A stretch of DNA of 64,000 nucleotides from Taibaiella sp. GTDB taxonomy: Bacteria; Bacteroidota; Bacteroidia; Chitinophagales; Chitinophagaceae. Each line of letters begins with the position of its first letter. Within the stretch, counting starts at the first letter, position 1. Positions 1 through 64,000 of this stretch are shown here, in pieces. Below the pieces are notes generated by a model. That model made no database searches. It had not been told where the DNA came from and worked only from the letters and a program-made list of their open reading frames with translations. The translations under genes were made by a program, and so were the position numbers. The stretch lies in contig JACDGL010000001.1 of NCBI GenBank assembly GCA_013815385.1, forward strand, positions 372,001-436,000. The letters are read 5' to 3'.

Positions 1-500
<500 letters not shown>

Positions 501-582
501 CTAAGTGTTTTAGTATTTATATAATAAGAAATTGCGATCGCGATGTAACAGCCAATGAAACATGCTATTTTCATTATGATAC

Positions 583-590
583 CAAATTTA
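583..590 (-). promoter_or_regulatory. Possible -7 element upstream of katG
   Basis: On the minus strand this reads TAAATTTG, matching the Bacteroidota -7 consensus TANNTTTG, about 86 nt before the katG start. No convincing TTG or TTTG lies about 19 bp further upstream, so the assignment is weak. Confidence 0.35.
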
Positions 591-832
591 GCCTATTACC
601 ACACACTATCATTCCTTCAGCACATTGTTTACCCTAATGATAAAATTGGAATAATTGATATAGTTGTTCAGAAAGACTGGAAACCAGGCTGAATATTCGG
701 TCTATTTCAATCTTTCTATACCAAACAGCACTTTAATTTTTGATGACCTGATTCTGCTGCTCGTATCTTTAAGTTAAGTACTAATTACAAAAAGAACAGC
801 CCGAAGCTTTAATCAGTTAGTTGACCCAATTT

Positions 833-906
833 GGTTGCATCTTTTTTTAAAAAATTAAGATGCTACAAATGACGCAACCAAAATTTGATCGTTTTTTAAA
901 ATTTTG
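833..906. repeat. Nested inverted repeats
   Basis: Three inverted repeats overlap: GGTTGC (833-838) with GCAACC (874-879); GCATCTT (837-843) with AAGATGC (857-863); and CAAAATTT (879-886) with AAATTTTG (899-906). All arms are perfect. The first and second share bases and so are partly exclusive. Function is unknown; a protein-binding site or a structured transcript end are possible. Confidence 0.6.
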
Positions 907-922
907 ATGATTGGACTAAAAC

Positions 923-957
923 AAAAAAGCCCGCAAATTATGTATTTGCAGGCTTTT
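923..957 (-). terminator. Terminator of the tRNA-Gly/tRNA-Leu transcript
   Basis: AAAAGCCCGCAAAT (925-938) pairs with ATTTGCAGGCTTTT (944-957) with one mismatch and a 5-nt loop. Read on the minus strand the stem is followed by a T run, 20 nt past the tRNA-Leu 3' end, as expected for an intrinsic terminator. Confidence 0.85.
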
Positions 958-977
958 GTAAGCTTTGATAGTGCTTT

Positions 978-1066
978 TGGTGCCCCAGACGGGAATTGAA
1001 CCCGTACACGCATTACTGCATACAGGATTTTAAGTCCTGCGCGTCTACCAATTCCGCCACCAGGGC
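978..1066 (-). tRNA. tRNA-Leu (anticodon TAA)
   Basis: The 89-nt gene folds into a full cloverleaf with a long variable arm. The anticodon stem CAGGA/TCCTG encloses CTTAAAA, giving anticodon TAA, which reads UUA codons. T arm ACGGG-TTCAATT-CCCGT. The acceptor stem GCCCTGG/CTGGGGC has two G-U wobble pairs. Discriminator A is followed by an encoded CCA (978-980), unlike the neighbouring tRNA-Gly. It is second in the minus-strand transcript after tRNA-Gly. Confidence 0.97.
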
Positions 1067-1089
1067 ATTCATAATAGTGCATAAACAAA

Positions 1090-1119
1090 AAATTCCAAAC
1101 CATCTACGGCCTGGAATTT
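1090..1119 (-). other. Hairpin between the two tRNA genes
   Basis: AAATTCCA (1090-1097) and TGGAATTT (1112-1119) form a perfect 8-bp stem with a 14-nt loop, followed on the minus strand by a T run. It lies between tRNA-Gly and tRNA-Leu and could be a processing signal or an attenuator-like partial terminator. Confidence 0.5.
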
Positions 1120-1125
1120 CTGTTG

Positions 1126-1198
<73 letters not shown>

Positions 1199-1222
1199 AT
1201 ATTGTTAAGAACTTTGGGATGG

Positions 1223-1253
1223 CAAAGATAGTGGAGATTGAGAAAATACCAAA
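1223..1253 (-). promoter_or_regulatory. Promoter of the tRNA-Gly/tRNA-Leu operon
   Basis: On the minus strand the sequence is TTTG (1253-1250), 19 bp spacer, then TATCTTTG (1230-1223). This is a full match to the Bacteroidota promoter TTTG-N19-TANNTTTG. The -7 box ends 24 nt before the mature tRNA-Gly 5' end. Confidence 0.8.
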
Positions 1254-1283
1254 CCTTAAAACGAAAAAATATTTCTCTTATAC

Positions 1284-1291
1284 TATCTTTG
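1284..1291 (+). promoter_or_regulatory. -7 element of ccmB
   Basis: TATCTTTG matches TANNTTTG and ends 10 nt before the ccmB ATG, so the transcript would have little or no leader. No clear -33 element is seen. Confidence 0.55.
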
Positions 1292-1301
1292 GCAACATAC
1301 T

Positions 1302-1952
1302 ATGTCTCCCCTGTTTTCGCTTGTTAAAAAAGACCTGCTCATAGAATGGCGCCAGAAGCATACGCTTTTTGGGGTATTGCTCTATGTAGGGTCCACAGTT
1401 TTTGTAGTATATATGATGAGCGGGCAGCCTGAAGGCCGTACCTGGAATGCACTGTTCTGGATCACCCAGCTGTTTGTTGCCACCAATGCGGTAGCTAAGA
1501 GCTTCCTGCAGGAGCATTCCAACCGCTTTCGTTACTATCATACATTGGTAAAGCCCGTAGTATTTATAGGAGCCAAAATGATATATAGCATTATCCTGCT
1601 TATGCTCATGAGCCTGGTTAGCCTATTACTGTTTTGTGTGCTCCTGGGTATGCCACTGGTACAGGTATCCCTGTTCCTGTGCATCAGTGCAGTAGGCAGC
1701 CTTAGCCTTGCAGTCGTGTTTACATTTTTATCCGCAATTGCGGCACGTGCCCAGCAGAATGCCGCCCTTATGGCCATATTAGGATTCCCATTAGTAACAC
1801 CGGTATTAATGATACTCAGCAACCTTGCCTTAAAAGCCATCTCAGATGTGTACCAGCCTGGCTGGTGGATGCTGGCCGGTATATTGCTGCTGCTCGATGT
1901 TTTGGTAGTAATATTGGGTCTGATACTATTCCCTTTCTTATGGCAGGAGTAA
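1302..1952 (+). CDS. ccmB: Haem exporter subunit CcmB (cytochrome c maturation ABC permease)
   Basis: This 216-residue protein is an integral membrane protein with about six hydrophobic segments and an N-terminus (SLVKKDLLIEWRQK) typical of CcmB. CcmB is the permease that, with the ATPase CcmA and with CcmC/CcmD, releases holo-CcmE during cytochrome c maturation. Length is normal (about 220). The sequence QGRT-like loop and the AAxxAQQNAAL segment before the last helices agree with the family. In many Bacteroidota ccmC follows directly; here the next gene is a TPR lipoprotein, so the partners must lie elsewhere. The start is supported by a TANNTTTG box just upstream. Confidence 0.88.
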   Translation: MSPLFSLVKKDLLIEWRQKHTLFGVLLYVGSTVFVVYMMSGQPEGRTWNALFWITQLFVATNAVAKSFLQEHSNRFRYYHTLVKPVVFIGAKMIYSIILLMLMSLVSLLLFCVLLGMPLVQVSLFLCISAVGSLSLAVVFTFLSAIAARAQQNAALMAILGFPLVTPVLMILSNLALKAISDVYQPGWWMLAGILLLLDVLVVILGLILFPFLWQE

Positions 1953-1992
1953 TGATCATTACCACAAAAAATACTTCTTTATATTTTAGTAT

Positions 1993-2994
1993 ATGCGCCC
2001 TATTCATATAATTGTGCTGCCAGTGATGATCAGTATGTATCTATTGGTCTCTTGTAGAAACCCACCGAAGAAAAATACAAATACCCTCAGCAATACCACC
2101 AGCCCTGCTATAGTAAAAGCCGACACTGCCGACGTGGACACCAACGCTGTTATCAATGCTCCCGAGCACCTACAGCCCGATGAAATAAATAGGATGTACC
2201 GTGCCGGTAAACTGTTTAAACACGCTAAAATAAAAGAAGCCATCCTTATATATGACACACTTATAAGTGGCAGGCCCGACAATAGTTTTTTTTACTCCTC
2301 AAGGGCTGCAGGTTATTACCAGATAGGCAAGCTGGATGAAGCAAAGAACGATTGCGAACAGGCACTGAAGCTAAACCCTGCCAATTACTATGCGCTATAT
2401 ACACAGGCCGAGGTACTTATTTATTTCAATAATTATGGGCCGGCAATTGCTTCTCTTACACGTGCAGTAAAGGCCAAATCCGACTATGCCCTTGCTTACA
2501 ATCTACGGGGAGTTGCACGGGGCAACATGGGCGATATTGCCAATGCTAAAGCAGACCTCGACCAGGCAGTAAAGATAAATGGCGCTGATCCGTCTGCTTA
2601 TTACAACAGGGCTTTGATATACAGTAAAATGAATATGCCCGATAGCGAAATAAAAGACTATGAGAAGGCATTGAAAATTTTCGCCCGCTATACAGAAGCA
2701 AGAAATAATCTGGGATTATTAAAAGAGAAATACCGGAAAGACTATACAGGTGCTTTACAGGAGTTTACAGAGATCCTGAAATATGAACCGACCAATGCCA
2801 AGGCCTACTACTGTAGGGGCAGGTGCAACGCCGATCTTAAAAACTACAAAGAGGCTATTGCAGATTATAACAAGGCAATAAAATTAAAAGCTGATTATAA
2901 AGTAGTTTACCTGAATAGGGCCGCGGCCTATGAGGCGCTGAAAGATGTGAAGAGCGCTCAGAAAGACAGAAGTACCGCAGCTACCCTTCACTGA
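1993..2994 (+). CDS. TPR-repeat lipoprotein
   Basis: A 333-residue protein with a lipoprotein signal peptide ending in LLVSC (lipid-modified Cys at residue 21), a short Ser/Thr/Asn-rich linker, and then about seven tetratricopeptide repeats from residue 65 to the end (for example repeats ending in LKLNP, VKING, LKYEP and IKLKA). TPR arrays bind proteins; the target is unknown. The lipoprotein is presumably held in the outer or inner membrane facing the periplasm. It follows ccmB by 40 bp on the same strand, which suggests co-transcription but does not prove a role in cytochrome c maturation. Its stop codon overlaps the end of the convergent NUDIX gene. Confidence 0.85.
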   Translation: MRPIHIIVLPVMISMYLLVSCRNPPKKNTNTLSNTTSPAIVKADTADVDTNAVINAPEHLQPDEINRMYRAGKLFKHAKIKEAILIYDTLISGRPDNSFFYSSRAAGYYQIGKLDEAKNDCEQALKLNPANYYALYTQAEVLIYFNNYGPAIASLTRAVKAKSDYALAYNLRGVARGNMGDIANAKADLDQAVKINGADPSAYYNRALIYSKMNMPDSEIKDYEKALKIFARYTEARNNLGLLKEKYRKDYTGALQEFTEILKYEPTNAKAYYCRGRCNADLKNYKEAIADYNKAIKLKADYKVVYLNRAAAYEALKDVKSAQKDRSTAATLH

Positions 2995-3466
2995 TCTGTA
3001 GCGCAGTGCATCAGCGCTGCCAGTTCGGTAATTAATTCCATTTGTGCCGGTATTATCTTCACGCGTGCCTCTTGTATGCTCATCCATTGCGCCCGGTCTA
3101 CTTCAGCATATTCTTTCATCTTGCTTTCATCTTGCCGCTCTTTGGTAGCCACTCTATAGTAAATGTATTGCTGGTAATATTTGCAGCATCCACGGCTCCC
3201 GCCGCTGCCCACGCATATACTATTTTACCACTCTTTTGTTTCACAGGTGTTAGTGTCGTAAAAGGTCCGGGAAGTAAAATCCCAACTTCTTCTTCAAATT
3301 CCCGTATAGCGGCAGCTAATGGATCCTCATCTGTAAACTCACCCTTGGGTATTGTCCACACCCCGTCATTTTTTCTCGCATAGTAGGGCCCTCCGGGATG
3401 CACCAATAGCAGCTTGGGGCCATTCTCTATCTTATAAAGCAATATACTGGCGCTCTTTCTTTTCAT
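2988..3466 (-). pseudogene. NUDIX hydrolase, frameshifted by an 11-bp tandem duplication
   Basis: Residues 1-113 (from the ATG at 3466) form the front of a NUDIX protein: PKGEF, then REFEEEVG of the NUDIX box, which binds the metal and catalyses hydrolysis of nucleoside diphosphate derivatives. The frame then ends early in KMKAR-stop. The rest of the domain, beginning KEYAEVDRAQW and ending at 2988, is in another frame. At the junction an 11-bp unit is repeated twice (3114-3124 and 3125-3135). Removing one copy restores one 155-residue frame, a normal length for this small NUDIX family. The box also has one residue fewer than usual between its first Gly and Glu. Most likely a recently broken gene. 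The convergent TPR gene overlaps its stop. Confidence 0.88.
3114..3135. repeat. 11-bp perfect tandem duplication inside the NUDIX gene
   Basis: TTTCATCTTGC occurs at 3114-3124 and again at 3125-3135 without any difference. Since 11 is not a multiple of three it shifts the reading frame of the gene. Confidence 0.97.
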
Positions 3467-3598
3467 GTTTCAGGGCTAATTGTGCATAAACCTCTACAAA
3501 AATCAGTTACATATCCTATTATTCGCATAGAATCATCTTTTCATATGCACAGTATGACAAAGTATAATTATAACTGTACTACCCTCCTGCCACTTTAG

Positions 3599-3647
3599 GT
3601 GCTGTAATAACCCTTCATCCCACCTTCTGGCATAGCTTTTACAGCAC
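3599..3647. repeat. Inverted repeat upstream of the KGG gene
   Basis: GTGCTGTAA (3599-3607) and TTACAGCAC (3639-3647) form perfect 9-bp arms 31 bp apart, ending 36 bp before the KGG start codon. The spacing of about four helical turns between arm centres would suit a regulator binding two half-sites; a stem-loop in the leader is the alternative. Confidence 0.5.
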
Positions 3648-3683
3648 TGTATATAAAGTACTTACTCTGAAAATCAGATCACT

Positions 3684-3965
3684 ATGGAAAATACTAATCA
3701 ACAAACAAACGGGCAGGACAATACTGGCACAAATAGCAAAAAGACCGGTACCGCTAATCGTGGTTTTGCTTCAATGAAACCAGACCAGCAGCGCGAGATT
3801 GCCAGTAAAGGCGGACAGGCAGCACACAAGCAAGGTGTAGCACATAAATGGACAGCCGAGGAAGCACGGGAAGCAGGTCGCAAAGGCGGTCAGGCATCAC
3901 ATGTAAATCGTAATACAAATAAAGATACCAATCTGGAAAGTAATGACTCAATAGGTACACCCTGA
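3684..3965 (+). CDS. KGG-repeat general stress protein (Con-10/GsiB type)
   Basis: A 93-residue, highly hydrophilic protein with the two conserved blocks of the KGG family: RGFASM...QREIASKGGQAAH (residues about 27-50) and WTAEEAREAGRKGGQASH (about 56-74). The family includes Bacillus GsiB and fungal Con-10, small hydrophilin-like proteins induced by desiccation, osmotic or general stress. The N- and C-terminal tails are Asn/Thr-rich and probably disordered. No signal peptide; cytoplasmic. It is monocistronic, with an inverted repeat upstream and a strong terminator downstream, which fits separate stress control. Confidence 0.88.
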   Translation: MENTNQQTNGQDNTGTNSKKTGTANRGFASMKPDQQREIASKGGQAAHKQGVAHKWTAEEAREAGRKGGQASHVNRNTNKDTNLESNDSIGTP

Positions 3966-3981
3966 TTGTCAGGCGATCCTC

Positions 3982-4017
3982 AACTAAATAGCCATGGTCA
4001 TCCATGGCTATTTAGTT
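3982..4017. terminator. Bidirectional terminator between KGG gene and FAD dehydrogenase
   Basis: A perfect 16-bp stem, AACTAAATAGCCATGG (3982-3997) with CCATGGCTATTTAGTT (4002-4017), closed by a 4-nt loop. It separates two convergent genes and touches the stop codon of the minus-strand gene. Confidence 0.9.
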
Positions 4018-5576
4018 TACTTATTTTTCTTTGCAGCAATGATCTCAGCTACCCTTTCACCGTCAATGGCTGCTGATACAATTCCCCCTGCATAGCCCGC
4101 TCCCTCGCCGCAGGGATACAATCCTTTTATTTCGGGATGTTGTAACATTTCCTGGTCACGGGGTATGCGTACGGGCGAACTCGTGCGCGATTCGGTAGCT
4201 ACTAATAAAGCTTCATTGGTATAATACCCTTTCATTTTTTTACCAAAATCACCCATTGCTTTTTTTAATGCCTGCGTTATTGCCACGGGCAATACATCCT
4301 TTATAGCACTGCTGTGTACACCCGGCAGGTAAGAGCATGCGGGTAAGGTAGAAGATACGGTATCATTTACAAAATCGACCATACGCTGCGCAGGTGCTGC
4401 CAGGTGTCCGCCACCCGCATCAAAAGCGCGTCGCTCCACCATCTGCTGAAAATGCATACCTGCCAGCGGTCCCGTGAAGCCGTATTGGGCATAATCTTTC
4501 TCATTTACTGCTACAACGGTTCCCGAATTGGCAAAAGGATTATTTCTCTTAGAGGGCGACCAGCCGTTTACTACTATCTCACCCGGTGCGGTGGCAGCAG
4601 GCGCTATGATGCCGCCCGGGCACATGCAAAAGGAGAACACACCCCGCCCATACTCCTGCGCTACTACCGAATAGCTGGCAGGGGGCAGGTAGGGATCACG
4701 TACCTCACAATGGTATTGCACCTGGTCTATTAAAAATTGCGGATGCTCTATGCGCACCCCTAACGCAAATGGCTTGGCTTCTATTGCTATCTTTTTCCTG
4801 TCCAGCAGCTCAAATATATCGCGTGCCGAGTGGCCGGTAGCAAGTATTATTTCGGTACACGCTATCGTATTATTATTAGCGGTTTTTACTCCGGCTACCT
4901 GGTCGTCGTTAAGTATTATATCTACAAGCCGGGTATCAAAATGCACCTCCCCACCACATTCTATTATAGCCTCCCGCATTGCGGTAATGATATGGGGTAA
5001 TTTGTTAGTGCCTATATGGGGATGTGCATCGTATAAGATGTCACTTTCAGCGCCAAAGTGATGGAACATTTGCAGTATGCGCTGCACATTGCCACGCTTG
5101 GTAGCACGGGTATATAGTTTGCCATCGCTATACGTGCCCGCCCCACCCTCGCCAAAGCAGTAGTTCGATTCCGGGTTTACTATTCCCTCCTTATTCATCG
5201 CTGCAAGGTCCCTCCGCCTGCTGCGCACGTCCTTTCCCCTTTCCAGTATTATCGGTTTAACACCTTCATTTATCAGCCTTATAGCAGCGAACAGGCCGGC
5301 TGGCCCTGCGCCTGCAATAACTACGTGCGGGGCCTTGGTAACATTTTTTAGTTGCGGATCGAATAGGGTAGGTTTTGGCACCTGTTCATCAATGAATACT
5401 TCCAGTAGCAGAATTACCTTGGGCTGGCGGCCACGGGCATCTATTGATCTTTTTCGGAGGATATACCCGGTTATCTTTTTTGCTGAAACACCTGTTTCAG
5501 CAGCTATAGCATTTTTTATGGTGCCGTCGTCGGTCGCCTCCAAAGGACTGAGCGATATAGTTATTGTTTTGGTCAT
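4017..5576 (-). CDS. FAD-dependent dehydrogenase of the COG2509 family
   Basis: 519 residues. After an N-terminal domain of about 80 residues, a dinucleotide-binding motif IAGAGPAGLFAAIR (residues 87-100) opens the FAD domain. The family block CFGEGGAGTYSDGKLYTR follows at about 140-157, and a C-terminal GEGAGYAGGIVSAAIDG completes the flavin site. This architecture is that of the COG2509 flavoproteins (about 520-550 residues), whose substrate is not known. No signal peptide; cytoplasmic. It lies 36 bp behind dsbD on the same strand and may be co-transcribed with it, but this does not establish a shared pathway. Confidence 0.85.
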   Translation of the reverse strand: MTKTITISLSPLEATDDGTIKNAIAAETGVSAKKITGYILRKRSIDARGRQPKVILLLEVFIDEQVPKPTLFDPQLKNVTKAPHVVIAGAGPAGLFAAIRLINEGVKPIILERGKDVRSRRRDLAAMNKEGIVNPESNYCFGEGGAGTYSDGKLYTRATKRGNVQRILQMFHHFGAESDILYDAHPHIGTNKLPHIITAMREAIIECGGEVHFDTRLVDIILNDDQVAGVKTANNNTIACTEIILATGHSARDIFELLDRKKIAIEAKPFALGVRIEHPQFLIDQVQYHCEVRDPYLPPASYSVVAQEYGRGVFSFCMCPGGIIAPAATAPGEIVVNGWSPSKRNNPFANSGTVVAVNEKDYAQYGFTGPLAGMHFQQMVERRAFDAGGGHLAAPAQRMVDFVNDTVSSTLPACSYLPGVHSSAIKDVLPVAITQALKKAMGDFGKKMKGYYTNEALLVATESRTSSPVRIPRDQEMLQHPEIKGLYPCGEGAGYAGGIVSAAIDGERVAEIIAAKKNK

Positions 5577-5612
5577 TGCGTTAGGTTTTTATCCTAAAAG
5601 CAAGGCGCAGTT

Positions 5613-7712
5613 TTAATGTGCCTTTTTATAATTCTCTTTCACCTTATCCAGGTGTGCTATAAATTTTTCCACATCAGGATCATAAGAATAACCACCTTCT
5701 ATTAATTGTACCCCATTCTCATCTACATAGTAGTACAAGGGCTGCGAATTAGATTTGAATTTATCAGCCTGTAGCTCTTCGTTCTTATCCCCTACTGTTA
5801 CCACCTGCGATTGTAATGCCTGCGAAAAATGTTGTTCCCCGGCAGGAAGCTCCCGCTTATCATAATCAGAGTATAAGGAGACAACTATAAAATCATTTTT
5901 CAATCGTTTCATTACCTCGGGATTCGACCACACCTGCGACTCCATTTTGCGGCAGTTAACACAATTAATGCCTGTAAAATCAAGCATTACCGGCTTTTTT
6001 AATTTTTTAGAGGCTGCCAGTGCTTCATCATAATCAAAGAAGGTTACAAGCCCTGAATTTCTTACAATAGGTGGCTCATATATCTTCATTTCTTCTGCAT
6101 ACTTTACCGGTACAAGATCTGTATTTCTTTCAGTTGCCGGTCCGTTACCATTAGCTATAAAATCTTGGGTGCCAAGTGGCGGCACAAACTGGCTCATGCC
6201 ATTCAGCGGGGCGCCCCACATACCGGGTACCAGGTACACTGCAAAAGAAAAGCAGGATATGGCAAGAAATAATTTGAACAGGGAAACATATTCCTGCCCA
6301 TATACATTTTTAGGGGTCACATCATCGTGCGATAGTTTTAATTTGCCCAGCAGGTACATACCAAGCATTACAGCCAATACTATCCATATAGCTATAAATA
6401 TCTCACGGTCCAGCAATCTCCAGCCGCGGGCAAGATCTGCATTCGATAAGAACTTAAGTGCTAATGCCAGTTCTATAAATCCAAGGGTCACTTTTACCTG
6501 GTTCAGCCAGCCACCTGAGCTTGCTATTTTATTCAGCATGCCCGGAAATACAGCAAATAAAGCAAAAGGCAATGCCAGCCCTACCGAAAACCCGAACATA
6601 CCCAGCGCAGGGCCTACTATACCGCCTCTTCCTGCCAGTACCAGTAATGGGCCTACTATCGGTCCGGTACACGAAAAGGAAACGATCACCAGGGTCAGCG
6701 CCATAAAGAATATTCCGCCAAAGCTCCCTGTACCTGCCTTCGAGTCTGTTTTACTCGTCCATGAAGACGGCAGGGTAATTTCAAAAGCCCCAAGAAAGGA
6801 GATACCGAATAGGATAAATACGCCAAAGAAAAACAGGTTGGCTATCCAGTTTGTGGATAGATTGTTCAGCGCATTAGAGCCGAATAATGCTGATATCAAC
6901 ACACCAAGAACTGTGAAAATAATGATGATGGAAAGCGAATAATAGATAGCATTGCGGATACCTTGCGCTCGTGTTTTACTTCTTTTAGTAAAGAAGCTGA
7001 CGGTTATGGGTATCATAGAATATACACACGGCGTCAGTACTGCCAATAGCCCCCCTATTAATGCTTCAAAGAACAAAAGGAATAGTGATTTCTTCTGTTC
7101 TTTATCAATGATGGCAGCCTTAGTCTTTATTGTGGTTACAGTTTTGCTGGTATCAGTGGCAGTCAATGCCGCAACCCCGGTTTGGTGTGTAGTATCTGTA
7201 ATAGCAGGTGCAGAAACAATAGCAGTGGCCGCAGTGTCTGTTCCTGCGCCCGCATCAGTTATATTAAATGTGAATGGCTTTGTTTTTGGAGGCAGGCAAA
7301 ACTCGTGATTGCATATCTGGTATTTCTGTTTGCCTTTTATTATGGTGTTCCCATGTATTTCCGCCGGCTGTGTGTAGGTGGCTGATTTTTCAAAATACTT
7401 TATGGTTCCTACATCTTCTACCTTTTCAGTTATCAGCTTACCGGCTTCTTTTATCTTGCCTATCAGTTTTATGTTGCTGTTCTTATCGAACTGGAATGCA
7501 GGCGATATGAGTGTGCCATCACCACCGGGGGCCATTGAATAAATATGAAAAGCGTCGGTCAACTTTAAATGGAAAATAAGGTTGTATTTATCTCCCTTTA
7601 TCTTCTTGGCTTCCAGCGTCCAGGTAGTGGGGTCCTGTGTTATCTGCCCAAAAGAGTTGTAAGTAAGTACGATGCTTAAAAAAGCGAATAGTGCAATACG
7701 GAGCACCTTCAT
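5613..7712 (-). CDS. dsbD: Thiol:disulfide interchange protein DsbD
   Basis: 699 residues in the full three-domain order. A signal peptide ends near residue 23. The periplasmic alpha domain follows with its cysteine pair in CNHEFC (C134, C139). A Thr/Ala-rich linker leads to the eight-helix membrane domain (about 208-480) with the conserved cysteines in LTPCVYSMIP and FSCTGPIVGP. The periplasmic thioredoxin-like gamma domain has CVNC (C584, C587). DsbD carries electrons from cytoplasmic thioredoxin to periplasmic reductases, including those for cytochrome c maturation; ccmB lies 4 kb away. A well-formed promoter is seen upstream. The next gene upstream encodes a free copy of the alpha domain. 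Confidence 0.95.
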   Translation of the reverse strand: MKVLRIALFAFLSIVLTYNSFGQITQDPTTWTLEAKKIKGDKYNLIFHLKLTDAFHIYSMAPGGDGTLISPAFQFDKNSNIKLIGKIKEAGKLITEKVEDVGTIKYFEKSATYTQPAEIHGNTIIKGKQKYQICNHEFCLPPKTKPFTFNITDAGAGTDTAATAIVSAPAITDTTHQTGVAALTATDTSKTVTTIKTKAAIIDKEQKKSLFLLFFEALIGGLLAVLTPCVYSMIPITVSFFTKRSKTRAQGIRNAIYYSLSIIIIFTVLGVLISALFGSNALNNLSTNWIANLFFFGVFILFGISFLGAFEITLPSSWTSKTDSKAGTGSFGGIFFMALTLVIVSFSCTGPIVGPLLVLAGRGGIVGPALGMFGFSVGLALPFALFAVFPGMLNKIASSGGWLNQVKVTLGFIELALALKFLSNADLARGWRLLDREIFIAIWIVLAVMLGMYLLGKLKLSHDDVTPKNVYGQEYVSLFKLFLAISCFSFAVYLVPGMWGAPLNGMSQFVPPLGTQDFIANGNGPATERNTDLVPVKYAEEMKIYEPPIVRNSGLVTFFDYDEALAASKKLKKPVMLDFTGINCVNCRKMESQVWSNPEVMKRLKNDFIVVSLYSDYDKRELPAGEQHFSQALQSQVVTVGDKNEELQADKFKSNSQPLYYYVDENGVQLIEGGYSYDPDVEKFIAHLDKVKENYKKAH

Positions 7713-7761
7713 GGGCTGCTGTTTAATAATTAAGAATGCTTAAGGACGTTATATACGGGTA

Positions 7762-7792
7762 CAAACATAAGACAGCATTTGGCAGGGTACAA
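7762..7792 (-). promoter_or_regulatory. Promoter of dsbD
   Basis: On the minus strand: TTG (7792-7790), 20-bp spacer, TATGTTTG (7769-7762). The -7 box ends 49 nt before the dsbD ATG. Confidence 0.7.
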
Positions 7793-7826
7793 GCTAGTAT
7801 TGTTTGTACTAATTAAACGTTAATCC

Positions 7827-8318
7827 TTATTTAAGCTCAAACCTGAATGACAATGTTTTAGGAGGCAGGCATATCTCATCACTGCATACCTGGTATAGAT
7901 GCTTGCCGGTAACAACGGCGGTACCTTTTACCTGTACTATTTGTGTATAGTCCACGCCATCTTTATAATAGGTCACCTTCCCGTCTATTCCGGTCATAGT
8001 AGTTACTACAGGCCTGCCGTTTTCCGTTACATCTCCGGCCAGGTGTATCATGTTGTTTTTATCAAAGGTGAACGAAGGAGCTATTTCCAGGCCATCTCCA
8101 CCCGGCCTCAGTGACCATACATGCCAGGCTTCCTTCAGCTTCAGGTGAAAGATAAGTTCATATTCGTTCGCATTATGTTTCTTCACTTCATAGCTCCAGG
8201 TAGTAGGGTCAGTAATGCCTTGCTGTATGCTACCAGGTTTTTGCAGCGATATCTGGGCGGGAACCTTACTTGCCATAAATAGGGCTGCAACAAGTAATGC
8301 ATATTTAAATAGCTTCAT
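7827..8318 (-). CDS. Stand-alone DsbD alpha-domain protein
   Basis: 163 residues: a signal peptide (cleavage near VPAQ, residue 22) followed by one domain closely resembling the N-terminal domain of the DsbD encoded just downstream. Shared features are DPTTW near the start, the motif HVWSLRPGGDG (HIYSMAPGGDG in DsbD), and the redox pair in CSDEIC (C145, C150). In DsbD this domain takes electrons from the gamma domain and passes them to client proteins. A free periplasmic copy could be an extra client-specific reductant or a soluble shuttle for DsbD. The two are tandem duplicates and the one downstream has its own promoter. Redox role is inferred from the conserved cysteines. Confidence 0.9.
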   Translation of the reverse strand: MKLFKYALLVAALFMASKVPAQISLQKPGSIQQGITDPTTWSYEVKKHNANEYELIFHLKLKEAWHVWSLRPGGDGLEIAPSFTFDKNNMIHLAGDVTENGRPVVTTMTGIDGKVTYYKDGVDYTQIVQVKGTAVVTGKHLYQVCSDEICLPPKTLSFRFELK

Positions 8319-8364
8319 AATAATTTTGTTATAGCATTAAAGTTAACTGAATAATTAATGATAG

Positions 8365-9057
8365 TTAATTCATGCGTGTAAATGCTTCCAGTATTATCTT
8401 CCCATCTATATTATTCAAGGCCTGGCTGCTGGCGCGTTCAGGGTGTGGCATCATGCCATATACATTACGCCCCTCATTGCAGATACCCGCTATATTGTTG
8501 ATGGCTCCGTTAGGGTTCGAGTCTATGTGTACCTCTCCATGCTCATTGCAGTAACGGAATACTACCTGGTTGTTCTTACTAAGCTGCTGCATAGTAGCAG
8601 CATCAGCATGGTATCTACCCTCACCGTGGGCTACAGGTATCTTTAGTATCTTATCCCCTACGCTCTGGCCTACCAGGTTATCAGTGTTTTCGCTTTTAAT
8701 AAAAATATTTTTGCAGGTAAATTCCTGGTGGTCGTTCTGCAGCAACACACCTGGCAATAGGCCTGCTTCGCATAGTATCTGGAAGCCATTGCATACACCA
8801 AATACCTTACCGCCATCTGCAGCAAACTCTATTACCTGTTCCATCATAGGGCTGAAGCGTGCCAGCGCGCCACAGCGTAAATAATCGCCATAAGAAAAGC
8901 CACCCGGCAGCACTATGCAGTCATCTTTAGCAAACATAGATAGGTCACGGTCTTTGTGCCATAGCATCACTACTTCATGTTGCAGGTCATCACGCAATGC
9001 GTGCATCATATCCCTATCGCAATTTGAACCTGGAAAAACAATTACTCCGAATTTCAT
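8365..9057 (-). CDS. purQ: Phosphoribosylformylglycinamidine synthase subunit PurQ
   Basis: 230 residues, class I glutamine amidotransferase. The nucleophile C89 is in GVCNGFQ and the His/Glu pair H205 and E207 in PHPER; the oxyanion region is LPGGFSYGDYLR. PurQ releases ammonia from glutamine for PurL, in the fourth step of purine synthesis, together with PurS. Length is typical of the separate small subunit. purL and purS are not in the window. It is 6 bp downstream of a membrane protein gene and 46 bp upstream of the DsbD-alpha gene on the same strand, an operon of unrelated functions. Confidence 0.95.
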   Translation of the reverse strand: MKFGVIVFPGSNCDRDMMHALRDDLQHEVVMLWHKDRDLSMFAKDDCIVLPGGFSYGDYLRCGALARFSPMMEQVIEFAADGGKVFGVCNGFQILCEAGLLPGVLLQNDHQEFTCKNIFIKSENTDNLVGQSVGDKILKIPVAHGEGRYHADAATMQQLSKNNQVVFRYCNEHGEVHIDSNPNGAINNIAGICNEGRNVYGMMPHPERASSQALNNIDGKIILEAFTRMN

Positions 9058-9063
9058 GGAAGA

Positions 9064-10044
9064 CTATTTATTTAATGCCACCTGCGCAAAGATGACAAGT
9101 ACAAGAGAAAAATAAAATGCGAAATTACTAAAGCGTTTACTTTTTTCAAGTGAAAATGCATTGCTTGTCATTAAACACAGTGCTGGCAAGGTTATGAACC
9201 ATACTTCAGGTATATCAGGTGTGCACACGGCAATGCAAACAGATATCATTAAACACAATATAATTGCCACCCAATTGCGCCTTACATATATGCTTCCCTT
9301 AGGCAATAGCTTTTGCATGGCAAATACGCCACATAGCACCAGTACACCCACTCCGCCCAGTATTCCCACCGGGTATAAATGCTTTTCAATATGGGGTAAG
9401 GCAAAACCCAGGTGCGGCCAGTGATACATATAGGGCAGCCGGTCGCACAGGAACAGGATAGCGGCAAAAAAATAGACTGGTGTCACGTAACCCATCAGCC
9501 CTACTATCCATTCAGTAATATTAAACGGCCGTAGTATCACAAGGCATAAAAGAAGCAATAGTAGGTAGCCAATGGCAGAGAATTGCAACAAAACGGCTAA
9601 GCTGAGAATAAACCCGGCATTGAATATATGTTTCCGGGGCTGCAAAGTTTGCCCGAATCCCATAAGTATATGAAATGCCCCCAGCAGGCACCAGTTATTA
9701 AGCAATGGCTCACTGAAGTAATTAAAGGGCTGGTAAATGCTGGCAAGCACCAGGTAGGTATAGGCTGGCACATAAGATGGCCGGAAAAACAGTTTGTACC
9801 TCGCAGCTATATGATTGAGGTACATTGCCTGAAGAAATACCATTATTGCTGTCAGCATGGTAAACCCAAAGCCGCTGCTCCCTAATACATAAGTGGCGCC
9901 ATGCACTATACTGTTATATGCAAGGCCCGCGGGTATCAGATGGGGCATAGCAGGATGCAGCAATGCCTGTAATTTAAGCAGCAGGGCAAAAATGAACAGC
10001 AGGATAACTGTATATGGACTCTGGTTGCGGAGGAATGTCAGCAC
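9064..10044 (-). CDS. Polytopic membrane protein (DUF6427-like)
   Basis: 326 residues with about nine to ten hydrophobic helices and very few charged residues outside short loops. The start LRNQSPYTVILLFIFALLLKL and the repeated NYF/PFN loop motifs resemble the Bacteroidota family DUF6427, sometimes mislabelled as a carotene monooxygenase. No catalytic motif is apparent. Function unknown. It sits between a secreted protein gene (14 bp upstream) and purQ (6 bp downstream), so it is clearly part of this operon. Confidence 0.65.
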   Translation of the reverse strand: MLTFLRNQSPYTVILLFIFALLLKLQALLHPAMPHLIPAGLAYNSIVHGATYVLGSSGFGFTMLTAIMVFLQAMYLNHIAARYKLFFRPSYVPAYTYLVLASIYQPFNYFSEPLLNNWCLLGAFHILMGFGQTLQPRKHIFNAGFILSLAVLLQFSAIGYLLLLLLCLVILRPFNITEWIVGLMGYVTPVYFFAAILFLCDRLPYMYHWPHLGFALPHIEKHLYPVGILGGVGVLVLCGVFAMQKLLPKGSIYVRRNWVAIILCLMISVCIAVCTPDIPEVWFITLPALCLMTSNAFSLEKSKRFSNFAFYFSLVLVIFAQVALNK

Positions 10045-10058
10045 TTATAAGGGCAATA

Positions 10059-11516
10059 TTAGAATATTACTTTTGCAAAGCATATTTGTTTTTTGTGCAG
10101 GCACGGCACCACTATCTCCCTGGCAGAGACCTGCTTGCCCGAGCGTGGCATCCAGTCAGGGTTATCACCACCGGAGGCGCCAAATGAGTGGCCATTTACT
10201 TTACCATCCCCGTCTATAGTAGCCAGTTGCACTCCGGAGCCATTTTCCCTGAAGTCGTTGTACAGGAACCCAAGTGAGCCACCTGTATTCAGCAATATGT
10301 AGGAAGAGAACAGCCCTCCATCCTCTATAGAATATTGGTTCTTGTATATAAAAGCATCCCATTGCCTGTTTCCCTGCCCGTCATAAGAGAGGGCCATTAC
10401 ATCATCATAGTGATATTCGCGGATAGACTGGCTCATATAGGGGTTGTAATAAAAGGAATAAGTTCCGAAACCGGGGGTATAGCTGGTACGTGCATTGATA
10501 AAGTATTCCTCCGATAGCATCACAAAGCCACCATCATTCTTAACTATTATTTGCTTTACCTGGTAATTATCAAACGCATGTTTCTTATTATGCTGCGCAG
10601 TTTCATTTATCAGCTTTTCGTCAAAAGCAATGGTCTTAACATTCTGGAACTGGCCGCCGGCCATATCATAGTATCCGAATAATACGCCCTGGTAGCTGCC
10701 GGCTTTCTTTTCAGAATAGAAGCCACCGGCGTAGATGCGGTTATTTACATTATCCACTTTCATAAACAGGCTGGCAGCATAGGCTTTGCTAAGCGGCAAC
10801 TGTATGGTAGTGAACTTGGTATCATTCTGTTTTAACGACAGCAGCCAGGCCTGGTCCGAGTATTGCTTCGTGCCTACTGGCGTATATAACGGCAGGTACA
10901 CATTGCCGTCATTCCCTACCATTGCCTCCCCGTGCTGTACATCGTTATCTGCTTTATAAGATGCCTTGCTTCGCTGCACTACATTTAGCTGGTCATCTAT
11001 CCACTTGCCTTCAAACTCAAAAACTTTTCCTTTATCCCTTGCGCTAAATGCGACTACATATTTTTTATCTTCAGAGAAAGCATACGAGAAATAGGTACGC
11101 GTAGGGCCAAACAATCCGGTTTTGGCGTTATCCAGCACTACAGGTGTTTTTTTCAGTCTGCCGGTACCGTCCAGCAGCGCGCCGTATAGTGTTATTTTAT
11201 TACCTTCTATACCCTGGTACAGCACTATTATCTGGTTAGCATATGGTATAAAGCGGACATCATATATTTTCGGTGGAAAAAAATCGAGCACCACGGTGGC
11301 CACCCGTTCCATAGAGTCGTTATATGCATCCAGAAAATAACCCTCTACAGAGCCACGGTAGGCATATATGCGGCCTCCTATCTTGCCAACGACAAAAAAA
11401 TCGCCTCCCCTGAAATCAAATTTTTCATAGGGAGAATATACTACATCCTGGGCCTGCGCAATACTCATTGACGACATGCATATTGCCAGTACGGCTATCA
11501 GCCTTATAATTTTCAT
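10059..11516 (-). CDS. Secreted protein of unknown function, probably beta-propeller
   Basis: 485 residues with a signal peptide (cleavage near AQAQ, residue 23) and no membrane segment. The remainder is beta-rich and has recurring aromatic/Gly strands of the type DGNVYLPLYTP and NRIYAGGFYS, which suggests a propeller-like fold. I do not recognise the family and see no catalytic motif or type IX sorting domain. It is the first gene of the operon running into the DUF6427-like gene, purQ and the DsbD-alpha gene. A TANNTTTG box ends 4 nt upstream of the ATG. Confidence 0.7.
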   Translation of the reverse strand: MKIIRLIAVLAICMSSMSIAQAQDVVYSPYEKFDFRGGDFFVVGKIGGRIYAYRGSVEGYFLDAYNDSMERVATVVLDFFPPKIYDVRFIPYANQIIVLYQGIEGNKITLYGALLDGTGRLKKTPVVLDNAKTGLFGPTRTYFSYAFSEDKKYVVAFSARDKGKVFEFEGKWIDDQLNVVQRSKASYKADNDVQHGEAMVGNDGNVYLPLYTPVGTKQYSDQAWLLSLKQNDTKFTTIQLPLSKAYAASLFMKVDNVNNRIYAGGFYSEKKAGSYQGVLFGYYDMAGGQFQNVKTIAFDEKLINETAQHNKKHAFDNYQVKQIIVKNDGGFVMLSEEYFINARTSYTPGFGTYSFYYNPYMSQSIREYHYDDVMALSYDGQGNRQWDAFIYKNQYSIEDGGLFSSYILLNTGGSLGFLYNDFRENGSGVQLATIDGDGKVNGHSFGASGGDNPDWMPRSGKQVSAREIVVPCLHKKQICFAKVIF

Positions 11517-11520
11517 ACCT

Positions 11521-11528
11521 CAAATTTA
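11521..11528 (-). promoter_or_regulatory. -7 element of the 10059-11516 gene
   Basis: TAAATTTG on the minus strand matches TANNTTTG and ends only 4 nt before the ATG, implying a leaderless transcript. No clear -33 element at the normal spacing. Confidence 0.5.
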
Positions 11529-11555
11529 GCAGTCGCCGCTAACAATTGGTAATAT

Positions 11556-11972
11556 TTATTCTGATAAAAAACGGGATTTAACATCCGCTGCTGGTACCAT
11601 GCAGCTATCCCTTTTCCCAAACCACTTATATCGGTTACGCGCCACAATATCATACACCCGGTTGCGGAGGGGCAATGGCAGCAGGTACCCAATGCCGGTT
11701 AATTTCCACCATCCGCCCAGTAGCGATGCTATTTTTAAGGCTACATTGCCTTTGGTATAGTATTGGCCTTTGTAGTAAAGTACGGCACTTTCATTACCCC
11801 CCTTGTTACTTCCCGGCATCTTGGATAATACCTCTTTCCCTAATGGCGATTGTAACGGAGCAAATAAGAATTGCTGCTTTTTATCATGTTTCAATACAAG
11901 CTGTACCAGCGTATTGCAGAAATTGCATACCCCGTCAAAGAACAAAACAGGCCGTTCTGGGGGAAGGGGCAT
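11556..11972 (-). CDS. DCC-family thiol-disulfide oxidoreductase (DUF393)
   Basis: 138 residues. The family signature FDGVCNFCN at residues 12-20 carries the CxxC pair (C16, C19) of a thioredoxin-like fold named after its Asp-Cys-Cys motif. Length (about 130-140) is normal. No signal peptide, so the enzyme is probably cytoplasmic. The ACxxY-type middle and the C-terminal YKWFGKRDSCMVP segment also fit. Its redox partner is unknown. It follows the small lipoprotein gene by 9 bp and is possibly co-transcribed with it. Confidence 0.9.
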   Translation of the reverse strand: MPLPPERPVLFFDGVCNFCNTLVQLVLKHDKKQQFLFAPLQSPLGKEVLSKMPGSNKGGNESAVLYYKGQYYTKGNVALKIASLLGGWWKLTGIGYLLPLPLRNRVYDIVARNRYKWFGKRDSCMVPAADVKSRFLSE

Positions 11973-11981
11973 AAGTGGCTA

Positions 11982-12272
11982 TTAGTGTCTTATTAAAGGT
12001 AAGGGGCGAGGCATGGGTGTCGGCATAGCACGTTTTGTAGTATCCATAGGGTGCGCTCTTGCTGCCACTATACTATCTGCCTTGGCCTTTACTTCTATTG
12101 ATATACGATGGTCTAGGTCTTCCATCAGCTGGGCATTTATATCCTGCATCTTTACACCTACTAACGAATCAACTTTTGCGTGCATTACACTCGACCTCAG
12201 TGATCGCTCTTTACCACCGCATGCCGTTAATAATACACTGGCAGTTATTATCACTACAAATAGTTGTTTCAT
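11982..12272 (-). CDS. Small lipoprotein of unknown function
   Basis: 96 residues with a clear lipoprotein signal (LLTACGG, modified Cys at residue 18). The mature part has one amphipathic, probably helical segment rich in Asp, Val and Lys (about 30-72), then a Pro/Met-rich tail (PTPMPRPLPL). No family recognised. Upstream of the DCC gene on the same strand. Confidence 0.7.
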   Translation of the reverse strand: MKQLFVVIITASVLLTACGGKERSLRSSVMHAKVDSLVGVKMQDINAQLMEDLDHRISIEVKAKADSIVAARAHPMDTTKRAMPTPMPRPLPLIRH

Positions 12273-12423
12273 TCATCCATTCTTTAAGGGACGCAAATTT
12301 ACCACAATCAATAGTCATAAGTTGCATGTTTTCATTAATGTATAAACTTTAACAGCATATTTTTCAATATTTACATGGTTATTGTAGTACATACAATTAA
12401 AACAAGGAAATTTACAACAGCGT

Positions 12424-13077
12424 ATGTCTCAAAGGTTTGCCGCAATATTGTTTGGTTTGGGATTACTGTTTATGTTTTCCTCAGTACGGGCGCAACGCCG
12501 CTCTGCTACAGATACAATAATGCTGGGCGGGGTGGTCATAAATGGCGATACCATGCCCATGGTATATCTTTCTGATGTTTACAAGCTGGATAAATCAGAC
12601 CCTCGCTACGCAGCCGAGCGCCAGCGGCTCGACCAGTTGCGGTACAATGTGTACAAAGTATATCCTTACGCTATGATAGCCGCAGGCATCCTCAAGGATG
12701 TAGATGCAACACTCGACCGCCTGCCCGATAGAAGAGCACGTAAAACTTACCTTAAATCTGTAGAAAAAGAGCTCGACTCCCGCTTTAAAGGAGAATTAAA
12801 AGACCTTACCATTACCCAGGGTCAGATACTCGTAAAGCTCATAGACCGTCAAACCGGGCAAAACTGTTATCATATCATCAAAGAAATGAAGGGCGGTATC
12901 AATGCCTTTATCTGGCAATCAGTAGCCCTTGTCTTCAGTAATAATCTGCGAAGGGAGTACGACCCATCCGATAGGGACAAGGATATAGAACATATGGTAC
13001 GCGAACTGGAAGCAGCCAACAACCATTACTATTACCAGGTGCAGCAGGCAAATACGCGCGCAGCTGCCAGTCACTGA
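12424..13077 (+). CDS. DUF4294 protein, exported
   Basis: 217 residues: a signal peptide (cleavage near SVRAQ, residue 24) and then a DUF4294 domain, recognised by INGDTMPMVYLSDVYK, the basic/acidic helix around AAERQRLDQLRYNVYKVYPYA, and the SRFKGELKDLTITQGQILVKLIDRQTGQ block. DUF4294 is restricted to Bacteroidota and its biochemical role is unknown. It stands alone, divergent from the minus-strand lipoprotein gene and convergent with the porin gene, whose end is only 8 bp away. Confidence 0.85.
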   Translation: MSQRFAAILFGLGLLFMFSSVRAQRRSATDTIMLGGVVINGDTMPMVYLSDVYKLDKSDPRYAAERQRLDQLRYNVYKVYPYAMIAAGILKDVDATLDRLPDRRARKTYLKSVEKELDSRFKGELKDLTITQGQILVKLIDRQTGQNCYHIIKEMKGGINAFIWQSVALVFSNNLRREYDPSDRDKDIEHMVRELEAANNHYYYQVQQANTRAAASH

Positions 13078-13084
13078 TCAGCAT

Positions 13085-14434
13085 CTATAGCCTGAATAAC
13101 AAAGCGAAAATTAGCCTGTCTTCTGTTTTTACCAGGTCGGGGACCCAGCTGGCGGGTAGCGGCGTTGTAGTGTAACCGGTAGGCGATGTTACACCACCCC
13201 TGCCTGCAAAGTAAGGCACGCTCGACTCGCGGTGCACATACTCTAGTCTTACCGTCAGGCTTTGGTTGGGCATCCAGTCCAGATTGGTAGAGCAGTCCCA
13301 GCCACTGAATTGGTCACCCGGATTAGCACTGTATGGATGCGTACCTGCGGTCTGTGTAGGATTATAAGGGTTTGGCAGCGGGCTTGCATCACCTGTAGGG
13401 TATAGAACCAGGTACCTGCCGGGGTTGGTCATCACTCCTCCACCTATGGTCCAGGCAAATTTATCGTGGTGGAACCACACCCTGTTATAAAACATTCCGC
13501 TTATAAAATTTTGTGCTGGGGTTGTAGAATCACTATTGAATGCCTTCACGCCCCCACCTGTTTCAAAGCCTATATCACCTGTCAGTGAAAAAGCCATTTT
13601 ACTGATGCCTTTTGCGTTAGGGTGGTTGTAGTATCTTACCAGCAGGCTATTATCCGAATGGAATCGCTTACGGTCGGGTATCCCTGCGGCATCAGTGCCT
13701 ATGTAGTCATTAGTAAGCAGCTTTATGCTCTCTTTAGGGCACCACGTTATGTTCATCCCCAGTCCCGGCATAGTATTGAATTTGCCATAACTCTGCCATC
13801 CGTTTATGACCCATGCCTCCAGTTTCAGTTTTGCTGTGGGGTACAGCTGCACCCGCAGGCCATTAAAGAACCATGGGGTATTATCAGAAGTATAGGATGC
13901 CTGGTATTCCCAGTTCTCCACCTGGTAATAGGAGTTGAGACCTATATAAGACATGAACATACCTGCATCCACATTCAATCCGTAAAGCACATCAAAGTGG
14001 TAGCCTGCATATGCTTCGCTTATATAGCGGTACACATCTGCAAGATTATACTGCCCCCTGTATATGCTATAGTCATTCCGGGGTATTACTGTAGCTCTGG
14101 TACCAAACTGGGTCATTACGCGGGCATGTGCGTTCTCATAATTAAAATCGCCTCCTATCCCTGCATAAGACAGTTCCATTTCGTTATTCCTGGCGAGTGC
14201 GGTAGATCCTACAACGGTATTATCTATCGGGTTATTGAATGAGTAGGTATAATTAGCATCTACCATTACACATCCGGTAAAGTATTTTGTCTGTAATACT
14301 GCATTGGTTCTTCTGTCGCCTCCGTTCTGCCAGGTCATATCCATCCCGTCAAAGGGGATTTTTGTTTTTACAGTGTCCTGGCCATAAACGCTTGATGCAA
14401 ATACTACGGACAAAAAGATGATTGCGCTCCTCAT
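13085..14434 (-). CDS. Outer-membrane beta-barrel porin (BBP2/OmpL-like)
   Basis: 449 residues with a signal peptide (cleavage near SVYGQ, residue 19) and a C-terminus ending in alternating hydrophobic residues and Leu (LIFALLFRL), as in outer-membrane barrels. The body consists of alternating Tyr/Trp/Gly strands and resembles the bbp2 (OmpL-like) porin family. It follows kup by 2 bp and is the last gene of the kdpD-kdpE-kup operon, so it probably admits potassium or other ions through the outer membrane under the same control. The substrate is inferred from context only. Confidence 0.8.
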   Translation of the reverse strand: MRSAIIFLSVVFASSVYGQDTVKTKIPFDGMDMTWQNGGDRRTNAVLQTKYFTGCVMVDANYTYSFNNPIDNTVVGSTALARNNEMELSYAGIGGDFNYENAHARVMTQFGTRATVIPRNDYSIYRGQYNLADVYRYISEAYAGYHFDVLYGLNVDAGMFMSYIGLNSYYQVENWEYQASYTSDNTPWFFNGLRVQLYPTAKLKLEAWVINGWQSYGKFNTMPGLGMNITWCPKESIKLLTNDYIGTDAAGIPDRKRFHSDNSLLVRYYNHPNAKGISKMAFSLTGDIGFETGGGVKAFNSDSTTPAQNFISGMFYNRVWFHHDKFAWTIGGGVMTNPGRYLVLYPTGDASPLPNPYNPTQTAGTHPYSANPGDQFSGWDCSTNLDWMPNQSLTVRLEYVHRESSVPYFAGRGGVTSPTGYTTTPLPASWVPDLVKTEDRLIFALLFRL

Positions 14435-14436
14435 GA

Positions 14437-16410
14437 TTATTGAATGTTTTGGTTTCTTGTTAGTTCTATATTTTGTATTCGTTGGTAAACCAGGGGGATG
14501 TCCTCTACAACTACATCACTCTTATCAAGGCCAAAGGCTTTCTCATCGCTTAGGCCCATATTCTTTAAGAAGAAATAAGAATTGAGCAGCAACCCGTCCC
14601 TCAGCGTAAATTCATTCTCTACAGAAAGGAATTTCTCTATCACCACAAACTTGAAGTCCGGTTCCGAATTATACTTACTCGATCCATCTGGCCTTATATG
14701 CAGGTTCAGTTCTTTGTTCTCTACCAGTTCGCGTACTATTTTCTTAAAATAGAGTTCTGTTTTCGGCTGCACCCTGAACCCCAGGTTGATATTTATTTTT
14801 ATCACCTTATCATCTGATAATTCTGATACATCATAGCTTCTCGTATAGGGTTCCTCTGTTCGGTTTATATGCACAAACCAATACACATCTGCACGCTTTG
14901 GTTTCTTGGAAAAGATAGATTTCATGACCTTTTCTTCTACCTGCCCTCTCATATTGGCCTTTGTCAGGTATATAAGATGGGTAGAGAATTTTGGTATCGT
15001 ATCATCTTCGCTCATTTCTTTCAGCAGGGTTATATACTTCCCTATCTCTACAAACTTCACGAAACGGTTATTGATCTTACGGGCGTAGTACCATACATAC
15101 ATGGTCATAAAGATGAATAGCTCAAAGAACAGGAACATCCACCGCTCTTTTATTTTAGCCGCATTGGCAACAAAAAACGACATCTCTATTACCCCGAACA
15201 CCAGCACTATACCACCAACCAGGAATTTATTCCACTTTATTTTATACAGCAGGTAATACCTCAGCAGGTAGGTGGTCATCATCATGGCAACAGTAATGGA
15301 AAATCCATATGCCGCCTCCATATGCGATGAGGTGTGGAAGTAGATGATCATAAGTATACAGCCAAACCATAGTATCATGTTTACGCTCGGTATGTATATC
15401 TGCCCTTTTATGTCTGTAGGCTGGCGCACTATTACCCGCGGCCAGAAGTTAAGGTTCATCGCCTCGCTGATCAATGTAAAAGAACCGCTGATCAATGCCT
15501 GCGATGCTATTATGGTAGCTGCGGTAGCTATCAGTATGCTTGGCAGCAGGAACCAGTGGGGCATCATATCAAAGAAAGGGTTTACATTCTGCAGGTTGGT
15601 TGTCTTCAGGTGCATTATATAAGCTGCCTGTCCCAGGTAGTTGGCTACCAGGCTTATCTTTACAAATACCCAGGTGATGCGTATATTCCTGATACCGCAA
15701 TGCCCAAGGTCCGAGTACAGCGCTTCAGCCCCCGTAGTGCAGAGAAATACAGAACCAAGGAGCCAGAATCCTTTGGGGTATCGCACTATCAAATCGTATC
15801 CGTAGTGGGGGCTAAGCGCCTTTAGTACATCAGGGTAGTGCAGTATGTGTACACCACCTATTACCAGCAGCATAGCGAACCATACGGTCATAATAGGGCC
15901 AAATGTTTTACCTATTATTTGCGAGCCAAAACGCTGGAAGAAGAATAGCGCCGATAGGATTACGATCACAATACCTACCGTCAGACCATTGCCGGGAACA
16001 ATAACATTTTCCAGTCCTTTTACGCTATTCAGTCCCTCTATGGCCGAGGCTACTGATATAGGTGGTGTTATAATGCCATCAGCAAGCAAAGTGGTCGCCC
16101 CCAGTATAGTAGGTACTACCAGGTACTTACCATATCGCCTTACCAATGCGTACAGGGAGAAAACGCCGCCTTCACCCTGGTTATCAGCCTTCAGCGTTAG
16201 CCATACATACTTGATAGTAGTCTGGAATACCAATGTCCAGAATATGCAGGAGACGCCGCCATACACCAGCACCTCATCTATCTTCCGGTCGCCGATTACA
16301 GCCCTAAGCGCATACAGCGGGCTGGTACCTATATCGCCATAGATGATACCCAATGCCACCAGCAGTGAGCCCATAGTAACCCTGCTCAAATTCTTTTGAT
16401 TTGATTTCAT
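14437..16410 (-). CDS. kup: Potassium uptake protein Kup
   Basis: 657 residues. The N-terminal half has about twelve transmembrane helices starting with LGIIYGDIGTSPLYAL, the hallmark of the KUP/HAK/KT family of proton-coupled potassium importers; GCGYGFSI-like AAYGFSITVAMMMTT is also present. The C-terminal 200 residues are soluble and cytoplasmic. Length matches the bacterial family (about 620-660). It lies 27 bp downstream of the KdpE-like regulator gene and 2 bp upstream of the porin gene. Regulation by the KdpD/KdpE-like pair is inferred from this arrangement. Confidence 0.95.
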   Translation of the reverse strand: MKSNQKNLSRVTMGSLLVALGIIYGDIGTSPLYALRAVIGDRKIDEVLVYGGVSCIFWTLVFQTTIKYVWLTLKADNQGEGGVFSLYALVRRYGKYLVVPTILGATTLLADGIITPPISVASAIEGLNSVKGLENVIVPGNGLTVGIVIVILSALFFFQRFGSQIIGKTFGPIMTVWFAMLLVIGGVHILHYPDVLKALSPHYGYDLIVRYPKGFWLLGSVFLCTTGAEALYSDLGHCGIRNIRITWVFVKISLVANYLGQAAYIMHLKTTNLQNVNPFFDMMPHWFLLPSILIATAATIIASQALISGSFTLISEAMNLNFWPRVIVRQPTDIKGQIYIPSVNMILWFGCILMIIYFHTSSHMEAAYGFSITVAMMMTTYLLRYYLLYKIKWNKFLVGGIVLVFGVIEMSFFVANAAKIKERWMFLFFELFIFMTMYVWYYARKINNRFVKFVEIGKYITLLKEMSEDDTIPKFSTHLIYLTKANMRGQVEEKVMKSIFSKKPKRADVYWFVHINRTEEPYTRSYDVSELSDDKVIKININLGFRVQPKTELYFKKIVRELVENKELNLHIRPDGSSKYNSEPDFKFVVIEKFLSVENEFTLRDGLLLNSYFFLKNMGLSDEKAFGLDKSDVVVEDIPLVYQRIQNIELTRNQNIQ

Positions 16411-16437
16411 TCTAAAACTTTTATATGTGGTTGGTGC

Positions 16438-17124
16438 TTATTCTTTGCTTACCAGGCGGTAGCCTACCCCCGATTCTGTTACCAGGTATTCGGGCCGGTT
16501 AGGGTCGTTTTCTATTTTTTTTCTCAGCTGTGCTAGGAACACTCTCAGGTATTGCGATTGGTTGATGAATCCCGGGCCCCATACCTCTTTCAATAGGTAA
16601 TGGTGGGTAAGTACTTTGCCTTCATTCCTGGCAAACAGGGATAATAGTGTGTATTCTGTGGCGGTAAGCTTTATCGTTTCCCCTTTCTTTTTCACGGTGC
16701 GTTGTGCCAGGTCTATCTGCAGGTCGCCTATAGTAATTACTACCCTTGCCTCGTCCGTTATTACACTTCTTAGTGCAGAGCGCATCCTGGCCAGCAACTC
16801 GCCTGTTCGGAAGGGTTTTATCAGGTAGTCATTGGCGCCATTGTCCAGCGCCTTTATTATATCCTCTTCGCTGCTTTGTACAGATAGGATAATGATCGGG
16901 TTGGTATACCACTCGCGCAGTTGTTTCAGTACTTCATGCCCATCTGTGTCTGGCAGTCCCAGGTCCAGTATTATCATATCAGGCGGGTGGTTGGCTGCTT
17001 GTATTATGCCCTCCTTTCCGCTACTTGCCTGGGTTACAGCATAGTCATTGCTCTGCAGCGTTATCTCCAGCAGCTTTCTTATCTGGGCTTCGTCATCTAT
17101 AATCAGTATCCCCGGCTTATTCAT
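16438..17124 (-). CDS. kdpE: KdpE-like response regulator (OmpR family)
   Basis: 228 residues. Receiver domain 1-120 with D10/D11, phosphoacceptor D54 in ILDLGLPDTDG and K103 in LIKPF; winged-helix DNA-binding domain from about 128 with LTATEYTLLSLFARNEGKVLT and a C-terminal VTESGVGYRLV. The sequence is most like KdpE, which activates potassium transporter genes. Its start overlaps the kinase gene end by 8 bp, indicating translational coupling. The inverted repeat at 18245-18364 is a candidate binding site. Confidence 0.88.
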   Translation of the reverse strand: MNKPGILIIDDEAQIRKLLEITLQSNDYAVTQASSGKEGIIQAANHPPDMIILDLGLPDTDGHEVLKQLREWYTNPIIILSVQSSEEDIIKALDNGANDYLIKPFRTGELLARMRSALRSVITDEARVVITIGDLQIDLAQRTVKKKGETIKLTATEYTLLSLFARNEGKVLTHHYLLKEVWGPGFINQSQYLRVFLAQLRKKIENDPNRPEYLVTESGVGYRLVSKE

Positions 17125-18199
17125 TTTTCAGGTTTTTTAGATAAGATGTTTCTGCCGGTATCTCAATAGTAAATTTAGCGCCGCCTGTACTGGCATTTTG
17201 CAGGTGCACAGTACCACCCAGCGCCTCTGCAAAGCCTTTTACTATAGATAGGCCCAATCCGGTACCCCCTGTTTTCGTATTCTTCAGGCGGTAAAATTTA
17301 TTGAACACCTCACCAATTTCATCCTGAGGGAATCCGGTCCCGTTATCTGCTACCATTATATTCAGTACATCCGCATGGCTCATGGCCACTATATCTATAC
17401 TGGCATTTGCGGGTGTGTACCTGCTTGCGTTTATCAGCAGGTTATAGAGTATCTGCTCCACCATACCCTTGTCTGTTTTAAAGAGCGGTATATCAGGGTT
17501 TACATTGATGGATATTTTCTGCGTAATGCGGTTTTCTTCTACACGTTTCACGGTATCGTAGATGATCTCGTTTATATCGCACCAGTCTTTCTTTGGTTGT
17601 ATAAAGCCGGCTTCTATGCGCGACATGTTCAGCAGGTTTTCTACTTGCTGGTTCAGCCGGAACGAAGCCTTTGCTATTTCCCCCACCAGTTCATTCTTAT
17701 TATGTGCGGTTAAGCCTGCATTGTTCAGTTGCAGGTTATCCGTTGCGCCTATTATAGTGGCTATGGGTGTCCTCAGCTCATGCGATAACGAATTGAGCAG
17801 CGTATTGTACAGTTTCACAGTGTTCTCTTTCTCCTCTCTTAGTGTAGCAGCCTTTTCCATTTGTCTTATCTTATAGGTAAGCACGGCATTTACCATAGCT
17901 ATCACAAAGTACATGAGCAGCAGGAACGAATCTTCGGCAGAATTTACCTGGAATGTAAAATGAGGGGGGATAAAGAAATAATCCCAGATAAGCGCCGATA
18001 ACACTGCAGCAAGCAGCACAGGGAAGATATCAAACACAACAGCAATAAGGGATACGGTAATAAGCAGTATATAAGCTACCACCCTGTACCCCGTTAGTGA
18101 GGCGAAAGCATAGCACACCGATGAAACAATGCAGATCACCAATACACTTAGCAGGTATTGGTAACCTTTTTTTACTTTCTTAATATTCAGTCTGCCCAT
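17117..18199 (-). CDS. KdpD-like sensor histidine kinase lacking the N-terminal KdpD domains
   Basis: 360 residues. Four transmembrane helices (about 14-105) of DUF4118/KdpD type, including DYFFIPPHFTFQV, lead to a short coiled coil, a HisKA domain with the phosphorylated H140 in SLSHELRTPIA, and an HATPase domain (NLLINASRYTP, DNGTGFP, GGTGLGLSIVKG). E. coli KdpD has about 890 residues, with an N-terminal KdpD/universal-stress-protein region that is absent here. Sensing must therefore rely on the membrane part. Partner is the KdpE-like regulator encoded next; target is probably kup. Confidence 0.88.
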   Translation of the reverse strand: MGRLNIKKVKKGYQYLLSVLVICIVSSVCYAFASLTGYRVVAYILLITVSLIAVVFDIFPVLLAAVLSALIWDYFFIPPHFTFQVNSAEDSFLLLMYFVIAMVNAVLTYKIRQMEKAATLREEKENTVKLYNTLLNSLSHELRTPIATIIGATDNLQLNNAGLTAHNKNELVGEIAKASFRLNQQVENLLNMSRIEAGFIQPKKDWCDINEIIYDTVKRVEENRITQKISINVNPDIPLFKTDKGMVEQILYNLLINASRYTPANASIDIVAMSHADVLNIMVADNGTGFPQDEIGEVFNKFYRLKNTKTGGTGLGLSIVKGFAEALGGTVHLQNASTGGAKFTIEIPAETSYLKNLKNE

Positions 18200-18216
18200 G
18201 TGGCTCTATTACAGCA

Positions 18217-18224
18217 CAAAGGTA
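18217..18224 (-). promoter_or_regulatory. -7 element of the kdp-like operon
   Basis: TACCTTTG on the minus strand (TANNTTTG) ends 17 nt before the kinase ATG. No standard -33 element is found, which would fit an activator-dependent promoter. Confidence 0.5.
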
Positions 18225-18244
18225 GATGGAAGATTATAAGAAGG

Positions 18245-18364
18245 ATATAAAGGTTAAGCAAGGGCGCATAAAGATTTTATAAAGAGTAGCCCTTGCTGGC
18301 GGTAAAGCATTACATTTTTTCTGTGTTTATAAAATCTTTATGTACTGGCCATCAACCTTTATAT
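18245..18364. promoter_or_regulatory. Large symmetric inverted repeat, candidate KdpE-type operator
   Basis: Inner arms: CATAAAGATTTTATAAA (18267-18283) and its exact complement (18326-18342), 17 bp each. Outer arms: ATATAAAGGTT (18245-18255) and AACCTTTATAT (18354-18364). Both gaps between outer and inner arm are 11 nt, so the 120-bp element is symmetric about its centre. Each half contains three TTTATA-like hexamers at start spacings of 11 and 21 bp, that is, on one face of the helix. Such direct repeats suit an OmpR/KdpE-family regulator, and the element lies just upstream of the kdp-like promoter. A further pair, AGCAAGGGC (18257-18265) and GCCCTTGCT (18288-18296), permits an alternative hairpin. 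Confidence 0.6.
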
Positions 18365-18433
18365 AATGATTATATCCGCCATTGTAATTTTGTATTACCG
18401 ATCTCTCAACATAATTATCAGGGGTCTCATAGC

Positions 18434-19009
18434 ATGAAAAGGAAATTTAATTTCACGTCATTTTTATTACTCATCTCTCTATTCACTAATGCACAGGGAA
18501 GGGGCGGCATATACCTCAATGTTTCGGGCTATAAAACGCATACCTTAAGTTACGAGACACCCTGCAACCAATCAAAAAATAAAATTCGCATCCACAATAT
18601 TTTCGGCTACGGGGCGGCAGTTACTGTTATTAAAGATGGGGAGAAGCATATCCTTCGTAAAAAGGACCTCTATGGCTATGTAGATTGCAATAATGCCACT
18701 TACCGTTTCTATCTCAATACGGAGTATCGTATTGTAGATGCAGGTAACATTTATATCTATACACAGGAAGAATACGTAAGTCAGTACAAAAATTCCAGCA
18801 GGACTATCTATCATTTTTATTTTAGCACCGCGCCCGATACAGAGATACTCCCCCTCACTCTGCAAAATTTGAAGCACGCATATACCGGCAACGAAAAATT
18901 TCATGATATGCTCGACCTGTATTTCACCGATCTCAGCCTCTCCTCATACGATGAGGCTCATAAAATGTACAGGTTGAATTATCTATTCGAAAAGTATCAG
19001 AACCTATAA
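18434..19009 (+). CDS. Exported protein of unknown function, 3' end possibly frameshifted
   Basis: The start chosen is the ATG at 18434, which gives MKRKFNFTSFLLLISLFTNAQ, a signal peptide; the longer frame from 18293 would add 47 residues without sense and run through the operator. The 191-residue product is Tyr- and Asn-rich, with a DGEKHILRKKDLYGYVDC block; no family recognised. Directly after the stop, another frame reads KLNDVAVSYAERSLEKYIPNN, which looks like genuine protein, so the original gene may have been about 45 residues longer. The first gene of the AT-rich island. Confidence 0.65.
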   Translation: MKRKFNFTSFLLLISLFTNAQGRGGIYLNVSGYKTHTLSYETPCNQSKNKIRIHNIFGYGAAVTVIKDGEKHILRKKDLYGYVDCNNATYRFYLNTEYRIVDAGNIYIYTQEEYVSQYKNSSRTIYHFYFSTAPDTEILPLTLQNLKHAYTGNEKFHDMLDLYFTDLSLSSYDEAHKMYRLNYLFEKYQNL

Positions 19010-19011
19010 AT

Positions 19012-19161
19012 TATCATAAGCTGAACGATGTAGCCGTAAGCTATGCCGAACGGAGTCTTGAAAAATACATACCTAACAATTTGTTGGCATATAGTAGGTA
19101 TGTTAATTTAGTCAAGCAACAAACCGACATATGTATATCCATTTTTCCCATTTGCCATTAG
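19012..19161 (+). pseudogene. Out-of-frame continuation of the 18434 gene
   Basis: In the frame one base offset from the upstream gene, the codons from about 19012 read YHKLNDVAVSYAERSLEK and continue to a TAG at 19159-19161. The composition is protein-like up to about 19110, then runs antisense to the converging gene. One missing base near 19005-19010 would join it to the upstream frame. Either a real frameshift or a base-call error in an AT-rich run. Confidence 0.4.
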
Positions 19162-19738
19162 TTTTTCTATAAACAGCTAATTCACCATTACCACAATCCA
19201 AACCGCATAGCCGCTTTATAAATATTACAGCAAGCGAATTATTCCGAATATATATTGGATTAGAGAACATAAAAATCCAATTTTTTCTACTTATTTCTTT
19301 AATACTAGCCAACCTAAATTCCCGAGAATATTCAGGTGTATCTATTAATCGATAAAGTTTTATGTTTAATTTTTGTTTGATTTTATAATATTGAATCACA
19401 CTATCTGCACTAATCATTTTTGAGTCATTGAATAGCGCATCAGACCAAATTGGCTTGGTGCAAAGTTTCAACTGTTGTAAAATGTAGTGTTTTTCACTTT
19501 TTGTAAATTGGAAAGCAATTTTTTTATTTGACCCTGTTCTTTGGTAAAGCTTTTCATTATAAGTTTCCTTTACAACTAAATAAACTTCAGTTATCCTATC
19601 TGTATAAACTATTTTTTCACTTCCTACATATTTTAATATCTCAGGCTGAATAAATTCAAATGGATTAGTCTCTTGGCAATAGGTTTTGCTTGTAAGGATT
19701 AGAAAACAAGCCGCTATAATACATTTTAATCTATACAT
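19112..19738 (-). CDS. Exported protein of unknown function
   Basis: Start taken at the third in-frame ATG (19738), which gives MYRLKCIIAACFLILTSKTYCQ, a good signal peptide; the longest frame begins at 19756. About 208 residues. The body alternates Lys, Tyr and Ile strands and ends in GNGELAVYRKTNGKWEKW, a pattern of small exported beta-sheet proteins. No family recognised. AT content is much higher than in the flanking housekeeping genes, so it may have been acquired. Convergent with the frameshifted tail of the upstream gene. Confidence 0.6.
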   Translation of the reverse strand: MYRLKCIIAACFLILTSKTYCQETNPFEFIQPEILKYVGSEKIVYTDRITEVYLVVKETYNEKLYQRTGSNKKIAFQFTKSEKHYILQQLKLCTKPIWSDALFNDSKMISADSVIQYYKIKQKLNIKLYRLIDTPEYSREFRLASIKEISRKNWIFMFSNPIYIRNNSLAVIFIKRLCGLDCGNGELAVYRKTNGKWEKWIYICRFVA

Positions 19739-19784
19739 AGTAGAACTAATATACATTTCGTTGTTATTCTCTTTTTAGAAGACA

Positions 19785-20227
19785 TTAATAATATAGATGT
19801 ACATTATGTGCAAAGACAATATTCCAATAACAAGTTGAGATTTCCTTTCTATAATATAAATCAGCCGCCGCATACCTAATGTCAAAAGGAAATTCTACAT
19901 GACTGTGATCTTTAACCATCTCTATTCTTACTACATAAAAAAATTTTATTATTAATTTTTGTTAGTAATATCTTATGGTACTTTTGTTTAATGTTTCCGG
20001 CAAACTGCAAACGATTATTGACATAAATTCTAACACTGTCATTAAATTTTTCAAATAAATATAAATACCCACTATCAATATGTTTGCTAGTTATATATCC
20101 AGCCGTTTTTAACTCAGAATAATCTAATGTAATGTTATTATCTATACTGTCAATATCGCTTTGCCATAAATAGTAAATATATTAATAAAATAAAATAACA
20201 TATTAACAGGATGACAATACATTTCAT
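19785..20227 (-). pseudogene. Decayed small exported or membrane-anchored protein gene with two frame shifts
   Basis: Translation from the ATG at 20227 gives a hydrophobic leader (MKCIVILLICYFILLIYLL) that soon stops. One base further the frame reads WQSDIDSIDNNITLDYSEL and continues for about 65 codons to NNKIFLC, where a run of seven T bases shifts the frame again; a third frame then reads FYVVRIEMVKDHSHVEF through LYYRKEIS to a TAA at 19785. Together they make one protein of about 147 residues with an N-terminal anchor or signal. Two indels in homopolymer-like AT runs could be decay or sequencing error. Family unknown. Confidence 0.65.
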
Positions 20228-20312
20228 ATTGTTATTGCATTTGTGTGGTTGAAATGGTAAACTGTTGATATAATCACGGTTATTTGTTCTGTAAAACTAC
20301 CATCGAATAAAA

Positions 20313-20618
20313 TTATTTTAATTTAAATATAATTTTTAATATGGAATATAAAATAGGCCATAATATAAGCCATGATAAAAAACAAGCAATAAGTTGTACA
20401 AAAAAAGCTGAAAACATACTATTATTAACCAACCTAACAAAGCCAAAAATAACGCTAGAGATTGTAAAAAAGTGATAATCCTCGAACCTATATTTATCGT
20501 CAATCGTTGCGCTGTTAAAAACAATAATGTATTGTACTACAGGAAAAAAATAGTAAATAACACAAAATATGGCTGCAAACAACTTGCTTTTTTTTCTCAT
20601 TTTATACTTGTTCAGCAT
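20313..20618 (-). CDS. Small membrane protein of unknown function
   Basis: 101 residues (95 if the second ATG, giving MRKKSK, is used) with three or four hydrophobic segments and a Lys-rich start and end. The ATG at 20618 overlaps the TGA of a short upstream frame as ATGCTGA, an arrangement that suggests translational coupling and favours the longer start. Part of the AT-rich island; no family recognised. Confidence 0.5.
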   Translation of the reverse strand: MLNKYKMRKKSKLFAAIFCVIYYFFPVVQYIIVFNSATIDDKYRFEDYHFFTISSVIFGFVRLVNNSMFSAFFVQLIACFLSWLILWPILYSILKIIFKLK

Positions 20619-20728
20619 AGCTTGTAGTTACCGTAATTTTTATCTGCCAATTTTTCTCTGTTATAAAGATACTCTTCTTCTTTTCCCCAATAACTAGAAC
20701 AGGATTCCAATTGAATATAATCCAGCAT
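20612..20728 (-). CDS. Short frame, possible remnant of a gene end
   Basis: 38 codons from an ATG at 20728 read MLDYIQLESCSSYWGKEEEY and end KNYGNYKLC at a TGA that overlaps the next gene's ATG. Composition (Tyr, Glu, Lys, Asn) looks like real protein. A second frame of 49 codons is also open here, so the assignment is uncertain. It may be the 3' end of a gene whose front has been lost. Confidence 0.3.
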   Translation of the reverse strand: MLDYIQLESCSSYWGKEEEYLYNREKLADKNYGNYKLC

Positions 20729-20748
20729 TTGATATTACTAATCATCAC

Positions 20749-20845
20749 CTATTCAATGTGGATATGTTTATTTGGTTTCACTATCCCCGCAATAGTATAT
20801 TGCAGTAACCAAGCTCTTTGAAATCTAGACCATCGCTAATGACAC
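20749..20845 (-). pseudogene. Gene remnant (C-terminal fragment)
   Basis: The minus strand reads VISDGLDFKELGY in one frame and, after a shift of frame, TIAGIVKPNKHIHIE followed by TAG at 20751-20749. The two pieces read naturally as one C-terminus interrupted by a small insertion; GCAATA and TATTGC flank the break as a small palindrome. I cannot name the family. It supports the view that this island holds gene debris. Confidence 0.35.
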
Positions 20846-20882
20846 AATCAGCTAATCAGCTAATTAGCCAATCAGCTAATCA
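20846..20882. repeat. 8-bp tandem repeat, about 4.6 copies
   Basis: AATCAGCT is repeated at 20846, 20854, 20862 (as AATTAGCC), 20870 and partially at 20878. Three full copies are identical and one has two changes. It lies in gene-poor DNA at the edge of the AT-rich island. Confidence 0.85.
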
Positions 20883-21226
20883 AAAAAACTTACCTTTTAT
20901 GCACCCTGATGGAAGTAAAATGCACCTAAAATGGAAGTAGATCGGCACAGAATTAACCTTTTTCGGCACTAAATTACCATATTTTAAAAACTAATAACAG
21001 CCCCAGAAAAGAGATACAGAAGATGCTATCCACAAAAAGGTAAAGATTCACGCTGTTATTTACCTTTTACCCCCTTCCCACTCAGTTTTTTAACCTGAAT
21101 GCTATACTCTTACTTATCAATTTCTATATATGAAAGCCGCCAAATCTATCTTCCTGTTTGTCTCCAATAGCTTTGCAAAGAACAAGTGCCATGGTTGCAT
21201 TTATTTTATTATCCTCTCTAATCTGC
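20883..21226. other. Gene-free region upstream of the CNNM-type transporter gene
   Basis: About 340 bp with no credible reading frame. It marks the return from the AT-rich island to normal composition. Apart from the repeat before it and the -7 element after it, I see nothing recognisable. Confidence 0.5.
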
Positions 21227-21234
21227 TATATTTG
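21227..21234 (+). promoter_or_regulatory. -7 element of the CNNM-type transporter gene
   Basis: TATATTTG matches TANNTTTG and ends 6 nt before the ATG, implying an almost leaderless mRNA. Confidence 0.55.
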
Positions 21235-21240
21235 TAGTGC

Positions 21241-22512
21241 ATGGATACGACGCATCTCATCCTTTATATTATAGGGTGTATTTTATTAATAGGGTTCTTT
21301 GCAGGTACCGAAATCGCCTTTGTTTCTGCCAATAAGCTGAATATAGAGCTGCGTAAAAAACAAGGTACTTTCTCCGGTCGCATACTGGCGCGCTTTATGG
21401 AGAATCCCTCCGAGTTTATTGGTACCAGCCTGGTTGGGGTCAATGTGCTCATGGTCATCTATACTTTATTAATGACCCGCCTTACCGAACCGTGGATAGC
21501 CCGCCTGCCCCACCCTTTCAATTCAGAATATGCGCGCCTTATAATAGATACCTTTATTGCTACCCTTATCATCCTCATTTTTGCCGAATTCCTGCCAAAA
21601 GCTATTTTTCGTTCCAAGGCCGAGTATGTGCTGTCCTTGTTCAGCTTTCCCATGCTGCTCATGTACTATTGCTTCTATCCTTTTGCCAAGCTGTTCGTAT
21701 CTATTGCAGAATTTATTCTCAAATACCTCTTTGGTGTTCGTATCAAGGATAGTAAGCAGGTATTCAACCGGGTAGATCTGGAAGTGTTCGTAAAGCAAAG
21801 CATGCACTCGCACGAGACGGACTCAAACGAAGTAAATGCCGAACTTTTTGAGAACGCCCTGTACCTCGTAAACGTCAAGATCCGTAAGTGTATGGTACCG
21901 CGCAATGAGATCGAAGCGGTAGATATTGATACCCCCATCACAGAGGTAAGGGCACGTTTTATAGAAACACAATTATCCAAGATCCTTGTTTACGACAATA
22001 CTATAGATAACATACAAGGCTACCTGCACCATCTGGACCTTAACCGCAGGCCTAAGAACATTAGGGAAGTATTGCATTCCATTACCCACGTGCCCGAAGC
22101 TATGAGCGCGGTAGATCTTATGAACCGCTTTACCAAAGAGCGCAAAAGTATAGCATGGGTTATTGATGAATTTGGCGGCACCGCGGGCATAGTTACTATG
22201 GAAGATGTGCTGGAAGAGATATTTGGCGATATCAACGATGAATATGATGTGCAGGAATATGTAGAAAAGCAGATAGCGGAGAATGAATATATTCTTTCGG
22301 GCAGGTTGGAGCTCGATTACCTGAACGAGAAATATGGCTTTCACTTCCCTACCGATGATTCAGAGACTTTATCAGGCTACGTTATAGCCATGCACGAAAC
22401 GATACCCAAGATAAAAGAGCGTATTATTATAGACGATTACGAGTTCGATGTGCTGCTGGTAAGCGATACCCGTATCGAAACAGTGAAAATGAAGATCCTG
22501 AAGAGAGGATAG
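21241..22512 (+). CDS. CNNM/CorC-type transporter (hemolysin family, DUF21-CBS-CorC)
   Basis: 423 residues. DUF21 membrane domain with about four helices (1-135; GFFAGTEIAFVSANKLN is the family signature), a linker, a pair of CBS domains (about 205-325, with WVIDEFGGTAGIVTMEDVLEEIFGDI, quoted here in part as DEFGGTAGIVTMEDVLEEI), and a C-terminal CorC_HlyC domain (about 340-420). Relatives transport or sense magnesium and other divalent cations; the old name hemolysin rests on a few members. It lacks the features of the gliding protein GldE. CBS domains suggest control by adenine nucleotides. Single gene; the next gene follows by 22 bp. Confidence 0.88.
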   Translation: MDTTHLILYIIGCILLIGFFAGTEIAFVSANKLNIELRKKQGTFSGRILARFMENPSEFIGTSLVGVNVLMVIYTLLMTRLTEPWIARLPHPFNSEYARLIIDTFIATLIILIFAEFLPKAIFRSKAEYVLSLFSFPMLLMYYCFYPFAKLFVSIAEFILKYLFGVRIKDSKQVFNRVDLEVFVKQSMHSHETDSNEVNAELFENALYLVNVKIRKCMVPRNEIEAVDIDTPITEVRARFIETQLSKILVYDNTIDNIQGYLHHLDLNRRPKNIREVLHSITHVPEAMSAVDLMNRFTKERKSIAWVIDEFGGTAGIVTMEDVLEEIFGDINDEYDVQEYVEKQIAENEYILSGRLELDYLNEKYGFHFPTDDSETLSGYVIAMHETIPKIKERIIIDDYEFDVLLVSDTRIETVKMKILKRG

Positions 22513-22534
22513 TATATACTTAAATTAATTTCTT

Positions 22535-23062
22535 ATGGCCATCCAACGCCCCTTCAACCTGCATAAATGGATAGATGAGCACCGCCACCTGCTAAAGCCG
22601 CCTGTTGGTAACCAGACAGTGTACCAGCATACAGACGATTTTATAGTAATGGTGGTAGGCGGCCCAAACAGCCGCAAAGATTTCCATTACAATGAGGGCG
22701 AAGAACTCTTTTACCAGTTAGAAGGTAATATAGTGGTGCGCATAGTGGAAGACGGCAAAATAGTGGATCTCCCTATCAATGAGGGCGATATGTTCCTGCT
22801 GCCACCCCGTACACCGCATTCCCCCCAGCGTGGTGCCAATACAGTAGGCCTCGTTTTCGAGCGCGTACGCACAGAGCGCGAACAGGATGCCTTTATGTGG
22901 TTTTGCGAAAATTGCCACACAAAGCTGTATGAAGAATATCTGAATGTAAAGGACATTGTAGCCCAGTTACCACCGGTAATGGAAGCCTTTTATGCAGACG
23001 AGGATAAACGCACCTGTAAGAAATGCGGCACGGTAATGCAGCCACCTGTAACAATTAAATAA
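22535..23062 (+). CDS. 3-hydroxyanthranilate 3,4-dioxygenase
   Basis: 175 residues, cupin fold. The iron ligands H51, E57 and H95 sit in FHYNEGEE and RTPHSPQR at the same positions as in the well-studied bacterial enzyme. The second metal site, a rubredoxin-like set of two CxxC pairs (C124/C127 and C161/C164), is complete and marks the bacterial class. The enzyme opens the ring of 3-hydroxyanthranilate to aminocarboxymuconate semialdehyde, which closes to quinolinate for NAD or is degraded further. Other kynurenine-pathway genes are not in the window. It follows the CNNM-type gene by 22 bp. Confidence 0.95.
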   Translation: MAIQRPFNLHKWIDEHRHLLKPPVGNQTVYQHTDDFIVMVVGGPNSRKDFHYNEGEELFYQLEGNIVVRIVEDGKIVDLPINEGDMFLLPPRTPHSPQRGANTVGLVFERVRTEREQDAFMWFCENCHTKLYEEYLNVKDIVAQLPPVMEAFYADEDKRTCKKCGTVMQPPVTIK

Positions 23063-23083
23063 ATTATTTTATAATAAAGAAAC

Positions 23084-23142
23084 CCTCGTTATTTTTTAGC
23101 AAAGACATAGATAAATGAAGCTAAAAAATTACTTTTGCGAGG
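23084..23142. repeat. Inverted repeat between the dioxygenase gene and the next gene
   Basis: ATTTTTTAGC (23091-23100) pairs perfectly with GCTAAAAAAT (23120-23129); CCTCG (23084-23088) and CGAGG (23138-23142) add an outer stem. It could be a weak terminator or a control site, because it covers the candidate -7 box of the next gene. Confidence 0.5.
23130..23137 (+). promoter_or_regulatory. -7 element upstream of the 23164 gene
   Basis: TACTTTTG matches TANNTTTG, 26 nt before the ATG, and is embedded in the inverted repeat at 23084-23142. No -33 element recognised. Confidence 0.4.
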
Positions 23143-23163
23143 CTTAAAAAACTCAATAGCTAC

Positions 23164-23481
23164 ATGTCAAACGATACACACCAGCACGCAGAACACATGC
23201 CGCACCAGTCGCAGGTTAATAAATCCCGCACTTCTTTCACTGCCTCTTTTTGGTTTGTGGTCATACTGGTAGGTCTTTTTGTATGTGCGCTCAACTTTGT
23301 AAATGTCATGAGCAGCGATGAGGGCGAAGGCAAGGGAGGAAAAACTACATCTAAGCCTGTAGAAGCCCCAATGGAGGCTACCGCCGGGCAAACGCTTGCA
23401 GGCGAGAAGGGCCTCGGCAAAGCTATAGATTCACCCGCAAAATCTGCTACCCCTACTCCGGCTGACAGTACCAGACACTAA
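23164..23481 (+). CDS. Small single-pass membrane protein of unknown function
   Basis: 105 residues: a hydrophilic His/Gln-rich start, one transmembrane helix (about 28-46, FWFVVILVGLFVCALNFV), and a low-complexity Gly/Lys/Ala/Pro/Thr-rich tail. No recognisable domain. It precedes hldD by 9 bp and is probably co-transcribed with it. Confidence 0.7.
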   Translation: MSNDTHQHAEHMPHQSQVNKSRTSFTASFWFVVILVGLFVCALNFVNVMSSDEGEGKGGKTTSKPVEAPMEATAGQTLAGEKGLGKAIDSPAKSATPTPADSTRH

Positions 23482-23490
23482 TCAGCACTA

Positions 23491-24471
23491 ATGCAAAAAA
23501 ACGATGTCATAGTTATTACCGGTGCTGCCGGCTTTATAGGCAGCTACATGGTTGGTTACCTTAATAACGCAGGTTATACCCAGCTCATACTGGTCGATGA
23601 TTTTTCCGACGAGCATAAGAGCAAAAACCTTACAGGAAAGGACTTTCTACATAAAATACATCGCGAGCAATTTTTCGATTGGTACAAAAGCCATCGCGGG
23701 GGCATACAGCATATTTTCCACTTAGGTGCCCGTACCGATACCACCGAGATGGACTACAGTATCCATAAAAAGTGGAACCTCGACTACTCAAAGCAGATAT
23801 GGGAGTTATGTACTGCTAATAAAATTCCATTGGTATATGCATCTTCTGCAGCTACCTATGGCAATGGGGAATATGGTTATAAAGATGATCATGATATAGT
23901 AGAGAAGCTGCAACCCTTAAATCCCTACGGCCGCTCTAAGAACGATTTTGATATCTGGGCATTGAAACAGGATACCGCACCACCCTTTTGGGCAGGTGTC
24001 AAATTCTTTAATGTTTATGGCCCTAATGAATATCATAAGGGCCGTATGGCCTCAGTTATATTCCATGCTTTCAACCAGATAAAGGACATGGGGGCAGTTA
24101 ACCTGTTCCGCTCCCACAACCCTGACTATAAAGATGGCGAGCAGATCCGCGATTTTATATACGTAGCTGATGTGGGAGCTATATGTACCTGGCTCATGGA
24201 TCATACACCGCAGAATGGCCTGTACAATGTAGGCACCGGCCATGCGCGCACTTTTAAGGACCTCGTAAATGCCATATTCTCCAGCTTAAACCTGACCCCG
24301 CAGATCAATTATATAGATACCCCCGCAGATATACGCGACAAGTACCAGTACTATACCGAGGCAGATATGGCAAAGCTGAAAAAAGCAGGCTATACCAAAC
24401 CTTTCTATTCCCTCGAGGATGGGGTAAAAGATTACGTTTCCCAATACCTCAACACTAATCACTATTTCTGA
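23491..24471 (+). CDS. hldD: ADP-L-glycero-D-manno-heptose 6-epimerase
   Basis: 326 residues, extended short-chain dehydrogenase fold. NADP-binding ITGAAGFIGSY at residues 9-19, catalytic tyrosine and lysine in NPYGRSKNDFD, and the family block VKFFNVYGPNEYHKGRMAS. HldD (RfaD) converts ADP-D-glycero- to ADP-L-glycero-manno-heptose for the lipopolysaccharide core, so the organism probably makes heptose-containing lipopolysaccharide. Length is normal. The other heptose genes are not in the window. Confidence 0.93.
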   Translation: MQKNDVIVITGAAGFIGSYMVGYLNNAGYTQLILVDDFSDEHKSKNLTGKDFLHKIHREQFFDWYKSHRGGIQHIFHLGARTDTTEMDYSIHKKWNLDYSKQIWELCTANKIPLVYASSAATYGNGEYGYKDDHDIVEKLQPLNPYGRSKNDFDIWALKQDTAPPFWAGVKFFNVYGPNEYHKGRMASVIFHAFNQIKDMGAVNLFRSHNPDYKDGEQIRDFIYVADVGAICTWLMDHTPQNGLYNVGTGHARTFKDLVNAIFSSLNLTPQINYIDTPADIRDKYQYYTEADMAKLKKAGYTKPFYSLEDGVKDYVSQYLNTNHYF

Positions 24472-24555
24472 TCTTATTCTATTATTATTTATATACCCAG
24501 TTGAATAATCCTATTTCAATCCCTATTTTGGCCAACTAAGCAATCACATACACAA

Positions 24556-26205
24556 ATGAAAAAGACCCTTTTTATTTTATTGGCAATATTTGCCACAGCT
24601 AACATTGTAACGGCACAGCCACATATAGAGTACAGCCAGGCAATTGATGAACCTGAAGTTGGGTTCAATAAAGTGCTTCAGTTACAGAACGGCAATACCT
24701 TTCACCTGCACTTTACAAAAAAAGAAGGGATCGATGTAACCGTATTTGATAAAAGCCACAATATCATTTCAAAGAAAACCATCACAAGTGATCTTTGGGA
24801 TCCAAAGAAAATGCTGTCATCTACAGTAGAGGGCCTGTATGAAATAAGCAGTCAGCCGGTTATATTCCTACACCAGACAATAGAACATACACCAAGCCTT
24901 TACCGTATTGTGCTCGACCCGAACACAGGAGAGCTATTGAAAGAAAAAATGATAGGGTCTATAGAAAAGGATAAAGTAAGGTTTATTTTATCGGGTGGTG
25001 GCATAGGGATAGGATATGGCGCTGCAGAAGCAAGTGATTTTTATGTGGAGAAAGACCCGGCTTCCGATTGTTATGCCATAGCCTACCTGGATGGCACAAC
25101 TAAGGAAACAAATGAAAAGATAAAGGTGGTGCACTACAGTGGCAAGCATAGAAAAATAAGCACCGGCTATTACGACTCGCCTGAAGGAAAGTTTAATTAC
25201 TTACGGTTCATAGGCATGACGGTGATTGGTGAAAAGTATGTACACCTCTGTACCTATGGCTATAATTCTAAAAAAGATAATGGGGAAGATGCGCGGGTCA
25301 TCGTATCAAAACTAAAGGCAGGCGATTCGGTCTTTACACACAAAATGCTTGACTTCTCTGAAGATTTCAGAAATACACGCGCAGTAATGAAATACAATCC
25401 TGGTACAAATGTGATACAACTGCTCACACTTACCTATCTGAAAAGTAAACGCAAGTCTAGTTTTTACCTGCCGGTGATAACCTACATCGATCCTGAAACA
25501 CTTTTCATCACTGCATCGCTACCGCTTACTGCCGCCAAAGCATCCGACTACATACAATCACACCTTGATCGTGAGGAAGGCTTTCAGGGCTTACCACAGG
25601 ATATGATCATTAATAAAGACAATACCAGCACAGTATTGCTCGAAGAAACCCAGCAGCAGATCACCTATGACAGGAATGGTGCCGTAACACGTGCCGAAAC
25701 TACGCTTGGCAATATCGGTCTTACCGAGCTGGATAACAAAGGGAAAGAAAAAGAAGGCTATGCGATACTTAAATCACAATATGCAGCAGGCCTTATGCAG
25801 CCATTATACATAGCCCAAAAGAGCAAGGGCCTTTGGTCTTATACAGGCAGGGGTGGATTGTTTACACAGGCAAACAGCAATGCATTTATGTCCTATGATT
25901 ATGTAAGTACATATAAGAACAGGTATGTAATATTTAATGATCTGCCCGTCAATTTTGACCGTGATGAAAAAAAGAAGAGAAAAAAAGTATTAATGGCCTC
26001 TAGTACCAATACCGTTTGCTACAAACTCAATAAAGGTGAAATGGAAAAATTCTACCTGTTTGGTGAATCGGATGATAAGCAGAATAAATTTTGCTATATA
26101 GAGGGCTCCAGTTATATGAAAAGTAATAACACCTATGCAACAATGATGATAGAACGTAACGGACGTGATAAGCAAGCCAAAATGGTATGGATAACATTTG
26201 AATAG
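24556..26205 (+). CDS. Secreted protein of unknown function
   Basis: 549 residues with a signal peptide (cleavage near VTAQ, residue 21), no further membrane segment, and a long beta-rich body with Lys-rich strands. No type IX sorting domain at the C-terminus. It resembles in style the secreted protein at 10059-11516, but I see no convincing alignment. No family or catalytic motif recognised. A strong terminator follows, so it ends its transcript. Confidence 0.65.
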   Translation: MKKTLFILLAIFATANIVTAQPHIEYSQAIDEPEVGFNKVLQLQNGNTFHLHFTKKEGIDVTVFDKSHNIISKKTITSDLWDPKKMLSSTVEGLYEISSQPVIFLHQTIEHTPSLYRIVLDPNTGELLKEKMIGSIEKDKVRFILSGGGIGIGYGAAEASDFYVEKDPASDCYAIAYLDGTTKETNEKIKVVHYSGKHRKISTGYYDSPEGKFNYLRFIGMTVIGEKYVHLCTYGYNSKKDNGEDARVIVSKLKAGDSVFTHKMLDFSEDFRNTRAVMKYNPGTNVIQLLTLTYLKSKRKSSFYLPVITYIDPETLFITASLPLTAAKASDYIQSHLDREEGFQGLPQDMIINKDNTSTVLLEETQQQITYDRNGAVTRAETTLGNIGLTELDNKGKEKEGYAILKSQYAAGLMQPLYIAQKSKGLWSYTGRGGLFTQANSNAFMSYDYVSTYKNRYVIFNDLPVNFDRDEKKKRKKVLMASSTNTVCYKLNKGEMEKFYLFGESDDKQNKFCYIEGSSYMKSNNTYATMMIERNGRDKQAKMVWITFE

Positions 26206-26222
26206 CTAAAGTGTACTTACAA

Positions 26223-26250
26223 TAAACGCTCCCATGCGCGGGAGCGTTTA
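26223..26250. terminator. Bidirectional terminator
   Basis: TAAACGCTCCC (26223-26233) and GGGAGCGTTTA (26240-26250) form a perfect 11-bp stem with a 6-nt loop between two convergent genes, ending at the stop codon of the minus-strand gene. Confidence 0.88.
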
Positions 26251-26949
26251 CTATGCAGGTAATATATCAAGAAAGTAAAACCCGGTGTCCCACGTACTAC
26301 CCTCTGTAGCGTAGTTTCGGTACACTATCTCACCCTGTTTTATTCGTATGGGAGCCGAAAAATAAGGCGCATTGTAGACAAATGTATGGAACTCACCATT
26401 TTCACCACAAGGATCTACGTCAGGGGGCAGCCCTTCCAGAAAAGCTGCGTCTATCTTTCTGCCTAAATATTCCTTACCAAGGCACCTTTCATTTACACAT
26501 ACAATTATTGCTTCTATTCCTTTTTCCGTTATTATGCTTATTAATTCCTTCGTATCCATTTTCCACAGCGGGAAAGTTGCTTTCATACCAGCCTGTGACA
26601 ATTGTTCTTCTCTGTATAGTTTCAGGTCTTCCAGAAAAATATCCCCAAATGCAGCTACTGTAACACCCAATTTTTTTAGCATAGTAAGCACATTCTTCAT
26701 TGCTTCCTTATACAAGCTATCATCCGGTGATGGTGGTAGCTTCACTTTATTGATGGGTAGCTTCATGCGCTCCGCCTGCATATCCAGCAACTGCTCACGC
26801 AGTCCATGCATAAAAACACGGTCATGCTCCACATTCAGTGTGGTCAGCAGGGTAGATACATGATATTTCCCGCCATCTTTTAACAGGTGATAAGCAAGTG
26901 CAGCGTCCTTACCTGAGCTCCAGTTAAGCACTGTATTTACCAGATGCAT
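26251..26949 (-). CDS. DUF71/Dph6-family ATP pyrophosphatase
   Basis: About 232 residues from the ATG at 26949, chosen because GGGAGAAG precedes it at good distance; upstream in-frame ATGs at 26967 and 26982 are less likely. The N-terminal PP-loop motif reads NWSSGKDAALAYHLL, slightly unlike the usual SGGKDS. The C-terminal block DPCGENGEFHTFVYNAP is the family signature. In eukaryotes and archaea this family amidates diphthine; bacteria lack diphthamide, and published comparative genomics links some bacterial members to B12 salvage. The actual role here is unknown. Database entries call it diphthine-ammonia ligase, which should not be taken literally. Confidence 0.82.
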   Translation of the reverse strand: MHLVNTVLNWSSGKDAALAYHLLKDGGKYHVSTLLTTLNVEHDRVFMHGLREQLLDMQAERMKLPINKVKLPPSPDDSLYKEAMKNVLTMLKKLGVTVAAFGDIFLEDLKLYREEQLSQAGMKATFPLWKMDTKELISIITEKGIEAIIVCVNERCLGKEYLGRKIDAAFLEGLPPDVDPCGENGEFHTFVYNAPYFSAPIRIKQGEIVYRNYATEGSTWDTGFYFLDILPA

Positions 26950-27014
26950 ATTATTTTCTTCTCCCATTCTCCTGCAAAACAATACTATTTTTAAATAAAG
27001 TTATACTTTGCTCT

Positions 27015-27719
27015 ATGCCTAATGCTATTATTACCGGCGCCACTCAGGGTATTGGTAAAGCCATTTGCGAAAAATTCCTTAGCCAGGGCTTTTCACTTGC
27101 TGTATGCGCACGTACCTCCACTGACCTTGATCTCATAAAACAAGAATGGCAAATAAAATACCCCTCTGCCGTAATTGCAGTCTACACAGCCGACCTTGCG
27201 AATAAAGAACAAGCAATTGCTTTTGGTAAGTTTGCAATAGAGCAATTAACTACTGTTGATATACTTGTAAACAATGCCGGATCATTTTTCCCAGGTAACC
27301 TTGCCGATGAACCTGAAGGCCACCTGGAACATCTTATGGAAGTGAATGTATACAGTGCTTATCATATTACTCGCGCAGTGCTACCCATTATGAAAATAGC
27401 AGGTGCAGGTCATATATTCAATATGTGTTCCGTTGCCAGCCTGCATGCATATCCAAATGGTGGTGCCTATAGTATTACAAAATATGCTCTTCTTGGTTTT
27501 TCAGATAACCTTCGCCTGGAGCTGATGAATGATAACATTCGTGTTACTGCAATTAGTCCCGGGGCTACTTATAGCCGTTCATGGCAAGCGTCTGGCTTGC
27601 CCGCTGAAAGGTTTATGCAACCCTCAGATATTGCTGATATGATATGGGCGGCCTATAATCTATCTGCCAGTGCAGTAGTAGAGCATATAGTAATGCGTCC
27701 TATGCTGGGTGATCTGTAA
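27015..27719 (+). CDS. Short-chain dehydrogenase/reductase
   Basis: 234 residues, classical SDR. Cofactor motif ITGATQGIGKA at residues 5-15, structural NNAG in VDILVNNAGSF, active-site serine in NMCSVAS, and YSITK (Tyr and Lys of the catalytic tetrad). The PG motif ISPGAT follows. The substrate cannot be deduced; the closest general class is the 3-oxoacyl-ACP reductase-like group. The gene is divergent from the DUF71 gene and precedes batD by 75 bp. Confidence 0.88.
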   Translation: MPNAIITGATQGIGKAICEKFLSQGFSLAVCARTSTDLDLIKQEWQIKYPSAVIAVYTADLANKEQAIAFGKFAIEQLTTVDILVNNAGSFFPGNLADEPEGHLEHLMEVNVYSAYHITRAVLPIMKIAGAGHIFNMCSVASLHAYPNGGAYSITKYALLGFSDNLRLELMNDNIRVTAISPGATYSRSWQASGLPAERFMQPSDIADMIWAAYNLSASAVVEHIVMRPMLGDL

Positions 27720-27772
27720 TCTTTTAACTGATTTTTAACCGTTATATATGTTCAGGTATATTGGTTGCAAAT

Positions 27773-27780
27773 TAAATTTG
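27773..27780 (+). promoter_or_regulatory. -7 element of batD
   Basis: TAAATTTG matches TANNTTTG and ends 13 nt before the batD ATG. No -33 element at standard spacing. Confidence 0.45.
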
Positions 27781-27793
27781 TACCCACACTGAA

Positions 27794-29770
27794 ATGGAAA
27801 GGCTAACTGATATCTGGCGGTATATTACATTATCATGCTTGCTACTGGCAGGTTATCATAGTGTATCGGCACAGAGCCCTTCATTTACCGTTTCGGCCAG
27901 CGCGCCCCGTATGGGTGATAAAGACCAGATACAAGTAGTATATACCGCCCGGGATCTACAAGTACAAAGCAGAACTAATCCTGACTTTAAAGATTTTGAT
28001 GTGCAGGGGCCATTTCAATCTTCCAGCACTAATATGTCAATGACCGGAAATGGAATGACCGAATCCTCTACCCTATCATTTACCTATGTGCTTCATCCCC
28101 GTCACACAGGAGTTGTGCAGATACCCCCAATGTATATTCAGGCCGGTGGACATACTTACCAATCCAACCCAGTATCTATACAAGTAGTAAGTGGTAGCCT
28201 GGCAGCAGCACAGCCCCGCAGACGAGCAGACGACGACCCCTATAACGATGACCAGTTTGCCAACCAGATAGCCGCTATGCAACGCCAGATGCAGCAACTG
28301 CAACAAATGCAAATGCAACGTGCGCAGCAACCACAGGCACCCGCTAAGCCTGTAGATATGAAAGACCTGGGTAACGATATTTTTATAAAAGTAACGGTAG
28401 ATAAAAACAAGGTATATAGAGGGGAACAAATAACTACCAGCTACAAATTGTACTCCCGCACTCCTATGCAGGTTGGCATATCTAAACTGCCTACCCTTAA
28501 TGGCTTCTGGACACAGGATTTTGACCTGCCGAGAGGAAATGTAAAGCCAACTGAAGAAGTAATAAACGGTAAAAAGTACCAGGTCTTTGTACTGAAAAAG
28601 TCTGCCCTTTTCCCACAGCAGGCTGGTACCCTGGAACTTGACCCGGCAGAAGCACAGGGATCAGCCCGTATTTTGCAACAGGTACACGAACGCTATTCAG
28701 ATATGGTTGACGATCCTGTTTTCGGCAGCCTTATGATGAATGACCCTCTCTTCAATAATCGATTTTTCAGCGGGATGGCCTATCGTGATGTCCCCGTTCA
28801 CTTGAAAAGTACACCTGTAAAAATTGAAGTTATCCCTCTTCCTGAAAAAGGTAAACCTATCGGCTATGGCGGCGCTGTTGGTTCTTTTACACTCACAGAT
28901 AAGATTGATAAGAAAGAAATGACAACCGATGAGGCAGCCACACTCACATTGCATATTAATGGCAGCGGGAATCTTAAATTGATAGAAGTGCCTAAACTAG
29001 CCCTCCCAAATGGGCTGGAAACATTTGACCCCGTGGTTGTTGATACCATCACCGGACGTAGCACCACTATAAGCGGCTCCAAGATCATTACTTACGCCAT
29101 AACACCACACACTCCCGGCGATTATGATATTCCCGGGATTCCATTTTCCTATTTCGACCCCGGTACAGGCACTTATACTTCTCTTACAACCAAGCCAATT
29201 CACCTGCATGTAATACCAGGAAAGCATTACAATCCTAATACTATCAATACCTCTTTAACAGACATTCATAACATCCATACACAGCCATTACCAATATTAT
29301 CGTACAATACCAGGCCACTTCTTTATACAACCGGATATTGGTGCATGTACGGGTTTCCCTTACTCGCCTTTGTTGGCTTATTATTCTGGAAACGACGTGA
29401 GGATGAACTATCAAAAGACACAATGGCATTGCGTAGTAAACGTGCCAATAAAATAGCTTTACGAAGGCTTGTAACAGCTAAGGAATTATTGCAGAAAAAT
29501 AGCGAACAGCCATTTTACGAAGAAATTTCAAAAGCAATATGGTTATACCTGAGCGATAAGCTAAGCATTCCTTTGTCTACGCTGTCCCGCGAAACCGCAC
29601 AAAATGCATTGGCAAGCCGCAGGATACCTGCAGATATCATAGAGCGGATAGACCATATAGTTACTGAATGCGAAACAGCATTGTATGCTTCCCTTGGTGG
29701 TACTAAACAAATGCAGCATACATATAATGAAGCAGTAACGGTGATAAGCGAACTGGAGGATAGTATATAG
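27794..29770 (+). CDS. batD: BatD (aerotolerance-type membrane protein)
   Basis: 658 residues. Signal peptide (cleavage near VSAQ, residue 27), a large periplasmic region of immunoglobulin-like beta domains interrupted by a Gln/Met-rich low-complexity stretch (about 155-180), one transmembrane helix (about 512-535, FPLLAFVGLLFW), and a cytoplasmic C-terminal domain. This is the layout of BatD of the Bacteroides aerotolerance operon. The precise biochemical role of Bat proteins is not established. Usual partners MoxR, BatA and BatB are not adjacent; only batE follows, 1 bp after the stop. Confidence 0.88.
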   Translation: MERLTDIWRYITLSCLLLAGYHSVSAQSPSFTVSASAPRMGDKDQIQVVYTARDLQVQSRTNPDFKDFDVQGPFQSSSTNMSMTGNGMTESSTLSFTYVLHPRHTGVVQIPPMYIQAGGHTYQSNPVSIQVVSGSLAAAQPRRRADDDPYNDDQFANQIAAMQRQMQQLQQMQMQRAQQPQAPAKPVDMKDLGNDIFIKVTVDKNKVYRGEQITTSYKLYSRTPMQVGISKLPTLNGFWTQDFDLPRGNVKPTEEVINGKKYQVFVLKKSALFPQQAGTLELDPAEAQGSARILQQVHERYSDMVDDPVFGSLMMNDPLFNNRFFSGMAYRDVPVHLKSTPVKIEVIPLPEKGKPIGYGGAVGSFTLTDKIDKKEMTTDEAATLTLHINGSGNLKLIEVPKLALPNGLETFDPVVVDTITGRSTTISGSKIITYAITPHTPGDYDIPGIPFSYFDPGTGTYTSLTTKPIHLHVIPGKHYNPNTINTSLTDIHNIHTQPLPILSYNTRPLLYTTGYWCMYGFPLLAFVGLLFWKRREDELSKDTMALRSKRANKIALRRLVTAKELLQKNSEQPFYEEISKAIWLYLSDKLSIPLSTLSRETAQNALASRRIPADIIERIDHIVTECETALYASLGGTKQMQHTYNEAVTVISELEDSI

Positions 29771-29771
29771 C

Positions 29772-30518
29772 ATGAAAAGAATAGCCATTATATGTACTCT
29801 AATTATCTGCGCTTGGCAAACCAACGCCAGCGGTATTAACGAGCAATGGTGGCAACAGGGAAATAACTATTACCAGCAAAAAGAATACGACAGCGCAATA
29901 GCCAGCTACGAGCACGTCAGCATATTGAACCCAAAGGATGCGATAGTATATTATAACCTTGGCAATGCCTACTACCGGCTAAATAAAATAGGTTATGCCG
30001 TACTTAATTATGAGCGTGCTTTACGGTACGATCCTTCCTTTAAAGAGGCGATGGAGAACCTGTTACTTACGCAAACCCGAATTGCAAACCGGATACCGCA
30101 TGTGCCTGATATCTTTTTTGTTAAATGGTGGAAGCTAATTACAAAAGGCACTAATGCAAATGGCTGGGCAATAGCTGCGCTGCTGTTCTTTTTATGTGCG
30201 TTAGCAATAGTACTTTTCAGGCGTACAGGAAAAAGGAACATCTCTATCCCCTCCCAACTTACTGGAATAATGATATTATTATGTATCGGTTGCCTATCAC
30301 TGGCTTATGTAGCTTCAGGGAATAAAATAGAAAGTCAAATAGCTGTTGTAATGCAAAATGAGGCTCCCTTACTATTGCAGGTACAGGGTAAAACCCAAAG
30401 CCTGGTACCAGAGGGTACAATTGTGGAAATAAAAGAAACAACTGGGTCATGGACCCACATACAGCTACCGGATGGCAGAACCGGTTGGATACAAAACAAT
30501 TTCCTTACGCAAGTTTAG
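29772..30518 (+). CDS. batE: BatE (TPR and SH3 domains)
   Basis: 248 residues: signal peptide (near NASG, residue 20), two to three tetratricopeptide repeats (22-110), two transmembrane helices (about 133-150 and 162-180), and a C-terminal bacterial SH3 domain with DGRTGWIQNNFL. This order is that of BatE. It is tightly coupled to batD. The gene end overlaps the longest frame of the following deacetylase gene. Confidence 0.85.
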   Translation: MKRIAIICTLIICAWQTNASGINEQWWQQGNNYYQQKEYDSAIASYEHVSILNPKDAIVYYNLGNAYYRLNKIGYAVLNYERALRYDPSFKEAMENLLLTQTRIANRIPHVPDIFFVKWWKLITKGTNANGWAIAALLFFLCALAIVLFRRTGKRNISIPSQLTGIMILLCIGCLSLAYVASGNKIESQIAVVMQNEAPLLLQVQGKTQSLVPEGTIVEIKETTGSWTHIQLPDGRTGWIQNNFLTQV

Positions 30519-30555
30519 CCTTCCTTATTCATCATTTTTTTCGTTTGTTTGCGGT

Positions 30556-31188
30556 ATGGTGCAATACCGTACAAAAACACCCCGCTGGCTTACAAGGTTA
30601 TTCCCGTCGGGATTGCTTTGGAAAATGCCACCATCAGTCCACCCAACCATATATCTTACATTCGATGATGGTCCACATCCGACTGCTACTCCATTTGTGC
30701 TGGAACAGCTTAGCTTATATCATGCAAATGCCACTTTCTTTTGCATTGGTAAAAATGTAGTAACCCATCCTGCTATTTATAATAACATACTAGCAGGCAA
30801 TCATACCCCAGGCAATCATACCCAGAATCACCTGAATGGATGGAAGGCTTCTAATGTGGATTATTTCCAGAACATTGCAGCGGCAGCAAAACAAATAAAC
30901 AGTAAAATATTTAGGCCACCCTATGGGCGTATGAGGTTTTCCCAGGCACGCAAGCTATTAGCTACCGGCTGGCAAGTATGTATGTGGGACGTATTGAGCG
31001 GTGATTTTGACACTACAATCACTCCTGAAAGATGCCTTGAAAATGTATTGAATAACTTAGAGCCCGGCTCTATTGTAGTTTTCCATGATAGTGAAAAGGC
31101 GTGGCCGCGTATGAGTTATGCCCTACCGCTGGTACTGGAATACTGCAAGCAAAAAAACTGGCATGTAAAGGCGCTACCCAAATATTAG
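30556..31188 (+). CDS. Polysaccharide deacetylase family protein (NodB domain)
   Basis: Start set at the ATG at 30556 (MVQYRTKTPRWL), because the longer frame from 30472 overlaps batE; 210 residues. NodB motifs in order: LTFDDGPH (D37/D38), GNHTQNH (metal His pair), RPPYG, the W-D-V-L-S-G-D-F-D segment, and VVFHDS. All catalytic and metal residues appear present, so it should be an active carbohydrate de-N-acetylase or related hydrolase. The target could be peptidoglycan or a surface polysaccharide. No signal peptide is apparent. A second, related deacetylase is encoded at 57064-57846. Confidence 0.88.
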   Translation: MVQYRTKTPRWLTRLFPSGLLWKMPPSVHPTIYLTFDDGPHPTATPFVLEQLSLYHANATFFCIGKNVVTHPAIYNNILAGNHTPGNHTQNHLNGWKASNVDYFQNIAAAAKQINSKIFRPPYGRMRFSQARKLLATGWQVCMWDVLSGDFDTTITPERCLENVLNNLEPGSIVVFHDSEKAWPRMSYALPLVLEYCKQKNWHVKALPKY

Positions 31189-31218
31189 CGAATTGCAGGA
31201 CTGCTTTGTTTTTCGCTT

Positions 31219-31226
31219 TATTTTTG
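31219..31226 (+). promoter_or_regulatory. -7 element of the TatD-type gene
   Basis: TATTTTTG matches TANNTTTG and ends 7 nt before the ATG; a leaderless or near-leaderless mRNA is expected. Confidence 0.5.
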
Positions 31227-31233
31227 TGTTACA

Positions 31234-32013
31234 ATGTATATAGATTCCCATACACACCTCTACGACGAGCAATTACTAGAAGATAACAGCGAAATGATAA
31301 GTAGAGCAATAAATGCAGGTGTAGAACGAATGTACATGCCCAATTGCGATACCAGCACTATTGCGACTATGCTTTCTATAGCTGATAAATGGCCTTGCAA
31401 TTGCTTCCCAATGATGGGGTTGCATCCTACTTATGTAAAAGAAAATTATAAACAAGAATTATCCCTAGTAGCAGACTGGCTCAGCAAACGAAAATTTTAT
31501 GCAATAGGCGAAATAGGATTGGATTTTTATTGGGACCTTACCTATAAGCAGCAACAGATAGAATCTTTTAACACACAAATAGACCTGGCTTTGGAATACA
31601 AACTGCCGATAGTTATCCATAGCCGCGAGTCAACACAAGCATGTATTGATATTGTAAAGCAAAAACAAAATGGTAACCTGAAAGGCATTTTTCATTGTTT
31701 TAGCGGCACACTACAGGAAGCAGAGGAAATAATTTCGTTAGGATTTTACCTTGGCATAGGTGGTGCAATTACTTACAAAAAAAGTACGCTACCCGATATT
31801 ATACATCATTTATCACTTAATAATATAGTACTGGAAACAGATGCGCCCTACTTGGCACCTATACCCTACAGAGGAAAAAGAAATGAAAGCGGTTATATTC
31901 CATTAATAGCACAATATATAGCTGCTATAAAAGAAGTATCTGTACAGGATGTAGAAAAAATTACCACTCTTAATGCAGTTCAGGTCTTTGGAACCATATT
32001 GTCAGATCAATAG
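31234..32013 (+). CDS. TatD-family metal-dependent hydrolase
   Basis: 259 residues, TIM-barrel amidohydrolase-like. Metal ligands visible: DSHTHL (H6, H8), GEIGLDFYW (Glu), HSRES (His), FHCFSG (His) and ETDAPYL (Asp). TatD proteins are magnesium-dependent 3'-5' exonucleases/deoxyribonucleases with roles in DNA repair and degradation; some relatives are D-aminoacyl-tRNA deacylases. Length is normal. Convergent with the T9SS protein gene, overlapping it by 7 bp. Confidence 0.92.
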   Translation: MYIDSHTHLYDEQLLEDNSEMISRAINAGVERMYMPNCDTSTIATMLSIADKWPCNCFPMMGLHPTYVKENYKQELSLVADWLSKRKFYAIGEIGLDFYWDLTYKQQQIESFNTQIDLALEYKLPIVIHSRESTQACIDIVKQKQNGNLKGIFHCFSGTLQEAEEIISLGFYLGIGGAITYKKSTLPDIIHHLSLNNIVLETDAPYLAPIPYRGKRNESGYIPLIAQYIAAIKEVSVQDVEKITTLNAVQVFGTILSDQ

Positions 32014-33611
32014 GGTTGGTAATAGATTTTATACGTATAGGTTACATTGGCGTTATCTATCGCTAATAGGTACCACCCCGCGACCTCATTACCAATACTT
32101 ATTACCTTTTCTGATCCATTATATATTGCCTGATAATCCATAGGCTTACCCGCTATATCATGAAGTTGCATAGTAGCATGTTCATATCCGGCAGGTAATT
32201 TTATGTGCACCAATCCCTTTGTTACTGTAGGATAGACTTTGATAGCATCATTGACAGAAAGAACATTGATACCATTTACATGTCGGGTTGTGTCCTTTAG
32301 CTTAACGATCCAGAAATCATCACTACCATGATTACCAGCTACATCGTAATCAAAAGATAAAGTATACCCAGCTACTACAAATGCTGTATCGCTGGTAGTT
32401 GCGACTGCCACCGCTATATCATCCGCGCTACCGCCAAGAGTCTTTTCCCATATTATCCTTCCACTATTATTAATCCTTACGGTCCAATAATCATAATTCC
32501 CTTTATTGCCTGTAAGATCACCATCTGATGATAAGGTGTATCCTAATACTATATATCCGCTATCTGCGCCATTTTGAAATACTTGTTCTATAGCACTACC
32601 CCTATCATCATCGGAGCCCCCAAGGCATTTCTGCCATTGTATGCTGCCCGCTTTACTTAACTTTAGTATCCAATAATCGAAAGTACCCACAGCTCCTGTA
32701 TTATGATACCCAACAACATCTCCATCTCCTGATGAAGTATTGCCAGCTAATATATATCCACTATCTATTGTCTGACGCACACAGAATGCCCCATCAAGAC
32801 CAGATCCTCCATAGCATTTCTCCCACAGTATATTGCCATTCTTATCCAGTTTCACAAGCCACATGTCATCAAAAGCGTGCAGGCCTGTGACATCTCCATT
32901 AGTTGAGGATGTGACACCTGCTATAATATAACCACTATCGTATGTTTGCTGAGCAGAAAGCCCATTTTCAAGCCTGGTGCCACCCAAGGATTTTTGCCAG
33001 ACCAACCCGCCTGTATCATCAGTTTTTACAACCCACATATCATATCCGCCGTGATATCCTGTTACCTGTCCATTAGCCGATGAGGTTTGGCCTGCCATTA
33101 TATAACCGCCATCGTAGGTTTGCTGCACCGCATTTGCTACTTCATTACCACTACCCCCATAACATTTTTGCCATTTTATATTGCCCATACTATCCAATTT
33201 AACCAGCCACATATCGCTGCCTCCATGGTTTCCGGCTACATCACCATTATTGGATTCGGTGGCCCCGGCAAATATATATCCCCCATCATGGGTTTGCTGT
33301 ATACTTCTGGCGTAATCATTATTACTGCCACCATATGTTTTTGCAAAAAGTACATTGCCTTCCTGATCTGTTTTAAGTATCCAGGCATCTCCTATATCCA
33401 CACTATGCAGTCCGTGTACATCGCCATCGTTTGACAAAGTAAGCCCGCACGATATATAGGCTCCCCCCGGTATCTGGTGTATAGCAAAGCATTCATCCGC
33501 ATTACTACCACCATATGTTTTAGCCCATTGTATTACCGGCGTTTGTGCGTGAATACAGATTATATTCATAACCGACAGCAGGCCAGAAACAATTAGGGTA
33601 ACCTTCTTCAT
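32007..33611 (-). CDS. Secreted seven-repeat protein with type IX secretion sorting domain
   Basis: 534 residues: signal peptide (cleavage near IHAQ, residue 23), seven repeats of about 55-60 residues, each with W-x-K-x-Y/L-GGS, a DGGYIxAGxTxSxxGDV strand and D-x-WxVKL, and a C-terminal domain (about 450-534) of T9SS type A (VYPTVTKGLVHIKLP, ending in KIYY). The repeat number and pattern suggest a seven-bladed beta-propeller. The product should cross the outer membrane by the type IX system and be released or anchored. Function unknown, no catalytic motif. A protein with the same kind of repeat begins at 62979. Confidence 0.88.
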   Translation of the reverse strand: MKKVTLIVSGLLSVMNIICIHAQTPVIQWAKTYGGSNADECFAIHQIPGGAYISCGLTLSNDGDVHGLHSVDIGDAWILKTDQEGNVLFAKTYGGSNNDYARSIQQTHDGGYIFAGATESNNGDVAGNHGGSDMWLVKLDSMGNIKWQKCYGGSGNEVANAVQQTYDGGYIMAGQTSSANGQVTGYHGGYDMWVVKTDDTGGLVWQKSLGGTRLENGLSAQQTYDSGYIIAGVTSSTNGDVTGLHAFDDMWLVKLDKNGNILWEKCYGGSGLDGAFCVRQTIDSGYILAGNTSSGDGDVVGYHNTGAVGTFDYWILKLSKAGSIQWQKCLGGSDDDRGSAIEQVFQNGADSGYIVLGYTLSSDGDLTGNKGNYDYWTVRINNSGRIIWEKTLGGSADDIAVAVATTSDTAFVVAGYTLSFDYDVAGNHGSDDFWIVKLKDTTRHVNGINVLSVNDAIKVYPTVTKGLVHIKLPAGYEHATMQLHDIAGKPMDYQAIYNGSEKVISIGNEVAGWYLLAIDNANVTYTYKIYYQPY

Positions 33612-33659
33612 TACAATATTTTGCTTTATAAAGTTAGAAGTAATAAATATAATATTATG

Positions 33660-33690
33660 TTGTCAAAATTATAGCGGATGATTACCTTTG
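33660..33690 (+). promoter_or_regulatory. Promoter of tRNA-Ser
   Basis: TTG (33660-33662), 20-bp spacer, TACCTTTG (33683-33690); the -7 box ends 30 nt before the tRNA. Confidence 0.7.
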
Positions 33691-33720
33691 CATTCCTTCT
33701 ATACTAATCCTATAGAGACT

Positions 33721-33809
33721 GGAGAGATGCTCGAGTGGTTGAAGAGGCACGCCTGGAAAGTGTGTATACCTGTCAAAGGGTATCTAGGGTTCGAATCCCT
33801 ATCCCTCCG
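33721..33809 (+). tRNA. tRNA-Ser (anticodon GGA)
   Basis: 89-nt cloverleaf with long variable arm. Anticodon stem CACGC/GTGTG around CTGGAAA gives GGA (UCC/UCU codons). T arm TAGGG-TTCGAAT-CCCTA. Acceptor stem GGAGAGA/TCCCTCC contains one A-C mismatch (position 5 with 68). Discriminator G; CCA is not encoded. A terminator follows. Confidence 0.95.
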
Positions 33810-33820
33810 CAGAAAAATGA

Positions 33821-33842
33821 AACCCGCATTAGTGCGGGTTTT
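33821..33842 (+). terminator. Terminator of tRNA-Ser
   Basis: AACCCGCA (33821-33828) and TGCGGGTT (33833-33840) form an 8-bp stem with a 4-nt loop, followed by T residues. Confidence 0.85.
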
Positions 33843-34224
33843 GTCTTTCAAAAATGTCCCTTTGGTTAAGATTAAGAATATTTCTCCCAAAGTATTGGAA
33901 ATATATTCTTAAGATACCACGGCTTACCTCCAATTTCTCCACATGGTACTACATTTTGAATCCTTGAACTGAATAATGGCAAACACTACGTTGGTCATCC
34001 TGTAAATGTATAGAAACATTACACGCACCATTCAAAGAATTACGTCCCAGCAGCAAAACCTGACTTCAGGTAAAACTATTATGATGCTCTTTTTCTTATA
34101 AGTATAAATCGTATTTGATTTTGAACGTTATATGAAATCGGGGTCGGATAGGGAATTTGCTGTAAAGCATTTATTTTAGCCATGCGTGGCGCGGATTTTG
34201 CTGTTTCGAAGTAGTTGGATGCAC
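33843..34224. other. Gene-free region downstream of tRNA-Ser
   Basis: About 380 bp without a credible frame, AT-rich at the start. A loose ATATTTC/GAAATAT inverted repeat near 33880-33905 is the only structure noted. No integrase gene or clear att repeat of the tRNA end is seen. Confidence 0.5.
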
Positions 34225-34671
34225 TTATTTGCCTAAAGCTTTTAATTTAGGTCGGAAGAAACTATAGATTGCTTCAAGATTTTTTTTAAGCCATTCAAAC
34301 TGTCGAAACCAATCTTCATATGTATATAGGTCCGCACTCTGCTCTACATATATACGTTTCAAAATGCGAGTAGGCATTGGATCCCATATAGCTTTGTCAA
34401 TTTGTTGCCCGAATTCATCCTTATACATCATTTCAAGTTTTCTGAAAGTTTCCGTAGCTTTTTTCCCATGAATCCTGAGCTCAACGCGATTTGAACCTTT
34501 TGTATTTATCACTGCCTCAAGCGTTCCCAAACTTGTTCCTAATGGAAAATTGCACCATGTGTTGTGTGCGTTATTACACTTTGGAAGAGTGGCGCAATTA
34601 GTTTCTAAATAATGGTGGAATTCGCGCCAATATCGAGATTGTAATTCCTTGGTGTCGGTTGTTGGTAGCAT
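34225..34671 (-). CDS. DUF4268-like protein
   Basis: 148 residues from the ATG at 34671 (MLPTTDTKELQSRYW); an upstream in-frame ATG at 34689 would add six residues. The pattern SRYWREFHHYLE, then RVELRIHGKKATETFRKLEMMYKDE-type helices (in part NRVELRIHGKKATETF), and a C-terminal WLKKNLEAIYSFFRPKLK matches DUF4268, a domain usually found in or next to predicted nucleases. It has no own catalytic motif. Here it stands alone between tRNA-Ser and the sugar-phosphate operon. Role unknown; possible leftover of a mobile or defence locus. Confidence 0.65.
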   Translation of the reverse strand: MLPTTDTKELQSRYWREFHHYLETNCATLPKCNNAHNTWCNFPLGTSLGTLEAVINTKGSNRVELRIHGKKATETFRKLEMMYKDEFGQQIDKAIWDPMPTRILKRIYVEQSADLYTYEDWFRQFEWLKKNLEAIYSFFRPKLKALGK

Positions 34672-34751
34672 AATGCTAAAACTAAGCAAATGTCAGAATA
34701 TTGCTTAAGTCCACCACAAAAAGTTAGAAAGTTGCATTTCTATTTCGCAGT

Positions 34752-34779
34752 AAAAGCGGCTTAATCATACACCGCTTTT
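34752..34779 (-). terminator. Terminator of the sugar-phosphate operon
   Basis: AAAAGCGG (34752-34759) and CCGCTTTT (34772-34779) make an 8-bp stem with a 12-nt loop directly after, and touching, the pgm stop codon; on the minus strand it ends in TTTT. Confidence 0.7.
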
Positions 34780-36443
34780 TATGCTTTTTTTCCCGATTGG
34801 GCAGATGATAACGCATCATTCACTATTTCCTGTGCCTGTGCTAAAATTTTATCTAAATGAGCTCTTCCTAAAAAACTCTCTCCATATATCTTATATATTT
34901 CTTCTGTTCCTGACGGACGTGCGGCAAACCACCCACTTTTAGTAGAGACTCTTAAACCTCCTATAGAAGCATTATTACCGGGAGCAGTAGTTAATATAAC
35001 TTCAATTTTTTCACCTGCCATATCAGTAATTCTGACCTGTTGCGGTGAGAGTGTGCTTAACGCTTTCTTTTGTTCAGGCGTTGCAGCTGCTTCAATCCGG
35101 TCATACACAGGGGCTCCGAATTCGTTCGTCAGTTCCTGGTAAATTTCACCAGGGTCTTTACCCATTTGTGCTGTAATCTCTGCCGAAAGCAGAGCGGGAA
35201 TAAAGCCGTCTTTATCGGTAGTCCATACGCTGCCATCCTTTCGCAGAAAAGATGCGCCTGCACTCTCCTCACCAACAAAAGCGAGCGATCCATCAAGTAG
35301 CCCATCTACAAACCACTTAAACCCAACAGGTACTTCATAGAGTTTTCTGCCAAGTTTTGCAGTAACGTGGTCAATCATCTGGCTGCTTACTACGGTCTTC
35401 CCTACTGCTGCTATTGGGCTCCAATCCGGCCGGTGTTGAAAAAGATAGGAGATGCAAACAGAGAGGTAATGGTTAGGGGGAAGCAATCCTGTACTTTTTG
35501 TAACTATACCATGCCTGTCATGATCTGTATCGCAAGCGAAAGATATATCGTACTTGTCTTTTGTATTTATAAGACCCTGCATTGCATAAGGGGAAGACGG
35601 ATCCATCCGTATCTGCCCATCCCAGTCAACAGTCATAAAACGAAAAGTAGGATCAACTTCTTTATTCAGTACTGTAAGATTTAATTTATAGTGTTCTGCA
35701 ATGGGCTCCCAATAATGGACACCAGCACCACCTAAAGGATCTACACCGATATGTAAATTCCCATTGCGTATGGCATCCATATTAACTACATTGCCAAGAT
35801 CAGCGATGTAGGTATTCAGGTAGTCGTACTTATGTGTTGTTGGCGCTTTTAGTGCCTTATCTAAAGCAATCCTTTTAACATCCTTAAGGCCATTTTCCAG
35901 TAACTCATTAGCCTTTGCCTCTATCCAACTGGTTATTGAAGTTCCGGCAGGTCCACCATTAGGTGGATTGTATTTGAACCCTCCATCTTGTGGGGGATTA
36001 TGGGATGGGGTAATTACAATACCATCAGCAAATCCGCTTTTGCGATCCTTGTTGTAAGTAAGTATAGCGTGAGAAATAACCGGGGTAGGCGTGTATTCAT
36101 CCATTCCGGCCATCATTACCTCTACACCGTTTGCGGCCAATACCTCGAGTGCGCTGGCAAAGGCAGGTACAGAAAGCGCATGAGTATCCATACCAATAAA
36201 GAGGGGGCCTTCTACCTGATTTGCTTTTCGATAAAAACAAATGGCCTGGGTTATTGCGAGTATATGCCATTCATTGAACGACCTGCTAAAGGCAGAACCC
36301 CTATGGCCCGAAGTGCCAAAGCTTACCCTTTGCATTGCGACAAGCGGGTCTGGTATATCGCTATAATAGGTTGTTATTAGTCGTGGTATATTAACCAGTA
36401 TATCCGGTGGCGCTACCTTTCCTGCAAGGGGGCTTATATTCAT
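34779..36443 (-). CDS. pgm: Phosphoglucomutase, alpha-D-glucose phosphate-specific
   Basis: 554 residues. FGTSGHRG (42-49), phosphoserine loop ITPSHNPPQDGG with S147, metal-binding CDTDHDRHG, and the phosphate-binding RPSGTEEIYKIYGES near the C-terminus. Interconverts glucose 1-phosphate and glucose 6-phosphate, linking glycogen and nucleotide-sugar metabolism to the pentose phosphate enzymes encoded upstream. Length is normal for the alpha-glucose-specific class. Last gene of the operon, 110 bp after pgl; it may also have an own promoter in that gap, though I see no consensus. Confidence 0.95.
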   Translation of the reverse strand: MNISPLAGKVAPPDILVNIPRLITTYYSDIPDPLVAMQRVSFGTSGHRGSAFSRSFNEWHILAITQAICFYRKANQVEGPLFIGMDTHALSVPAFASALEVLAANGVEVMMAGMDEYTPTPVISHAILTYNKDRKSGFADGIVITPSHNPPQDGGFKYNPPNGGPAGTSITSWIEAKANELLENGLKDVKRIALDKALKAPTTHKYDYLNTYIADLGNVVNMDAIRNGNLHIGVDPLGGAGVHYWEPIAEHYKLNLTVLNKEVDPTFRFMTVDWDGQIRMDPSSPYAMQGLINTKDKYDISFACDTDHDRHGIVTKSTGLLPPNHYLSVCISYLFQHRPDWSPIAAVGKTVVSSQMIDHVTAKLGRKLYEVPVGFKWFVDGLLDGSLAFVGEESAGASFLRKDGSVWTTDKDGFIPALLSAEITAQMGKDPGEIYQELTNEFGAPVYDRIEAAATPEQKKALSTLSPQQVRITDMAGEKIEVILTTAPGNNASIGGLRVSTKSGWFAARPSGTEEIYKIYGESFLGRAHLDKILAQAQEIVNDALSSAQSGKKA

Positions 36444-36553
36444 ATTCCTATTAGTATTTTACTTTCCGAACGCAGATAATATCTACTCTGCTTTATTTAA
36501 TCAATAATACAAAATAGCCATCTATAGTTATAGGATACTTTTTTCATAAATAT

Positions 36554-37291
36554 TTAGGCAGGCATAAGAGCCGCTGCCTGTTTATCAACAAACCAATATA
36601 AATTTCCCATCACTGGTTTTATCAATTGGGCGGGGTACCTATCAGGCTGGTAAGCGGATGTTTGAACAATCTTAAAAATGTCGGCTTTCCCCGCACCTGC
36701 CACTAGAAATAAAACATTATCGGCCTGGTTGATCAATTTTGCTGTCATTGTAACACGAAACATCTTTTGTTCCGGAACATACACTTCTTTTATAATCCGC
36801 ACATTTTCATGAATAACATCGGTACCGGGAAATAGAGATGCAGTATGGCCATTTTCACCAAGGCCGAGCAGAATAAGATCGAAAGCAGGAGGGTTCTCAC
36901 CGAAAAACTCATTTATCGTGCTTTCATATTTGATAGCGGCTTCAACAGGTGATAGGTCAACCGGTATTGGATTAATATTTGCCGCTGGTATTTGGATTTT
37001 ATCGAGCAATAGCAACCGAGCTGTGTAAGCGTTATTTTTTTTATCATCCAACGGTACACAACGCTCATCTCCCCAGAATATAAATGTCCTGTCCCATTCT
37101 ATTTGATCACAAAAGGGTTGTTTAGTTAACAGGATATATAGTTGTTCCGGGGTGTTGCCACCGGAAAGGGCGATAACGAATCTGCCTTTTGCTTCGATTG
37201 TATGCCTGGCAACTTCAATTATAAATTTAGCCGTTGCATCTGTCAACTCCTCTATCGTCTTAAACACCTTTATACTACTTGGCTGGACCAT
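36554..37291 (-). CDS. pgl: 6-phosphogluconolactonase
   Basis: Start placed at the ATG at 37291 (MVQPSSIKVFKTIEELT), giving 245 residues; the longer frame only extends into zwf. DevB/Pgl-type motifs: VIALSGGNTPEQLY, FIFWGDERCVPLDDKKNN, LGLGENGHTASLFPGT. Hydrolyses 6-phosphogluconolactone, the second step of the oxidative pentose phosphate pathway. It overlaps the end of zwf by 17 bp, so translation is probably coupled. Confidence 0.95.
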   Translation of the reverse strand: MVQPSSIKVFKTIEELTDATAKFIIEVARHTIEAKGRFVIALSGGNTPEQLYILLTKQPFCDQIEWDRTFIFWGDERCVPLDDKKNNAYTARLLLLDKIQIPAANINPIPVDLSPVEAAIKYESTINEFFGENPPAFDLILLGLGENGHTASLFPGTDVIHENVRIIKEVYVPEQKMFRVTMTAKLINQADNVLFLVAGAGKADIFKIVQTSAYQPDRYPAQLIKPVMGNLYWFVDKQAAALMPA

Positions 37292-38804
37292 GAGTATTGT
37301 TTTCAAGTGGTATAACAATCCAGTTATGTCCGTCTCGTGCTATTAGCGCCTCAGCATCTTCAGGCCCCTGTGTACCTGCATCATAATTAGGAAAATTAGG
37401 AGAGGTATTTGCTTTCCATGCGTCTAAAACCGGCATAAGTATTTCCCATGCAGCTTCTACCTGATCCGACCGCATAAACAAGGTTGCATCGCCCTCAAAG
37501 ATATCAAGAAGTAATGTTTCATAGGCTTCCGGCGTGCCCCCTGAATAGGCATCACTGTAATTAAATAGCATATCAACCGGGTTTAGCAGCATTTTAAGCC
37601 CTGGCTGCTTGGCCTGGAAACGCAGGCGTATCCCCATGTAAGGCTGTATATTCAATATCAGCCTGTTAGGTTGCCAATTCTCAGTAGTTTCAATCGGAAA
37701 TGAATGATGGGGTACCGGCCTGAATTGAATTGTAATAACAGAAATGGTTTCATTCATGCGCTTACCAGTACGCATATAGAATGGTACTCCCTGCCAGCGC
37801 CAGTTATCAATGTAAAATTTGATCGCGGCAAACGTTTCTACATTTGACGCTTCATTTACATCCGGCTCCTGCCTATAGCCGATTACTTTTTTACCCTCTA
37901 TCCATCCTTCACTATACTGGCCTCTTACGGCATTTTTATGTACATCTTCCGGCTTAAATTTTCTAAGCGCATTCAGTACATCCACTTTTTTATTCCTCAC
38001 TTCATCAGCATCAAAAGATACTGGCGCTTCCATAGCTATCAGGCACATCAACTGTAACAGATGATTCTGGATCATATCTCTAAGCGCACCAGCGGTTTCA
38101 TAATAATTCCCTCTTAGCTCCACGCCTAGCTGCTCTGATACTGTGATCTGCACATGGTCTATATAATTACGGTTCCATATGGGCTCAAACATTGCATTGG
38201 CAAAACGGAATGCAAGAATATTCTGTACTGTTTCCTTACCCAGGTAGTGATCTATGCGATAGATCTGAGTTTCATCAAACAGTCCGTGCAGTAAATTATT
38301 TAAGTGTTTGGCACTTTCCAGATCACGGCCGAACGGCTTCTCAACTACAATTCGGCTACGCTCTTTATTTGCAGACAATCCGCTTTCACCGATCTTAGTA
38401 GCAATGTCTTCAAAAAATGCAGGCGGCACTGCCATATAAAAAATACGGTTAACAGGTACACCCCAGGTTTTTTCAAGATTGTCTATTTCTTTTTTGACAG
38501 TTTTATATGTAGAAATATCACTGAAGTCACCTTTCTTATAACTGATGCACTTTTCAAAAACTTTCCATTCATCTTTCTTTGTTTTCCCCCTTCTGGAAAA
38601 TTTATCAACTCCTTCATTTATATGCTTTCTGAATGCAGGATCACTAATCTCTGTATGCGCTACACCCAGCACGGCAAAATGTTCCGGTATCCAATTATCT
38701 AAATACAGATTGTAAATAGCAGGCATTAACTTTCTCCAGGTGAGATCGCCACCTGCACCAAATATAACGATGACCGTAGGACTAATTTTTACTGTAGTTT
38801 CCAT
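37275..38804 (-). CDS. zwf: Glucose-6-phosphate 1-dehydrogenase
   Basis: 509 residues. Coenzyme-binding IFGAGGDLTWRKLMPA (14-29) and the active-site RIDHYLGKETVQN with its lysine and histidine. The cofactor motif GDLTWRK is typical of NADP-preferring enzymes, but preference cannot be decided by eye. Catalyses the first oxidative step of the pathway. Its ATG shares one base with the stop of gnd (TAATG). Confidence 0.96.
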   Translation of the reverse strand: METTVKISPTVIVIFGAGGDLTWRKLMPAIYNLYLDNWIPEHFAVLGVAHTEISDPAFRKHINEGVDKFSRRGKTKKDEWKVFEKCISYKKGDFSDISTYKTVKKEIDNLEKTWGVPVNRIFYMAVPPAFFEDIATKIGESGLSANKERSRIVVEKPFGRDLESAKHLNNLLHGLFDETQIYRIDHYLGKETVQNILAFRFANAMFEPIWNRNYIDHVQITVSEQLGVELRGNYYETAGALRDMIQNHLLQLMCLIAMEAPVSFDADEVRNKKVDVLNALRKFKPEDVHKNAVRGQYSEGWIEGKKVIGYRQEPDVNEASNVETFAAIKFYIDNWRWQGVPFYMRTGKRMNETISVITIQFRPVPHHSFPIETTENWQPNRLILNIQPYMGIRLRFQAKQPGLKMLLNPVDMLFNYSDAYSGGTPEAYETLLLDIFEGDATLFMRSDQVEAAWEILMPVLDAWKANTSPNFPNYDAGTQGPEDAEALIARDGHNWIVIPLENNTHGPAK

Positions 38805-40225
38805 TATTGCTTATTTTGACTCCATTGTGTGTGAAAAATACCTGCTCTATCGGTACGTTCATAAGTATGCGCCCCAAAGTAATCGCGCTGTGCCTGTATC
38901 AGGTTAGCAGGCAGCCAACCGCTCCTGTAGCCATCATAATAGGCTAATGAAGACATCATTACCGGCAATGGCACACCTGTTTCAATGCCTGTCTTTATAG
39001 CCAGTCTAAAACCATCCTGGCAGGATTGTAATTTATTTGCCAGCCCTTCATTTACCACCAGGTTTACCAGTGCCGGTTCATTTGAATATGCAGAAAGGAT
39101 ATCGTCCAGCAAGACCGACCTTATAATACATCCCCCACGCCAAATACTGGCAACTTCATTAAGTTTCAGATCGTAACCATATTCTTTTGACGCACGTTGC
39201 AAAAGCGACATTCCCTGTGCATAGGTTGTTATCATGGAGAAATAAACGGCATTTTCAAGCCAATCAATTAGTTCATTCGGCTGGCCTTTAAAAGTTGCCT
39301 TATTCCACTGTAGCTTTTTTTGTGCTGCTACCCTTTCTTCTTTTAATCCTGACAGATCGCGTGTAGAAACTGCGGTATCAATATTAGGAACAGGTAAATA
39401 CAAACCCATAGCACTCTGCGAAGTCCATTGGCCCGTTCCATTTTGTTTAGACGCATCAAGGATCATATCGATGAGCCTATTTTTTGTGAGGTCATCTTCC
39501 TGCGAAAAAATATCTGCAGTGATCTCTATTAAATAAGATTTTAATCTTCCTTCATTCCACTTTGCAAAGACTTTATGCAGATCATCATTGCCGATGCCAA
39601 TACATTCTTTCATAAGATGATATGCTTCTGCAATCAGCTGCATCAGGCCATATTCTATTCCATTATGCACCATTTTTACATAATGACCTGCTGAACCCGG
39701 GCCAAGCCAGGTGACACATGGCTCATCATTTACTTTAGCCGAAACTGATTTTAGCATAGGCGCTATTCGTTCATAAGCTTCCTTTGCGCCCCCCGGCATA
39801 ATACTAGGCCCATAACGCGCGCCATATTCGCCACCCGAAATACCTACACCCATAAAATGGATATGCTCTTTCGCCAATTGTTGTGTACGCACATCTGTAT
39901 CTGTAAAATGGGAATTACCGCAATCCATCACCAGATCATCATTTGATAAAAAGGGTTTCAATTCATTAATAACAGCATCTACAATTGCGCCAGCAGGTAC
40001 CAGTAACATAATAACCCTTGGGGACTTTAATGCGCCAATAAAATCATTAAGCGTATGAGCACCTAATACTTTGCGGCCTCCTGCATTGCTTTCCAGAGAA
40101 TTTACTTTTGCAGTGTCTTTGTCAAATCCGGCTACACTATATCCGTGATCGCACATATTGTAAACAAGATTCTGGCCCATAGTACCTAAGCCTATCATAC
40201 CATAATCATATTCCTGTGTTGCCAT
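38804..40225 (-). CDS. gnd: 6-phosphogluconate dehydrogenase, decarboxylating
   Basis: 473 residues, long (NADP-type) form. N-terminal GLGTMGQNLVYNM (12-24) binds the cofactor; the catalytic lysine is in GPGSAGHYVKMVHNGIEYG; the C-terminus has QRDYFGAHTYERTD. Produces ribulose 5-phosphate, carbon dioxide and NADPH. Coupled to zwf by a TAATG junction; 15 bp downstream of the HAD gene. Confidence 0.96.
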   Translation of the reverse strand: MATQEYDYGMIGLGTMGQNLVYNMCDHGYSVAGFDKDTAKVNSLESNAGGRKVLGAHTLNDFIGALKSPRVIMLLVPAGAIVDAVINELKPFLSNDDLVMDCGNSHFTDTDVRTQQLAKEHIHFMGVGISGGEYGARYGPSIMPGGAKEAYERIAPMLKSVSAKVNDEPCVTWLGPGSAGHYVKMVHNGIEYGLMQLIAEAYHLMKECIGIGNDDLHKVFAKWNEGRLKSYLIEITADIFSQEDDLTKNRLIDMILDASKQNGTGQWTSQSAMGLYLPVPNIDTAVSTRDLSGLKEERVAAQKKLQWNKATFKGQPNELIDWLENAVYFSMITTYAQGMSLLQRASKEYGYDLKLNEVASIWRGGCIIRSVLLDDILSAYSNEPALVNLVVNEGLANKLQSCQDGFRLAIKTGIETGVPLPVMMSSLAYYDGYRSGWLPANLIQAQRDYFGAHTYERTDRAGIFHTQWSQNKQ

Positions 40226-40240
40226 TTTTTTATTTTTTAC

Positions 40241-40873
40241 TTAACTATTTATAAAATGTACTGTTTTAATAAATTCCCGGGCATCGTCCAAACCTTTAAA
40301 ATGTAACACATTAAGGCCAAAATCTTTTGCAAGTGATGCTAACATAAGCCGGTCATCAACATATAATGCGTGTTCCGCTGATATGTGCGAAATATCGCAT
40401 GCCATTTTTAGCATCTCCATATCCGGCTTATGTAAATGCACATAACAGGATGAAATGTAAGCATCAAACAGCTCGTCTAACTTGAATTGATTTATTCTGT
40501 ATTCATTCAATTCGCGCCCCTCATTACTCACCGCAATAACCTTAAGCTTGTATTTATTTTTGATCTCTTTAAAAAATTCAATAGTTGCATCTAATAATTG
40601 TGATTGTTCAAACATAAATTTTTTAAAGTCTTCATGAGAAAAATTCCTCGGCTCATAAAACACTACCAGATCTAAATATTCATCCAGCGTCATCTTACCC
40701 ACTTCATATGTCTCAAATGCAAGATTGTGACGGTCTTCAACTTCAGCTTTATTCAATCCAAATTTTTCTATAGCCAGATAACGAGACTCATGTCCCCAGC
40801 CATTGGTGAGCAATACCCCACCTATATCTAAAAACAAAGCTTTTATTTCTCCTGCTCCCCTATCACTATGCAT
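40241..40873 (-). CDS. HAD-family phosphatase (YihX-like)
   Basis: 210 residues. Motif I reads FLDIGGVLLTNGWG: the nucleophile Asp is present but the usual second Asp is Gly, as in the DxGG/DxGN group of HAD phosphatases such as YihX, a glucose-1-phosphate phosphatase. Motif II is AVSNEGRE, Lys in LHKPDMEM, and the acidic motif is YVDDR. Since it overlaps the end of tal-pgi by 8 bp and lies inside the pentose phosphate operon, a sugar-phosphate substrate is likely; which one is unknown. Confidence 0.85.
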   Translation of the reverse strand: MHSDRGAGEIKALFLDIGGVLLTNGWGHESRYLAIEKFGLNKAEVEDRHNLAFETYEVGKMTLDEYLDLVVFYEPRNFSHEDFKKFMFEQSQLLDATIEFFKEIKNKYKLKVIAVSNEGRELNEYRINQFKLDELFDAYISSCYVHLHKPDMEMLKMACDISHISAEHALYVDDRLMLASLAKDFGLNVLHFKGLDDAREFIKTVHFINS

Positions 40874-43724
40874 GTTGTAATGTGTTTGATTCCCTTAGTG
40901 ATGTCCATATAGTTTCAAGGCCCTTATCAATGTCCTTCCCTAAGTTAATTCGAATGACTCTTCGGCCCTTATCATTCAACGACCTGAAATCCCCAAGCGA
41001 TTGTGCTTCATGCAATGTGGCGAAACCATACTTTTCGCCGGGTATAGGCAGGTCATTACTTTCATCACTTACCAATATAATATATAGACCAGTAGCCGGA
41101 CCTCCTTTATGGAGCTGGCCGGTAGAGTGCAGATAACGTGGACCATTTAAAAGTGTAGTTGCTGTTTTTAGCTCATTTCTCATCCGCATCCTCCATTCCT
41201 GTAGTATTTTGGTACGGTCATCAGTCATCAGGAAATAAGGTAGGAAAGCTATGTAATCTCCGGGCTGTGCTAATGCGCCGAAAGCATTTATAAATGCAGT
41301 CGCAGTAGTATTTTTATCAGCAAGCATGGCTACTTGTGCACTGCTATAAATAGAAAGACCATCATTCTTTAATATTGGGTCCGCTTTCTTAAAACTACCA
41401 TCCTTATTCCACTCAGCAAGAAGGTCATTTGTATTTTTTTTGCTTTCGGCTACATTAGGCTGGTTAAAAGGATTAATACCGATCACAACTCCCGCAGTAG
41501 CTACTGCTATTTCCCATCGGTAGTATTCTCCACCTAATGCCATCTTATCCGTTACTCTTATCCTTACCACCGGATGCCCTGCGGCTTCTAGTGCTTTTAG
41601 TTTTTGTTCATCCGCAATGGTATCGTCCGAAGGCAAATACATTTGTATAAATATTCTATCCTTTCCATACACATCCGGATCACCCAATTGTTCGCCATTC
41701 ACCGGTATTAATCCTTTCCCTTCTTTACCAGTGCTTTCAGCAAGCAATTGTTCTACCCAAAAGCCAAATGAACTAATTGATGAAGACAACACGAATGTGA
41801 CCTTATCTCGTCCTTGCCGCTGGCAAATGCCTAACACTACACCTAAGCTGATGCCTGGATTGACAGCAACCGGAACAGAAGCATCTGAACTGGTCTTCGT
41901 TTGCTTTGCCCCGGCCATTATTGCATTTATATCAATACCCATCAAGGCCATTGGTAATAGCCCAAAATCAGAAAGCACCGAATAACGCCCACCAATATCA
42001 GAAGGGTTAATAAAGACTTTTCTGAACTTGTAGTCTGCTGCCATCTTTACCAAAGGACTGCCTGCATCAGTAATAGCTACAAAATTATTACCGGTATTTG
42101 CATTGCCTTTCTTTTGTAACTCCTGATAAAAATATTTAAAGAAGCTAAGTGTTTCTGCTGTGTTTCCGGATTTAGTGGCTGCTATGAAAAGTGTTTTTTC
42201 TATATCGACCTGCTTTTCTATATCCAGGATAGCCGCCGGGGACGTGTTATCCAGAACCAGCAATTCAAGATAGCCTCCTGTTGTGCCATAAGTAGCCCTT
42301 GCTACCTCTGAGCATAGGCTGCTTCCACCCATACCAAGCAATACAGCATGTTTATATCCTTCCTCTTTTATACTTTTTGCAAATGTCAGGATATCTGCTG
42401 CTACCGGAGCGTAATTGTCAGGTAGTGTAAGCCATCCCATACTTTCAGTAATCATCTTTGCTTCCTCTGGCTCTGTTTTCCAAAGAGAAGGATCTTTACC
42501 ATAAAGGCGTGCACCTACCTGCTTTTCGTCCATCGAAGCATAAGCACTTTCAATTTCTTTTTTGAAAGGACCATAACTGATATCCTGCGTAGAAAACTGC
42601 GATCCCAATATCTTTTCTCTTTTTTCCGCCAATGCTGTCATCAACTCACTAAACGATTCTACGAATTTATTAATCCCTTCCTGCTCCAATTGCCATGTTA
42701 TAAGATCTATATCAATGCCTATCTTTTTAAGTTCTTCAAATGTTTGAGTTGCACCAGCAATATCACTTTCAATAGCGTCTTTCTGTATCTTTCCATGATC
42801 TTCAAATGCCTCAATTGTTTCATCAGGCAGGGTATTTACGGTATCCTTGCCTATCAGGGCTTCTACATAGCGTACATCGCTGTGCAATGGGTCTTTATTG
42901 CTGGTGCTGGCCCATAATGGCCGCTGCACATGCGCGCCTTTACTAGCCATAGCTTGCCAATCGGCCCCGATAAACAGTTCTTTAAAACGCTGGTATGCAA
43001 GTTGCGCGCTGGCAATCCCTATTTTACCCATTAATGTTTGGGGTACTATTTCTTTGTTATTATTACCTGAGATATGCTGGCTTAGCAACTGATCTGCAAG
43101 AACATCTATCCTGCTAAGAAAAAAGCTAGCAACAGATACAATATTCTGGACTGGTTTGCCTTCGCCAAGTCTGCGTTTTATGGCGCGTATATATGCATTT
43201 GCAACATCAACATATCTTTCAATAGAAAAAAGGAGTGTTACATTTATATTAATGCCTTCATAAAGCAGTGTTTCAATAGCCGGTATCCCCTGTATTGTGC
43301 TGGGTATCTTTATATAGCAATTAAGGCGGTTAACACTCGCGTATAACCTACGCGCCTCCTCAATTGATCCCTGGCTGTCTAGTGCCAGATAGGGCGATAC
43401 TTCAAGGCTTACAAAACCATCTGTACCATCTGAGCTGTCATATACCGGCTTCAGTATATCGCAGGCGTCCTGCACATCTTTTATTGTAAGTGCATCATAT
43501 ATCTCCCGTACTGTGCATCCTTTTGCCACCAGTTCTTTGATCTGGTCATCATAATCTTCACTGCCTGAAATAGCCTTAAAAAAGATACTGGGGTTAGATG
43601 TAATACCACGAAGCCCCTGTTCAGACACGCGCTTTTTTAGTTCACCGCTTGTTATCTTTTTTCTGGTCAGGTTATCGAGCCAATAGCTTTGGCCGGAATT
43701 CAATAAATCAACTAAATTGCTCAT
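40866..43724 (-). CDS. Bifunctional transaldolase/phosphoglucose isomerase
   Basis: 952 residues, two enzymes in one chain. Residues 1-370 are a transaldolase: LRGITSNPSIFFKAI and the Schiff-base lysine K139 in CYIKIPST. Residues about 400-950 are a phosphoglucose isomerase: GMGGSSLCSEVAR, KSGNTAETLSFFKYF and GGRYSVLSDFGLLP. Tal moves a dihydroxyacetone unit in the non-oxidative branch and Pgi converts fructose 6-phosphate to glucose 6-phosphate, so the fusion can recycle fructose 6-phosphate from transaldolase into the oxidative branch. Such fusions are known in some other bacteria. Overlaps rpiB by 4 bp and the HAD gene by 8 bp. Confidence 0.96.
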   Translation of the reverse strand: MSNLVDLLNSGQSYWLDNLTRKKITSGELKKRVSEQGLRGITSNPSIFFKAISGSEDYDDQIKELVAKGCTVREIYDALTIKDVQDACDILKPVYDSSDGTDGFVSLEVSPYLALDSQGSIEEARRLYASVNRLNCYIKIPSTIQGIPAIETLLYEGININVTLLFSIERYVDVANAYIRAIKRRLGEGKPVQNIVSVASFFLSRIDVLADQLLSQHISGNNNKEIVPQTLMGKIGIASAQLAYQRFKELFIGADWQAMASKGAHVQRPLWASTSNKDPLHSDVRYVEALIGKDTVNTLPDETIEAFEDHGKIQKDAIESDIAGATQTFEELKKIGIDIDLITWQLEQEGINKFVESFSELMTALAEKREKILGSQFSTQDISYGPFKKEIESAYASMDEKQVGARLYGKDPSLWKTEPEEAKMITESMGWLTLPDNYAPVAADILTFAKSIKEEGYKHAVLLGMGGSSLCSEVARATYGTTGGYLELLVLDNTSPAAILDIEKQVDIEKTLFIAATKSGNTAETLSFFKYFYQELQKKGNANTGNNFVAITDAGSPLVKMAADYKFRKVFINPSDIGGRYSVLSDFGLLPMALMGIDINAIMAGAKQTKTSSDASVPVAVNPGISLGVVLGICQRQGRDKVTFVLSSSISSFGFWVEQLLAESTGKEGKGLIPVNGEQLGDPDVYGKDRIFIQMYLPSDDTIADEQKLKALEAAGHPVVRIRVTDKMALGGEYYRWEIAVATAGVVIGINPFNQPNVAESKKNTNDLLAEWNKDGSFKKADPILKNDGLSIYSSAQVAMLADKNTTATAFINAFGALAQPGDYIAFLPYFLMTDDRTKILQEWRMRMRNELKTATTLLNGPRYLHSTGQLHKGGPATGLYIILVSDESNDLPIPGEKYGFATLHEAQSLGDFRSLNDKGRRVIRINLGKDIDKGLETIWTSLRESNTLQHA

Positions 43725-44185
43725 AAAATAGTCTCCTTCATATTTTTATTTTCTATTGCGAATAATTTTTCCAGACGCTTTTTATGGCGTGGAGCATTTG
43801 TAAAAGTGGCATTTAAAAATGTAAACATGATTTCTTTTGCAAGCTCAATGCCTATTACCCGTTGGCCAAGGCATAATATATTCACATCATCATGCTCCAC
43901 CGACTGGTGAGCAGAATAGGTATCATGGCAAACACCAGCCCTGATGCCTTTGAACTTATTGGCTGCTATGCTTACACCAACCGCGCTGCCACATATCAAT
44001 ACACCTCTTGCTTCATGATCGTTTAAGACCGATGTTGCTACATCGGCAGCATGATCAGGATAATCACTGGGTTGGTCATTATAAGCACCCATGTCCTGTA
44101 CTTTATGGCCCTTCTCTATTAACTCTTTAATAAGCACAGTTTTGTAGCTGAACCCTGCGTGATCGGAACCTATAATTACGGTCAT
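43721..44185 (-). CDS. rpiB: Ribose-5-phosphate isomerase B
   Basis: 154 residues, RpiB/LacA-LacB fold. GSDHAGF at 6-12 (D8, H9), catalytic C65 in LICGSAVGVSIAANK, and the HDTYSAHQSVEHDDVNILCLG stretch (in part VEHDDVNILCLG) of the family. The CGSAVG turn replaces the more common CGTGIG. Interconverts ribose 5-phosphate and ribulose 5-phosphate. Both ends overlap neighbours by 4 bp (ATGA). Confidence 0.94.
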   Translation of the reverse strand: MTVIIGSDHAGFSYKTVLIKELIEKGHKVQDMGAYNDQPSDYPDHAADVATSVLNDHEARGVLICGSAVGVSIAANKFKGIRAGVCHDTYSAHQSVEHDDVNILCLGQRVIGIELAKEIMFTFLNATFTNAPRHKKRLEKLFAIENKNMKETIL

Positions 44186-46197
44186 GACAATGTCGATTTA
44201 CGTGACACCATTTTTTTCACTTTTTCTATTATATTTTCAACTGTAAAGCCAAAATGCACAAACAGGTCTTTGGAAGGTGCACTTGCTCCAAATTCTCTCA
44301 TGCCAATCATTTCTCCTTCGGCGCCTATCCATTCATGCCAACCTTCTGGCGCTGCTGCTTCTACAGCAAGCCTGAACCGTATTACAGGAGGCAGAACTTC
44401 ATCCCTATAAGTATCAGGCTGCTCCCTGAACAGCTCCCAGCTGGGCATACTCACTATACGTGCATTAATTCCTGATTCCCTAAGGGGCTGCTGTGCATCA
44501 AGGATCAATTGAACTTCTGATCCTGTTGCTATCAATATCACATCCGGTGCATCACCCTCTTCCTTTGATAATATATATGCTCCTTTATTTACCCCTTCCG
44601 CGCTTGCTACTTTATCTCGGTCGAAAATTGGTAGTTTTTGACGGGAGAGTACCAGCATGGTCGGTCCTTCTTTCCGTTTTATTGCAACACTCCATGCATA
44701 TGCTGCCTCGTTAGCATCCGCAGGCCTAAGAACAACAATATTCGGTAACGCCCTGAAAGTTATGAGTTGTTCTACGGGCTGGTGTGTTTTACCATCTTCA
44801 CCTAATCCTATAGAATCGTGTGTCATTACGTAAATAACCGGGAGCTCCATAATACATGCCAACCTGATGGCAGGCTTAGCATAATCCGTGAAGACAAAAT
44901 ATGTAGATGCAAAAGGACGTACGCCACCATGCAACATCATACCTGAGCTAGCAGCGCACATACAATGCTCCCTGATACCCCATGCTATATTCCTATTTTC
45001 GTACTTTCCCTTGCCGTAGTAACCGGAAGATTTTAATATGGTTTGTGTGGAATCGCCCAAGTCTGCACTTCCACCGATAAACCATGGCAATTTGGGAGCA
45101 ACAAGATTTATTACATCAGAAGAGACCGATCTTGTGGCTTTAGGGCCATCACCTGGTTTATATATTGGCATATCGTTGTCCCAACCAGCCGGTAATTCCT
45201 GTTTTAAATTTTGTTCAAACTGATTTGCCAGATCAGAGTAGCTATTTTTGTATTGCTGAAAAATATTATTCCAGTCTTTTTCCTGTTGTTCACCATTAAT
45301 AACAGCCTGGTGCATATATTCTTTCACATCATCCGGTACAAAAAATTTCTTATCGGGCCAGCCATAGAATTCCTTAGTTAATGTTACTTCTTTGTCACCC
45401 AAAGGAGAACCATGTACGCCAGCAGTATCCTGCTTATTTGGCGATCCGTATCCAATATGTGTTCTAAGAATTATAATAGAGGGCCTATCCGTTACGTCTT
45501 TTGCGTTTTGAAATGCCTCTGATATTACGTCAATGTCATTAGCAGCCTCACCTAAGTCCTGCACATGCCAGTGATAAGATTCAAAACGTTTAGCCACATC
45601 ATCGGAATAAGTGAGGGAAGTATCTCCTTCAATGGTAATATGGTTATTATCGTAGAGATAAATCAATTTGCCTAACTCTAAATGGCCTGCTATAGAAGCC
45701 GCTTCGTGAGAGGCACCTTCCATGAGGTCGCCATCGCTGCAAAATACATAGGTATAATGGTCAACTACTTTATGACCTTCTTTATTAAAACAAGAAGCAA
45801 GATGCGCTTCTGCTATAGCCATTCCAACTGCGGTCAAAAAACCCTGCCCCAACGGTCCGGTGGTAGTCTCAACACCTGGCGTAAGTCCATGCTCCGGATG
45901 GCCAGCCGTAATACTTCCCAACTGCCTGAAATTTTCAATGTCATTCATTGATATAGCATAGCCGGTAAGATGCAAAACAGCATATTGCAGCATAGACGCA
46001 TGACCATTAGAAAGCACAAACCTGTCGCGATTGAACCAGGATGGATTTTTCGGATTATAACGCATGTGCTTCATCCACAGAGTAAAAGCTGCAGGCGCCA
46101 ATGCCATCGGTGCCCCCGGATGGCCAGAGTCAGCCTTTTGTATTGCATCTATTGCGAGACAACGTATAGCGTCTATACATTTTTCTTCAATGGTCAT
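44182..46197 (-). CDS. tkt: Transketolase
   Basis: 671 residues, full length. N-terminal SGHPGAPMALAP, the thiamine-diphosphate motif CSDGDLMEGASHEA ending in DNNHITIEG, and the second-domain THDSIGLGEDGKTHQPVEQL, all intact. Transfers two-carbon units between sugar phosphates in the non-oxidative pentose phosphate pathway. Overlaps rpiB by 4 bp; 58 bp downstream of the aldolase gene. Confidence 0.96.
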   Translation of the reverse strand: MTIEEKCIDAIRCLAIDAIQKADSGHPGAPMALAPAAFTLWMKHMRYNPKNPSWFNRDRFVLSNGHASMLQYAVLHLTGYAISMNDIENFRQLGSITAGHPEHGLTPGVETTTGPLGQGFLTAVGMAIAEAHLASCFNKEGHKVVDHYTYVFCSDGDLMEGASHEAASIAGHLELGKLIYLYDNNHITIEGDTSLTYSDDVAKRFESYHWHVQDLGEAANDIDVISEAFQNAKDVTDRPSIIILRTHIGYGSPNKQDTAGVHGSPLGDKEVTLTKEFYGWPDKKFFVPDDVKEYMHQAVINGEQQEKDWNNIFQQYKNSYSDLANQFEQNLKQELPAGWDNDMPIYKPGDGPKATRSVSSDVINLVAPKLPWFIGGSADLGDSTQTILKSSGYYGKGKYENRNIAWGIREHCMCAASSGMMLHGGVRPFASTYFVFTDYAKPAIRLACIMELPVIYVMTHDSIGLGEDGKTHQPVEQLITFRALPNIVVLRPADANEAAYAWSVAIKRKEGPTMLVLSRQKLPIFDRDKVASAEGVNKGAYILSKEEGDAPDVILIATGSEVQLILDAQQPLRESGINARIVSMPSWELFREQPDTYRDEVLPPVIRFRLAVEAAAPEGWHEWIGAEGEMIGMREFGASAPSKDLFVHFGFTVENIIEKVKKMVSRKSTLS

Positions 46198-46255
46198 ACT
46201 TAATTATTTTTGAATTATTTTTTCTGTTTGCAGTGCCTATTTTTATATTTTCTCA

Positions 46256-47287
46256 CTATGCCAGCCCTTCCTTATATTCACCCATGCGTGCTGCACTATT
46301 GCACTTTGCTCTATACAATAATGCTTGTTGCGCGGCAAGTCTATTTTCGTCTTTTCCTTTCCATATTTCAAGCGCCGGTAATTGAAGCGCACGTGAAAAT
46401 GAAAATGTCAATGCCCATGGTAATCTTTGTCCGTACTTCACATGCATCGCATTTAAATGCTCTGTTGCTAACTCAGTACTTTGCCCACCCGATAAAAATG
46501 CAATTCCCGGCACTTCAGCAGGTACGCACCTCAGCAGACACTTTACTGTGGCATCTGCCACGTCCATTACACTGTTCTTCTCAGTACTATCTACCCCTGC
46601 CAATACCATATTCGGCTTAAGCAAAATGCCTTCCAGATCTATTCGCTGTTTATATAATTTATTAAACAGATGCGTCAATACTCTTTCTGTAACCTCAAAG
46701 CATTGGGAAATGCTATGGGTGCCATCCATAAGTACTTCAGGCTCTACTATAGGTACCATACCAGCTTCCTGGCAGAATGCAGCATATTGTGCCAGAGTTT
46801 GCATATTTGCAGCAATACATGTATCGGTGGGTATCCCATTCCCAATAGTAATTACTGCCCTCCATTTAGCAAAACGAAGGCCTAAACCTGCATATTCATT
46901 AAGTCGGTCCCGTAATCCATCAAGGCCTTCAGTTATCTTCTCACCAGGAAAACCAGCGAGATCAACCGTTCCCATATCAGCTTTTATTCCGGGGATGATG
47001 CCTGCATTTACCATTTTATCAATAAATGAGCTCCCATCGTTTGTGCGTTGCCGTACTGTTTCGTCATAAAGGATAGCACCGCTAATGTATTTGCCAAGAT
47101 CTGGCGTTGTTACAATTAAGTCCCTGTATTGCCTGCGAAGCTCCGCGGTCTGCGGGATACCGAACTGTGCAAACCGTTTGTTGCAGGTTGGATTACTTTC
47201 ATCCATTGCAATCAATCCTTTGCCGGCGACCATTAATGAATTTGCAATATTTACTAACGATTCTTTATTAAAATTTTTATTATCCAT
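46256..47287 (-). CDS. Class I fructose-bisphosphate aldolase
   Basis: 343 residues, of the eukaryote-like class I type. GKGLIAMDESNPTCNKRF at 22-39, RAVITIGNG, VPIVEPEVLMDG, the Schiff-base lysine K224 in ILLKPNMVLAG, and AFLSGGQSTELAT. Cleaves fructose 1,6-bisphosphate in glycolysis and condenses triose phosphates in gluconeogenesis. It is the first gene of the sugar-phosphate operon. The 225-bp upstream gap is AT-rich; a CAAAATGTA (47393-47401) on the plus strand is one base off a minus-strand -7 box. Confidence 0.94.
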   Translation of the reverse strand: MDNKNFNKESLVNIANSLMVAGKGLIAMDESNPTCNKRFAQFGIPQTAELRRQYRDLIVTTPDLGKYISGAILYDETVRQRTNDGSSFIDKMVNAGIIPGIKADMGTVDLAGFPGEKITEGLDGLRDRLNEYAGLGLRFAKWRAVITIGNGIPTDTCIAANMQTLAQYAAFCQEAGMVPIVEPEVLMDGTHSISQCFEVTERVLTHLFNKLYKQRIDLEGILLKPNMVLAGVDSTEKNSVMDVADATVKCLLRCVPAEVPGIAFLSGGQSTELATEHLNAMHVKYGQRLPWALTFSFSRALQLPALEIWKGKDENRLAAQQALLYRAKCNSAARMGEYKEGLA

Positions 47288-47512
47288 GTGCAGTAATCAT
47301 TTCTGGATATAAGTTCATGTACATAATTAAGACATATTAATTTAAAATAGTAGATAATTACTGCGATTGAATGTTATTAAATTATGTTTTAACAAAATGT
47401 AATTCGCTAATTAATGCTGAGTAATTTTAATGAAATTATTCCTAATAACCATGCCATGACCCTATTGCCATACTGGGAAGAATTATACCTTGAATGGAAC
47501 TATCTGAAAACG

Positions 47513-49186
47513 TTATTTAGAACACTTCACAATGGCTCTTTTTATTCTGTTAGCTTCCTGCTTGGTCGGTATCTCTTTTGTAAGCGCAATTTGATAATAC
47601 GTTATTGCTTTTGCAGGATCACCATGCTTATATGTGTAGTTCCCTGCAAGCTCATAAGTATGGAAGAATTCTGGGTTGCTTGATATCAATTCCGGGATAT
47701 TTACAGTTTGCCCTTCAGCAATTTGTTGTTTCAGTTTCCTATAGGTAATAAATGCGCGATAGGAGGAGGTGTTAATAAAAGGATCTGCGGCTATATTTAA
47801 AGACGAATCATTTAACTCAACATTTTGTCGCAGGCCGTGCATGCTGAATATTTTGTTCAGGTCATACGCAATATATCTCCCCAATTGCCAAGGTGCAGTA
47901 GATACCCATACTATTTGCTTTTTTGGCTCAAAAATAATTGAATGGTGTGCAATCATCTGATTTATAGCCTTCTCATTTCCAATGCCAATATTCCTATTAT
48001 GAAGCCCATATGGATCTCTTAAGATATCTGCTGTTGTCTGTACCGTATTTACCCGCTTCTCCTGAAGCAGTTCATTCAGCCGCTCAAAACGATAGGCAGA
48101 GGCACTTTCAGATATTTGTTGTTTATTGGATACAAGCTTACCCATCTTATTGCTCTGAAAGTGGTTAGTACAGGTAATATAGTTACCCCCACTTCTGTAT
48201 ATATCCATTCCTTCAGGCGTTTTCTCTATTACTACAGCCTTGTTATCAGCAGCTGAACCAATAAGGAATGACTCTGAAACAAACATTTTTCGCTTTCCAG
48301 CTATTCGCCAGGCATCATCAATATTACCTGCATACTGCAATATTTCCCTTGCCACTAAAGATACCGGAGTCGCTGCTCCCGATGGTATGCTGGTCCTGTC
48401 AGCATTCACAGTCACCGTTATACCTTTTTCATTCATACCGGATACAACGCCTGTAAAACCTGCCCATGTTACCATCATAAAACGATAACCATTATCCGGA
48501 TGATAGAATGCAACGATCTTATCTTCAGCAAATTTATCGCCTACATAAAAATCAAAGTTTCTGCCTATTATCAGACTACTATCAGCAGAACGGTCGTTCC
48601 ATGTGGCAAATGACGTGCAGCCAACCAGGGCCATGCTTTGTAACGTATGGCCAATATCATGTGCAGCATGATAATTCATTAGCCGTTCATACTTAGTGCC
48701 TATATAGCCATATTCATCAGATGCTGAGAACGATAGGCCGTATATCTCTTCTTTAAATTCAGGGGCTATATAATGCTCCAAATTGCGATTAAAGAAGCCA
48801 ATAAAATATCGGAGAAAATGCTGATAAATGCTAGAGGGTACCAGTTTTCTTATTTGCTCTGTAAAATTATCTTCCTGTCTTTTTACGAGCTCGGCTGTTA
48901 GCTTCCCATTAATGACACCACGTTCAAACGGCTTACCTTCTACATATAACTCGTAAAGGCCCGTATTGCTTTTTCGGAACCAGTTATTGCCAATAGAATA
49001 GCAGTCAGCATCTATCTGTTTACGCTGGAGTTGCAGCGGACTTTTATCAGCAATAGGGGGTGGACTAATATGTGAAACATGTATCACATACAAAGAAAAA
49101 AGTGCAACTATAAGTATTAATGCACCTGTAAAATAAGCAAAGATCCTTCCCAGTAATATTAACTTGCTTTTTCTCTTTCTTTCCAA
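47513..49186 (-). CDS. C45-type Ntn hydrolase/acyltransferase with C-terminal TPR
   Basis: 557 residues. An N-terminal membrane anchor (about 15-35) precedes a domain of the acyl-CoA:6-aminopenicillanate acyltransferase (peptidase C45) type; the candidate nucleophile is C190 in ALVGCTSFATWND, followed by IIGRNFDF and the TWAGFTGVVSGMNEKG block of the family. A short TPR-like segment is at the end. Such enzymes cleave or transfer amide/ester bonds after self-processing at the Cys. C45-like genes occur in flexirubin-type clusters. It is the last gene of this cluster, 55 bp after the CrtI-like gene. Substrate unknown. Confidence 0.82.
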   Translation of the reverse strand: MERKRKSKLILLGRIFAYFTGALILIVALFSLYVIHVSHISPPPIADKSPLQLQRKQIDADCYSIGNNWFRKSNTGLYELYVEGKPFERGVINGKLTAELVKRQEDNFTEQIRKLVPSSIYQHFLRYFIGFFNRNLEHYIAPEFKEEIYGLSFSASDEYGYIGTKYERLMNYHAAHDIGHTLQSMALVGCTSFATWNDRSADSSLIIGRNFDFYVGDKFAEDKIVAFYHPDNGYRFMMVTWAGFTGVVSGMNEKGITVTVNADRTSIPSGAATPVSLVAREILQYAGNIDDAWRIAGKRKMFVSESFLIGSAADNKAVVIEKTPEGMDIYRSGGNYITCTNHFQSNKMGKLVSNKQQISESASAYRFERLNELLQEKRVNTVQTTADILRDPYGLHNRNIGIGNEKAINQMIAHHSIIFEPKKQIVWVSTAPWQLGRYIAYDLNKIFSMHGLRQNVELNDSSLNIAADPFINTSSYRAFITYRKLKQQIAEGQTVNIPELISSNPEFFHTYELAGNYTYKHGDPAKAITYYQIALTKEIPTKQEANRIKRAIVKCSK

Positions 49187-49241
49187 TCTAAGCTTTCAAT
49201 ATATAACTGCGGAATTACAGCAACTCAAAATTACGGAAAAC

Positions 49242-50760
49242 CTAGGCATGTGTGTCAACACTGTTGATCTCTTTCAGCAATTGTGCTATATCTATAATCT
49301 CGCCGCATGTTAGTAGTGCGCTTAGAGTTACTCCCAGCACGCCATGCAGATTCAAATTTTGCCCAGTTAATAACAAATTAGTGAGCCGGGTACGGGGAGC
49401 AATAAATGTCTTTAGCGGATCGGTCCAGTTCTTTTCTATTCCATACATGCTGCCATCTGCAGTGCCCTGGTAATCACGGTAGGTAAGCGGAGTAGCCACA
49501 TAGTATGACGATATACAGTCACGTATTTGGAAATCTCTTTTCTACTACATTTAACAGTAATTCTGCTTTTCCTATTTTAAACTCTTCATAGTCTGCCCCC
49601 CTGTATTGTTCATGGGTATCTGTATTAAAGCTATTAGCCCATTTTGCAACGTCATCATAATGCATATAGGTCATCAGCGTAAGTGTATCAGCATATATTT
49701 TATTTTTAGAAGAAGCGCTTACAAACAATGCATATGTGAGTGGCCAATTACTATCAGTATAATTTATACCTGCCCAGGCATCATTTGTTTCGTGGTGGTA
49801 ATAATTGTAATTCAGATAAGGGAATGTATTCTTCTTCAGAACTATGTTTACAAGGAAAGTGCCGATCGTATTTTCCAGATTAGCAATACGGTTCCTATAT
49901 GCACTACGTAAGCCCTCACTCTTCGTCATTTGCAAGGTCTGAGCAGGATGCAGGCCAGAGATAAAGTAGCGAGCAGTAATTTCTTTTCCATTCTCAAGCA
50001 ATAAATAATCTATACTATGCGTATTTCCTATTAATGCTGATACTCTGGAATTTCGATGTATTGTACCACCATTTGCTTTTATACATTTTGCTAGCAACCT
50101 GGCTATCTGTGCACCACCATCCACACACTTCCATGCACTTTCTATATAACTATTAGTTATAAGGGCATGAATATAAAATGGTGTTTTACCTGCACTTCCT
50201 GCATACAGCATATTATTGCCTGCCAGTACCTGTTGCAATTTTTTATTTGTAGTGATGGAAGCAATATAACTTTCTGTATCAAGGTTATGAATGGATTCCT
50301 TTTCACCATACTCGCCTGCACGCAAATTATATAAAGGGAATTTACTGCAAACCTCCTTTATCTGATTGCAATACGTCTGAATTGCACATTCCTCAACTGG
50401 AAAATCGTTTAATAGTCCTTTGGTGAACTGTTCATATCCTTGCCCTAAGCAATAAGTTTTAGTCTCGTTGTCAAAACCTATGGCATCAAAGCAGGTTGTA
50501 TCCATACGCTTTAATTTCAAGCTGTCCATGATCCCCAGATAGGAGAATATCTGATGTAAATTTTGTCCCTTGTCTAATCCTCCTATATAGTGTATCCCTG
50601 TATCTATAATAGCTTTATCCCGGGAAAATGTTTGAAGGCAGCCTCCTATTTGCCGGTTCTTCTCAAAGACACCAACTTTATAGCCACGAATACCCAGTAC
50701 GGCGGCACAAACCAATCCACCCAACCCACTCCCAACTATTGCAACATCATAGTCGTACAT
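49242..50760 (-). pseudogene. CrtI-like FAD-dependent desaturase/isomerase with a frameshift
   Basis: From the ATG at 50760, 413 codons give a phytoene-desaturase-like flavoprotein: AIVGSGLGGLVCAA (8-21), GGCLQTF, GTHY-like DTGIHYIGG. The frame stops at 49519 just after EKRFPN. The C-terminus continues in another frame, RDCISSYYVATPLTYRDYQG to a TAG at 49242, including GQNLNLHGVLGVTLSAL, the second flavin-binding part. Restoring two bases (AATACG to AATATACG, 49520-49530) yields a normal 506-residue protein. The missing dinucleotide could be a slippage mutation or a sequence error. Its ATG overlaps the end of the MMPL fusion gene by 14 bp. Confidence 0.85.
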
Positions 50761-53700
50761 TGGATACAGGTTTTTTCTTTAAAACAAATACTACGTTAGA
50801 GGTATACTTTGTATTATCTACTTGTTCTACAGATGCACCATACTTAGCCGCTATATCTAAAAGGTGTTCAGATGAAAAAAATGATAACTTCTTATTGCTG
50901 GTTTTGTTAAACCCAAGCGCCTTAGTAGAAAAGAATTCTGTAAGTGCAGTTCCACGCTGGCGTATTGGCAGACTGGTATCTCCATCCCTGATAATAATAA
51001 TACCATTTTCATTAAGATTACTGACACATTCACCAATTAGTCTTTCCTGCTCTTCTGGCTGCAGGTAATGGAGTACATCACTTATTATAAATGCATCCTG
51101 AGGAATTATAGAATAGGATCTTAAATCAGCACATACAAATTGCTGCGTCGGTGCTTTCATATAGCAATGGTTTGCCACTGCTATTTTTTCATCGTCATGA
51201 TCTACACCAATAATATGCCTGTCCTTATCCATAAATTGAAGCAAATAAGAAAGAAATCCATACCCGCATCCAAGGTCTGTTATAGTACCTTTTAAAGGTA
51301 GTAGCTTATGGAAAAGGGAATAATCCTTTTCGAGCCTTATTTTTATCTTCAGATACCATTCCAGTACCGGACCTTTGTATAGATAATTATACTGGAGCTG
51401 CTCTCTGTAATAGGAAGGAGTTTCTATTAATACTCTTACTTTCTCGTATTGATCCCGGAAGTATTTACCAATGTTTTTAGCACGTTCTGTATAGCCTGTT
51501 CCCCATGCGGTATCACTGTGTTTAATACGAGGAAGGTACTGTACAGTAATTTCACCATCTTTTAGCAGAAAATCGCTTTTAGGCATTGTATAGCCTGTAC
51601 CATGTATTACAACAGGCAACACATCAAGCCCTAATTGTTCAGCCACATAAAATGCGCCTTTATGAAAACGTTTCATATTTCCATCAGGTGATCGGGTCCC
51701 TTCCGGATATATCATTACCGAGTAACCTTCATTTACTTTTTCCTTTAGAGGTGCTATACTGTTTTCCACACCATCATCAGCAAGGTAATAGCCACCCATT
51801 TTTACTAAGGCACCAAATACAGGTGAATTCCATACCCACTTATTGGTCATCAATATTATTTTAGGATTTAATGATGTGGAAACTATAATATCCAGAAAAG
51901 ACTGGTGATTGCTGATAATTACAGCGGGTTCTTTTAGTGTCTCATGATTTGGATTTAGGAATGTTTTCTTCACATTGCCCATAATATATACCAATGACCT
52001 GGTAAATCCGGATAGTAGTGTATGATAGATATACTTTGCCTGCTTTTTACCAAAAGGATTGATTTTCAACAGTATTACTCCTGCAATCGTAACTAATAAA
52101 CTACCTGCTGTAAAATAGGTGAAGGCAAATGCTGATTTTATCCATCCACTCAGGGTCCATGGTGGGCGGCCTTTATTTACCCTGTTTGTAATAAGCCAGT
52201 GAAAAAGAAAAGAGATCAGCACTTGTGATGTTAATACAACGCACCCAATACCCACTATAGAAATAAAGGCAATAGATCTTAATGAAGGGTGTTTAGCGAA
52301 TATCAATATTCCCAACCCAAGTGTTGTAGTAATAGCAGATAAGAAAATGGAGGATTTAAATGATGATAAATGTTTTTTACCCGTCTTATATTGTTGTAGC
52401 AAGCCATCCATAATAAAGATGCTATAATCATCCCCAAGACCAAAAATGAATGTGGAAAGTATAATATTAACGATATTAAATTTGATCCCAAACAAGCCCA
52501 TAATACCCAGTATCCATATCCAGCTTATCAACATGGGTATAAAAGTGATGAGTGTTAATTCTATTCTCCCATATGATAATAGCAGGGCCATAAACACCAA
52601 CACCGAAGTCATCCAGGCTATATTATTAAACTCCTTGTTTATCTCACTTACAAGGCTGTTTGCAGCTTGTTGCTTGTCAATAGCAGTAATTCCAGGAATA
52701 TTATTCAGCGCAGCATATACTTCTCTCCTCCTCTGCGGATCTATCTTTAGTAGCGTTACAAGTAATATTTTCCCGTCTTTTTCAACAATAAAATCGTTTA
52801 GCATACCTGTTTTGTAGATGTCACTTCTTGACGGGGGAACACTTAGATATCGTTTGTTTAGAAGGTCGGGGAAAGCGGAAAATGCATCCTGTCGAAAGCC
52901 GTACCGCGGCATTTCGTGCATAAGAAATTGTATTGTTGTCGCTTTTCTTTCTTTAGTCCAGTACAGATCCCATGTTGCCACACGCTTATCCTGCTCTTTT
53001 TCAGATAATAGTAAATCTCCTACACCTGCGGTTTTCCTCACTGCTCCGGATATTAAAAGTTTTTGTATAGCAGGGGTAGCATATTCATTATATTGAAGTG
53101 CTTCTGCGAGATTTTTGCCTTCTGCAACCAGATAAACAGATTGAGCTGTATAAGAATTAACTGCATTAAATTTATTTTCAGCTTTCTTTAGTTCGGGGCT
53201 CATGAAATTCATCCGCATCATATCATTTTCAAATGAAACCTTTTTTGCAGTAAACAGAAACACAATCGTCAGGATAAAAATACCAGAAACCAAAATCTTA
53301 TTGTTCTCCGGTTTGTAGTCCGCAATACGGTCTATCCAACTTTGTTTTGTATGGTGAATCTCTAAATTGATTTCTTTTCCCCTACCCACAATGAAATGAG
53401 GCAAAAGTATTAGTGAGCAAAGTGTAGCGCCTATTAAGCTAAATGCTGCAAATAGCCCCATATCATTCAGCAAAGGTGATGGCACAAATAGCAGACAGAG
53501 AAACCCGCCAATGGTTGTAAAACTCCCAATGGTCATTGGTGATGCAAGATCTTTTATTACCGCTCGCATATCCGGCATATGCCGGTAGTGGTTAAATACA
53601 TGCAGCGAATAATTAACTGCTATACCCAGTACTATCGAACCTGCACCCAGCGCTACAACAGAAATATGACCTTTTATAAGTGCTATGATAGCCAGAGAAA

Positions 53701-54625
53701 ATAAAGCACCAAATATTACCGGCAAGATGATAAGGAGCGGGGCACGTTTCTTTTTAAAATATATTCCTATAAAAATGATAAGCAAGACAATTGTAATCCC
53801 CTGTGTAAAAAGGGTATCTTTTCGTAACTGTATTGCATTTCCTGCCGATACTGCTACTGCACCAAAATAAGAAGACTCAATCCCCGGGTATTCTCTGACT
53901 AAGCTATCACTAAGAGCATCCAGTTGTTGAAGGAATAAGGTATTTTTCCCTGTAGCACTTGCGGGAAATTCCGGAGTAATAAAAAGCATTACATGCCGGT
54001 GATCTTTTGTAATTATATATCCATCATAAAGCTCAAAGTGATCATCATATTGAAGCCGCCGCAGTTTTTTAATTCCTAACCATGACATGCCGGTAGGGTC
54101 CAGTTTTATAATCCCCTTTAGTATATATCCTGCCGGCGATGCTATTATATTATGATCATAAGCAAGTGATTGCCTTAATTTTTCAGCGGTAAGTAATTGC
54201 GAAATGGTATCGTAATCCTGCGAGGTAAGGAATAGAGGAAGATTATTTTGTATGCTTCCCATAAGATCAAAGGCTACGCTGTCATCAGTTCTGCCCTTTA
54301 TACTATGTATATATCTGCTTAACGCATGGTGTGTTTTGTCAACGTATGTGTCAGCATACGATACTAAGTCATCTGGTTTTACTTTTTTTGTTGTGTCTTT
54401 CTGCGATATAGTAATGACCAGTTTGTCTGCAAATCGTGAGTCCTGGAAAATCTGCTGTATCTTATCCAGTTTTTTCTCATGTGGTAATATCCTGCTTATA
54501 TCTTCTTCAAATTTTATTCGTGATGCTAAGAATCCTATTAATAAAAAGCTTCCAATAACAGTAAGCCATAGGCTACGCCTGTGAGTAGTAAAATAATTGT
54601 ATGTAGAGATAAAAAAACGCTCCAT
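50747..54625 (-). CDS. Trifunctional MMPL exporter/lysophospholipid acyltransferase/SAM methyltransferase
   Basis: 1292 residues with three parts. Residues 1-850: MMPL (RND-like) transporter, about twelve helices, two large extracytoplasmic loops and GLGDDYSIFIMDG near 731. Residues about 880-1070: PlsC-type acyltransferase with NHQSFLD near 905 (HX4D) and YPEGTRS near 977. Residues about 1100-1292: class I methyltransferase with TDLGCGYGFLSYLL near 1113. This fusion is known from flexirubin-type clusters, where it is thought to acylate, methylate and export the pigment. No interruption is seen. Inner membrane. The exported product here is unknown. Confidence 0.93.
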   Translation of the reverse strand: MERFFISTYNYFTTHRRSLWLTVIGSFLLIGFLASRIKFEEDISRILPHEKKLDKIQQIFQDSRFADKLVITISQKDTTKKVKPDDLVSYADTYVDKTHHALSRYIHSIKGRTDDSVAFDLMGSIQNNLPLFLTSQDYDTISQLLTAEKLRQSLAYDHNIIASPAGYILKGIIKLDPTGMSWLGIKKLRRLQYDDHFELYDGYIITKDHRHVMLFITPEFPASATGKNTLFLQQLDALSDSLVREYPGIESSYFGAVAVSAGNAIQLRKDTLFTQGITIVLLIIFIGIYFKKKRAPLLIILPVIFGALFSLAIIALIKGHISVVALGAGSIVLGIAVNYSLHVFNHYRHMPDMRAVIKDLASPMTIGSFTTIGGFLCLLFVPSPLLNDMGLFAAFSLIGATLCSLILLPHFIVGRGKEINLEIHHTKQSWIDRIADYKPENNKILVSGIFILTIVFLFTAKKVSFENDMMRMNFMSPELKKAENKFNAVNSYTAQSVYLVAEGKNLAEALQYNEYATPAIQKLLISGAVRKTAGVGDLLLSEKEQDKRVATWDLYWTKERKATTIQFLMHEMPRYGFRQDAFSAFPDLLNKRYLSVPPSRSDIYKTGMLNDFIVEKDGKILLVTLLKIDPQRRREVYAALNNIPGITAIDKQQAANSLVSEINKEFNNIAWMTSVLVFMALLLSYGRIELTLITFIPMLISWIWILGIMGLFGIKFNIVNIILSTFIFGLGDDYSIFIMDGLLQQYKTGKKHLSSFKSSIFLSAITTTLGLGILIFAKHPSLRSIAFISIVGIGCVVLTSQVLISFLFHWLITNRVNKGRPPWTLSGWIKSAFAFTYFTAGSLLVTIAGVILLKINPFGKKQAKYIYHTLLSGFTRSLVYIMGNVKKTFLNPNHETLKEPAVIISNHQSFLDIIVSTSLNPKIILMTNKWVWNSPVFGALVKMGGYYLADDGVENSIAPLKEKVNEGYSVMIYPEGTRSPDGNMKRFHKGAFYVAEQLGLDVLPVVIHGTGYTMPKSDFLLKDGEITVQYLPRIKHSDTAWGTGYTERAKNIGKYFRDQYEKVRVLIETPSYYREQLQYNYLYKGPVLEWYLKIKIRLEKDYSLFHKLLPLKGTITDLGCGYGFLSYLLQFMDKDRHIIGVDHDDEKIAVANHCYMKAPTQQFVCADLRSYSIIPQDAFIISDVLHYLQPEEQERLIGECVSNLNENGIIIIRDGDTSLPIRQRGTALTEFFSTKALGFNKTSNKKLSFFSSEHLLDIAAKYGASVEQVDNTKYTSNVVFVLKKKPVSNVRL

Positions 54626-54649
54626 GATGCTTAGGAATACAATATAATA

Positions 54650-55834
54650 TTAATTCATTTGCCTGCCTGGCTTGCGTACTGTGTGTAATAGAATGTAGGT
54701 AATACAAAATGCGAGTGTACCTGCAGTAAGGGCAAGGGTAATGCTACCAAGTATATATTGAGTTACATTCAATTTTATTGCCTGGATGGTAATAGATCTG
54801 CTGAATATCAAATTCATGCTGCTACCTGGCAACCATACCTTTCCCATTAAAAAGCTTAGAAATACAATAATCGGTATCATTGGCGGGATGCTAATATTGG
54901 AGGCTATCAATGTCAATACCTTATTTAAACGTAACAGCATTGCGAGCAACAATGCTACCGCCATCTGGAAACCCCATATAGGTATGATACCCATAAATAC
55001 ACCCAACCCTATTGACAATGCCTTGGTAAAGTTACTTTCGGTTTCATTGACTAATTGTTCACGTAATTTTTTTTTAATATTATCGATTTTAGAAAAACGC
55101 ATGATAATATTTCTTGGCCATATGTACAGAAATGTGATGATAACAAGTATGGTATTTAACACGCTTATTCTTGTAAAATCGCGCAAAGGTCTGAAATGCG
55201 AAATACGCAAATCAGGCGGAGGATAATATACTTGTATTGGTATCCAGCTTATACTTATTCCTTTCCAGGCGCTTCTCACTAATACCTCTACCTCAAATTC
55301 ATACTTTACCCCGAAAAAGATCATTTTTTTCATCAGGTATAATGGATAAAGGCGGTAACCTGATTGTGTATCAGGAGCCTTGAGTCCGGTCTCGACATAA
55401 AACCAAAAATTAGAAAATTTATTGGCAAATGTATTTCTGCCAGGCATATTTTCCTGCTGTAGCTCTCTTGCACCAATAATCAGAGAGTCTTTATTAGTTA
55501 ATAGTTTGTCAAGGAATAGTGGGAGATCAGTAGCAAAGTGTTGTCCATCAGCATCAATAGTAATTGCGTAATCATAACCGCTTATTATTGCTTGCTTAAA
55601 AGCGCTTCGCAATGCATATCCCTTTCCCTTATTTACCGCATATTGCAAAACACCAATGGTATGATATTGTGAAAGAATAGTGGCAGTATTATCATTGCTG
55701 CCATCATTAACAACAATAATGTTATTAGTGTATTCAAATACAGAATCTATTACAGCTTTTATAGTGCCTCCATTGTTATACGTAGGCACTATTACACATA
55801 AACGATATTGTTCAAAAATGGGCTGGTATTGCAT
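54650..55834 (-). CDS. Family 2 glycosyltransferase fused to DUF2062
   Basis: 394 residues. Residues 8-230 are a GT2 domain (CVIVPTYNNGGTIKAVI, VVNDGSNDNT, and the DxD-like IDADGQH with D94/D96), of the dolichyl-phosphate-mannose-synthase type. Residues about 250-385 are DUF2062, four hydrophobic segments with GVFMGIIPIWGFQMAVALLLA. The fusion is common in flexirubin and aryl-polyene clusters and is presumed to act at the inner membrane. Sugar and acceptor are unknown. 3 bp after the lipoprotein gene. Confidence 0.9.
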   Translation of the reverse strand: MQYQPIFEQYRLCVIVPTYNNGGTIKAVIDSVFEYTNNIIVVNDGSNDNTATILSQYHTIGVLQYAVNKGKGYALRSAFKQAIISGYDYAITIDADGQHFATDLPLFLDKLLTNKDSLIIGARELQQENMPGRNTFANKFSNFWFYVETGLKAPDTQSGYRLYPLYLMKKMIFFGVKYEFEVEVLVRSAWKGISISWIPIQVYYPPPDLRISHFRPLRDFTRISVLNTILVIITFLYIWPRNIIMRFSKIDNIKKKLREQLVNETESNFTKALSIGLGVFMGIIPIWGFQMAVALLLAMLLRLNKVLTLIASNISIPPMIPIIVFLSFLMGKVWLPGSSMNLIFSRSITIQAIKLNVTQYILGSITLALTAGTLAFCITYILLHTVRKPGRQMN

Positions 55835-55837
55835 TAG

Positions 55838-56461
55838 CTAACGAACGCTTTCCACTTTCTTCAGTAATATATTAAACCTGAAATTTTGGTGTGTTATCTT
55901 AATTGTCGAAGGTACCCCATTATTGTAGTCCTGCATCTGCGCTACCACTACTGTTCGCCGTTTTGATGCCCTTTCTATTCGTTCCAGCTCTTGGCATTGT
56001 AAGGTTACATAATAGACATATCCTTTATCTGCCTTTACCCTATAGTATATAAATGTAGAATCAGAGAATATAACTACCCTTTTTGTTATGTTTTTCATTA
56101 ATACCAATTCCATGTCTTTCTTCAGCGCATTCACCACTATTTTCTTGTCCATTTTAGGCAAGATAAAATACTTCTTAAAATGACCATCACTTTCAAATCC
56201 GAAATCAAAAAATTTCACTCCTGTTTCGCTTGTAAAGATGATACGTACACTGCTATCCTGCATAGCTTTAAAATATAGCAGACCGCTCAGGTGGTGGCTG
56301 GTTACATCTATGTAAGCCGTATATAGTTGGTTAGTAAAGTGTGGAACAAATTTCTTTATACAATCCGCATTCCCCGTCGCTTTTTCAAGGGGAGCATATT
56401 GTACCTTACATCCTGTCAATAATATTAAAGCCAATAGGCTATTGAACAGAGAATATCGCAT
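55838..56461 (-). CDS. Lipoprotein of the lipid/polyene cluster
   Basis: 207 residues with a lipoprotein signal (LLTGCKVQ, Cys 18). The body is beta-rich with DSSVRIIFTSETGVKFFDF, in the style of LolA/LolB-fold proteins. Related clusters often encode a small lipoprotein next to a LolA-like carrier, so an outer-membrane acceptor role similar to LolB is a reasonable guess. It overlaps the lolA-like gene by 24 bp. Confidence 0.7.
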   Translation of the reverse strand: MRYSLFNSLLALILLTGCKVQYAPLEKATGNADCIKKFVPHFTNQLYTAYIDVTSHHLSGLLYFKAMQDSSVRIIFTSETGVKFFDFGFESDGHFKKYFILPKMDKKIVVNALKKDMELVLMKNITKRVVIFSDSTFIYYRVKADKGYVYYVTLQCQELERIERASKRRTVVVAQMQDYNNGVPSTIKITHQNFRFNILLKKVESVR

Positions 56462-57071
56462 CGGCTATATTTACATTCTGTTGTTTATGCAGCATTTTTA
56501 TCATTGTATTATCGCCTGATTTTTCACGCATATCTATATAAATTATAGAATAGTCTTTATGGTCAATAGAGAGATTGATACTTTTAAATATGCTTTGTAT
56601 TCCTTTCGCTGTCGGAGATAACTCTACAATATATGCCTGTGAATTTTCATACACGCGTATGTTATAACTTTTATTATCAAAAACATTTCCACGCACGCAG
56701 TCTACAACCATTTTGTTTATCTGTTCAAACATTTTATTAGATTTTGCAGAAATAGTGTTTTGTTTCTGGCCATCCTTTGTTTTTATCATGTTGCCATTAA
56801 TTACGAGAAGATAGTAGCTAGGGGTTAAATATTCCATGCGTACTTTATTTTCTCTTTTATACCAGAATTTTCCGGTGGAAGTAATTTTATCAGTGAGCAT
56901 GCTCAGGTTCTTTTCCTGCACAAAATCACATTGTATGGACTGTATCTTTTGATTTGCACTTGAAAACTGCGCTTGAAACTCGTGTGTATTTGTTAGTTGT
57001 TTATACCCACTATATTGCCCCCAGGCAGTTGCATTAAATAACAGGCAAGTAATAAAGATATATTTAAACAT
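56439..57071 (-). CDS. LolA-like outer-membrane lipoprotein carrier
   Basis: 210 residues: signal peptide (near ATAWGQ, residue 19) and a LolA-type beta domain with IQSIQCDFVQEKNLSML, GKFWYKRENKVRMEYLTP and VINGNMIKTKDG. LolA proteins carry lipids or lipoproteins across the periplasm. A LolA-like gene within a polyene cluster is thought to carry the lipid product to the outer membrane. Overlaps the deacetylase gene by 8 bp. Confidence 0.85.
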   Translation of the reverse strand: MFKYIFITCLLFNATAWGQYSGYKQLTNTHEFQAQFSSANQKIQSIQCDFVQEKNLSMLTDKITSTGKFWYKRENKVRMEYLTPSYYLLVINGNMIKTKDGQKQNTISAKSNKMFEQINKMVVDCVRGNVFDNKSYNIRVYENSQAYIVELSPTAKGIQSIFKSINLSIDHKDYSIIYIDMREKSGDNTMIKMLHKQQNVNIADAIFSVQ

Positions 57072-57846
57072 AAACTTCTAGTTTTAGCATTTTATCCAGC
57101 CTTATTATCCTGTAGCCTCTTTGTTGTATTTTTTCTATAAGCGACGACAATATACTTGCCGTAATACTAATATTATCGTGTAACAAAATAATGTCTCCCG
57201 GGTTTATTTTCTCTGTTATGCCCTCCAGTAATTTTCGTTCATTTTTGGCAATTGTATCCATTGATCGAATGCTCCATCCTATAGGGCTATAGCCACCTAT
57301 TTTAATCGCCTTACTCAGGTTAGGATTGGTAACTCCATATGGCGGACGAAACAATAAGGGTTTTTGCCCGATTATTGCTTTGATGTCGTCATCTGTATAC
57401 TTCATTTCTGCAAGCATGCTCTTAGTACTATATACATCAAACCAAAAGTTATGTGTATAGCTATGATTGCCTATTGCATGCCCCTCATCATGCATTCTCT
57501 TTATCAATTGCTCGTTGCCTTTTATGTGCTTTCCTATGCAAAAAAAGGTAGCCGGTACATTGTACTTCTTTAAAATTTCTAAGATCAGAGGGGTGTATTT
57601 ATCATCTGGCCCATCATCAAAAGAAAGCGCTACAACCTTCTCCTGAGTCTTTGCATTACAATACACTGGCAGGAAAAAGCTAAGAGATATTTTTATACAA
57701 CCAAGAACTACAGCAAATGTATATAGCCCTATAATAATGATTAGATATATCCCCCAATGAACAACAGGTATGAAATAATGATTTTTTGCCAGCAACAGCA
57801 CAACGCATCCTACTGTCAAAATGTTTAAGTTTCTGAAATTATACAT
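57064..57846 (-). CDS. Polysaccharide deacetylase (NodB domain) in the lipid/polyene cluster
   Basis: 260 residues. Two N-terminal hydrophobic segments (about 7-24 and 30-52) anchor it to the membrane; then NodB motifs LSFDDGPDD, GNHSYTH, LFRPPYG, GWSIRSMDT and ILLHDN are complete. It should be an active deacetylase facing the periplasm. Its place between the LolA-like and LpxL-like genes suggests action on a lipid- or sugar-bearing intermediate of the cluster product. Related in sequence to the enzyme at 30556-31188. Confidence 0.88.
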   Translation of the reverse strand: MYNFRNLNILTVGCVVLLLAKNHYFIPVVHWGIYLIIIIGLYTFAVVLGCIKISLSFFLPVYCNAKTQEKVVALSFDDGPDDKYTPLILEILKKYNVPATFFCIGKHIKGNEQLIKRMHDEGHAIGNHSYTHNFWFDVYSTKSMLAEMKYTDDDIKAIIGQKPLLFRPPYGVTNPNLSKAIKIGGYSPIGWSIRSMDTIAKNERKLLEGITEKINPGDIILLHDNISITASILSSLIEKIQQRGYRIIRLDKMLKLEVYV

Positions 57847-57863
57847 TTTAGTGTTGCAGAAAA

Positions 57864-58772
57864 TTAGCTTTTGTTCCAGAAATCATAATAATTAAACCAT
57901 TGCAGCGGATATCTTTTCACTTTGGTATTCAGTTCATTAATATAGTCATTAATGGCTTCCCGTATAGCTTGCTGTTTGGGTGTATCATATATTATTGGTG
58001 ATGAGGCAAATAAATGATAATGTTTTTTTGATTCTTTAAAACAGAAGACGTAAGATACAGGCACCTTGAAAGTGGCAGCAAGGATAAAGGGGCCCATTGG
58101 GAATAATGCCTCTTCACCTAAAAAATTAGCTGATATAGCTTTGCTCCCCTTTACATACCTATCTCCATGCAGGCATATTAACTCATTCCCTTTTAGGGCG
58201 TTGTTAATCTCATAAATGTGCGAGAAATCGTCTTTTATGGCAATGATATTCATGCGCTTTTCCTGCATTACGTCATCCAGATATTCTTTGAGTTGTTCGC
58301 GTTCCCTATCATACATCACAATGTTTACTCTGATATTCAGACGCTTAAAAAAATGGCCCGCGAGTTCCCAGTTGCCCAAATGTGCACTGATAAGTATGCC
58401 GCCTCTTCCGGTTGCAGCTATCTCTTCCAGATAATGCTCACCCTCCATTTCATACGTAAATGGGCTTTTCATGCCAGCCATCACCACTACTTTATCTATC
58501 AATGTTTGCCCAAAGATGTAATAGTTGCGGTAGGTATTACATATAGCTTTCAATCGGCTATAGCCAATTTTTTTTCGGAAGTATTGATATATGTGCTTAG
58601 TTGAAGAGGAAAAGAATAAATAATAAAGTGCTACAAATCTTAACAATAAATAACCGGCACCAACCCCAGCTGTTTGCAATAAGCTGACAAATATTTTATA
58701 GCCAAGTTTACTACCTTTTGATCTTCCTTGCCAGGCTTGCGCTGTTTCAGACCTTTGCTTTTGCATGTGCAC
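57864..58772 (-). CDS. LpxL/HtrB-like acyltransferase
   Basis: 302 residues, one N-terminal hydrophobic region (about 28-55) and the lauroyl-acyltransferase motif ISAHLGNWELAG with H131 and E136 (HX4E), followed by GDRYVKGSKAISANFLG. LpxL enzymes transfer an acyl group from ACP to lipid A at the inner membrane. In polyene/flexirubin clusters they are thought to move the acyl chain from ACP to its acceptor. The start overlaps the ACP gene by 26 bp; a second ATG two codons on is also possible. Confidence 0.87.
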   Translation of the reverse strand: MHMQKQRSETAQAWQGRSKGSKLGYKIFVSLLQTAGVGAGYLLLRFVALYYLFFSSSTKHIYQYFRKKIGYSRLKAICNTYRNYYIFGQTLIDKVVVMAGMKSPFTYEMEGEHYLEEIAATGRGGILISAHLGNWELAGHFFKRLNIRVNIVMYDREREQLKEYLDDVMQEKRMNIIAIKDDFSHIYEINNALKGNELICLHGDRYVKGSKAISANFLGEEALFPMGPFILAATFKVPVSYVFCFKESKKHYHLFASSPIIYDTPKQQAIREAINDYINELNTKVKRYPLQWFNYYDFWNKS

Positions 58773-58995
58773 CGATGTACTGGTAAAAATCCTGGAAGGT
58801 TTTAATATTATTAAAATCTTCAGGTTTCACTTTGCAACCGAAGTTAACTTCGGTTAAAACCACCAGGTCTATATAGTCCAGGCTGTCAAGATCTAAAGTT
58901 TCTTTTAGGCTGGCATCGGGAGATATTTGCTCAGCATTAACTTCAAATTCCTCAACAAAAATGTTATTAATTTTTTCTATGATCTCCCGCTCCAT
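58747..58995 (-). CDS. Acyl carrier protein of the cluster
   Basis: 82 residues, acidic, with the phosphopantetheine attachment serine S38 in LDLDSLDYIDLVV. Length and helix pattern match ACP. The surrounding genes are ketosynthase and acyltransferase, so it should carry the growing acyl or polyene chain. A TANNTTTG box ends 5 nt before the ATG. Confidence 0.93.
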   Translation of the reverse strand: MEREIIEKINNIFVEEFEVNAEQISPDASLKETLDLDSLDYIDLVVLTEVNFGCKVKPEDFNNIKTFQDFYQYIGAHAKAKV

Positions 58996-59000
58996 AGGGG

Positions 59001-59008
59001 CAAAGATA
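59001..59008 (-). promoter_or_regulatory. -7 element of the ACP gene
   Basis: TATCTTTG on the minus strand matches TANNTTTG, 5 nt upstream of the ACP ATG. No -33 element at standard spacing. It could start a leaderless mRNA for the ACP and downstream genes, separate from the ketosynthase. Confidence 0.5.
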
Positions 59009-59093
59009 AAATATCCTACGTTATTTAAAAACCTTGTTTAGAGCGGATTAATAAATATGTATATAATCAAAGTGTGTACTATTACCACAACGG

Positions 59094-60317
59094 TTATTCC
59101 CTCCATTTTCTCACGATCAAGGTAGAATTAGTACCCCCAAAACCAAAAGAATTAGATAAGAAAATTTCAAATTCCTTATCTATAGTCTCTGTTGCAATAT
59201 TTAGCTTAGCAGAGTCTTCGTCGGCATTTTCAAAATTAATATTAGGCGCTATAAAGTTATTTTGCATCATTAGCATGGAATACACAATTTCACTGCTTCC
59301 GGCCATCCAGCATTCATGCCCAGTCATTGATTTAGTAGAGCTCACGTAAGGTCGGCTTTCACCAAATAAAGCATCTATAGCTTTTGCTTCACTAGTATCC
59401 CCTGCTTTTGTGGAGGTGGCATGTGCATTAATATAATCAATAGCGCCAGGCTTTAGGTTGGCATCGGTCAGGGCTTTTTTAAGAGACCTTAAAGGTCCCT
59501 CTACAGTAGGGTTAGATATATGCGAGCCATTTGAAGAGAATCCATAGCCTATCACTTCTCCCAATATATTTGCACCTCGCTTCTGTGCAGATGTCAGGCT
59601 CTCCAATACCACGGTAGCCGCACCTCCGCTGGGCACTAACCCCTCACGGTCACGATCAAAAGGGCGTGATGCTTTGGTAGGCTCATTCTCGCGTTGCGAA
59701 AAAGCGGCAATACTATCAAAGTAAGACATGGAATAGATATTTACTTCCTGGGCGCCTCCGCAAATTATCCTTTCCTGCATCCCATTTTTAATAAATACAT
59801 AGCCTACCCCTATAGCATGAGATCCGCTAGCGCATGCCGCGCTAACTGTAAAATTCACCCCATGTATCTTGAAGATCGTGGCAAGGTTCATATTCACCGC
59901 CGAATTCATAGTTTGGAATACATATCCAGATCCCAGCAGCATCGTGTCCTTCTTCTCTCGCACTATATCTATACCCTCTATCACTGGTTTGGCAGAGCTA
60001 TCATTGCCATATAGAAGACCTGTTTCCTCATGCTCCAGATAATCATTGTCAAGTCCAGCCATATCTAACGCCTCCCGAGTAGCTAGATAGGCAAATTCTG
60101 CCTGTTCCGGCATCATCATTCTTGCCCTGCGATCCAATAATCCCTTTAGGTTAGGCCGTTCCACCATACCGGTAAGTCCAGATTGATACCCAAATGCCTT
60201 CCTTTCCGGTAGCATCACAATACCGGATCTGCCTGTATATAATGAGTTCTTAACCTCAATAAGGTTTTTTCCGATACAGGAGTATATACCAATTCCAGTT
60301 ATTACTACTCTGTTCAT
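59094..60317 (-). CDS. Beta-ketoacyl-ACP synthase (KAS I/II-like)
   Basis: 407 residues, FabF-like fold. Catalytic triad C162 (SAACASGSHAIG), H299 (NAHATSTKAGD) and H334 (SMTGHECWMAG). The GHECW sequence is characteristic of the ketosynthases in flexirubin/aryl-polyene clusters, distinct from housekeeping FabF. Condenses malonyl-ACP with an acyl chain. First gene of the cluster on the minus strand, 98 bp before the ACP. Product chain length is unknown. Confidence 0.92.
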   Translation of the reverse strand: MNRVVITGIGIYSCIGKNLIEVKNSLYTGRSGIVMLPERKAFGYQSGLTGMVERPNLKGLLDRRARMMMPEQAEFAYLATREALDMAGLDNDYLEHEETGLLYGNDSSAKPVIEGIDIVREKKDTMLLGSGYVFQTMNSAVNMNLATIFKIHGVNFTVSAACASGSHAIGVGYVFIKNGMQERIICGGAQEVNIYSMSYFDSIAAFSQRENEPTKASRPFDRDREGLVPSGGAATVVLESLTSAQKRGANILGEVIGYGFSSNGSHISNPTVEGPLRSLKKALTDANLKPGAIDYINAHATSTKAGDTSEAKAIDALFGESRPYVSSTKSMTGHECWMAGSSEIVYSMLMMQNNFIAPNINFENADEDSAKLNIATETIDKEFEIFLSNSFGFGGTNSTLIVRKWRE

Positions 60318-60364
60318 TTCAGTCTAAGATAGGGCTTTCACAAGGCAAATTGAACTGGAATTGA

Positions 60365-62803
60365 TCAGATCATCTTTATCCCTTTCTCCGCCAGCTCATT
60401 AATAACGCTATTTAGCAAGCCACTCCTTATTGTTTGCATGTTATGTACATCATCTATCCATGCTAGTACATTAATCAGCATGGCTTTTTCCTTTATCCCT
60501 AATAACAACACTTCAGAAGTGTCTGTTTTTAATATATGCTCATTCTTATTCAGTACGCTAATAACAATTTGCTTTATCTCATCAAAGGTATGGCCCTGCT
60601 CTACTGATAGCGGTAGTTCCAGGCGTACATTGTCATTTCGGAGGGTCCAGTTTATTACCCTTCCTGATAGCAGGTCGCCATTTGGCATTATTAATTCTGC
60701 CCCCTCATCCATTACCAGTTTACTCGATCGTATGCCTATATCAAGTACCCTACCTCGTTTGTCTCCGAGTTCTATATAGTCGCCTATTCTGAAGGGTTGT
60801 TCGAAGATGAGTATCACGCCCGACACGAGGTTGTTTACAATGCTTTGTAATCCCAGGCCTATACCTACACCCAATGCACCAAGCACTATCGTTATCTTAT
60901 CCAAAGGTAAACCTGATGCTGCTATAGCTATCAGGAACCCGATTACTATCAGTATCAACCTCGTCATCGCAAGTCTTGACCCGTTCTTTTTCACTTCCGG
61001 ATCCCATGTATCGCCGGTTTTACTGTATAGGGATCCTATGCCTTGCTGCAGCAGGTTGGATATATAAATTATAGCAAGGAACAAGAGTATATTGCCTATT
61101 TGAAAAGAGGTACTTCCTATTTTGCGTGGAGTAGTGAGGAAATCAGCAATTTTACCAAACAACCAATTATATATATTCAGGCTTATCGTAAACACTATTA
61201 TCCATATACATATAGAAACCAGCATCAGTATCCTGTTCAGTAATTTTTCTAGCCGGTTAAAATTTAACCGCGCAGTTATCCCACCTTTTAGTTTGTTAAC
61301 ACTTGTCTGGAGCTGGAATGCCTCATTAATGATATGAATGAAAACTGATAGTCCTACTATCTGTGTAAGGCTAAAAATGGCCGTAACGCTGAATATTTTT
61401 GTCAGGCTTATGCGCCCAAACAAATTGCACGCTATTGCGGCTGCGTTAAGGATTACATAGACCACAGATACAAAACGGATCATCCCTCTGAAAATGAGTG
61501 GATGCCGCTTCAATATCTTTAACCAGAAAAATCCAAATGCAACTGAAGCGATATTTAACAGCAATAATAATACTCTAAAGCCAAGACTGGGTACAAACAA
61601 AGTGCCAACTAAGGAGAATGTTATGTAGAAAATCCCTATCACCAGCCAGCAATAAAAAAGATCTTTCGTCCAGTTTTTCCACAATAAGAATGTCAGCCCT
61701 ATTACGAGTAATAACTCCATGATCTCTACATATGCCGTGGGCGGATGTATATCAAAGAACGGGGCAATATTAAATAATACAACAAGCGTAGCCAGTACCG
61801 ATACCTTTCTGATATACCGGTAGGCGGTGGGTGCTTTTTTTTCATCACTTTCTCTCTTGCCTACTTGCCTGAAATTGTGGTATATCCAAAACAGGATTAA
61901 TAATCCCGTAAGCAACATCCATACCTGGTCGTCCCAGTTCCTGTAAAAATAGTAACACAATATTCTTCGCTGCCCCAGGTAAGATTTCCGGGCTAGCTGA
62001 TCGTCTTTGGCACTTTCCCCTATTGTGGTGCTTTTTATATTCCACAGGTAATCGTATTCTTTGCCAATAGACCTTATACTCATTTTTCTTAGCAATACCT
62101 CAATGTTATTCTGAAGGTCTATAGTTTCGAAATACAAGCTCGATACTCTTGCCTGTATCTGACCTATATTGCCTTTAGTTGCTGCAAGAGATTTTTTAGC
62201 CAATCCCCACTTACTTTTCAGGTCCTTTATCTCATCCGGGTACAGGCTTTTAAATGCAGAATCGGTTATCAGTTGCCTTAAAATAGTATCTTTTCTGAAT
62301 GCGGTCATTTTTGCATCCATTTCCTGTAGCTCTTTATTATATTTAAACAATGTATTGCGCCACTCACTCAACTGATCCTGTAGGTCATTAAGTAATACAA
62401 CAAACATTTGAAGGTTCTTTACATCCAGCACCCTGTTATAAAGAGATACGTTCTCGTCTATTATATCCACATTTGAATCTATTTCTGGCAGGTCGGTCTC
62501 TATATCGCGTGTATTATAGCCAGTTCCTGTTACATTATTTATTCGGTTAAGGGTATTATGTACACTCTCTACTTTGTTCAGCAGGCTATCTATTCCAATA
62601 GCATTCAAAGCACTATCGCTTAAGACCAGGTCGTTCTTTACAGCTACAGACCGCTTAAACTGTATCGTATCTCTTACTCTGTGTGGATAGATTTCGGTAT
62701 GTGACTTTTGTCCCCGGGCATCTATATAAAGGGAAAGCAGTAACAGGATAAATAAATACTTACCTGAAGCACTAAAAAAATTCTTATTGGGTTTGTTTAT
62801 CAT
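60365..62803 (-). CDS. MscS-family mechanosensitive channel
   Basis: 812 residues. Signal peptide (about 1-31), a periplasmic coiled-coil region (about 60-260) with many Leu/Asp/Lys residues, about ten to eleven transmembrane helices, and the MscS domain near the C-terminus: VLGALGVGIGLGLQSIVNNL, FEQPFRIGDYIELG and SKLVMDEGAELIMPNGD. Large MscS channels of this type (MscK/MscM-like) release solutes on osmotic downshift. It is upstream of the ketosynthase gene by 47 bp but is probably not part of its pathway. Confidence 0.9.
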   Translation of the reverse strand: MINKPNKNFFSASGKYLFILLLLSLYIDARGQKSHTEIYPHRVRDTIQFKRSVAVKNDLVLSDSALNAIGIDSLLNKVESVHNTLNRINNVTGTGYNTRDIETDLPEIDSNVDIIDENVSLYNRVLDVKNLQMFVVLLNDLQDQLSEWRNTLFKYNKELQEMDAKMTAFRKDTILRQLITDSAFKSLYPDEIKDLKSKWGLAKKSLAATKGNIGQIQARVSSLYFETIDLQNNIEVLLRKMSIRSIGKEYDYLWNIKSTTIGESAKDDQLARKSYLGQRRILCYYFYRNWDDQVWMLLTGLLILFWIYHNFRQVGKRESDEKKAPTAYRYIRKVSVLATLVVLFNIAPFFDIHPPTAYVEIMELLLVIGLTFLLWKNWTKDLFYCWLVIGIFYITFSLVGTLFVPSLGFRVLLLLLNIASVAFGFFWLKILKRHPLIFRGMIRFVSVVYVILNAAAIACNLFGRISLTKIFSVTAIFSLTQIVGLSVFIHIINEAFQLQTSVNKLKGGITARLNFNRLEKLLNRILMLVSICIWIIVFTISLNIYNWLFGKIADFLTTPRKIGSTSFQIGNILLFLAIIYISNLLQQGIGSLYSKTGDTWDPEVKKNGSRLAMTRLILIVIGFLIAIAASGLPLDKITIVLGALGVGIGLGLQSIVNNLVSGVILIFEQPFRIGDYIELGDKRGRVLDIGIRSSKLVMDEGAELIMPNGDLLSGRVINWTLRNDNVRLELPLSVEQGHTFDEIKQIVISVLNKNEHILKTDTSEVLLLGIKEKAMLINVLAWIDDVHNMQTIRSGLLNSVINELAEKGIKMI

Positions 62804-62978
62804 TGATTACCGACATTTCCATCTACAATAGCAGGATGTAAATATAAACCTACTCATTATTCTCTTTTTCTGCGAAAAACGATTTCTTAAAATATATTTC
62901 TATTTACACACAATATCTATCTAATACTATAGTTATAGAATACTTTAATTTGTTAACCGAAACTTAAAATTTTCCTTC

Positions 62979-64000
62979 ATGAAAAAGTTCATCGTTTTCT
63001 CAATGGTACTTTTTTCCGGTACAGTTGCATTTGCACAGGTGAAAATTGAAAGATCATGGGGTAAAAAGGGCTATGATGCTGCTTTTTGCGCAGCTGCAAC
63101 TAACGATGGGGGATATATAATTGGAGGGCTTACACAAAGCCAGGAAGATACAGTAGGCGATATTATCGTGATAAAAACAACATCACATATCGATACCATG
63201 TGGACATTAAAATACGGGGGATCCCGCCTGGAAGGAGCAAATAGTATTATCCAGACTGCAGATGGTGGTTTTATGGTTTCGGGACATACGGAAGATTTCG
63301 GAGCGCGGGATTGTGATGCTTTTATGATGAAATTGGATAAGAATGGAAATCGCGAATGGTTTAAAGTCTACGGTGGTGATTATGATGATATAAGTGAAGG
63401 TGTTATTGAGTTGCCAACAGGAGAGTATGTAATAGCCGGAATAACAGCAAGTTACGGCCCAGGCAATGGGGCAATCAGGCATACCTATTTTATTAAAACC
63501 AACAGTAGAGGGGATACAATATGGACCCGTTGGTATGGGGGCACCAAGAAAGACTATGGCTATTCTATTGCAAGTATGGTTAATGGGGGTTTTTTTGCGG
63601 TGGGCTTTAGTTCCAGTTGGGGGCAAGGAGAAGATGATGCGTGGTTATTACAGCTAAAAGATAATGGCGATACATTACGCACCCGTTTATATAAGAACGG
63701 TGGCAATAGTCGTTTCTTACAAATAATTTCTACAATTGATAAAGGCTACATAATTGCAGGCTATACTTCCACTGCCATTTCAGGCACTTTGCAGGGATGG
63801 GCAGTAAAGCTTGATGCTAATGGGAATCAGTTGTGGGAGAAGACATATGGGAGCCCTGCTTATAACTCTACATTTAGTGGAGTTACTCAATTGCCTAATG
63901 GTAATCTGATATTTGCTGGCACCAGTGATCAAGTGGATAGTACAGGGAATGCGTCTATTGTAACCACTGATGCCAATGGTACTCTTATTTCCAATAGTGT
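62979..64000 (+). CDS. Secreted repeat protein, N-terminal part (runs off the right edge)
   Basis: 340 codons from the ATG at 62979 without a stop before the window end. Signal peptide MKKFIVFSMVLFSGTVAFAQ, then repeats of about 55 residues with the pattern G-GYIIGG-T, DTIWTRWYGG and DAWLLQLKDNGD, the same kind as the protein encoded at 32007-33611. A propeller-like fold and a type IX sorting domain at the unseen C-terminus are expected but not shown. It is divergent from the MscS gene. Confidence 0.85.
   Translation, partial: MKKFIVFSMVLFSGTVAFAQVKIERSWGKKGYDAAFCAAATNDGGYIIGGLTQSQEDTVGDIIVIKTTSHIDTMWTLKYGGSRLEGANSIIQTADGGFMVSGHTEDFGARDCDAFMMKLDKNGNREWFKVYGGDYDDISEGVIELPTGEYVIAGITASYGPGNGAIRHTYFIKTNSRGDTIWTRWYGGTKKDYGYSIASMVNGGFFAVGFSSSWGQGEDDAWLLQLKDNGDTLRTRLYKNGGNSRFLQIISTIDKGYIIAGYTSTAISGTLQGWAVKLDANGNQLWEKTYGSPAYNSTFSGVTQLPNGNLIFAGTSDQVDSTGNASIVTTDANGTLISNS

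What the first reader, a model, noticed from the sequence alone, without database searches (positions are those of the whole stretch)
18245..18364. 120-bp symmetric operator-like element before a Kdp-type potassium operon
Perfect 17-bp inner arms and 11-bp outer arms are separated by equal 11-nt gaps. Each half carries TTTATA, TTTATG and TTTATA at start spacings of 11 and 21 bp, one helical face. The E. coli KdpE target is a T-rich direct repeat of similar type (recalled, approximate). The element ends about 20 bp upstream of the operon's TANNTTTG box. It could be a double KdpE site controlling both the operon and the divergent secreted protein gene.
Basis: partly seen in the sequence, partly recalled or inferred. 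Interest (0 to 1): 0.65.

Follow-up and report, generated by a model that had tools for sequence, protein, structure and literature searches.

The report
Mirrored potassium-response switch between two genes
A stretch of DNA between two back-to-back genes carries two mirror-image copies of a well-conserved binding pattern for a potassium-sensing regulator, so low potassium probably turns on both a potassium-uptake operon and a neighbouring secreted protein whose closest relatives often sit beside potassium pump genes.

Summary
The element is a mirror pair of complete promoter-operator modules: a 17-bp site TTTATAAAATCTTTATG, 15 nt, a weaker 17-bp site, 10 nt, then a TANNTTTG box. Both sites have the layout of the E. 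coli KdpE site (TTTATA-N5-TTTACA). The neighbouring regulator is KdpE-like and keeps three DNA-contact residues. The operon is kdpD-type kinase, kdpE, kup and BBP2 porin, not kdpFABC; no KdpA was found in the genome. The site lies upstream of kdpD in 44 of 54 regions from the family (at most 2 mismatches; reversed-pattern control 1 of 54). Elsewhere in Bacteroidota it also precedes separate kup, TrkH and permease genes beside kdpDE. The exact 17-mer+42 nt+box module occurs 17 times in 294 family genomes (control 0): 16 at kdpD, and once here on the other strand, before the secreted-protein gene. That protein's homologues adjoin kdpA in 7 of 29 fetched loci. None of the other operator copies scanned has such a mirror. 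Most likely phosphorylated KdpE activates both promoters at low K+. Binding and induction are untested. Known kind of operator; new arrangement and a new candidate regulon member.

The parts
18267..18283 (-). distal KdpE-type site of the kdpD promoter, TTTATA-AAATC-TTTATG
   Evidence: present upstream of kdpD in 44 of 54 family regions with <=2 mismatches
18235..18251 (-). proximal, weaker KdpE-type site TTTATA-TCCTT-CTTATA
   Evidence: same place in the 36 distinct 42-gap modules aligned; in L252 this second site is itself an exact 17-mer
18217..18224 (-). TACCTTTG, sigma-A -7 box of the kdpD-kdpE-kup-porin operon
   Evidence: consensus from PMC9723704 passages
18326..18342 (+). distal KdpE-type site of the divergent promoter (mirror copy), TTTATA-AAATC-TTTATG
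18358..18374 (+). proximal, weaker KdpE-type site TTTATA-TAATG-ATTATA
   Evidence: the module without its 17-mer scores rank 2 of 127,868 window positions
18385..18392 (+). TAATTTTG, -7 box of the divergent gene
18284..18325 (.). 42-nt unique centre between the two distal sites
17117..18199 (-). KdpD-type sensor kinase (DUF4118, HisKA, HATPase_c), without the N-terminal KdpD domain
16438..17124 (-). KdpE-type response regulator; best PDB match E. coli KdpE 4kny; R194, R201, T216 align with contact residues R193, R200, T215
14437..16410 (-). Kup-type potassium transporter
13085..14434 (-). BBP2 (OmpL-like) putative outer-membrane porin
18434..19009 (+). divergent secreted protein, no Pfam family; homologues adjoin kdpA in 7 of 29 non-own homologue loci fetched

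Best explanation
The element is two mirror-image KdpE-type promoter-operators sharing one 234-bp intergenic region. Under potassium limitation the KdpD-type kinase phosphorylates the KdpE-type regulator (inferred). KdpE dimers bind the strong distal site (predicted -71 to -55) and then the weaker proximal site (-39 to -23), 32 bp or about three helical turns closer to the promoter. The proximal site overlaps the -33 region, and bound KdpE recruits RNA polymerase to the TANNTTTG box (inferred). This happens in both directions, so the kdpD-kdpE-kup-porin operon (autoregulated) and the divergent secreted-protein gene are induced together. Shown by sequence: the sites, their spacing, their conservation before K+ transport genes, the regulator's identity, and the kdp linkage of the secreted protein's closest relatives. 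Inferred: binding, activation and the K+ signal.
For: Half-sites TTTATA-N5-TTTATG match E. coli TTTATA-N5-TTTACA. The E. coli footprint lies at -72 to -50 (PMC3264566 passage); the distal site here is predicted at -71 to -55 from the -7 box. E. coli KdpE is the top PDB match, contact residues kept. Conservation: 44 of 54 kdpD upstream regions, controls 1, 0 and 0. All 37 exact copies, in 34 of 54 family loci, sit 40-92 bp before kdpD, kup or bbp2 on the right strand. The site also precedes a TrkH gene in 4 and a permease gene in 3 of 80 named loci. Exact module: 17 places, control 0; 15 of 15 outside the window are kdpD promoters. The + module is the second-best of 127,868 window positions with a matrix built without the window. 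Secreted-protein homologues adjoin kdpA in 7 of 29 loci; in G078 the order is operator-kdpD-kdpE-sec-kdpA-kdpB-kdpC.
Against: No binding, expression or transcription-start data. The mirror copy was found only here and the genus holds one genome, so the + module has no comparative support of its own. No site-like pair (TTTATR-N5-TTTAYR) was found in the 250 bp before any non-own secreted-protein homologue tested; 5 of the 7 kdpA-linked ones have an NtrC-type regulator nearby instead. The + proximal site is weaker (ATTATA) and its box TAATTTTG is found in 4 of 36 modules against 18 for TACCTTTG. 10 of 54 family kdpD regions lack the site at 2 mismatches, and 20 of 68 named ones.
Confidence: 0.78

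Rival explanations
1. Only the operon side works. The + copy is a relic of a duplication-inversion or an upstream auxiliary pair of sites that boosts the kdpD promoter, and the secreted-protein gene is not potassium-regulated.
For: Mirror copy seen only in the window among 95 exact copies scanned, duplicates and the window pair included; the + module scores lower (55.6 against 65.9 bits); homologues of the secreted protein elsewhere lack the site.
Against: The + side keeps the whole module, including the proximal site and a TANNTTTG box at exactly 42 nt, with mostly unlike spacers. Leaving out the 17-mer it still ranks second in the window. The protein's closest relatives are kdp-linked.
Confidence: 0.15
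2. The perfect palindrome acts as one unit: KdpE bound at both distal sites brings them together or bends the DNA (or the DNA extrudes), so the two promoters are coupled rather than independent.
For: The distal sites are perfect mirror copies separated by 42 nt; the single strand folds well (z -4.16).
Against: Unmirrored modules stand at the other kdpD promoters with an exact copy, so symmetry is not needed for conservation of the site; the 42-nt centre is not symmetric.
Confidence: 0.1
3. Another OmpR/PhoB-family regulator, not the adjacent KdpE, binds the sites.
For: Four other matches over nearly the whole regulator, at 28-35% identity, are in the genome.
Against: The site follows kdpDE from genome to genome and marks K+ transport genes; the adjacent regulator has the KdpE contact residues.
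Confidence: 0.05
4. A hairpin, terminator or mobile-element end.
For: Long inverted repeat with a strong single-strand fold.
Against: It lies between two divergent starts; only two exact copies in the genome and none with one mismatch; elsewhere it is kept as a direct-repeat site without the inverted partner.
Confidence: 0.02

Closest known systems
E. coli kdpFABC operator bound by KdpE (PMC3264566, abstract and passages seen; sequence read from NC_000913.3)
   Same: Two T-rich 6-bp direct-repeat half-sites with 5 bp between, TTTATA-N5-TTTACA; location -72 to -50; read by an OmpR-type KdpE with conserved contact residues.
   Different: E. coli has one such site before kdpFABC; here two tandem sites per promoter, in mirror pairs, before kdpDE-kup-porin and a secreted-protein gene. 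In E. coli Kup is described as constitutive (PMC5401905 passage).
KdpDE two-component system
   Same: HisKA/HATPase kinase with DUF4118 membrane domain plus KdpE-type regulator, next to a K+ transporter.
   Different: The N-terminal KdpD domain, which in E. coli phosphorylates KdpB (PMC11018627 passages), is absent from the kinase and was not found in the genome; no KdpA found.
Bacteroidota sigma-A promoter (TANNTTTG at -12 to -5; PMC9723704 passages)
   Same: Both sides end in a TANNTTTG box.
   Different: The -33 region is occupied by the proximal KdpE-type site, suggesting an activator-dependent promoter (inference; the -33 element is recalled).

Membership tests
KdpE operator | two TTTATA/TTTACA-like half-sites with a 5-bp spacer | tested here: met
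KdpE operator | lies before a K+ uptake operon | tested here: met
   Kup is the third gene of the - strand operon
KdpE operator | placed about -72 to -50 from the transcription start | tested here: inconclusive
   agrees if the -7 box is at -12 to -5; start site not measured
KdpE operator | conserved before orthologous operons | tested here: met
   44 of 54 family regions (reversed control 1); 48 of 68 named regions (reversed control 2), partly the same genomes
KdpE operator | bound by KdpE | not testable with these tools
   only conservation of contact residues could be checked
KdpDE system | KdpE-type OmpR regulator | tested here: met
KdpDE system | kinase with HisKA, HATPase and DUF4118 | tested here: met
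KdpDE system | N-terminal KdpD domain PF02702 | tested here: not met
   a kinase-only version, so 'KdpD-type' rather than full KdpD
kdpFABC operon | kdpA present | tested here: not met
Kup/HAK/KT transporter | K_trans domain over cut-off | tested here: met

The most novel reading that the evidence does not exclude
The secreted protein is a previously unrecognised exported partner of bacterial potassium uptake. Its family is linked by neighbourhood to KdpABC and the BBP2 porin, and here it is wired to KdpE through an added mirror promoter in a genome where the pump itself was not found. It may help potassium reach the inner-membrane transporter through the outer membrane or periplasm.
Probability: 0.3. 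Interest if true: 0.7.

Novelty: new variant of a known kind. Interest (0 to 1): 0.5.

Why it matters
In Bacteroidota the KdpDE switch seems to have kept its DNA site while the transporter behind it changed (Kup, TrkH, a permease, and in some genomes kdpABC). That gives a simple sequence handle (TTTATAAAATCTTTAYR) on potassium regulons across a phylum where my searches listed no description of them. The mirrored copy points to a secreted protein family and a porin as candidate new parts of potassium acquisition, which can be tested directly.

Tried and rejected
Looser half-site pattern TTTATR-N5-TTTATR in the own genome: 14 matches against 15 for the reversed control, so the half-sites alone are not specific. 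The 17-mer with up to 2 mismatches in the own genome: 21 matches against 13 for the reversed control, namely the two exact copies, none with 1 mismatch and 19 with 2. The second Kup gene, on contig C20, has no copy in that list. None of the 16 two-mismatch loci newly fetched (L109-L124; 3 of the 19 were not looked at) showed homologues of the five proteins of this locus.

Exact 17-mer over 294 family genomes: 55 places in 50 genomes, reversed control 27 by my own sum of the table. 40 of the 55 are at kdpD, kup or bbp2 of kdpDE loci, or are the window pair. For the other 15 no K+ gene was found: 11 by tblastn of fetched regions (one 24% kinase match in L184), 4 by a downstream-ORF check only (one of these, in G094, lies at a contig end and cannot be judged). 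I take these as chance.

Structure of the secreted protein: AlphaFold2 with two sequences gave mean pLDDT 42.8, so no fold search was made. A sigma-54-like promoter was sought in about 220 nt before 11 secreted-protein homologues and not seen; promoters further upstream were not examined. Terminator or hairpin reading rejected.

Full report
WHAT IS THERE. The inverted repeat is exact: inner arms 18267-18283/18326-18342, outer arms 18245-18255/18354-18364 with 11-nt gaps. It occurs once in the window and in none of 100 shuffles. Read outward, each half is TTTATAAAATCTTTATG, 15 nt, a second TTTATA-N5-NTTATA, 10 nt, then a TANNTTTG box: TACCTTTG at 18217-18224 on -, TAATTTTG at 18385-18392 on +. 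The sequences between and outside the sites are mostly unlike, so the similarity is largely confined to the sites.

SURROUNDINGS. On the - strand follow a kinase with DUF4118, HisKA and HATPase_c, an OmpR-type regulator, a Kup transporter and a BBP2 porin. On the + strand is a 191-aa protein with a signal-peptide-like start (my reading) and no Pfam family. The genome (3.25 Mb in 39 contigs, listed as 100% complete) gave no match to KdpA, the N-terminal KdpD domain or TrkH, and two Kup genes.

THE REGULATOR. The best PDB match of the regulator is E. coli KdpE (4kny, E 9.5e-62). In the printed alignment R194, R201 and T216 (numbering checked) line up, by my count along that alignment, with R193, R200 and T215, which PMC3264566 reports as important for DNA binding (abstract). 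That paper gives the half-sites as TTTATA and TTTACA with 5 bp between and cites a footprint at -72 to -50 (passages); I read the site itself in NC_000913.3. If the -7 box is at -12 to -5 (PMC9723704 passages), the distal site here is at -71 to -55 and the proximal one at -39 to -23.

CONSERVATION. Kinase homologues at E <= 1e-60 were found in 56 of 294 family genomes, this one included. I fetched regions from 54 of the other 55; the remaining one, G196, came later as L202 and its kinase gene is cut at a contig end. In one search, 54 kdpD upstream regions were tested (L076 gives two; L108 was dropped because its match starts late in the protein): 44 have the 17-mer with at most 2 mismatches, 29 of them exact, against 1 of 54 for the reversed pattern, 0 of 54 for the opposite strand and 0 of 55 upstream of kdpE. 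All 37 exact copies, in 34 of the 54 loci, lie 40-92 bp before kdpD (30), kup (6) or bbp2 (1) on the right strand. Among the 30 at kdpD the distance to TANNTTTG is 42 nt in 15, 41 in 4, 35-36 in 4, 9-10 in 5 and no box was found in 2. In the 9-10 nt form the site stands where the proximal site stands here. In L252 both sites are exact 17-mers 32 bp apart, which supports the tandem layout.

TRANSPORTER SWAPS. Of the 54 family loci 47 hold kup and 6 hold kdpA, 3 of them both. Among 80 named loci, which partly repeat these genomes, the exact site also precedes a TrkH gene in 4 and an amino-acid-permease-family gene in 3; Pfam was run on one of each, the others rest on tblastn. That the permease is a KimA-like K+ importer is recalled, not tested. 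Not all kdpDE loci carry the site: 27 of the 80 named loci have no exact copy in the stretch held, among them 9 with kdpA, from records titled Bacteroidales, Bacteroidia, Paludibacter or Draconibacterium.

THE DIVERGENT SIDE. A matrix from 36 distinct 42-gap modules, none from the window, gives 65.9 bits for - and 55.6 for +, next best -9.1. Without the 17-mer columns the + side is still second of 127,868 positions (27.8; highest in 30 Markov windows 20.3). The modules were chosen for a box at 42 nt, so the matrix favours that distance. The exact pattern 17-mer + N42 + TANNTTTG is found 17 times in 16 of 294 genomes, reversed control 0; outside the window all 15 are kdpD promoters. Of 95 exact 17-mer copies scanned (duplicates and the window pair included) only the window's two have an exact mirror copy within 300 bp upstream; the next best scored 12.0 of a possible 29.4 bits.

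THE SECRETED PROTEIN. Homologues occur in 46 of 294 genomes including this one. Of the 29 non-own homologue loci fetched with 1.5-kb flanks (the best match of each of 29 of the 45 other genomes), 7 have kdpA directly beside it, all 7 among the nine best homologues; 5 have BBP2 and an NtrC-type regulator; one has the regulator only; 16 show none of these three within the flanks. In G078 the order is operator, kdpD, kdpE, secreted protein, kdpA, kdpB, kdpC. In 5 of the other 6 kdpA loci an NtrC-type regulator precedes it. No site-like half-site pair was found in the 250 bp before any non-own homologue tested. The link to Kdp thus rests on neighbourhood; control by this operator is seen directly only here, and through the operon promoter in G078.

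LITERATURE. Searches combining KdpDE, KdpD or KdpE (or kdpABC) with Kup, Bacteroidetes/Bacteroidota, Flavobacterium, Chitinophagaceae, KimA or RegPrecise (the lists of 40, 53 and 64 were capped) listed no paper whose title or abstract start describes a KdpE site before kup in Bacteroidota. The library is open-access only. Passages of PMC10634447 (Chryseobacterium) concern a Kdp transporter and do not mention Kup. [quoted passage not shown]

VERDICT. A KdpE-type operator, very likely functional on the operon side, probably on both sides. Known kind; the mirror arrangement, the Kup operon behind it and the secreted protein are the new parts.

Noticed in passing
window 19000-21000: A low-G+C stretch (0.25-0.32, against 0.37-0.47 on either side) after the secreted-protein gene, with two ORFs of 80 aa or more (19112-19756 and 20313-20618, both -); looks like a foreign insertion.
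   Followed up: no
L194, L195, L196, L198, L199: Kdp loci with an NtrC-type sigma-54 activator, the secreted protein, kdpA, kdpB and kdpC (L195 is cut by the contig end; a BBP2 gene follows in L194 and L196); suggests a second way of controlling Kdp in this family.
   Followed up: partly
L193, L194, L195, L196, L203, just upstream of the secreted-protein homologue: A tiny ORF ending ...IDWFEKI stop, perhaps a KdpF-like peptide (read by eye).
   Followed up: no
L076 (G027): Two kdpD-kdpE pairs one after the other with two kup genes, one divergent and one downstream.
   Followed up: no
L252:5888-5936: Two exact 17-mers in tandem 32 bp apart before kdpD; the proximal site can be as strong as the distal one.
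   Followed up: yes
L068, L070, L071, L073, L074, L077, L080, L096: Only one exact site lies between divergent kdpD and kup; whether it serves both directions is open.
   Followed up: no
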